Below, piece by piece: positions 1 to 21,860 of a stretch of 21,860 bases of DNA. Every line of letters starts with the position of its first letter. Positions within the stretch are counted from its first letter, which is position 1. A program made the position numbers and the translations under genes. This stretch comes from a virus. The notes beneath the pieces were generated by a model. That model was given only the letters and a program-made list of their open reading frames with translations, was not told the DNA's origin and did not search any database. Location of the stretch: the IMG/VR virus record IMGVR_UViG_3300017783_000246, positions 1 through 21,860 of that record; one strand, written 5' to 3'.

Positions 1-2
1 TA

Positions 3-488
3 AAAGCGAATACTAATACTGTTAGTTCAAATACGGTTACAACGGATCGGACTCCGCCTAGCGCAATCAGTCCAAGTCTGAGCATAGTCAATAGTGATAT
101 ATGTAAGTCGGGAATTTCAGGAAGTGTAACCTCTTCCGTAATAGGAGTGTCTAGTGGCATTACAATTACAGATGAGGCGTGTCGTCTTATTAAGTATAGT
201 CGTCAATTAAAATCACTTGGGCTTTCAGTCCCGGCAGTGAGCATCTTAGCTCAAGACCCTCAAGTCTTCGATAGTTTATGGCAGAGTGGAATTTACCCAC
301 CACATTCAGGGGAAATTGGGGAAAAATCAAAAGAAATTTGGTTAGCTAATGTAGATATGATGCCAGAAGGATCAATCATCAAAAGCAAACTTTTACAAAA
401 TAATCAAAAACAAAAAGAACCAGAGGAAAATTTTAATGATCTTAAAGATTTTGGTCTTATGGCTCTTAGTTTATTGCTACTCTTCTAA
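3..488 (+). CDS. Partial conserved phage protein (5' end outside window)
   Basis: The frame is open from base 3, so the gene begins before the window; a GTG at 147 is only an internal codon. The visible part has a Ser/Thr-rich stretch, then a region (from about base 60) with the pattern of a protein recurrent in marine phages: Pro-Pro-Ser-Ala, a Cys, Gly/Val/Ser-rich repeats, a Ser-Ser-Gly-Ile-Thr segment, then a charged helical part with a second Cys. I recognise the type from memory only and know no function. Its last 53 bases overlap the start of the next gene, as in a compact late operon. It could belong to a virion or tail-associated protein. Confidence 0.7.
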   Translation, partial: KANTNTVSSNTVTTDRTPPSAISPSLSIVNSDICKSGISGSVTSSVIGVSSGITITDEACRLIKYSRQLKSLGLSVPAVSILAQDPQVFDSLWQSGIYPPHSGEIGEKSKEIWLANVDMMPEGSIIKSKLLQNNQKQKEPEENFNDLKDFGLMALSLLLLF

Positions 489-1692
489 CGCAGAAGAACT
501 TTCTACAGAAAATGTTTTAGACTCGGCTGATCAATGGGAGCTATATGACAGAGCTTCAACGACTCAATGCAATTACTCTGGTCAACTTGAAGAAGGTGAG
601 GTATGTACCGGGCATAGTAATCAAGGAATTGTTGGTGGTGGTGGAATACTCTCAGATCAAATTAGTTTATTAGACCAAGGATTATCTCAAGCTGAAATAA
701 ATCAAGGAATAGAGCTTACTTACGGTAGTAGTATTGAGAGTCATATTTCTAATGTGAATGTACCGTCTTGCTCCGATACTAACTACGATTGCAAAGATTA
801 CTTTACTATTAAATTGCATCTTACAAAGACCAATGGAGATGTAATTAACACTTATGAACACACAGTCGAAATGGACTACTCAGGTGCTCGAGACTATAGC
901 TATCTACAAACAATAGACGAAAATAATTATAGCGATATCTTATTTCAAATGGATATCTGGTCTATTGATGCTGGATATACAGCACCAAGTTTTTATGGCG
1001 GAATAATTTCAGATCCGTTTTTATCTATCCAATACAACACCGTTGAAATAATTACAGACATTATTTTAGATGTCGTAGAGGATATAGCTACGGAAGACTT
1101 AATTGTTGATGTGGTGATTGAAGACTATTACTTCGATGATATTTCTTTTGAAATTGAACTCCCACCGCAAACTGTAGAGGTTATAGAGATTGCCCCGGAT
1201 ATTCCTGAAATGGAAGAAATCCAAACTGAGATACAAATAGAGATTGAAGAGCAAATCTTAGAGGAGATGCCAGAGCTAGAAGAAATTTCAGAGGATCAAC
1301 CAGAAGAGATAGAAGAAATTCAATCTGAAAATGAGCCTGTCGAAGAGTCCACTGTCGAAGAGGAAAACACTGAGGAACAAGAAGAGACACAGCCAGAAGA
1401 AGTTCAAGAAGAGCGAGAGCTAGAGATTAAAGAAAAAGTCGCTGAAAAGATTATGGCTAAAATAGATAAGACTTCTAGTGAAGGTCAAGCTACTCAAGTT
1501 GCCCTTATGGTCGTGCTATCTGATATCAGCTTATCTGATCTTACGACAAAAACTATAGTTGACCGGGACTTTTATACAGATCTTACTTTTTACGAAAATC
1601 AAATCATCACACAGAGCAACGATACAAATTTATTAGAATATATGGATTACATGACAATTAATGAAATGGTGGATAGTCAATGGCAGAATTAG
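436..1692 (+). CDS. Secreted/exported Glu-rich phage protein
   Basis: 418 residues. The first 19 are a clear signal peptide (Lys near the N-terminus, hydrophobic core, Ser-Asn-Ala before the likely cleavage site). Residues 20-240 have a short Gly-run (67-70) and four Cys (45, 57, 112, 119), and look like a beta-rich extracellular domain. Residues about 241-330 are extremely acidic, dominated by Glu with Ile, Pro and Gln. The C-terminus (about 341-418) is a separate folded segment starting with Thr-Ser-Ser-Glu-Gly-Gln-Ala-Thr. It overlaps the upstream gene by 53 bases and the downstream one by 13. The late-operon position and export signal suggest a surface, envelope or virion-associated role. 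The function is unknown. Confidence 0.85.
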   Translation: MILKILVLWLLVYCYSSNAEELSTENVLDSADQWELYDRASTTQCNYSGQLEEGEVCTGHSNQGIVGGGGILSDQISLLDQGLSQAEINQGIELTYGSSIESHISNVNVPSCSDTNYDCKDYFTIKLHLTKTNGDVINTYEHTVEMDYSGARDYSYLQTIDENNYSDILFQMDIWSIDAGYTAPSFYGGIISDPFLSIQYNTVEIITDIILDVVEDIATEDLIVDVVIEDYYFDDISFEIELPPQTVEVIEIAPDIPEMEEIQTEIQIEIEEQILEEMPELEEISEDQPEEIEEIQSENEPVEESTVEEENTEEQEETQPEEVQEERELEIKEKVAEKIMAKIDKTSSEGQATQVALMVVLSDISLSDLTTKTIVDRDFYTDLTFYENQIITQSNDTNLLEYMDYMTINEMVDSQWQN

Positions 1693-2156
1693 AATTACCC
1701 GGGGGATTTAAATTTAAAGGCGGTAAAATTTTTGCAATTATTACAGCTCTAGCTACTTTTGTTGGTGCATTGTATGGAGTTTTTGTAGCCTATAAAGATT
1801 ACACAGATTTTAAAAACTTTATTCAAAATGAGTATGTGGAGCCGGATCTTTCAGGATTTGATAAAAGAATAGATCTAGTACAACAACAAGTAGATATGCT
1901 TCAATCTGAAATGACAATGATTTTAGAGGAAGTAAACTTAGTAGCTTCTACTGCAAAAGAACTTAAAGACGACCTTAAAAGCGATGTCCGCACACTTCAG
2001 CAAGACAGTAGGCATACTGAGTCCGTTGTAAACTCAGTCAAGAACAATACTAGAGACGAGCTTCGATTGTTTGAACAATCAATCAAAGATCTCGAGGGGG
2101 AATTAGAACTAAAAATAAACAAAGCGTTAGCTAATCCGTTAGCGGGAGTAAAATAA
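1680..2156 (+). CDS. Membrane-anchored coiled-coil protein (spanin/holin-like candidate)
   Basis: 158 residues. One transmembrane helix at about 17-38 follows a short Gly/Lys-rich N-terminus. The remainder (about 55-150) is a long heptad-like helix rich in Gln, Glu, Lys and Asp. An N-terminal anchor plus a coiled coil is the architecture of i-spanins, but no lipoprotein o-spanin is visible beside it, so this is only an option. Similar proteins are common in marine podoviruses near the lysis genes. The gene overlaps its predecessor by 13 bases and ends in TAATG, sharing bases with the next start. GGTGGA precedes the start codon. Confidence 0.8.
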   Translation: MAELELPGGFKFKGGKIFAIITALATFVGALYGVFVAYKDYTDFKNFIQNEYVEPDLSGFDKRIDLVQQQVDMLQSEMTMILEEVNLVASTAKELKDDLKSDVRTLQQDSRHTESVVNSVKNNTRDELRLFEQSIKDLEGELELKINKALANPLAGVK

Positions 2157-2443
2157 TGGCCACACTATCAGAACTACAAAAAGAACTACGAACAGTAAAA
2201 AAAGAAGTTAGAGAGCTTAGAACACACAACAAGTTTTTATTGGATAGGCTTGATTTAGCTCATGAGAAAAATGCACAGTTAAGAGAAGAAAAAAACAATA
2301 TGACCGTTGATGAAGTCTTATTAAAACAAAAAGCAAAAGCGGATTATGCTCTTTCGATTGAAAAGTCGATGACTGATCAATTAGAAAAGCAAGAACAAGT
2401 TAAGTTAGATACTACAGGAATTTCAGATGCCGTCACAATCTGA
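2156..2443 (+). CDS. Small coiled-coil protein
   Basis: 95 residues, almost entirely helical. Residues 5-50 are a coiled coil with many Glu, Lys and Arg, followed by a second charged helix (about 55-85). It has no membrane segment, Cys motif or recognisable domain. The start is coupled to the preceding gene through TAATG and has GGGAG just upstream, and the end overlaps the next start by 17 bases. It lies between two small membrane-associated coiled-coil proteins and may assemble with them, which is inference from position only. Confidence 0.75.
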   Translation: MATLSELQKELRTVKKEVRELRTHNKFLLDRLDLAHEKNAQLREEKNNMTVDEVLLKQKAKADYALSIEKSMTDQLEKQEQVKLDTTGISDAVTI

Positions 2444-2621
2444 TAAAATTAATCGTCTCGACAAAGAGGTGGCCTTGATCAAAAAAGATATCCAATTAAT
2501 TATGAATAACCACCTCGCCCATATTCAACAAGACCTTACCCGGATCAATAGAGTTCTGTGGTCTGTAGGTTTTTTATTATTTACACATTTAATAATCCTA
2601 GCAAAAGATTTTATTTTTTAA
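2427..2621 (+). CDS. XhlA-like small tail-anchored protein, possible holin or holin partner
   Basis: 64 residues. A charged helix at 1-38 (with Asn-Asn-His-Leu-Ala-His-Ile) is followed by one C-terminal membrane helix at about 43-62. This layout matches the haemolysin XhlA family, whose members act with holins during lysis. AGGA lies 8 bases before the ATG. The gene closes the first tight cluster: 80 non-coding bases follow. A true holin candidate lies further on at 4086, so this one may be an accessory lysis factor. The family match is from memory of the pattern. Confidence 0.65.
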   Translation: MPSQSDKINRLDKEVALIKKDIQLIMNNHLAHIQQDLTRINRVLWSVGFLLFTHLIILAKDFIF

Positions 2622-2701
2622 TTACGTTTCATTACTTTTTATTAAATAGAGTTACAAACGAATTTAGATAATAAAACCTTTTTAGGTAAAATATAAATAA
2701 A
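2622..2701 (+). promoter_or_regulatory. AT-rich intergenic segment, possible internal promoter
   Basis: Eighty bases without a gene, very AT-rich, with several TATAAA- or TAAAAT-like boxes but no convincing -35 at the right distance. It is the only sizeable gap in the rightward genes from 1 to 5712, so an internal promoter for the phosphoesterase-lysis segment is plausible but unproven. Confidence 0.25.
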
Positions 2702-3403
2702 GTGAAAATACTTATTTTAAGTGATACGCACTTCCCAGCTCAAAACTTAGACTATTGGCCTTATATTAAGAAAATTAAAGCCTTAACTAAGTGGGATAGA
2801 ATAATCCATATTGGCGATTTAGTAGATTTTTCTAGTGTAACTTTTCATTCAGTTAGCGGAGAAACAGATAATCCTACAACTGAAGTAGAAAGAGCTAGAG
2901 TTGAAATTAAAAAATTAGAAAAACTATTTCCTAAAATGGACATCATGTATGGCAACCATGATATCCGGGTCATACGCAAAGCAGAAAGTATGGGTATTCC
3001 AAGAAGTTTTTTAAAAGACTTAAACAAAATGTTTGAGATCAAAGCTAAATGGAAGTGGCACGACAAATTAATAGTTAAGCTCCCAAACGGTAATGATGTT
3101 TTTTTTACACATCATTTTAAATCGAGCGTTTTACAAAGTTCAAAAGAATTAGGCTGTTCGCTTGTCGTCGGGCATCAACATACGCAGAGTTCATATTCTA
3201 TGTGGTCTTCACCCCTAGCCTTAAATTTTGCGATGTGTGTCGGTTCTAGTATCAATCCTAAAGCAGAGAATTTTCGCTATTCTAAAAACTTTATAAAAAG
3301 ACCTATTATATCCGTAGCTAGTATTGGTTATATCGGTTATTGCCAACCCTGTATTCATACAATGCCATTAAATAATAAAGGTCGTTGGACAGGGAAAGTA
3401 TGA
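2702..3403 (+). CDS. Calcineurin-like metallophosphoesterase
   Basis: 233 residues from a GTG start. The motifs of the calcineurin-like superfamily are in order: Asp-Thr-His (D8, H10), Gly-Asp (D39), Gly-Asn-His-Asp (84-87), His-His (137-138) and Gly-His-Gln-His (157-160). These residues bind two metal ions in a phosphodiesterase or phosphatase centre, so the protein is expected to be active. The substrate cannot be read from sequence; relatives in phages act on nucleotides or nucleic acids. The stop codon overlaps the next gene's start as ATGA. The GTG start has only a weak ribosome-binding site, but no better start precedes D8. Confidence 0.9.
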   Translation: MKILILSDTHFPAQNLDYWPYIKKIKALTKWDRIIHIGDLVDFSSVTFHSVSGETDNPTTEVERARVEIKKLEKLFPKMDIMYGNHDIRVIRKAESMGIPRSFLKDLNKMFEIKAKWKWHDKLIVKLPNGNDVFFTHHFKSSVLQSSKELGCSLVVGHQHTQSSYSMWSSPLALNFAMCVGSSINPKAENFRYSKNFIKRPIISVASIGYIGYCQPCIHTMPLNNKGRWTGKV

Positions 3404-3663
3404 AAAACAATGACATTTTAACTATAGCTTCTCAGCTAGTAAATACTGATCGAAATGATCAGCATGGAGATATTACAGAAAACCACATCAATATTGCGAA
3501 GTTGTGGTCTGCCTATAAAGGCGTTGAGTTTACAGCTCATGAAGTAGCAATCATGATGACACTCTTAAAGATAGCCAGAACTAAGTTAGGACAAGTTAAT
3601 CCTGATGATTACATAGACGCTTCCGGGTACATAGGCATAGCCGGGGAAATAGCGAGCGAATAA
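3400..3663 (+). CDS. DUF6378-like small phage protein
   Basis: 87 residues starting at the ATG preceded by AGGG; a TTG five codons earlier is possible but less likely. The sequence has the pattern of DUF6378 proteins: Asp-Arg-Asn-Asp-Gln-His-Gly-Asp near residue 20, then Glu-Asn-His, then a helix with Ala-Arg-Thr-Lys, and Asn-Pro-Asp-Asp-Tyr near the end. The many conserved acidic and His residues in helices recall MazG-type all-alpha nucleotide pyrophosphohydrolases, but that link is inference. It is translationally coupled to the phosphoesterase (ATGA) and lies one base before the lysozyme start. Confidence 0.8.
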   Translation: MKNNDILTIASQLVNTDRNDQHGDITENHINIAKLWSAYKGVEFTAHEVAIMMTLLKIARTKLGQVNPDDYIDASGYIGIAGEIASE

Positions 3664-4089
3664 ATGAATATTAAAGAGAAAACAAAATTATCTATACAAG
3701 AACATGAAGGATATAGGCTGGAGCCGTACCGTTGTACTGAAGGATTTTTAAGCGGGGGCTGGGGCCATAAAATATTAGTCGGTGAAGAAATCCCAACAAC
3801 AAAAGAAGGTTGGGAAGAAATATTTAATAAAGACTTTGATCATGCTTGGAATCAAATGGAACAGCTCTGCGATACGCATGACTTACCAGAGAATGAAGAG
3901 ATGCGTTCTATTTTATGTGAAATGATTTTCCAACTTGGTTTTACAGGAGTATCTAAATTTAAAATGATGATCAAAGCTCTACAAGAAGGCAATATGGAAG
4001 AAGCTCATAATCAAATGAAAGATAGTAAGTGGTATATCCAAACTCCGAACAGATGTGTAGCTCTAGCTGAAAGAATGAGATACGCATGA
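3664..4089 (+). CDS. Endolysin, T4-type lysozyme (glycoside hydrolase family 24)
   Basis: 141 residues. The catalytic region reads His-Glu-Gly near residue 15, Tyr-Arg-Cys-Thr-Glu-Gly at 22-27 and Gly-Trp-Gly-His at 32-35. By alignment with T4 lysozyme, E15 is the catalytic acid, C24 takes the place of Asp20 and S30 that of Thr26. Cys at that place is common in this family; Ser for Thr is a milder change. The enzyme cuts peptidoglycan. It has no signal peptide or SAR helix, so it needs a holin, and the next gene, overlapping by four bases, is a holin candidate. Confidence 0.93.
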   Translation: MNIKEKTKLSIQEHEGYRLEPYRCTEGFLSGGWGHKILVGEEIPTTKEGWEEIFNKDFDHAWNQMEQLCDTHDLPENEEMRSILCEMIFQLGFTGVSKFKMMIKALQEGNMEEAHNQMKDSKWYIQTPNRCVALAERMRYA

Positions 4090-4472
4090 TGTGGGGAATG
4101 TTACTAAAACCTCTACTCGGTACAGTTTCAGAAGTTGCTAAAAATGTTTCAGAAACTCGTAAAGCAAAAGTAGAACAAAAAGTTACTAAAATTAAGGCGG
4201 AAACCGACCTTATGAAAAGAAGAATTTCAGGAGAATTGGAATACGACTTACAGGCTGTAAAGTCTGGAGATAATAGTTTTAAAGACGAGGCTTGGACGAT
4301 TCTTTTTATCATCATTATAGGAATGTGTTTTATCCCACCACTGCAACCATACGTCGAAAGAGGACTAGATGCTTTAGGCAGAACCCCTGATTGGCTACAA
4401 TATTCAATTTATGGAAGTATAGCTTCCTCATTTGGATTACGGGGAATGGGTAAGGTATTAGGCAAGAAGTAA
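4086..4472 (+). CDS. Holin, GTA-type 3-TM family
   Basis: 128 residues. The N-terminal 60 are helical and charged with a slightly hydrophobic start (Leu-Leu-Lys-Pro-Leu-Leu-Gly). Membrane helices lie at about 71-86 and 104-119, separated by a Pro/Glu/Arg loop. The Asp-Glu-Ala-Trp-Thr pattern before the first helix and Ala-Ser-Ser-Phe-Gly-Leu-Arg near the end fit the GTA_holin_3TM family, which releases particles by permeabilising the inner membrane for the endolysin. It starts within the last codons of the lysozyme gene and ends in TAATG, coupled to the next gene. Confidence 0.8.
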   Translation: MMWGMLLKPLLGTVSEVAKNVSETRKAKVEQKVTKIKAETDLMKRRISGELEYDLQAVKSGDNSFKDEAWTILFIIIIGMCFIPPLQPYVERGLDALGRTPDWLQYSIYGSIASSFGLRGMGKVLGKK

Positions 4473-4723
4473 TGGCTGAATATCAAGGAAAAAAAGTAAC
4501 TCTTAATAAGCCAACCCAAGGAGATATAAAAAAATTTAAGGTTTTTGTCCGAGATCCTAGTACCGGAAGGGTAAAGAAAATTAATTTCGGAGCTAAAGGA
4601 ATGTCCATTAAGAAAAATAACCCGGATAGAAAGAAAAGTTATTGCGCTAGAAGTGGTGGAATAAAGAACAAGAACAATAAGCTCTCAGCAAACTATTGGT
4701 CAAGAAGAGCTTGGAATTGCTAA
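4472..4723 (+). CDS. Small basic phage protein (DUF5754-like)
   Basis: 83 residues, strongly basic. It has Gly-Lys-Lys-Val near the start, then Lys-Lys-Ile-Asn-Phe-Gly, a Pro-Asp-Arg-Lys-Lys-Ser stretch with a following Ala-Arg, and a C-terminal Asn-Tyr-Trp-Ser-Arg-Arg-Ala-Trp. This pattern is familiar from small proteins of cyanophages and other marine phages, assigned from memory to DUF5754. No function is known. It is the first of four tiny basic genes joined head to tail. The start is coupled to the holin through TAATG. Confidence 0.75.
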   Translation: MAEYQGKKVTLNKPTQGDIKKFKVFVRDPSTGRVKKINFGAKGMSIKKNNPDRKKSYCARSGGIKNKNNKLSANYWSRRAWNC

Positions 4724-4736
4724 AGGAGAAAAAAAA

Positions 4737-4844
4737 ATGCCGTCATACAAAGGAAAAAAATATCCTTACAGTGCTAAGGGACTCAAAAAATTAAATGAGG
4801 ATAAAAAAAAAGATAAAAAGAAAATGAAAACCAAAAAGAAGTAA
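4737..4844 (+). CDS. Very small Lys-rich protein
   Basis: 35 residues, of which 16 are Lys. The N-terminal half (Ser-Tyr-Lys-Gly-Lys-Lys-Tyr-Pro-Tyr) has aromatic residues and the C-terminal half is nearly all Lys, Asp and Met. AAGGAG stands just upstream of the ATG, and the stop codon is shared with the next start (TAATG), which makes it very likely to be translated. It could bind nucleic acid or anionic lipid by charge alone. I know no family. Confidence 0.65.
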   Translation: MPSYKGKKYPYSAKGLKKLNEDKKKDKKKMKTKKK

Positions 4845-5023
4845 TGCCTAAGAAAAGTCGAGTTAATGAAGCTGGTAATTATACCAAACCTTCTTTGCGC
4901 AAAAGACTATTTAATCAGATTAAAGGTAGTAACACTATGGGAACCCCCGCTGGTAAATGGTCTGCTCGTAAAGCCCAGAAGCTAGCTAGAGACTATAAAA
5001 AAGCTGGTGGTGGATATAAATAA
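4844..5023 (+). CDS. Small basic phage protein (DUF6321-like)
   Basis: 59 residues. Conserved-looking features are Gly-Asn-Tyr-Thr-Lys-Pro near residue 12, Leu-Arg-Lys-Arg-Leu-Phe at about 18-23, Lys-Trp-Ser-Ala-Arg-Lys-Ala-Gln at about 38-45 and a C-terminal Gly-Gly-Gly-Tyr-Lys. This is a recognisable small-protein type in marine phages and large DNA viruses, which I assign from memory to DUF6321. It is coupled on both sides through TAATG. No function is known; the charge suggests nucleic-acid binding. Confidence 0.72.
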   Translation: MPKKSRVNEAGNYTKPSLRKRLFNQIKGSNTMGTPAGKWSARKAQKLARDYKKAGGGYK

Positions 5024-5259
5024 TGCCTCTTAAAAAATCCCAAAAGAGTTTAAAGAAATGGTCGAAACAAAAGTGGACTACCAAATCTGGGAAGCCTTCT
5101 TCCAAAACAGGAGAGAGGTATCTCCCCAAAAGTGTAATTGATAAACTTTCCTCTAAAGAATACTCAGCTAGTACAAGTAAAAAAAGAAAAGCCGGGGGGA
5201 CAGGATCGAGAGCTAAATACTCTAAAAGGATAGCAAGGCTAGTTAGAAATGCCCGATAA
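5023..5259 (+). CDS. Small basic phage protein (DUF5872-like)
   Basis: 78 residues with a very high Lys, Arg and Ser content. Lys-Trp-Thr-Thr-Lys-Ser-Gly-Lys, Gly-Glu-Arg-Tyr-Leu-Pro-Lys and a C-terminal Lys/Arg helix fit the DUF5872 pattern found in phages and giant viruses (from memory). It ends 11 bases inside the next gene. With its three upstream neighbours it forms a run of basic proteins directly after the lysis genes. A DNA-binding or virion-internal role is inference. Confidence 0.75.
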   Translation: MPLKKSQKSLKKWSKQKWTTKSGKPSSKTGERYLPKSVIDKLSSKEYSASTSKKRKAGGTGSRAKYSKRIARLVRNAR

Positions 5260-5494
5260 TGACAAAGTAGAGATAGAGTGGTTTGACGCTTACGAGATGA
5301 GTGCTGGTTGGCATCATCTTGATGATGTTCTTAAAGCTAAATTGCCTATTATGCAAAGTCTGGGATATGTCACTAAAGAAACAAAAGATTCAATTACCGT
5401 ATGCGCAGATAAAAATAAAGACCCTAAAGAAAAAGACCGGGGGCGTTGTCAAATAATACCTAAAGGCTGGATTAAGAAAACCATATTATTTTGA
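5249..5494 (+). CDS. Small conserved phage protein, acidic
   Basis: 81 residues. The N-terminal part reads Trp-Phe-Asp-Ala-Tyr-Glu with Gly-Trp-His-His, the middle has Thr-Lys-Glu-Thr-Lys-Asp-Ser-Ile-Thr, and the end Gln-Ile-Ile-Pro-Lys-Gly. This beta-rich pattern (Trp-His near residue 21, a Thr/Val strand, Ile-Pro-Lys-Gly at the end) is shared by many small phage proteins of unknown function. It overlaps the previous gene by 11 bases and shares TTGA with the next. It is less basic than its four predecessors. Confidence 0.7.
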   Translation: MPDNDKVEIEWFDAYEMSAGWHHLDDVLKAKLPIMQSLGYVTKETKDSITVCADKNKDPKEKDRGRCQIIPKGWIKKTILF

Positions 5495-5712
5495 TAAAAA
5501 CATTCTTTTTAGTTGGTTATATTTGTAGTTACGCAGTTGCTAATTTTGTTGATCCTTTTTGCTTATCTTATTCAGAAGAATATCCGACACAAGTTGAATG
5601 TGAGAAGCGTATCAATTATTTAGATATGCAAGCTAGAACCATTAAAACAAAGGTTTTAGTAAGTCATAACTTCAAATGCCTTATGACTTATGAAAAATCA
5701 GAGGTTTTTTAA
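5491..5712 (+). CDS. Small secreted protein
   Basis: 73 residues from a TTG that overlaps the preceding stop (TTGA). The first 18 or so are a signal peptide (Lys-Thr-Phe-Phe-Leu-Val-Gly-Tyr...), followed by a mature region with three Cys (25, 37, 63) that could form disulfides in the periplasm. No ATG is available and the ribosome-binding site is weak, so the start is uncertain. It is the last rightward gene before the switch to leftward genes. It might assist lysis or modify the cell envelope; no family is recognised. Confidence 0.55.
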   Translation: MIKTFFLVGYICSYAVANFVDPFCLSYSEEYPTQVECEKRINYLDMQARTIKTKVLVSHNFKCLMTYEKSEVF

Positions 5713-5748
5713 AATTGTAATATAACGAAAAGATATTATAGATTAGTT

Positions 5749-5794
5749 GCCGGGATTTTCTCCGTTGTTTTGCTACTTTGGATTTGATCCCGGC
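5749..5794. repeat. Inverted repeat enclosing a leader-element copy; possible terminator
   Basis: GCCGGGAT (5749-5756) and ATCCCGGC (5787-5794) are perfect 8-base arms around a 30-base loop. The loop holds a 19-base copy of the element found at the 5' ends of two leftward operons. It lies between convergent genes (rightward stop at 5712, leftward stop at 5801), so it may end transcripts from both sides. No long T-run follows either arm, and the loop is long for a factor-independent terminator. Confidence 0.45.
5757..5775 (-). repeat. Leader element copy 1 (orphan, in hairpin loop)
   Basis: On the minus strand this reads TAGCAAAACAACGGAGAAA, identical over 19 bases to the copies at 6394 and 10488. 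Unlike them it is not followed by a start codon: the downstream bases enter the hairpin arm. Confidence 0.8.
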
Positions 5795-5800
5795 CTTTAC

Positions 5801-5899
5801 TTATTTGTTAGATAAAGCCTCAATAACAAGCTTCATTACTATTAGAAAACCGCCTATCATAAATATGTGAGCGAACGTATATAGTACTAGATTTAACAT
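5801..5899 (-). CDS. 32-residue single-pass membrane protein
   Basis: The product starts Met-Leu-Asn-Leu-Val-Leu-Tyr and is hydrophobic over residues 2-27, with a short polar tail (Ser-Asn-Lys). It is one transmembrane helix. The start shares TAATG with the stop of the upstream leftward gene, and GGGGG lies about 7 bases before it, so translation is likely. It forms a two-gene operon with the 163-residue gene. Tiny membrane proteins in this accessory position are often involved in superinfection exclusion or host modification, but here that is inference only. Confidence 0.6.
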   Translation of the reverse strand: MLNLVLYTFAHIFMIGGFLIVMKLVIEALSNK

Positions 5900-6390
5900 T
5901 AATAGCCCCCATGATTTATTGTACTTGGGTGGCCATTCTCAAAAGCTTCCATAGCATAATCACGACTAGACGATTGAGATTCTAAATATTCTTCCCTAGA
6001 AATAAAATCTACATACAGATTGTACCCGCTATCAATATCTCTAGGCTTAAAATATTCGAGTAATTCGTCTTTGTGGTAACTCCACCAAAAAGAAAAACCG
6101 GTATTATACTTTTCTGGCCAACTAGATTCAGCATGATCTACATAATCATACTCTCTTCTGATAATATAAATCGGGAAGGTAAATAAAGCATATTTGAAAA
6201 AGGTTTTAATGTAGTAAGTAAGAAAACGAACATATCCATAAAACCTTCTTAAAAACTTAGGTAGTTTAAGAGTCTTAATTGTAGATAGTTCAAAAATTTT
6301 AATTGCTACAATAAAAGCATTTGTTACAGGAACTAAAGTAAAACTAAGTTTTTTGTTAAAGTATTCGTATTGTATTGGTGTTGTAAACAT
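5899..6390 (-). CDS. Unknown protein, accessory (moron-like) position
   Basis: 163 residues, rich in Tyr, Phe, Lys and Ile. Hydrophobic stretches at about 22-35 and 64-78 may be membrane-associated. The second half is soluble and acidic, with Trp-Trp-Ser-Tyr-His-Lys near residue 103 and a Ser-rich stretch before the end. No family is recognised. The ATG follows the repeated leader element directly (CGGAGAAAGAT before ATG), so the start is firm. It lies between lysis genes and integrase and is read against the late operon, where lysogenic-conversion genes often sit. Confidence 0.7.
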   Translation of the reverse strand: MFTTPIQYEYFNKKLSFTLVPVTNAFIVAIKIFELSTIKTLKLPKFLRRFYGYVRFLTYYIKTFFKYALFTFPIYIIRREYDYVDHAESSWPEKYNTGFSFWWSYHKDELLEYFKPRDIDSGYNLYVDFISREEYLESQSSSRDYAMEAFENGHPSTINHGGY

Positions 6391-6393
6391 ATC

Positions 6394-6414
6394 TTTCTCC
6401 GTTGTTTTGCTAAG
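6394..6414 (-). repeat. Leader element copy 2, ribosome-binding site of the 163-residue gene
   Basis: On the minus strand it reads AGCAAAACAACGGAGAAA, preceded by CTT, and lies 3 bases before the ATG at 6390. The GGAG inside it is the ribosome-binding site. It is identical over 21 bases to the copy at 10488. Confidence 0.85.
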
Positions 6415-6664
6415 AAGAAAGTATCAAATTTTCACAAAAAGTAACGTTTTTTTTTGACACAAATTTACACAAAACGTTCTAGAATTATTGATTATGAGGG
6501 GTAACGCATTATTACCAAGACTGTGAAACCCTTGATTTTTGGAAATAATAGCGTGAAATGTGTCTTTTTTTGACACACTATGTTTCAATATTTCTCGTTA
6601 TTTCTCAATACTTTTTTTAAAGTGTTACCTACTGTGTAATAAAAATTGACACACTTTTGACACA
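6415..6664. promoter_or_regulatory. Non-coding repeat region beside attP
   Basis: About 250 bases without a gene. It holds four TTGACACA boxes (6454, 6570, 6646, 6657; the last two form an 11-base tandem TTGACACACTT/TTGACACACTA), an inverted pair TGTGTC/GACACA around a T-run (6559-6577), GGTAA-N7-TTACC (6500-6516) and GTTACC (6624-6629). It should contain the leftward promoter for the gene starting at 6390 and may hold the integrase arm sites. I cannot point to a convincing -10/-35 pair. Confidence 0.5.
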
Positions 6665-6668
6665 CTAT
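6454..6668 (+). repeat. Four TTGACACA direct repeats, candidate integrase arm-type sites
   Basis: TTGACACA occurs at 6454-6461, 6570-6577, 6646-6653 and 6657-6664, all in the same orientation. The copies at 6570 and 6657 extend to TTGACACACTAT. They lie 250-460 bases from the tRNA/integrase junction, as expected for arm sites of a lambda-type tyrosine integrase. TTGACA also matches a -35 box, so some may be promoter parts instead. Confidence 0.5.
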
Positions 6669-6832
6669 AGAGATCTTCTAATGTAGTTGGGGAGACGTCC
6701 TTCTTCTTTGTAAGTGTGATATGCAGACACCCAATCTTTTTTGTATTCATTCTTTAAAAAGCTTACTAGAGCTTTATCTACATTTGGTTCAGTACTAAAC
6801 AGATTTATAAAAGTTTTAAAAATTTTTGACAT
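6665..6832 (-). CDS. 55-residue basic protein
   Basis: The frame runs from an ATG preceded by AAAGGAAATTGCC, a good ribosome-binding site, to a TAG inside the last TTGACACA repeat. The product is helical and basic: Ser-Lys-Ile-Phe-Lys at the start, Lys-Asn-Glu-Tyr-Lys-Lys-Asp-Trp near residue 30, and Tyr-Ile-Arg-Arg-Ser-Leu at the end. It lies between the tRNA and the repeat region, inside the probable attP arm. No family is recognised. A DNA-binding accessory or regulatory role would fit the place but is inference. Confidence 0.6.
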   Translation of the reverse strand: MSKIFKTFINLFSTEPNVDKALVSFLKNEYKKDWVSAYHTYKEEGRLPNYIRRSL

Positions 6833-6909
6833 GGCAATTTCCTTTCAAAAGATATTTTACCAGACAGTCTATTGAAATTTAGTATGTTACTTTTACAAAG
6901 GTGATGTGT

Positions 6910-6984
6910 TGGTGCTGGTGAGAAGAATCGAACTTCCTACTCCGTCCTTACCAAGGACGTACTCTACCAATGAGTTACACCAGC
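6910..6984 (-). tRNA. tRNA-Thr (anticodon GGT), complete with CCA; candidate attP core
   Basis: Read on the minus strand, a full cloverleaf forms: acceptor arms GCTGGTG/CACCAGC, D-stem ACTC/GAGT with GG in a 7-base loop, anticodon stem CGTCC/GGACG with loop TTGGTAA (anticodon GGT, Thr), a 5-base variable loop, T-stem GGAAG/CTTCT with loop TTCGATT, discriminator A and an encoded CCA. All stems pair, with one G-T. Its first base adjoins the integrase stop codon. Tyrosine integrases commonly target tRNA genes, so this is probably the attachment core, either phage-carried or formed at an integration junction. Confidence 0.93.
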
Positions 6985-7923
6985 TTATAAGTTTTTAATG
7001 ACTGAAGCTTTCCTTGTATCAACAACTTTGGCATAACGCAAAGCCATTTTCTCAGAACTCCACCCCCCTAAACTCATCAAAGTTTTTATATCAGAATTTT
7101 TTAAGACTCTTGTGGCAAACGTATGACGAAACTTATGGGGATTAGATTTTATCCCGGAGAGCTTTTCCATTCTTCTCCAAGAGCTTTTGATTCCATGTCT
7201 TGTATTATAAGTGAAGACTTTTCCTTTACCTTGATGTAGGCCCAATTCTTTTTTTAATTTAGGATTGATATAAATGTATTTATATTTTTTTGTCTTGCTC
7301 ATAAAAACGGAAATTAAATTCTCTTCATAATCAATATCTGTCCAATCTAAATTAACAGCTTCAGAAATACGACACCCGGTATAGTATAAGAATGAGATTA
7401 GTTTTCTTACTTTTCCAGAATGTCTAAGTAATATTTCAAATTCTTTTTCATTATGCCAAGTGATCTTAGTTTCATCTACAGAAAATTTATTCAATTTAAT
7501 AGGTTGAACATTTAGCTTTATCATTTGTAAGTTGATCATAGCTTGTACTAAATTAATTATTTTATTAACAGAACTATTCTTTATTCCGGGAGTTAAACAG
7601 AACTTGATATGATCACTAAAGGTTGGCTTTATAGTGTCTATGAAAGTATGACCAAAATCATCAGTTATTTTCCTGAGTTGGGTTATGATATTGATATGAA
7701 GATCTTTTACATCAATGTAGTCTTCTAAAGACTCTTGTAAAGTTGGCCAATGTTTCTTCTCACCAGCCAACTTATCGTAATATAAGTTTTCAATTCTTTT
7801 TAATACTATCTCAGCTTCTTTTTTGCCTTTGCAACCTGTGGATTGGCGAATGCGTTTTCCGCCAATGGTTGTTCCTTCGATTTGCCAATAGGAGCTTTTT
7901 TCTCTCTTTTTGAGTTTAAGCAT
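6985..7923 (-). CDS. int: Tyrosine-type site-specific integrase
   Basis: 312 residues. The N-terminal part (1-60) is the arm-binding/AP2-like domain with Ser-Tyr-Trp and Gly-Lys-Arg-Ile-Arg-Gln-Ser-Thr-Gly. The core-binding domain is at about 65-150 and the catalytic domain follows. Catalytic residues are visible: R185 (Thr-Gly-Cys-Arg), K210 as the probable beta-turn Lys, H263 and R266 (His-Lys-Phe-Arg), W288 in the His/Trp place, and the nucleophile Y297 (Leu-Arg-Tyr). It inserts and, with an excisionase, removes the phage genome. The stop abuts a tRNA-Thr, its likely target. Its start lies 118 bases inside the upstream excisionase-like gene. Confidence 0.95.
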   Translation of the reverse strand: MLKLKKREKSSYWQIEGTTIGGKRIRQSTGCKGKKEAEIVLKRIENLYYDKLAGEKKHWPTLQESLEDYIDVKDLHINIITQLRKITDDFGHTFIDTIKPTFSDHIKFCLTPGIKNSSVNKIINLVQAMINLQMIKLNVQPIKLNKFSVDETKITWHNEKEFEILLRHSGKVRKLISFLYYTGCRISEAVNLDWTDIDYEENLISVFMSKTKKYKYIYINPKLKKELGLHQGKGKVFTYNTRHGIKSSWRRMEKLSGIKSNPHKFRHTFATRVLKNSDIKTLMSLGGWSSEKMALRYAKVVDTRKASVIKNL

Positions 7924-8105
7924 TCTATTATCTTGTCTATATGACCTTGTGAAAATCTCAAGCGAAAAGGTACCCGCACGAAGAACTGTTCTTGTGGATA
8001 TTCTTCCTTCAATGTATTTAGCATTGAATAAACAGTCTTTTTAGAGACACCAAAGCTATTAGCTACGTCAGTGATAGTAAAAAGAAAATTAGATTGTTGA
8101 GACAT
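7806..8105 (-). CDS. Excisionase-like helix-turn-helix protein
   Basis: 99 residues. The HTH is at about 10-32 (Phe-Thr-Ile-Thr-Asp-Val-Ala-Asn-Ser-Phe-Gly-Val-Ser-Lys-Lys-Thr-Val-Tyr), of the MerR/excisionase type. A wing-like segment (Phe-Arg-Leu-Arg-Phe) and a Lys-rich tail follow. Position directly before int, with a 118-base overlap, supports an excisionase or directionality factor; a regulator of int is the alternative. The ATG shares TGATG with the preceding stop. A TTG one codon upstream lies closer to the GGGGG ribosome-binding site and could be used instead. Confidence 0.7.
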   Translation of the reverse strand: MSQQSNFLFTITDVANSFGVSKKTVYSMLNTLKEEYPQEQFFVRVPFRLRFSQGHIDKIIECLNSKREKKAPIGKSKEQPLAENAFANPQVAKAKKKLR

Positions 8106-8458
8106 CAATACAATTTACCCCCTGATACTGCTAGTTTGTTTAATGAGAATTGAGCCATAAGCTTATATTCTAAAGTTTTCATATCTATAGAAAGACTATT
8201 TGCTTCTTCTTTTGCTTTTTTAGTCTGCTCTGTAGCTATTTTATAGTCTTCAGAAGCTAACGCTTGTATCTCAGATTGAGAAACATTATGGCCACCACCA
8301 ATCAAATCTTTTTTCTTTTCATTAAAAATTATTTTCATGGACTGTTCTTTAAACCAAGCTTCAGCATTTTTTGTAGCATGTCTTTGTCCAGCTTCATGAT
8401 ATTTATAAATCATCTTATCAATATCACTCCCTAGCTCTAACAGCTCTTGCCTATTCAT
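8105..8458 (-). CDS. Helical protein of unknown function
   Basis: 117 residues, almost all alpha-helical and highly charged, with a His/Gly-rich short loop (Gly-Gly-Gly-His-Asn) near residue 55 and a C-terminal Gly-Gly-Lys-Leu-Tyr. Small helical proteins of this kind often stand next to RecB-type nucleases and SSB-like genes in phage recombination operons, so a recombination accessory role is possible. No domain is recognised. It overlaps the upstream gene by 8 bases and is joined to the excisionase-like gene through TGATG. Confidence 0.7.
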   Translation of the reverse strand: MNRQELLELGSDIDKMIYKYHEAGQRHATKNAEAWFKEQSMKIIFNEKKKDLIGGGHNVSQSEIQALASEDYKIATEQTKKAKEEANSLSIDMKTLEYKLMAQFSLNKLAVSGGKLY

Positions 8459-8660
8459 TGATCAACCTATAAACACCGTAACTAGAACCTGTTTTTGGGT
8501 GAACCTTTCTTATCGTTTCAATAGGTATATTTTTGTCTCTTAGATCTTTTATTCGAGCTGATAAACGATAACTGCCAAACTCTTTCCAAGATGTAATCGG
8601 ATCTAATACTTTACCAGACTTCAAATACTCTAAGATCATTTCACATTGTGTTCTACTCAT
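8451..8660 (-). CDS. Small helix-turn-helix protein (HTH_39-like)
   Basis: 69 residues. The pattern Gln-Cys-Glu-Met-Ile-Leu-Glu-Tyr-Leu, Ser-Trp-Lys-Glu-Phe-Gly, Tyr-Arg-Leu-Ser-Ala-Arg-Ile-Lys-Asp-Leu-Arg and a final Gly-Val-Tyr-Arg-Leu matches the helix-turn-helix family HTH_39 (PF14090), common in phage early operons. It probably binds DNA; its target is unknown. It overlaps both neighbours by 8 bases (ATGA..TAG type), so it is translated as part of the leftward operon. Confidence 0.8.
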   Translation of the reverse strand: MSRTQCEMILEYLKSGKVLDPITSWKEFGSYRLSARIKDLRDKNIPIETIRKVHPKTGSSYGVYRLINE

Positions 8661-9018
8661 CTTTGATACCTAACCTATCTAATGTTTGTTGATATAACTT
8701 CTTAGCCATTTCAAAAGGATCTCGGAAACAACAATTTTCCCAGAACCAATCTTCAGATCTATTAGGCTGGTGTAATAACGTATGACAGTCATGACACAGC
8801 GGTACAGTAAATTCGTCTGATACCCTAGATCCCATAGATTTTAAATGACCCGGTTTTTTCTTTCTCACATGATGAGCTTGTACGCCCTGATCACTACCAC
8901 AAGCCATACAAGGTTGAGTTCTTATAAAGCCTAGATGAACTTCAGATCTATACTTTCTAGCTCCACTCTTCATCAGGTTGATCATGTACGACTTGTCCGT
9001 CATTACTGTATTCAGCAT
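8653..9018 (-). CDS. HNH-type nuclease (DUF968/NinG-like recombination endonuclease)
   Basis: 121 residues. Zinc and catalytic residues are C37-x2-C40, His-His at 49-50, C75-x2-C78-H79 and H83, the layout of a zinc-supported HNH fold. Ser-Asp-Glu-Phe-Thr-Val-Pro-Leu-Cys is typical of DUF968-like proteins in phage recombination modules, which are thought to resolve branched DNA. The start at 9018 is supported by AAGGGAG about 8 bases upstream, although it overlaps the preceding gene by 62 bases. A packaging-associated HNH nuclease is less likely, because it lies in the early operon. Confidence 0.85.
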   Translation of the reverse strand: MLNTVMTDKSYMINLMKSGARKYRSEVHLGFIRTQPCMACGSDQGVQAHHVRKKKPGHLKSMGSRVSDEFTVPLCHDCHTLLHQPNRSEDWFWENCCFRDPFEMAKKLYQQTLDRLGIKDE

Positions 9019-9403
9019 TTTGATTTCTCCCTTCTGGCCATGATTGGCTAATGTTTGGAATAGAATTACCTAAGCTCTTTGGCTCGTTATTTTGATAATT
9101 ACCACGATTGTAATTTTGATTATTATTGTAATTATTATTGTTATATTCTTTTTTCTCTACCTTTGGTGGTTGAGGATTAGCTTGAAAATAACTTGTTAAA
9201 TTACCTTTTAGCTTTTCGTCTGGAATAGCTAACATAAACCTTTGACCCGGTTGTAGTTGGACATTGTTGTTAAAGGTTCCAGATAAAAATAATCCGTACT
9301 TACCTTCTTTGTGCCAAACTCCCCCAGCATCAAATGATTTACCATTTTGATCTTGTATCTTTATTCTAAAGTGTGGTCTTAGACCTTTGTCGTTGTTTTG
9401 CAT
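8957..9403 (-). CDS. SSB-like protein with Asn-rich linker and acidic tail (tentative)
   Basis: 148 residues. Residues 10-75 look like a small beta-barrel (Phe-Arg-Ile-Lys-Ile, Gly-Val-Trp, Tyr-Gly-Leu-Phe-Leu-Ser-Gly-Thr, Phe-Met-Leu-Ala-Ile), compatible with an OB fold. Residues 86-107 are nearly all Asn, Tyr, Gln and Gly, and the last residues are acidic (Asp-Glu-Glu-Trp-Ser). A barrel, a disordered linker and an acidic tip is the plan of single-strand DNA-binding proteins, and the neighbours are nucleases. The canonical SSB tip is not present, so the assignment is by architecture only. AAGGA precedes the ATG. Confidence 0.6.
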   Translation of the reverse strand: MQNNDKGLRPHFRIKIQDQNGKSFDAGGVWHKEGKYGLFLSGTFNNNVQLQPGQRFMLAIPDEKLKGNLTSYFQANPQPPKVEKKEYNNNNYNNNQNYNRGNYQNNEPKSLGNSIPNISQSWPEGRNQNAEYSNDGQVVHDQPDEEWS

Positions 9404-9405
9404 TT

Positions 9406-9525
9406 TTATTTTTTCCTTTTTTTGTTTTTGTTTTTTTTTGCCAATCTCTTCATTTTGGCAACTCCAGATAATTTCTTATTGGAATTTTTTTGTATTTTTG
9501 TTTCTATTACTCCTAAGTGCGCCAT
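9406..9525 (-). CDS. 39-residue Lys-rich protein
   Basis: The ATG shares TAATG with the stop of the nuclease gene and has GAGGGA about 6 bases upstream. The stop lies two bases before the next ATG. The product has 13 Lys and 2 Arg in 39 residues, with a Lys/Asn/Arg-only C-terminus. The exact fit between two genes and the good ribosome-binding site make it a likely gene rather than a gap. It may bind DNA or the SSB-like neighbour's acidic tail; that is speculation. Confidence 0.6.
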   Translation of the reverse strand: MAHLGVIETKIQKNSNKKLSGVAKMKRLAKKNKNKKRKK

Positions 9526-10412
9526 TAAGATTCCCTCGATTTCTCTCTATTAAATTGATTACATAATCCGGATTTGCCGACATCGCAGTAAAGACCACAT
9601 CTCATAGATGTTCCATTTCGATACCAACGAGTTTCTTCAGAACAAACAGGCTCGGTAGCATCTTTTTCATTTTGACCAAGTGCCATAAGTTGATGTTCTG
9701 ATACTTTATCCGCAAGATGTTTTTCGATTATATCTTTTGGAAGTAAAGGCAACGGCTCTTCGAAAAATTCACTCTTTGGATAATTATTTATCTCTTGTGA
9801 TTTTCTATGAGTCCAATGCCTACAATAGATAAGCAAAGACAGATCGTGGACGTTATATCCACCTTGCTCGAACGCATAACGATAAGCCTGTAGTTGCCAA
9901 AAGTATTTATGTTTAGGTAACTTACCTTTTTTCTTAAATACTCTGATTTCTCGAAGAACGGTCTCCATTTGGAATGCTGAAGTAGATTTCCAATCTCTAA
10001 TAATGATGTCTTTGTTCGTAAATTTATCATTATCAAATCCAAGATATTGAATTAAGTCAGCACGACCAGATATTGTCCAAGTTCCATAATTACCTTTCAC
10101 TTTAAAAAAGGTTGGAACCTCTCGCTCAAACTTCCCCCGGGGAAAGTATTTTAAGAAGAATTGCTCAAATGATTGTCCAATAACAATCGGAATCAAATCC
10201 GTAGTTTTCTTTTCAATCTCAATATTTCTTAATCGATTTTTTTTATAAACAAGTGGAGCATCTTCTAACAAGTCAGATAAGTTCATATCTGAAGTCAAAG
10301 TTTGAGTCTTTTTTCTTGCTAAATATTCTTCATCTTGTTCACGCTGAACAGATTTAATTAAATAATTAATTATATCTGATTGATTCGGGTCATCTAGAAG
10401 TATCGTCTTCAT
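9525..10412 (-). CDS. PD-(D/E)XK nuclease, RecB/Cas4-like, with four C-terminal Cys
   Basis: 295 residues. The nuclease motifs are E83 in a helix, Gly-Arg-Ala-Asp (D119), Asp-Trp-Lys (D140, K142) and Gln-x3-Tyr (Q173, Y177), the last being the extra motif of RecB-type exonucleases. Four Cys (247, 262, 266, 274) near the end could hold an iron-sulfur cluster or zinc, as in Cas4 or AddB. It probably resects double-stranded DNA for phage recombination or replication. No CRISPR locus is near. AAGGG precedes the ATG; a 24-codon ORF ends inside its start codon. Confidence 0.85.
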   Translation of the reverse strand: MKTILLDDPNQSDIINYLIKSVQREQDEEYLARKKTQTLTSDMNLSDLLEDAPLVYKKNRLRNIEIEKKTTDLIPIVIGQSFEQFFLKYFPRGKFEREVPTFFKVKGNYGTWTISGRADLIQYLGFDNDKFTNKDIIIRDWKSTSAFQMETVLREIRVFKKKGKLPKHKYFWQLQAYRYAFEQGGYNVHDLSLLIYCRHWTHRKSQEINNYPKSEFFEEPLPLLPKDIIEKHLADKVSEHQLMALGQNEKDATEPVCSEETRWYRNGTSMRCGLYCDVGKSGLCNQFNREKSRES

Positions 10413-10483
10413 AGAATAACCCTTTGTTTAAAAAGCCTAGATATACTTATACATCTGGGTGGCTCACCCGCATTTATTGCCAT
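10409..10483 (-). CDS. 24-residue leader ORF upstream of the nuclease
   Basis: The frame begins 4 bases after leader-element copy 3, whose GGAG is its ribosome-binding site, and ends with TGA overlapping the nuclease ATG (ATGA). The product is Met-Ala-Ile-Asn-Ala-Gly-Glu-Pro-Pro-Arg... with an Arg/Lys-rich end. It may serve mainly to couple translation of the leftward operon, like a leader peptide. No homologue is recognised, and its function as a protein is doubtful. Confidence 0.5.
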   Translation of the reverse strand: MAINAGEPPRCISISRLFKQRVIL

Positions 10484-10487
10484 ATGT

Positions 10488-10508
10488 TTTCTCCGTTGTT
10501 TTGCTAAG
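10488..10508 (-). repeat. Leader element copy 3, at the head of the leftward early operon
   Basis: Identical over 21 bases to copy 2 (minus strand AGCAAAACAACGGAGAAA preceded by CTT). It supplies the ribosome-binding site of the 24-codon ORF that opens the nuclease-integrase operon. Confidence 0.85.
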
Positions 10509-10689
10509 TAAAATCTTTACTGATTAAGTAACGATATGCAACAATATTTTCTTAAAAAAAACATATTTTTACGAAAAGAAACAGTGGGTTACATAAGGTA
10601 ACAATTATTGTTGTAATATACAAACATATATAAAACTCAAATCCCTTTATCTCAGGGTATTTGAGATTTATTAGACTTAAAAGAAATAG
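10509..10689. promoter_or_regulatory. Control region of the leftward early operon
   Basis: About 180 bases without a gene between the repressor stop and the early operon. It contains GTTAC-ATAAG-GTAAC (10588-10602) directly followed by the 13-base palindrome AACAATTATTGTT (10600-10612), which look like operator sites, and several AT-rich boxes. The early leftward promoter should be here. On the minus strand TTGCAT with a poor -10 17 bases later (ending near 10513) is one candidate. No single promoter is convincing. Confidence 0.45.
10638..10663 (-). terminator. Possible terminator after the repressor gene
   Basis: CAAATCCCT (10638-10646) and AGGGTATTTG (10654-10663) form a 9-pair stem with one bulged base and a 7-base loop. 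On the minus strand it is followed by AGTTTTATATA. It lies 27 bases after the repressor stop. The T-run is short, so termination may be partial. Confidence 0.45.
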
Positions 10690-11439
10690 TTAAGAATGGT
10701 CAGGCTGATTATAAACCTGATCGTGTAAAGAATTTGTTCTTGATGACTTAAATGTATTCGGTGCAAAAATAGCTTCTACAGCAAACCATTCAATTACATC
10801 TTTTATATCTACTTTGACTTCGGTTTTTGTAACCTCATCAAGACATGAAACTATTTTTTTTTCAGGATAAAATTTAACATTACAAAATACAAATATCTCT
10901 TTACTTTCTTTATTATTTTTAGTCTTGCATTTATATTTTAATATTGAGTAAAGATACTGATTACTTACGGATTCCGGGTTTTTTTTGAAATTATTAGTGG
11001 GGTCAAATAAACATTGATAATTATAGATTGGATCGTGTCTAACTATAATACAGTTATATCCTCTCCAAATATTTGATCTTAAAACTGTATTTGGATCAGA
11101 CATTCTAGGGGCATAAATCATGCCATATTCGTTCGATATTCCTACTACAGGAACTGTAAGTGTTGTATCAAATTGCCTATTTAAAAGACTACTTCGAGAA
11201 GAATGATAGATATCAACATTAAAATATCTTAATAATTTATTTAGGGATTCTACTGAAATATCACTTTGAGTATGTATAAACTTAGATACTACTGAAGGTG
11301 ATAAGCCAACAATTTTGCAAATCTGGTTCCATGATTTTCGAGAGTCATGTTGTTTTGATACTAAGATCTGAATTAATTTTTTTTTACCGTTCACTATATC
11401 CCCTAAATAATTATCCCATAAAGTTACACTATTTCTCAT
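10690..11439 (-). CDS. CI-type repressor (HTH plus S24-like domain lacking clear protease residues)
   Basis: 249 residues from the ATG; a TTG three codons upstream is the alternative, and neither has a strong ribosome-binding site. The HTH is at about 36-72 (Trp-Asn-Gln-Ile-Cys-Lys-Ile-Val-Gly-Leu-Ser-Pro-Ser-Val-Val-Ser-Lys-Phe). After a linker, Val-Pro-Val-Val-Gly begins a domain resembling the C-terminal part of CI/LexA-type repressors, but the usual catalytic Ser context and later Lys are not evident. It lies between divergent operons, so it most likely holds lysogeny. How it would be inactivated is unclear. Confidence 0.8.
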   Translation of the reverse strand: MRNSVTLWDNYLGDIVNGKKKLIQILVSKQHDSRKSWNQICKIVGLSPSVVSKFIHTQSDISVESLNKLLRYFNVDIYHSSRSSLLNRQFDTTLTVPVVGISNEYGMIYAPRMSDPNTVLRSNIWRGYNCIIVRHDPIYNYQCLFDPTNNFKKNPESVSNQYLYSILKYKCKTKNNKESKEIFVFCNVKFYPEKKIVSCLDEVTKTEVKVDIKDVIEWFAVEAIFAPNTFKSSRTNSLHDQVYNQPDHS

Positions 11440-11594
11440 AGCGTTCAACCATTTCTTTGTAGAAAAATTAAGCTATTGAAAAAAAAATCAAAATAAATTT
11501 AATAAAATCATGGAAAGCAAGTTACCCAATTTATCCTCCGCTAGCTTTCCATTATTACGCTTAATGTCATGTCGTCCGAAAGGGGAGACACCTA
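11440..11594. promoter_or_regulatory. Divergent control region with candidate rightward promoter
   Basis: This region separates the leftward repressor from the rightward early genes. TTGAAA (11476-11481), a 16-base spacer and TTTAAT (11498-11503) form the best rightward promoter in the window (5 of 6 matches in each box). The expected transcript start falls at the hairpin beginning at 11510. The repressor's own leftward promoter should also be here but is not clear. AGGGGAG near 11582-11587 is the ribosome-binding site for the TTG start at 11595. Confidence 0.5.
11510..11552. repeat. 9-bp perfect inverted repeat downstream of the rightward promoter
   Basis: ATGGAAAGC (11510-11518) and GCTTTCCAT (11544-11552) flank a 25-base loop that contains GTTACC. 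It would form a hairpin at the very start of the rightward transcript, or two half-sites of an operator. No T-run follows, so it is not a standard terminator. Confidence 0.6.
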
Positions 11595-11819
11595 TTGACT
11601 AGCTTAGATAATGAGAAAATTGTTTTAAGCAAGTGTCAAAAGAAGCTACTCCTAATTCTCAGAAATAGGCTTTCTCTTGGTGTTTCCCCAACGTATGAAG
11701 AATTAGCTAAAGAATACGGTTGTGTGAAAAGCAACGTTCATAAGCTTCTTTATAAACTCAGATCTAAAGGCTGGGTTGATTTCATTAGTGCCTCTAAAGG
11801 GGGAATTAAACTATTATGA
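11595..11819 (+). CDS. Small winged-helix/LexA-like DNA-binding protein
   Basis: 74 residues from a TTG with AGGGGAG 8 bases upstream; no ATG is available. The sequence has the LexA N-terminal pattern: a helix with Lys-Lys-Leu-Leu-Leu-Ile-Leu-Arg, then Ser-Pro-Thr-Tyr-Glu-Glu-Leu-Ala, Val-Lys-Ser-Asn-Val-His-Lys-Leu-Leu and a beta-hairpin at the end. It is a winged helix without any dimerisation or protease domain. As the first rightward gene opposite the repressor it holds the Cro position, so an antirepressor/Cro-like role is likely. It shares ATGA with the next gene. Confidence 0.75.
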   Translation: MTSLDNEKIVLSKCQKKLLLILRNRLSLGVSPTYEELAKEYGCVKSNVHKLLYKLRSKGWVDFISASKGGIKLL

Positions 11820-12580
11820 GCTCTACAGATTTACCTTGGTATAAAGAATATGCTACAAATACACTTGCTCAGACGCTAGAGCTCGACTTTGAAGAGCTTG
11901 GCATTTATCAACACCTAAAGCTCAAGTATTGGTGTGAGAGAGAAACCGGGCTATCCGAAGGTGTTATTAATAGAATTAAGTCTAAGTGTGATGACACGAA
12001 GTTTCATTATATCATATCTACATTCTTTGTTTTAGAGAATGGCTTTTATCATCATAAAGAATTACAAGATCAAATCGTAAAACAAAAAGAAAATTCATTA
12101 AGACAAAAAAAGATTAAAGTTACTGAGAGCGAACCTTTAGGTAACCTTGAGGTAGCCTCTAAGCATGCTCTCTCTTCTTCTTCTTCTTCCTCTTCTTCTA
12201 ATAATAATAAAACACACCCGATTGGTTTTGAATTATTTTGGAAAGGTGTCAAAAACAAAGTAGGAGTCGGCCATGCTCGTAAAGCTTTTAGTAAGCTCCC
12301 GGAAGAATGGAAGAACCAACCGCTAGAATTGCAGAAACTTTACAACGAACATTTTGAGGTTAATCAAAAATTTTCTAAACACCCGGCAACTTGGATAAAC
12401 GGAGAATGTTATTTAGATAACGTAGTTACTGAACCAAGCCCGGAAGAGGAAAAGGAATTTCAAGAAAAAATGGATCTAAGTAATTGGGAACACGCAAAGA
12501 AAATGGGTGGTTGGTGGATAAGCGCTCAGTCAGAGATGATTAATCGATGTGAGAAAAAATTTGGCAAAATCAATTTATAA
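11816..12580 (+). CDS. DUF1376-type phage replication protein with poly-Ser linker
   Basis: 254 residues. The N-terminal 75 (Leu-Pro-Trp-Tyr-Lys-Glu-Tyr, Leu-Asp-Phe-Glu-Glu-Leu-Gly-Ile-Tyr, Leu-Lys-Tyr-Trp) fit DUF1376, a winged-helix domain found in phage replisome organisers. Residues about 119-128 are a run of Ser followed by Asn, encoded by tandem TCT and AAT triplets. The C-terminal half (about 135-200) has Phe-Trp and Lys-His-Pro-Ala-Thr-Trp-Ile, as in replication-initiator C-domains. It probably recruits the host helicase to the phage origin. The 22-bp repeat array lies about 800 bases downstream. Confidence 0.8.
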   Translation: MSSTDLPWYKEYATNTLAQTLELDFEELGIYQHLKLKYWCERETGLSEGVINRIKSKCDDTKFHYIISTFFVLENGFYHHKELQDQIVKQKENSLRQKKIKVTESEPLGNLEVASKHALSSSSSSSSSNNNKTHPIGFELFWKGVKNKVGVGHARKAFSKLPEEWKNQPLELQKLYNEHFEVNQKFSKHPATWINGECYLDNVVTEPSPEEEKEFQEKMDLSNWEHAKKMGGWWISAQSEMINRCEKKFGKINL

Positions 12581-12887
12581 TCCTTTAGGTAGATCTAGGT
12601 TTTATTGGACACTAAATAGGGATCGTATATCACAAATTTTAAAAGATTACCCACTCAGAGCTAAAGACACAGCTAAGATTAATCGTAATTTAGATTTATT
12701 TATTCAAGTATCTAGAGACAACAGAACCTTTAATGAACTAGCACTAGCTTATGGCCTGAACAGATCCACAGTTAGAGATATTATTTACGATATGTATGTT
12801 AAAACTTCAAATTCTGTGGTTGCAGATATTATTTATTATAAACGTAATAAAGATTTATGGCTTACTAAGGTTAAAAATAATGGGTAA
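12549..12887 (+). CDS. HTH protein of unknown role
   Basis: 112 residues from a GTG, overlapping the preceding gene by 32 bases; a TTG at 12561 is an alternative and neither ribosome-binding site is good. A helix-turn-helix is visible at about 60-84 (Thr-Phe-Asn-Glu-Leu-Ala-Leu-Ala-Tyr-Gly-Leu-Asn-Arg-Ser-Thr-Val-Arg-Asp-Ile-Ile), like sigma-70 region 4 or resolvase HTHs. It may regulate the replication or late genes. The end overlaps the next start by 8 bases. Confidence 0.65.
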   Translation: MRKNLAKSIYNPLGRSRFYWTLNRDRISQILKDYPLRAKDTAKINRNLDLFIQVSRDNRTFNELALAYGLNRSTVRDIIYDMYVKTSNSVVADIIYYKRNKDLWLTKVKNNG

Positions 12888-13365
12888 GGCTAAGATCTCA
12901 GATTATGGGGGTCAGGACATAATTCGAGGAGAAAATGGAAAGTTTTATCGACTCCCAGATTATCAAGAAGTTGAGTACGTTGAACAAGCTAAAGAGCCAA
13001 AAAGAATTGAAATAAAATACAAAGATATCCTTCATTGGTATTACAGAAAAAACTTACTCTATCCAAAGGATAAAGATCTCAATGATCTTATGTTCACTGC
13101 TGGTTACAAGTATCAGAACTTATGGCATTTAGCTGGCTATCATCAAAGGACTACAGCTGTATTAGTTAAAGATCATATAAAAGCCGATATCGAGTCCACC
13201 ATGAACTCTGTAAATGATTGTCAGGCTGAAATTAAAAGAGCTAACAATTCTTTAAAAAAGTATGCTCCCATAATAATAGATGTTTTAGTTGATAATCTAC
13301 CGGCAAAAAAATTTATGAGAGACTTTAGAGAAGGATTACAAGTCTTAGTTGATTTATGGGGATAG
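12880..13365 (+). CDS. Unknown protein upstream of the repeat array
   Basis: 161 residues from the ATG at 12880, which has AAGG upstream; longer readings in the same frame run through the preceding gene and are rejected. The first 40 residues are polar (Gly-Gly-Gln-Asp, Gly-Glu-Asn-Gly-Lys-Phe-Tyr-Arg-Leu-Pro). The middle is aromatic-rich (His-Trp-Tyr-Tyr-Arg-Lys; Tyr-Lys-Tyr-Gln-Asn-Leu-Trp-His) and the C-terminus is a long helix. No family is recognised. It ends 9 bases before the repeat array, so binding of that array by this or a neighbouring protein deserves testing. Confidence 0.7.
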   Translation: MGKAKISDYGGQDIIRGENGKFYRLPDYQEVEYVEQAKEPKRIEIKYKDILHWYYRKNLLYPKDKDLNDLMFTAGYKYQNLWHLAGYHQRTTAVLVKDHIKADIESTMNSVNDCQAEIKRANNSLKKYAPIIIDVLVDNLPAKKFMRDFREGLQVLVDLWG

Positions 13366-13566
13366 ATATCTTCAGTATCAAAAATTGATACCGCTTGTAT
13401 TAATAATCAATACCGTCAGTATTAAAAAAATATACCGTTGGTATCAAAAAATAATACCATTTCTCAGCACTGTTCACTTTACGTTCACCGTTCTAACCAA
13501 ACTTATGTGTTACTATAACTACATAGTCGAGAATTGTGTCTATGAATTGGGTAAAGAAATTAAACA
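13366..13566. other. 200-base non-coding segment with repeat array; candidate origin or control site
   Basis: Besides the four 22-bp repeats (13375-13458), this gap holds a second short direct repeat GTTCAC (twice within 13472-13490), a TATAAC box at 13514-13519 with only a weak -35 partner, and CATAG/CTATG arms around 13522-13545. It follows the replication genes and precedes the packaging genes. An origin, a partition-like site or an operator for the downstream genes are the main options. Confidence 0.55.
13375..13458. repeat. Four tandem 22-bp repeats, each an imperfect palindrome
   Basis: Units begin at exactly 13375, 13397, 13419 and 13441. Each is 18 bases, GTATYAAWAAWNNATACC in outline (for example GTATCAAAAATTGATACC), followed by a 4-base spacer (GCTT, GTCA, GTTG). 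Every unit has GTAT-N9-ATAC symmetry; units 1 and 2 have 5-base arms. The 22-base period (about two helical turns) puts all sites on one DNA face. This is the arrangement of iterons or a cooperative operator. Confidence 0.85.
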
Positions 13567-13827
13567 ATGTATATACCCGAAACACAACTTTATATTGAAG
13601 TAATATCTCAAGCCATGCGAGACGCACTCGGTATGTCCGGAGATCAAGGCTATAATCCTTATGTTAAAGCTCAAGCTGTAGCATGGTTCAATGAAGACAA
13701 TCCTAATTTTAAATTTGTTTGCACGACTGTAGGTCTTAGCCCGGGATATGTTATCAAGCTTAAAGATAAATTTGCTACTGAAAAAAAAAACTTCGTTCGG
13801 AGTTTAAGAACAGGCCGGAAGAATTGA
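13567..13827 (+). CDS. Small HTH-like phage protein
   Basis: 86 residues. The middle part (Ala-Val-Ala-Trp-Phe-Asn-Glu-Asp-Asn-Pro, Phe-Val-Cys-Thr-Thr-Val-Gly-Leu-Ser-Pro-Gly-Tyr-Val) is a pattern common in small phage proteins that precede the terminase: a helical pair in which a Cys and Gly-Leu-Ser/Asp-Pro start the second helix. DNA binding is likely. The C-terminus is Arg/Lys-rich. The gene is the first after the repeat array, so it may be under its control. Confidence 0.7.
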   Translation: MYIPETQLYIEVISQAMRDALGMSGDQGYNPYVKAQAVAWFNEDNPNFKFVCTTVGLSPGYVIKLKDKFATEKKNFVRSLRTGRKN

Positions 13828-13842
13828 ATAGAGTTATATGTT

Positions 13843-14034
13843 ATGAAATTAGAAGATTATCAGAATACAAGTCGGTTTATCATATATGAAGAGAGCGACG
13901 GAACATTTTCTGTTGTAATTAAAATTAATCCTTTTTTAGATAAGAATACTGCTAAAGCATTTATAGAAGTTATTGCAAGTGAACATGGTTACGAAACAAA
14001 CGACATCATCGAAACAGATAAAACAATCCACTAA
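13843..14034 (+). CDS. Small acidic protein of unknown function
   Basis: 63 residues with an alternating beta-strand pattern in the first half (Ser-Arg-Phe-Ile-Ile-Tyr, Gly-Thr-Phe-Ser-Val-Val-Ile-Lys) and a helix in the second (Asn-Thr-Ala-Lys-Ala-Phe-Ile-Glu-Val-Ile). The last 50 bases overlap the terminase small-subunit gene in another frame. No family is recognised. The ribosome-binding site is weak, so expression is less certain than for its neighbours. Confidence 0.55.
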   Translation: MKLEDYQNTSRFIIYEESDGTFSVVIKINPFLDKNTAKAFIEVIASEHGYETNDIIETDKTIH

Positions 14035-14452
14035 GAAAGTAGGACGTCCGCAGAAGTATAGCTCTACTTTAGTGAAAGCAGTACTGCAAGACATACAGTC
14101 CGGGAAAACTGTTATTGAAGCTATCAAAAAGAACAAGCTAAGCTACACAGGCTTTACTGATTACCTAGACAAAGACAAAGATCTAAAGAGAGAATACTAC
14201 AGTGCAAGAGAATGGGCTACTGAGTATCAGCAACAAGAGAAGAAAGAAAAGTTTAAACAATACTTTGACAAAGTAGAGAGGGGAGAGAAGCTTACCTTGC
14301 CAGAAATGAAACTGTTTGAGATCTACGTTAAAGATGTTCAGTACTTCGCCGGCAAGACTGCACCTTCTCAATATGGTACAGACAAAGAAAAAGCTAGTAT
14401 GGCTATTCAAACATCATCTGGAGAAAAGATACTCTTTGAATGGGGTAAGTAG
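13985..14452 (+). CDS. Terminase small subunit
   Basis: 155 residues from the ATG at 13985; a TTG four codons earlier is less likely. Gly-Arg-Pro-Gln-Lys-Tyr-Ser at 20-26 opens the HTH domain typical of phage small terminases (Thr-Val-Ile-Glu-Ala-Ile-Lys-Lys-Asn-Lys-Leu-Ser). A coiled, Gln/Glu/Lys-rich helix follows, and the end has Ala-Pro-Ser-Gln-Tyr-Gly (125-131), the usual place before the oligomer core tail. It recognises the phage packaging site and loads the large subunit, encoded 740 bases downstream. Confidence 0.85.
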   Translation: MVTKQTTSSKQIKQSTKKVGRPQKYSSTLVKAVLQDIQSGKTVIEAIKKNKLSYTGFTDYLDKDKDLKREYYSAREWATEYQQQEKKEKFKQYFDKVERGEKLTLPEMKLFEIYVKDVQYFAGKTAPSQYGTDKEKASMAIQTSSGEKILFEWGK

Positions 14453-14465
14453 TAAAGAATTAAAT

Positions 14466-14642
14466 ATGAATAAATTAAGTGAAATATTATCCAAAATTGA
14501 TGAATATATAATGAAATTAATCGAAATAGTGGTATGGTGTATAGGTTGGCTATACAGATTAGTATTGAAAACATTAGAGTTTTTGAATGTGATTACGAAT
14601 AAAATAATTTCTGTCGTCAAATCCCTTATAGGCAGATACTAG
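14466..14642 (+). CDS. Small membrane protein
   Basis: 58 residues from the ATG at 14466. A hydrophobic region at about 15-42 (Met-Lys-Leu-Ile-Glu-Ile-Val-Val-Trp-Cys-Ile-Gly-Trp-Leu-Tyr) can form one membrane helix or an amphipathic hairpin, and the remainder is Ile/Val/Lys-rich. It lies between the two terminase genes, where small membrane or regulatory proteins are sometimes found. The ribosome-binding site is weak and no family is recognised. Confidence 0.5.
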   Translation: MNKLSEILSKIDEYIMKLIEIVVWCIGWLYRLVLKTLEFLNVITNKIISVVKSLIGRY

Positions 14643-14840
14643 ATATAGTATGTTATTTTTATTCCTATAATAGAGATTATGCAACAAATTTTACCCTTGA
14701 AAAACATAGGTTTTTAGCCATTTTTCTGAGGCATTTTTGAGGCTATTTTGGCATACTATATATGGTATGCACCCCCTTGACATCGGCGACAATGTCATTG
14801 TAACCAATTTCTAGTCAGAAGAGATTTTACTACGAGTTTT
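14643..14840 (+). promoter_or_regulatory. Control region before the packaging/structural operon
   Basis: Nearly 200 bases without a gene. From left to right it holds TATAAT (14666-14671, no -35 partner), an 11-base near-repeat (GAGGCATTTTT/GAGGCTATTTT, about 14728-14749), a candidate promoter TTGAGG (14737-14742) - 16 bases - TATATG (14759-14764), and two inverted repeats (14751-14770 and 14778-14797). It is the likely promoter and switch for the late genes that follow. Confidence 0.5.
14751..14797. repeat. Two adjacent 6-8-6 inverted repeats
   Basis: GCATAC-N8-GTATGC (14751-14770) and TGACAT-N8-ATGTCA (14778-14797) have the same geometry (6-base perfect arms, 8-base centre, 20-base span) and are 7 bases apart. 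The second overlaps a perfect TTGACA (14777-14782). The first overlaps the -10 of the candidate promoter. Both look like operator sites. Confidence 0.6.
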
Positions 14841-15068
14841 ATGGCATATAACGGCATACAAATTATTAATTGGAATAGACAAGAAGAACAAAAGTATAAG
14901 GTTTGTTGTAAATGTGGGTCATGGGGATCATTTGCATTAAAAACACTACATGGGAGTTACTATTTCTTATGTGGTAAACACTATTTTGAGGCAAAAAATG
15001 ACAAAAAAGACCAAAACAGGCAAAAAAAAATCGACGACCAAAAAAGCTCCTATGGACTTTTTCGGTGA
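14841..15068 (+). CDS. Small zinc-finger-like protein
   Basis: 75 residues. C22-x2-C25 and C44-x2-H47 can bind one zinc (with C23 as an extra Cys), separated by an aromatic, Ser/Gly-rich segment. A Lys/Asp/Gln-rich helical tail follows, 71 bases of which overlap the next gene in another frame. The first gene after the late control region may regulate late transcription or belong to packaging. No close family is recognised. Confidence 0.65.
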   Translation: MAYNGIQIINWNRQEEQKYKVCCKCGSWGSFALKTLHGSYYFLCGKHYFEAKNDKKDQNRQKKIDDQKSSYGLFR

Positions 15069-15198
15069 AGCGTTAAAAATGTTAAATGAAAGAACTGTTT
15101 TACCTGAAACAGCGGGTAAGGGAGTAGTGAAGGGCAACACAGTTGCCAGAATAAGTGATTATTTGGGTCAGTCCGGGGGAAATAAGGACAATGAATGA
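14998..15198 (+). CDS. Small Lys-rich protein before terminase
   Basis: 66 residues from the ATG at 14998, which has GAGG about 4 bases upstream; a longer reading from 14950 is rejected. The first 18 are almost all Lys and Thr, then Met-Asp-Phe-Phe-Gly-Glu-Ala-Leu-Lys starts an amphipathic helix and Gly-Lys-Gly-Val-Val-Lys-Gly-Asn a loop. The end shares ATGA with the terminase gene. It is translated with TerL and may assist packaging; no family is known to me. Confidence 0.6.
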   Translation: MTKKTKTGKKKSTTKKAPMDFFGEALKMLNERTVLPETAGKGVVKGNTVARISDYLGQSGGNKDNE

Positions 15199-16451
15199 GA
15201 AAAATACAAATACCTTATACCCCAAGAAAATTACAAAAAGAAATACATAGTAATTTAAAAAGATTTAACGTTTTAGTCTGTCATAGACGTTTTGGTAAGA
15301 CCGTATTGGCCGTTAATGAGCTTATAAAGACCGCTTTGACTTGCCCTTTGCCAAGACCTCGCTGTTTTTATATAGCCCCGACGTATTCTTCAGCAAAAAG
15401 AATAGCTTGGGACTTCTTAAAACACTATACCTCGGTAATTCCTAACATGGATTATCATGAGACAGAACTAAGAGCAGATTTTCCTAACGGAGCAAGAATA
15501 CAATTACTAGGTTGTGAAAGACCTAATAGTCTTCGTGGTATTTATATTGATGAATGTATTCTGGACGAGTATCAAAGCTTTCCACCAAATATGTTTGCAG
15601 AAGTAATTAGGCCAGCTACAAGTGATAGGCGTGGTAGGGTGATTTTTCAAGGAACTCCCAATGGATTTGCTTCCCCCTTGTTTGAAATGTATCAGATTTC
15701 GCAACAAGAAGATCAATGGTTTGGAAAAATATTTAAAGCGTCTGAAACAGGAATTATAGATGATGACGAGCTCGCAGAGGCAAAGAGGATTATGCCCCCG
15801 GAGACGTTTGAGGCTGAATATGAATGTTCTTTTGACGCTCAAGCGATAGGATCTATTTACTCTGCATCATTACAAAAGTGTGATGAAGAAGGAAGAGTGA
15901 CGAAAGTTCCTTATGATACAAAATACAAAGTTTCTACTTTTTGGGATCTGGGTATGCAAGACAAAACCGCTATATGGTTTGTTCAGCAAGTCGGAACTGC
16001 AATACACTTAATAGATTATTTTGAAGACTCTGGAGAGAGCTTAAATTACTACGCTAGCATTCTTCAAGACCGAGGCTATCTTTATGACGTACATAATTTC
16101 CCACATGACGCTAAGGTACGAGAGCTAGGGACAGGTAAATCAAGATTTGAAGTAGCTCAGTCTTTGGGTATGCCCGTTTCTATTGTACCAAAACTCTCTA
16201 TTCAAGACGGTATTAATCAAGTCAGAATGACATTAGGTCGATGCTGGTTTGATTTTGAAAAAACAAAACAAGGATTAGACGCATTACGACAATATCGTTG
16301 GGCAACGAACGATAAAGGTGAAAATAAAAATAGACCTGAACATAATTGGACATCTCATAGCGCAGATAGTTTTCGATATTTATGTGTTGGGTTAAATGAA
16401 AGTAAACAATGGAGTTCCAAAATAGAATATCCCAAATTAGCAATCGTATAA
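15195..16451 (+). CDS. terL: Terminase large subunit (packaging ATPase-nuclease)
   Basis: 418 residues. Walker A is at 30-36 (His-Arg-Arg-Phe-Gly-Lys-Thr), Walker B with catalytic Glu at 123-125 (Leu-Asp-Glu), and the coupling motif at 153-157 (Gly-Thr-Pro-Asn-Gly). The RNase H-like nuclease has D251 (Phe-Trp-Asp-Leu-Gly), D305 (Pro-His-Asp-Ala) and D391 (His-Ser-Ala-Asp). All key residues are present, so both the motor and the nuclease should be active. It moves DNA into the prohead and cuts it. It starts within the previous gene (ATGA) and ends one base before portal. Confidence 0.96.
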   Translation: MRKIQIPYTPRKLQKEIHSNLKRFNVLVCHRRFGKTVLAVNELIKTALTCPLPRPRCFYIAPTYSSAKRIAWDFLKHYTSVIPNMDYHETELRADFPNGARIQLLGCERPNSLRGIYIDECILDEYQSFPPNMFAEVIRPATSDRRGRVIFQGTPNGFASPLFEMYQISQQEDQWFGKIFKASETGIIDDDELAEAKRIMPPETFEAEYECSFDAQAIGSIYSASLQKCDEEGRVTKVPYDTKYKVSTFWDLGMQDKTAIWFVQQVGTAIHLIDYFEDSGESLNYYASILQDRGYLYDVHNFPHDAKVRELGTGKSRFEVAQSLGMPVSIVPKLSIQDGINQVRMTLGRCWFDFEKTKQGLDALRQYRWATNDKGENKNRPEHNWTSHSADSFRYLCVGLNESKQWSSKIEYPKLAIV

Positions 16452-16452
16452 C

Positions 16453-18501
16453 ATGGCAAAATTAACAGACGACAAACTACTCTCTCTCGTATCACAAGAG
16501 ATCACAAACTCATTAGGATTTTATGGTGGAGATTTATCAGAACACAGAAAAGAAGGTTTAAAGTATTATCTGGGAGAGCCTCTTGGTAACGAACAAGAAG
16601 GCCAGAGCCAAGTCGTATCTCAAGATCTTTTAGAAACCATAGAAACGATTATGCCTTCTATGATGAGAATTTTTACTCAAGGTGAGTCCATAGTTCATTT
16701 TGAGCCTGAACAACCGGAAGACGTTGAATATTGCGATCAAGCGACTGATTATATCAACCACATCTTTAACAAAGACAACAACGGTTATCAGATTTTACAT
16801 ACAATGTTTAAAGATGCTCTCATCTCTAAAAATGGTTTTGTAAAATATTATTGGAAGACATCAAAACAACAAAAGAAAGAGAATTATTCTGGACTTACAG
16901 AAGATGAGTTCAGTGCAATCTTAGCAGATAGTGAAGTAGAGATTATTGACTTTACAGAAGCGTTTGACGAAAAGACTCAAGTCAAAACCTATGACTGTGA
17001 AGTAAAGCGAGTAAAAGAAATCGGGAGAGTCGCAATCGAAAACGTTCCCCCGGAGAATATGATGATCTCTCGTAATGCTACAAACTTAGATGATTGTAAT
17101 TTTATTGCTCAACGAGTGTATAAGACACGATCAGAGCTTATTGATATGGGCTTTGATAGAGAAGCTGTCGAAGAACTTCCCCCTTCTGATGAAGAGGTAT
17201 TCAACGACGAAGCTGTAACGAGAAAATCATACGAAGACTCAACAACTGATTTTAATTATCAAAACATTGATCCTTCAATGACTACTGTATTAGTCACCGA
17301 GTGTTATCTTAGAACTGATCTTGATAACGACGGTATAGCAGAGCTAAGAAAAATTACTGTAGGGGGGAATGGATTTAATACATACCAACTATTAGAAAAC
17401 GAAGAAATCGAACAGATCCCTTTTTCTATGGCAGTAGCTCTCCCAATGCCTCATAAGTTTTTTGGCTTATCTCAATACGATTTAATTGGTGATATCCAAC
17501 AAGTAAAAAGCACACTACTCAGACAAATTTTAAATAACGCTTACTTACAAAATAATTCTCGTCTTGTCGTTCAAGACTCTATGGCAAACATTGATGACCT
17601 ATTAGTGTCTCGCCCCGGGGGGATTGTGAGAGTCAAAAGCCCTGATGCAGTCAGACCACTGCAAACCCCTAACATCATGAATGAGTCTCTTGCTGTGATG
17701 AATAAAATTGATGAGATTAGAGAAGCTCGCTCTGGTGTATCACGAACACAAATGGGATTAAACCCAGACGCTATTAATAAATCTCATACGACAGCTACCA
17801 GCACTAATCAATTAATGAATGCGGGTACACAACGTATTGAAATGATTGCGAGAAACTTTGCAGACGGTGTAAAAAGAATGTTTCAAGGTTTATTAACGCT
17901 TATTTGCACACATCAAGATCATGAAAGAATTATTAGACTACGAGGAAAATTTGTAGGTGTGAATCCTAGAGAATGGAATGACCGATATAATTGTACTGTC
18001 GTTGTAGGACTAGGAACAGGATCACAAGATCAACGACTTGATGTTTTAACAAGAATATTAAACGTTCAAGAAAAGATTTTAGCTAAAGGTGGTATGGGCA
18101 TTGTTGATAGTCAAAATGTCTATAACACGATTGCCAAGTATTTAGAAAATGCCGGGTATAAAAACGCTGATCAGTTCTTTAAGAACCCAGCGACAACACC
18201 ACCCGCAAAACCTAAGCAACCTAAACCAGATCCTTTAACTCTTGCGCAACAAGAATTAGCGATGCGTCAAGCAAAAGATAAAGCAGATCTAAATTTAAAA
18301 ACACAAAAATTAAATCAAGACGCTCAGATAAATAGACAGAAGATGATGTTAGAAGAGCAAAAGCTCGCAACTAAAATCATTAGAGATGAAAATCTTGATG
18401 AAATGCAAAAAGAAAAATTAGCAAATCAAATTCTTAAAGATGATGCAAAAGAAACATTAGAGAGAGATAAATTAATGAAAAACATGGTGCAAGGTAGATA
18501 A
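16453..18501 (+). CDS. Portal protein (P22-type)
   Basis: 682 residues, close to the roughly 700 of P22-type portals. The N-terminal part has Glu-Thr-Ile-Met-Pro-Ser-Met-Met-Arg-Ile-Phe and Lys-Asn-Gly-Phe-Val-Lys-Tyr-Tyr-Trp, the middle Gly-Asp-Ile-Gln-Gln-Val-Lys-Ser-Thr-Leu-Leu-Arg-Gln near the ring core, and Ala-Arg-Ser-Gly-Val-Ser-Arg with Gly-Leu-Asn-Pro near the wing. Residues about 590-680 are a long Gln/Lys/Glu coiled helix, the portal barrel. It forms the dodecameric DNA gate and terminase dock. Its stop shares TAATG with the next gene. Confidence 0.92.
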   Translation: MAKLTDDKLLSLVSQEITNSLGFYGGDLSEHRKEGLKYYLGEPLGNEQEGQSQVVSQDLLETIETIMPSMMRIFTQGESIVHFEPEQPEDVEYCDQATDYINHIFNKDNNGYQILHTMFKDALISKNGFVKYYWKTSKQQKKENYSGLTEDEFSAILADSEVEIIDFTEAFDEKTQVKTYDCEVKRVKEIGRVAIENVPPENMMISRNATNLDDCNFIAQRVYKTRSELIDMGFDREAVEELPPSDEEVFNDEAVTRKSYEDSTTDFNYQNIDPSMTTVLVTECYLRTDLDNDGIAELRKITVGGNGFNTYQLLENEEIEQIPFSMAVALPMPHKFFGLSQYDLIGDIQQVKSTLLRQILNNAYLQNNSRLVVQDSMANIDDLLVSRPGGIVRVKSPDAVRPLQTPNIMNESLAVMNKIDEIREARSGVSRTQMGLNPDAINKSHTTATSTNQLMNAGTQRIEMIARNFADGVKRMFQGLLTLICTHQDHERIIRLRGKFVGVNPREWNDRYNCTVVVGLGTGSQDQRLDVLTRILNVQEKILAKGGMGIVDSQNVYNTIAKYLENAGYKNADQFFKNPATTPPAKPKQPKPDPLTLAQQELAMRQAKDKADLNLKTQKLNQDAQINRQKMMLEEQKLATKIIRDENLDEMQKEKLANQILKDDAKETLERDKLMKNMVQGR

Positions 18502-19511
18502 TGACTCCGTTTATGCAAGGCAGTATAGCTCAAGAGATTATACAAAATAAATTAGTTGAAAGAAATACTCCAACGTCAATTAACTCAGCGGGTATGTATC
18601 GAAATCCAATTTATGATACTAGAACCATACAAGAACAAGCGGGAGAGCTTGATCCTTCAGCAAGATTTCCAAATTCAATTATTAATACTTTTAATGAAAC
18701 AAGAGAAAACGACGCTTTAACAGAAATTCCTAATTGTGATCAACTGTACCCGGGAGAAGGTAGAGTCTATGATCCTGTGTTAAAAGCTTGTGTGTTACCA
18801 GAAGTAGCTACAGATGAAGCAAACACTAGCGACGGCAATCAAGACCAACCCACTAAAGATGAATTAAATTATTTAAGAATGTCAAAAGACCTAACACAAC
18901 CTTTTGGTGCATCGAATTTTTTAGATGATTATGTAACACAAGGTTTAGGTGAAGGTACTTTTTTAAAATTTGATCCTACCACCAATCGTTTTGGTGAAGG
19001 AGTTCTTAATCCCTTTTTGAATGTAGGATTAGGAGCTATTGATACATTGTTTGGAATGCCGTATTTAAGAGAAAATCAATATAATAAAGCGCTTCAAACA
19101 TATACAGACTTAGGCTATGGCCAAAGTTTAGGAAACGATCTCTACAATATATATTCACCAAATCAATATTATAAGTCAGTAGCAAACAACATGACAGCGG
19201 TTGACGGTGGTCAGACAATGACAAATGCAGAGGCCATTCAAAGTGTGTTAGATGCAGAACGAGAAGATAAATTTTATGATACAGCCACAGGAACAACCGG
19301 AAGCACCAAAGGAAGCGGATCACCTATTGCACAAGACCTAACAGGAAGTTTACTTGGTACACAACCAATTACCTCTGTCGATGCACAAGGTAATAGAACA
19401 AGAAACGATGACGTTTACAGATCTAATATTGCTAAGAATATAGAGAGAAACAAAAGAAACTTTGGTTACAGTAGATTTAAACCGGGTGTTGGCTTTACAG
19501 GCGGTAGATAA
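18501..19511 (+). CDS. Unknown protein between portal and scaffold
   Basis: 336 residues, rich in Asn, Thr, Gly and Gln, with few charged clusters. It has Gly-Glu-Gly-Arg-Val-Tyr-Asp-Pro followed by a Cys near residue 95, and a Gly/Ser/Thr linker at about 262-275. The end is Arg/Lys/Gly-rich. This low-complexity character is usual for structural or internal virion proteins. AAGG precedes the ATG, which overlaps the portal stop, and the end overlaps the next start the same way. I recognise no domain; the place suggests a head or head-completion component. Confidence 0.75.
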   Translation: MTPFMQGSIAQEIIQNKLVERNTPTSINSAGMYRNPIYDTRTIQEQAGELDPSARFPNSIINTFNETRENDALTEIPNCDQLYPGEGRVYDPVLKACVLPEVATDEANTSDGNQDQPTKDELNYLRMSKDLTQPFGASNFLDDYVTQGLGEGTFLKFDPTTNRFGEGVLNPFLNVGLGAIDTLFGMPYLRENQYNKALQTYTDLGYGQSLGNDLYNIYSPNQYYKSVANNMTAVDGGQTMTNAEAIQSVLDAEREDKFYDTATGTTGSTKGSGSPIAQDLTGSLLGTQPITSVDAQGNRTRNDDVYRSNIAKNIERNKRNFGYSRFKPGVGFTGGR

Positions 19512-19759
19512 TGTCAGATCAAGAAATTTCTAGAGGCAATAAAGCAAAACAAATTTTAGAGGAGCCTTTATTTATAGAGGCTATTCAAAAAGTTAGAACT
19601 GAGTTAATGAATGAATGGTTAAACTCAGACGATAAAAATTCAGAACAAAGGGAAAATATTTTTCGCATGAGAAGAATGTTAGAAGTTGTACTGATGCAAC
19701 TACAAACTGTCATGGAGACAGGTAAGTTGGCAACACAAAAGCAATCCGAAAAAAAATAG
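19511..19759 (+). CDS. Small helical protein, head module
   Basis: 82 residues, helical throughout. A helix with Ala-Lys-Gln-Ile-Leu at 12-16 leads to Phe-Ile-Glu-Ala-Ile-Gln-Lys-Val, then Arg-Glu-Asn-Ile-Phe-Arg-Met-Arg-Arg-Met-Leu and a Thr-Gly-Lys end. Similar short helical proteins commonly stand between portal and scaffold in marine podoviruses. No function is assigned. It is coupled to the upstream gene (TAATG) and ends 9 bases before the scaffold. Confidence 0.75.
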   Translation: MSDQEISRGNKAKQILEEPLFIEAIQKVRTELMNEWLNSDDKNSEQRENIFRMRRMLEVVLMQLQTVMETGKLATQKQSEKK

Positions 19760-19768
19760 GAGCAATAA

Positions 19769-20824
19769 ATGGCAGAACAACCAGAAATGGATTCGCCAAC
19801 CGATAATTCTGTTGAACAGAAACCGGTTGAACAAAAACAATACAAGTCCGAACGAGACGCAGTCGAAGACATGAAGAACCTTCTCGGTTTACAAGAGAAA
19901 TCGAGTCAACCAGAAGCCACAAGGAATCATGAAATCGAGAGCGAAGTGTCCAGCAAAGAGGAAGTCAATTCTCAAGAGAATACTGATGAACTCGGAGAAG
20001 ACGCCGAGCTAGTTGATCTTTTAGAAGAAGAAACAACTGAAACTACCGAGGATTTTATCGAATTAAACGGCGAGAAAATACCCTTAGAGGAGTTGAAGAA
20101 GGATAGACTCAGACAAAAAGATTACACCCAAAAAACACAAAAGTTATCTGATGAGCGAAAAGAGTTCGATCAGATGAGAAACCAAGTGTTACAAGAGGGT
20201 GAAGTGGCAAAGCAACAACGAGAATTATTCCGACAAAAATTAGAACAGTTGGAGAAGACTTTATCACAAGTTGATACTCAAAACGTTGATTTAGAACGCT
20301 TATATCAAGAAGACCCCGCTGAATATGTCAGACAAAAAGCTTTAATTGATAAAAGAAATGATGATCTAAAACGAGTAGCTGAAGAAAAAGCTAGACTTGA
20401 TAACATCAAACAACAAGAGCAAGATCAGATATATAATCAGTATTTAGTTAACGAAAGACAAAAGTTATCTGAAAAACTTCCGATATATGCAGACAAGGAT
20501 AAGGGAGAAACTTATCGACAAAACTTAGTTAACTTTGCAAAAGAGCGAGGATTTACAAATGAAGAGATAGGTCTTCTAGTAGATCACCGATCAGTATTAT
20601 TGCTGGCCGACGCTTTCCAATATCATAAATTGAAACAGTCAAATTTAAAAAAGAAACAAGTCAATAAGGCTCCACGAGTTTTAAGTACTAACAATAAAAC
20701 TAAAGTTGATCCTTCTTCTAATTCGAAAAAGTTTAATTCTCAAATGGACAGACTCAAGAAGTCCGGAAAAGTCAATGACGCAAGTTCGGTATTTCTTGAG
20801 ATGATCAATAACAAAGCAATCTAA
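19769..20824 (+). CDS. Scaffolding protein
   Basis: 351 residues. The first 110 are acidic (Glu/Ser/Asp) and probably disordered. The middle (about 110-220) is a long coiled coil with Arg-Gln-Lys-Asp-Tyr-Thr-Gln-Lys-Thr-Gln-Lys-Leu, a signature often seen in scaffold proteins, and the last 60 residues are basic with Lys-Lys-Ser-Gly-Lys. A basic C-terminus that binds the capsid protein and a flexible acidic N-terminus are the general design. The gene lies directly before the capsid gene. AGGAG precedes the ATG. Confidence 0.88.
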   Translation: MAEQPEMDSPTDNSVEQKPVEQKQYKSERDAVEDMKNLLGLQEKSSQPEATRNHEIESEVSSKEEVNSQENTDELGEDAELVDLLEEETTETTEDFIELNGEKIPLEELKKDRLRQKDYTQKTQKLSDERKEFDQMRNQVLQEGEVAKQQRELFRQKLEQLEKTLSQVDTQNVDLERLYQEDPAEYVRQKALIDKRNDDLKRVAEEKARLDNIKQQEQDQIYNQYLVNERQKLSEKLPIYADKDKGETYRQNLVNFAKERGFTNEEIGLLVDHRSVLLLADAFQYHKLKQSNLKKKQVNKAPRVLSTNNKTKVDPSSNSKKFNSQMDRLKKSGKVNDASSVFLEMINNKAI

Positions 20825-20843
20825 ATAGAAAGGAAATATTCAA

Positions 20844-21818
20844 ATGGCAGTCCCAACAAATACATTTGAAACTTTTGATTCCAACTCTATGAAAGAATCG
20901 TTTGAGGACATAATTTATTCTATTGCCCCCTCGGACACCCCTTTTATGAGTGGAATCGGTAAAACCAATATTACGAATACCACGCACGAGTGGAGTGTAG
21001 ATGCACTAGCAGACGCTGGCGCAAACGCACAAAAAGAAGGAGACGATTATTCAGCAGTTGCCACTACAGCAACAGTTAAACTAAATAATAAATCTCAAAT
21101 TTCTGCAAAAGCAGTAACCGTATCTGGAACCGTTGAGTCAGTCGATCAGGCTGGTAAAGGTTCAGAGCTTGCTTATCAACTTGCAAAAGTAGGTAAAGAG
21201 CTAAAGAAAGATATCGAAAGAGCTATGGTTGGCGTAGAAAACGCTAAAGCGTCTGGTTCGTCCGGAACAGCGAGAGAGTCAGCAAGTTTTGGAACTTGGG
21301 TAGGCGGAAACATTCCGGGTACTTCAACTTCAGCGGGTAACTTCTCTGTAGGTGGTTCACCTTCAGCAAGCCCAGCTGGTACCGGTGCAACTGCAATCGC
21401 TGGTGGTACTAACAGAACCTATACTGAAGCTTTACTAAAAGCTGGTATTTTAAAAGCCTATCAATTGGGCGGGAATCCTGAGGGAGTCTATATGTCCCCA
21501 AGTCATAAGCAGACTGCAAGTGCATTCACAGGGGTAAGTACGGCGTATCGTGACGCCTCTTCGATGTCAGTCATAGGGGCAGTGGATATTTATGTATCAG
21601 ACTTCGGAGAGCTCAGCTTTATTCCAAATAGATTACAGCAAGCTAACAGGGTGGACATTGTCCAGACCGACACTTGGGCTATGGGGACACTTCGTCCTTT
21701 CCAGACCAAAGAATTAGCAAGTTCTGGTGATAACGAGAAAAGATTATTACTTTGTGAGTGGAGTCTAATCGCACAAAGTCCTAACGCTAACTTCTCTATC
21801 TTTAATCTAACTGCATAA
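20844..21818 (+). CDS. Major capsid protein (SU10/DUF5309-type)
   Basis: 324 residues. Pro-Thr-Asn-Thr-Phe-Glu-Thr-Phe at the start, Ala-Pro-Ser-Asp-Thr-Pro-Phe-Met at about 28-35, and Glu-Trp-Ser-Val-Asp near 50 are typical of the DUF5309/SU10-like HK97-fold capsid family. A Gly/Ser/Ala/Pro-rich surface loop lies at about 160-195, then Lys-Ala-Tyr-Gln-Leu-Gly-Gly-Asn-Pro and Arg-Leu-Gln-Gln-Ala-Asn-Arg near the end. AAGGAAA precedes the ATG. It is the most abundant shell protein, and a terminator follows it, as is usual. Confidence 0.93.
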   Translation: MAVPTNTFETFDSNSMKESFEDIIYSIAPSDTPFMSGIGKTNITNTTHEWSVDALADAGANAQKEGDDYSAVATTATVKLNNKSQISAKAVTVSGTVESVDQAGKGSELAYQLAKVGKELKKDIERAMVGVENAKASGSSGTARESASFGTWVGGNIPGTSTSAGNFSVGGSPSASPAGTGATAIAGGTNRTYTEALLKAGILKAYQLGGNPEGVYMSPSHKQTASAFTGVSTAYRDASSMSVIGAVDIYVSDFGELSFIPNRLQQANRVDIVQTDTWAMGTLRPFQTKELASSGDNEKRLLLCEWSLIAQSPNANFSIFNLTA

Positions 21819-21835
21819 TTAATATTTATACCTCT

Positions 21836-21855
21836 GAGGGGGATTATTCCCCCTC
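21836..21855 (+). terminator. Terminator after the major capsid gene
   Basis: GAGGGGG (21836-21842) and CCCCCTC (21849-21855) form a perfect 7-pair GC-rich stem with a 6-base loop (ATTATT), 18 bases after the capsid stop. The window ends before a T-run could be judged. Confidence 0.8.
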
Positions 21856-21860
21856 TTCAA

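Follow-up and report, generated by a model that had tools for sequence, protein, structure and literature searches.

Phages use small antisense RNAs to regulate early or immunity genes of their own; two of these, sar of P22 and OOP of lambda, have a single target each, P22 ant and lambda cII, respectively (PMC12197685). In phages P1 and P7, the loops of the c4 antisense RNA pair with the ribosome-binding site (RBS) region of an mRNA of the same phage and block its translation, and heteroimmunity between P1 and P7 is c4-dependent (PMC12197685). Phages VP882 and lambda also encode trans-acting sRNAs, VpdS and PreS, respectively, which are Hfq-dependent and are reported to act on host mRNAs, with phage mRNAs also targeted by VpdS (PMC12197685). 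In Staphylococcus aureus, one account describes RNAIII as a regulatory RNA that arrests mRNA translation by pairing (PMC2837412).

Here, we analysed a 21,860 nt stretch of viral DNA (IMG/VR record IMGVR_UViG_3300017783_000246, positions 1 to 21,860), referred to as the window. On the evidence of its sequence and of related contigs, we consider it likely that the window encodes a trans-acting antisense RNA, consisting of a single hairpin, that would keep a dedicated set of genes of the same phage from being translated.

An earlier note on this DNA had described a minus-strand element present in triplicate, and this was borne out. The sequence AGCAAAACAACGGAGAAA occurs exactly three times in the window, on the minus strand only (5757-5774, 6394-6411 and 10488-10505), and allowing up to three mismatches revealed no additional copy; shuffling gave a mean of 0.03 expected matches, and three copies in none of 100 shuffles. 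Two of the copies agree over 21 nt (6394-6414 and 10488-10508) and share 19 nt with the third (5757-5775). The note had placed these two copies 3-4 nt before start codons, which was also correct. The copy at 10488-10508 forms the leader and RBS of a leftward operon carrying exonuclease, SSB, HNH, excisionase and integrase genes, and is separated by 4 nt from the ATG of a 24 aa ORF (10409-10483, minus strand). The stop codon of this ORF overlaps the start codon (ATG) of a PD-(D/E)XK exonuclease-like gene (9525-10412, minus strand; phrog_2139, E 1.4e-11; Pfam PDDEXK_1). Further along the same leftward run are an SSB-like gene (8957-9403, minus strand), the 148 aa product of which had no family match in PHROGs or Pfam, and, at its end, excisionase-like and tyrosine integrase genes (6985-8108, minus strand; phrog_66 and phrog_1). 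The copy at 6394-6414 is the leader and RBS of a gene encoding a 163 aa protein (5899-6390, minus strand), 3 nt before its ATG; this protein likewise found no match in PHROGs or Pfam. The adjacent gene for a 32 aa putative membrane peptide (5801-5899, minus strand) stands directly behind the element in L008/L014.

The copy at 5757-5775 has no start codon behind it and had been regarded as an orphan. Instead, it is framed by a perfect 8 bp inverted repeat, GCCGGGAT..ATCCCGGC (5749-5756 and 5787-5794), and on the plus strand the region 5749-5794 folds into a strong hairpin with the stem GCCGGGAU/AUCCCGGC and a 30 nt loop (-24.5 kcal/mol, z -4.84; none of 200 shuffled sequences was equally stable). 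The loop carries UUUCUCCGUUGUUUUGCUA (5757-5775), the exact antisense of both leader elements, and the loop:leader duplex was predicted at approximately -32 kcal/mol. The hairpin had no family match in Rfam, and none to the c4-like families at the gathering score or at E up to 10. No good or consistent U-tract was found 3' of the stem across the hairpins, and it is possible that the hairpin RNA is processed from a longer transcript. Many sRNAs are processed in this way. Our first impression, of a plain terminator between convergent genes, was dropped in view of the loop match, the lack of a U-tract and the different placement of the hairpin in a second group of phages (group 2, below).

As the collection of phage isolates held no close relative, relatives of the window were taken from IMG/VR metagenomic contigs. 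The 19 nt element copy lay exactly in the loop in every relative spanning the site. Three loop alleles were distinguished, a (UAGCAAAACAACGGAGAAA), b (UAACCAAACAACGGAGAAA) and c (UAACAACACACAAAAGGAGA), each of which matched two to three leaders in the same genome on contigs that span them. The window's allele a was present in three contigs (L005, L008/L014 and L009). In L016 and L108, UAACCAAACAACGGAGAAA was found in both loop and leaders, with one exact leader and one carrying a single C-to-T difference in L016, and one exact leader in L108. Loops of the UAACAACACACAAAAGGAGA type occurred in L017, L018, L020, L110 and L112; L017 and L020 had three matched leaders: one before the first ORF of the exonuclease operon, one before the SSB gene and one before the last leftward gene. 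The counterpart of the exonuclease-operon leader was kept in L014-L021 and L102, in each lineage's own allele. Similarly, the slot corresponding to the leader of the 163 aa gene held that genome's own allele in L014, L016, L108, L017, L018 and L020; the gene behind it varied (163, 32, 159, 227, 91 and 80 aa), whilst the tag stayed. In the 80 aa case, two positions inside the tag differed, both in a G-U compatible manner. Exact matches to the pattern in L001-L004, L006, L007 and L010 were single isolated copies in unrelated context with no hairpin, and were discounted.

Loop and target thus changed jointly across lineages, which indicates that the sequence of the element itself matters. The stem sequence also changed in L016 and L017 with pairing kept, including a compensatory replacement of an A-U pair in allele a by U-A in allele b and G-C in allele c. 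Cognate loop:leader duplexes were predicted at approximately -28 to -32 kcal/mol, compared with -12 to -17 kcal/mol for allele c against a or b; alleles a and b, which are two bases apart, cross-pair at -22 to -27 kcal/mol. All three loop/target differences counted inside the tag would be tolerated as G-U pairs by an antisense RNA (P 0.02-0.16, depending on the mutation model), which is weakly suggestive of the antisense strand being the RNA.

The earlier note had offered two readings of the copies, either a shared signal through which a protein or RNA controls translation, or a recently duplicated expression cassette. Conservation upstream of the GGAG persisted in the relatives, and the covariation of loop and leader supports the shared signal in its RNA form. 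A duplicated cassette fits poorly, as only 19-21 nt are common to the copies and other lineages replace the shared sequence in concert. The note had also remarked on a partial match at the start of the SSB-like gene, possibly arising by chance. This 11 nt match is present in the window (9391-9401), but is disrupted in L014 despite an identical loop; we therefore rejected it as a third target in the window and regard it as probably a coincidence in allele a. In allele c, the full element is located in the RBS of the SSB gene.

A sigma-70-like promoter signal (TTGTAA..TATAGA/TAGATT; 5715-5744, plus strand) lies just upstream of the hairpin. The signal is weak, ranking in the top 2.3% of window positions, and its allele c counterpart is weaker (top 11%); a strict consensus promoter scan returned nothing at 5715-5744. 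A -35/-10 pair ending 3-7 nt before the stem recurred on the antisense strand in nine lineages, which are partly dependent on one another (Fisher combined P 1.5e-8), and the same joint scoring gave no signal on the opposite strand (P 0.8). The conserved signal was seen with the joint -35/-10 score only; distance-based scoring of the -10 hexamer alone produced no clean peak. In the group 2 contigs, the last part of a coding gene overlaps the signal, and the protein sequence encoded there could be what conserves it.

Group 2 consists of phages with a TerL approximately 70% identical to that of the window, in which a different hairpin is found at a different locus. The loop of this hairpin is antisense to AAAG(C/A)GAG, which forms the RBS core of one to five small leftward genes per contig. 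These RBS cores read AAAGCGAG or AAAGAGAG, and the same octamer is present, in antisense, in the hairpin loop of that genome. The stems comprise several unrelated sequences (GCCCTCA, GGCCTATG, AGGCGTTG, ATGCCAAG, AGCCCTGA and AAAACCCTAGA). The hairpin lies within a rightward operon, following the stop codon of one of its genes and away from the leftward genes, a position that fits the antisense strand. Taken together, the rightward-operon placement, the promoter-like signal, the G-U tolerance and functional logic favour the antisense strand as the RNA, the last because an antisense loop would mask the Shine-Dalgarno sequence and the sequence upstream of it at once.

Targets of group 2 were divided 32 C:6 A in C-type genomes and 3 C:11 A in A-type genomes (Fisher P 5e-5), and a permutation of hairpin alleles over 12 genomes gave P 0.004, which is near the floor for three A-type genomes. 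The A-type genomes form one clade in the tree of the hairpin-linked gene, which points to a single C/A change in the hairpin; several target genes changed along with it, and A-type genomes retain some C-type targets. Because the A-type phages are scattered in the terminase tree yet form one clade in the linked-gene tree, the hairpin and its neighbouring gene probably move as a module. By orthologue, two target families switch cleanly between C and A and one does not, and exceptions to the rule occur among orthologous targets. L081 shows a single A/G difference between loop and targets, which is tolerated by a G-U pair. L078 keeps the hairpin and has leftward genes with ordinary Shine-Dalgarno sequences (GGAG) and no matched RBSs. 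The system could have arisen once or separately in the two groups.

As expected of a trans-acting antisense sRNA, the hairpin loops are complementary to several distant mRNAs (two to three leaders in the window's group, one to five in group 2), and loop and target covary in relatives, with exceptions (L078 and some group 2 orthologues). We infer that the hairpin is transcribed, binds its leaders directly and represses rather than activates them, and propose the following mechanism. A short antisense RNA would be read rightward from the point where the rightward genes meet the leftward early genes. Essentially a single hairpin, it would have a loop complementary to the whole of the 19-21 nt leaders of the phage's own leftward operons, namely the exonuclease/SSB/HNH/excisionase/integrase operon and the variable accessory gene at the far end. 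Recognition would begin with pairing of the loop to the phage-specific sequence upstream of the Shine-Dalgarno core, after which the CUCC part of the loop would mask the GGAG and bar ribosomes from starting. This would block initiation at the accessory gene and at the first gene of the operon, with coupled genes downstream affected in turn, and one RNA would in this manner repress several leaders bearing a common sequence tag. As to timing, early-gene shut-off once rightward transcription is under way and immunity of the lysogen are both plausible uses; in the latter case, loop alleles would amount to immunity types, as in P1/P7 c4.

We considered whether the element might instead be a binding site for a phage or host protein, either a translational repressor or a DNA-binding regulator, with the hairpin copy as an extra site or decoy and the lineages differing through changed protein specificity. 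As sequences, the copies match equally well in sense and in antisense, those in the two window leaders lie near the expected transcript start, and candidate regulators exist, such as an HTH protein (10690-11448). We nevertheless judge a protein site to be unlikely: one allele c site is an RBS internal to the operon, that of the SSB gene, away from any promoter; sites in group 2 occur at gene after gene; and the sequence is replaced wholesale between phages in which the HTH protein is still approximately 70% identical. Nor would a protein site account readily for a copy that is always in the loop of a maintained hairpin, or for loop/target differences that are G-U compatible.

The hairpin might also act as part of the leftward mRNA, forming a structure at its 3' end that would display a copy of the RBS and sponge another RNA or ribosomes, an arrangement we regard as quite improbable. 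In the window's group, the hairpin is directly behind the last leftward genes and leftward transcripts may contain it, but in group 2 it lies past the end of the leftward genes, within the rightward operon, and the sense strand has neither a promoter signal toward the hairpin nor a U-tract. Phages often reuse RBS sequences, and an unrelated phage contig repeats AACAACTAACGAAAGG upstream of several genes, where the search for a matching hairpin found none; L078, moreover, is a case of free loop drift with unchanged leaders. The pattern could be read as an extended Shine-Dalgarno sequence that is favoured and has been copied to several genes, together with an unrelated terminator hairpin that holds a copy through chance or gene conversion. 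Such an ordinary origin appears very improbable given the 19 nt copy lying exactly in the loop in every site-spanning relative, the concerted replacement in at least three alleles and the analogous arrangement at another locus in the second group.

Building on the interpretation as a trans-acting antisense RNA, we tentatively suggest, as a possibility somewhat short of even, that the system is a swappable 'lock and key' regulon, in which the hairpin RNA (the key) and a genome-specific leader tag common to all the genes under its control (the locks) would be replaced as a set between related phages. Each phage would thereby have its own immunity or shut-off specificity, new accessory genes could join by acquiring the tag, and the design would be represented in two groups, at different loci and with unrelated sequences.

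Isolate phages yielded no near match to the element, no relative of the HTH protein and no close relative of the exonuclease; their TerL relatives were <50% identical. A scan of eight isolate phages for the combination of hairpin and RBS found the system to be absent. The lone scan match in HTVC106P was judged to be due to chance, and the many matches in Rhodoferax phage P26218 to be noise from a GC-rich genome. No exonuclease relatives were present in the genome collection, and five TerL relatives in MAGs had no convincing hairpin. A literature search on pelagiphage small RNAs gave nothing relevant, and no description of such a design was found in literature coverage that excludes subscription papers and most bioRxiv preprints, so its novelty is provisional. 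If confirmed, the system would represent an RNA-based regulon in phages that are uncultured and mostly marine, and might determine their immunity. The proposal is directly testable from sequence and would offer naturally orthogonal RNA/RBS pairs, and a search for hairpin loops antisense to a repeated extended RBS is a route to finding such regulons in other phages.

By analogy, the c4 RNA of P1 and P7 is the nearest precedent in logic, with sar and OOP as looser kin. Like c4, the window hairpin has a loop complementary to RBSs of the phage's own mRNAs. Unlike c4, which has one target (ant), it faces two to three separate leaders (one to five in group 2), and it is encoded on the strand opposite its targets, probably with its own promoter. 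Its targets are the exonuclease/integrase operon and the 163 aa gene, rather than an antirepressor. In contrast to sar and OOP, the proposed RNA would reach several distant leaders bearing a common tag, and hairpins of this type are recurrently placed, unlike c4, sar or OOP. The C-rich hairpin loops of RNAIII face Shine-Dalgarno sequences. RNAIII is, however, a bacterial virulence regulator, whereas the complementarity of the window hairpin is near perfect over 19-21 nt and specific to the leader tag of each phage. For VpdS and PreS, a covarying tag is absent from the account in the review cited above (PMC12197685). Translation-blocking antisense RNAs of phages are mostly known as one RNA acting on one target; here, one hairpin would serve several tagged leaders.

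The leftward genes of the window include a slot of variable genes without assigned function (5899-6390), which has counterparts in the related viral contigs L008, L016, L017, L018 and L108. The gene that occupies the slot differs in length (163, 159, 227, 91 or 80 aa), or is absent, and the tagged leader, a ribosome-binding-site (RBS) sequence matching the hairpin loop of its own genome, is retained throughout. Judged from these comparisons, the slot is an accessory-gene position wired into the proposed regulon. Several copies of GTTTTTTTTTGACACA / TTGACACA-like repeats lie upstream of the leader of the 163-aa gene (window 6446-6675), and are possible operators for a repressor.

The last or near-last leftward ORF ahead of the hairpin encodes a putative membrane peptide of ~28-32 aa (window 5801-5899; L017 9494-9580), which is conserved in hairpin-loop alleles a and c. 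A complete tRNA-Thr (GGU) gene, likely the phage attachment site, immediately follows the integrase stop codon (window 6910-6984), and L016 and L017 carry tRNA genes in the corresponding position.

The first ORF of the exonuclease operon has, in L017 (5270-5310) and further contigs with allele c, a leader that is itself predicted to fold into a TCTCCTT..AAGGAGA hairpin with the tag exposed, which suggests a kissing-loop target.

Contig L078, a member of group 2 (TerL ~70% identical to that of the window), has a hairpin (4535-4600) with the loop UUUAUUCGCUUUC, despite which its leftward genes have ordinary AAGGAGATAAATA leaders; this may represent a decayed system or a hairpin with other targets. 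The long RBS AACAACTAACGAAAGGAAA precedes several genes in the unrelated phage contigs L003 (minus strand; 10962, 12305 and 14120) and L006 (3871, 7029 and 7522), and no hairpin matching it was found in either.

Finally, the terminase tree conflicts with the tree of the hairpin-linked gene (L070, L101 and L047 versus L037, L055 and others), suggesting that the regulatory module has moved from one phage backbone to another.

Follow-up and report, generated by a model that had tools for sequence, protein, structure and literature searches.

tRNA genes are common targets of tyrosine integrases. In the process named 'tRNA-dependent lysogeny' (Guerrero-Bustamante and Hatfull 2024), integration through a short core destroys a host tRNA gene, and a tRNA encoded by the phage replaces it. 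According to the available part of PMC10865867, this has been proven for mycobacteriophages, in which the core is about 10 bp long, the host gene is not reconstructed and the phage tRNA is needed. The Roseobacter phage CRP-810 (OR671924) carries a tRNA-Thr, and PCR results in the available text of PMC11288001 show its integration mid-gene in a host tRNA-Thr through a 13-bp core; the terms 'complement', 'disrupt' and 'tRNA-dependent' are absent from the main text of that paper. Prophage-related sequences of Sinorhizobium meliloti are described, in the portion of PMC11476347 at hand, as supplying their own tRNA in place of the isoacceptor gene that they inactivate, and tRNA-Thr(GGU) is given there as one integration hot spot. 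In the accessible excerpt of PMC12429752, the tRNA-dependent mechanism is reported as not seen in phiLM21-like prophages. A full-text literature search for 'tRNA-dependent lysogeny' returned no title on SAR11 or pelagiphages, and one on a lytic Vibrio phage.

The locus described here comes from an IMG/VR virus record with a linear classification and a length of 21,860 bases; the record was analysed as a whole and is referred to as the window. With a probability of roughly 80%, this phage practises tRNA-dependent lysogeny, its complete tRNA-Thr(GGT) being a replacement for a host tRNA-Thr(GGT) gene broken at a separate attP core. The integrase (int) would recombine the short core CTTGGTAAT with the anticodon loop of the host gene. 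Because no tRNA 3' half lies beside the core, integration would split that gene and neither junction would rebuild it; the intact tRNA-Thr(GGT) behind int would then stand in for the lost host tRNA, and only cells expressing the phage tRNA would survive as lysogens. Such expression could perhaps come about by read-through from int followed by RNase P cleavage. The scheme supposes that the window integrase uses this core, that the host tRNA-Thr(GGT) gene is attB and integration takes place there, that the host has only this one copy and cannot do without it, and that lysogens express the phage tRNA; neither a genome of the host nor an integrated copy turned up, attB was thus not seen, and we infer the mechanism from the arrangement of the locus and its relatives. 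It would give a concrete reason for the presence of a single complete tRNA in a small temperate phage. If true, an essential host gene can be broken and the host stays alive only while the prophage remains, so that prophage and host would be locked together.

The tRNA-Thr(GGT) gene and its neighbourhood

The tRNA-Thr(GGT) is the sole tRNA found by ARAGORN in the window, and Rfam model RF00005 matches it with E 1.5e-15; it is the complete gene with CCA that an earlier note on this sequence had described. Its 3' end is at 6910 and its 5' end at 6984, the base directly after the int stop codon (6985-6987), as the note had also observed. The span of 6910-6990 that had been assigned to the tRNA holds for 6910-6984, while 6985-6990 belongs to int. 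The gene is complete and under selection as a tRNA: among 18 distinct homologues, 16 of them Thr and 2 Val, 378 of 378 paired cloverleaf cells are standard, with 45 two-sided changes among them, spread over 10 of the 21 pairs and affecting the acceptor and anticodon stems among others. The covariation score was reached by 0 of 500 shuffles, a control that counts sequences and not events. Covariation across the stems indicates that the 5' half is under constraint too, unlike in an attP made of a 3' fragment, and it supports the reading, already offered in the note, of a working tRNA gene encoded by the phage. A sigma-70 promoter scan for the tRNA over 6380-7400 gave no clear promoter and nothing above chance.

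Table 1. Features of the integrase locus and of one distant site, with positions in the window.
Feature	Position	Strand	Basis
Conserved ORF, 163 aa, far side of attP	5899..6390	-	homologue at same place in L041
Predicted attP region, intergenic stretch bounded by the small and the 163-aa ORF	6391..6664	.	conserved core and arm-like repeats
Predicted P'-arm pair, TGTGTAAATT TGTGTCA	6455..6471	-	sequence reading; comparable pairs in relatives
Predicted attP core CTTGGTAAT	6511..6519	-	homologous place in 13/13 contigs
Predicted P-arm pair, TGTGTCA N4 TGTGTCA, 11 bp apart	6647..6664	-	1 match vs 0.02 expected in shuffles; comparable in relatives
Small ORF, 55 aa, in the tRNA-attP interval	6665..6832	-	homologues at same place in relatives
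Complete tRNA-Thr(GGT), encoded CCA, 75 nt	6910..6984	-	ARAGORN; RF00005; covariation, 18 distinct homologues
Tyrosine integrase (int), 312 aa, stop codon abutting tRNA	6985..7923	-	PF00589 E 1.2e-21; phrog_1 integrase E 1.4e-41
Small helix-turn-helix protein overlapping int start, candidate excisionase	7806..8108	-	phrog_66 E 2.7e-4; HTH_17 below cut-off
Orthologue of gene flanked by tRNA-Thr or tRNA-Val in related phages	14841..15068	+	orthology

Neither the 55-aa nor the 163-aa ORF has a Pfam match, and there is no tRNA beside the gene at 14841..15068, unlike in the related phages. A 252-aa protein encoded at 10690-11448 (minus strand), with a weak HTH_3 match just below the cut-off, is a candidate repressor of the lysogenic operon. 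The closest isolate for the portal protein is Pelagibacter phage HTVC106P (39%), and this similarity may be taken only as a hint to the host.

A scan of viral contigs with the window int yielded 25 integrase relatives. All 11 with 55-99% int identity (L002-L012) carry a complete tRNA-Thr(GGT), starting 4-5 nt past the last matched int base, so that the adjacency of int and tRNA is more than chance; the 14 relatives below 35% identity have no complete tRNA within the stretches examined. One further contig, L041 (int 49% identical), has the same layout as the window and, together with the window and L002-L012, makes up the set of 13 window-type contigs considered below. In the relatives phage sequence continues after the tRNA. 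Four of them carry a 56-aa ORF directly after the CCA, between the tRNA and the usual small ORF (L006 at 4001-4171; L007, L008 and L010); that this sequence might be host DNA was rejected, as the short inserted ORF is followed by the usual phage ORF. In L056/L011, the window-type integrase is broken by frameshift or stops (one TAG, one TAA), either through decay or through sequencing error, with tRNA and core intact.

A predicted attP apart from the tRNA

As read from the sequence, the likely attP occupies about 6391-6664 and is separate from the tRNA. Positions 6512-6518 read TTGGTAA, the exact 7-nt anticodon loop of tRNA-Thr(GGT), and the predicted core lies some 400 nt beyond the tRNA. When the motif CTTGGTAAG was searched with at most one mismatch up to 1.5 kb on each side, a second copy of the motif was found at the homologous place in all 13 window-type contigs. 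TTGGTAA is also the only 7-mer common to seven distinct attP regions, against 0 shared in 300 shuffles, although these regions are kin and the shuffle therefore overstates the significance; the flanks nevertheless differ strongly in L056 and L041. Taken by itself, the window gives the core no significance: its 7-mer occurs in 185 of 2000 shuffles, and 124 of 500 attain the longest match between tRNA and attP (8 nt), so that the weight rests on the conserved place of the core. The longest block shared by the tRNA and its neighbouring region covers the anticodon loop in 8/8 phages tested, although 2 to 182 of 500 shuffles reach each of these lengths taken alone. On both sides of the core, in the window and its relatives, stand paired direct repeats with a spacing of about 11 bp, and their letters, compared by eye, vary between contigs similarly on the two sides, as is expected of arm-type integrase sites. 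At 6559-6577, within the predicted attP, there is also a terminator-like inverted repeat, TGTGTCTTTTTTTGACACA, that contains the arm-site motif.

No T-arm or acceptor lies beside the core at 6511-6519, where a 3'-half block of 30-50 bp is absent, and the only T-arm ending in CCA in a scan of the window is that of the tRNA itself. Junctions were built in silico at the core, with the phage tRNA, cut at TTGGTAA, used as a stand-in for the host gene. A tRNA was present in 0 of 18 such junctions from nine phages (14 from seven window-type phages and four from L227 and L234), and it was rebuilt in 5/5 canonical control phages with a partial tRNA in attP (L155, L169, L177, L202 and L208). The exact 46-nt 3' half of the tRNA had no match in the genomes of sequenced species, among which the true host may be absent, nor had a degenerate version with N at phage-variable positions, from which the host gene may still differ; this makes it less likely that a sequenced host shares a long identity block. 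The earlier note had held that the lack of a bacterial tRNA-Thr with a long identical block would argue for a stand-alone phage tRNA and another attP, and both were found. What escaped it is that working tRNA and other attP appear to belong together, the predicted core being the anticodon loop of the same isotype.

Distribution of the tRNA and exchange of isotypes

The degenerate 3'-half pattern matched 30 viral contigs. Each of them has a complete tRNA, which stands behind int in 12 and beside terminase genes on the other strand in 18. L138 is a nineteenth contig with tRNA-Thr at the terminase site, and tRNA-Val(GAC) is found there in four (L124, L126, L139 and L141). Identical 75-nt tRNAs occur behind int in L033 and at the terminase site in L058, so that within this phage family the tRNA forms a module of its own. 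In L035 (9842-9961, terminase site), the tRNA 5' end directly adjoins a start codon belonging to an opposite-strand gene, so that a separate leader would have no space. The tRNA-Val of the four contigs and the tRNA-Thr of L035 and L038, at the same site, have near-identical D and T arms. Most of their differences are in the acceptor pairs and the anticodon arm, as though a single scaffold had switched identity.

Among 43 contigs of at least 10 kb, the tRNA is present in 11 of 12 with PF00589 and in 7 of 31 without (p 5e-5), a set that was partly chosen for the tRNA. The fairer subset, obtained by terminase search, gives 6/6 with integrase against 6/30 without (p 0.0005); the integrase-free G029 came from the tRNA pattern scan and lies outside this subset. 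Nine integrase-free contigs of 25-35 kb have neither the tRNA (0/9) nor a resolvase-type recombinase (PF00239). The contigs in these counts are all classed linear and are often fragments, so the absences are weak.

More distant members of the integrase family were surveyed at 69 loci (23-30% int identity). A 3' fragment of tRNA-Thr(GGT), starting from the anticodon loop, follows int on the same strand at 35 of these loci and is on the other strand at three; eight have fragments of other kinds, 22 have neither tRNA nor fragment, and at one, L192, an opposite-strand tRNA-Thr is complete and another core is found at a distance of 86 nt. As the 3' fragments begin at the anticodon loop, the integrase family targets the tRNA-Thr anticodon loop. 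A quick tree was built from 40 integrases, of which 29 belong to the 69 and 11 are others. One of its clades holds the window type (support 99), a second CRP-810 and L192 alongside partial forms (support 100), and a third L061, L222 and L223 (support 99); its deep branches are weak (77). At least two origins of the complete-tRNA layout, perhaps three, are indicated by these sequences.

The pairing of tRNA and core extends to other isotypes. In the L223 type (seven contigs, L227-L233, L227 being the L223 contig), a tRNA-Val(GAC) with the loop TCGACAC stands close behind int, and a second TCGACAC follows 96 nt further on. L234, whose int is 60% identical to the L223 type, carries a tRNA-Asp(GTC) with the loop CTGTCAC and, at the aligned place, the core CTGTCAC, which occurs twice in this contig. 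Where the tRNA is adjacent to int, the isotype matches the core in 13/13 Thr, 7/7 Val and 1/1 Asp cases. The tRNA-Val(GAC) of L223 (1657-1731) and L227-L233 has C at position 33 and not the near-universal U; the attP core has the same C33, and the host tRNA may share it. L061 and L062 have another integrase type and the core ATTGGTAAT, which is inverted in L061: within 5990-6215 of L061 and 1372-1597 of L062 the core reads ATTACCAAT and ATTGGTAAT, respectively, the flanks are otherwise near-identical and the integrases closely similar. Such an inversion would reverse the orientation of the prophage. A close relative of both, L054, has tRNA-Thr, and L222 (the same contig as L141, with tRNA-Val) has TCGACAC at the place aligned to the L061/L062 core. 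A misfit is seen in the L141-type tRNA-Val, whose loop is TTGACAT as against the core TCGACAC, and L225 and L226, with the core TCGACAC, have no tRNA in the stretches examined. The chances are about even that core and tRNA form a matched pair exchanged together (Thr, Val, Asp), such that a swap of about 7 bp and the spare tRNA would retarget the phage, and that canonical systems of a single integrase family gave rise to this switching at least twice. Because core and isotype change as a pair in homologous attP regions, sequence comparison can test how these systems originated.

Alternative readings and described systems

One alternative, which is unlikely, makes the tRNA itself the attP, so that crossover would fall in the anticodon loop and each end of the prophage would bear a chimeric but complete tRNA gene. 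It fits the usual choice of tRNA genes by tyrosine integrases, and a counter-point to the preferred reading is that the tRNA sits where 35 of the 69 distant family members keep, in the same geometry and on the same strand, their canonical 3' tRNA-Thr(GGT) fragment. This site would, on the other hand, leave unexplained the separate core of the window-type contigs, which is present in 13/13 and has paired repeats on both sides, and the Val- and Asp-type relatives that also pair a complete tRNA with a separate core; nor does it suit a 3' half, exact or degenerate, with 0 matches in sequenced-species genomes, or an identical tRNA-Thr away from any integrase (L058 vs L033). The separate conserved core with its arm-like repeats, and the unmatched 3' half, likewise tell against the suggestion in the earlier note that a full copy in attP restores the whole host gene. 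The tRNA might also be a stand-alone helper of lytic growth, supplying codons or replacing host tRNAs that host or phage has degraded, and lying beside int by chance. This is a frequent explanation for phage tRNAs in the available part of PMC10865867, and the same tRNA does stand beside terminase genes, away from integrase, in 19 related contigs; it is, however, very unlikely, as the tRNA tracks the integrase (6/6 vs 6/30, and 0/9 in integrase-free contigs of 25-35 kb) and its isotype equals that of the core in window-type (Thr), L223-type (Val) and L234 (Asp) phages.

The least credible reading, to be given hardly any weight, is the other one raised in the note, namely that the window is an assembled integration junction with the tRNA as host gene. 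A tRNA abutting int does look like the attR of a prophage integrated in a tRNA, but past the tRNA come phage genes, endolysin and metallophosphoesterase among them, the small phage ORF after it has homologues in relatives, where phage sequence also continues, and its 3' half matches no sequenced-species genome searched. Past int come the terminase, portal and major head genes; phage genes stand on both sides of tRNA and int, and the window is thus the free (attP) form. Replacement of a host tRNA broken at a separate core is the most likely reading.

So read, the locus would represent a known type of mechanism in new phages, apparently widespread in marine phages, and would extend tRNA-dependent lysogeny, with three isotypes, to marine phages that are uncultured. 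HTVC019P (L221) has at about 4710-4730, after int, the sequence AGGATTTGCAATCCT, which resembles a tRNA-Cys(GCA) anticodon arm and is perhaps another short-core attP, the isotype being called by reading. Within the same integrase family, and with the same target loop, the five canonical control phages carry a 3' half in attP and rebuild the tRNA, unlike the window phage. CRP-810 resembles the window in having a complete tRNA-Thr beside int and a separate core, CCCTTGGTAAGGG, but its int is only 27% identical, its tRNA is convergent with int, its core is placed 5' of the tRNA and its genome is larger (57.7 kb). The alphaproteobacterial elements of Sinorhizobium meliloti share the layout with a replacement tRNA and differ, in the portion of PMC11476347 at hand, in being known in the integrated state and in a soil bacterium. 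A close likeness in layout is set out in the available text of PMC10865867 for the actinobacteriophages Fionnbharth, Gaia and others, which have a tyrosine integrase, a short core in a tRNA gene without reconstruction, a complete cognate phage tRNA and putative arm sites around the core. The window phage is an unrelated marine phage, and the isotypes seen here are Thr(GGT), Val(GAC) and Asp(GTC), as against Lys, Ile2 and Leu among tRNA-dependent rows in the table of that paper; the Fionnbharth tRNA overlaps another gene, whereas the tRNA of the window abuts the int stop codon.
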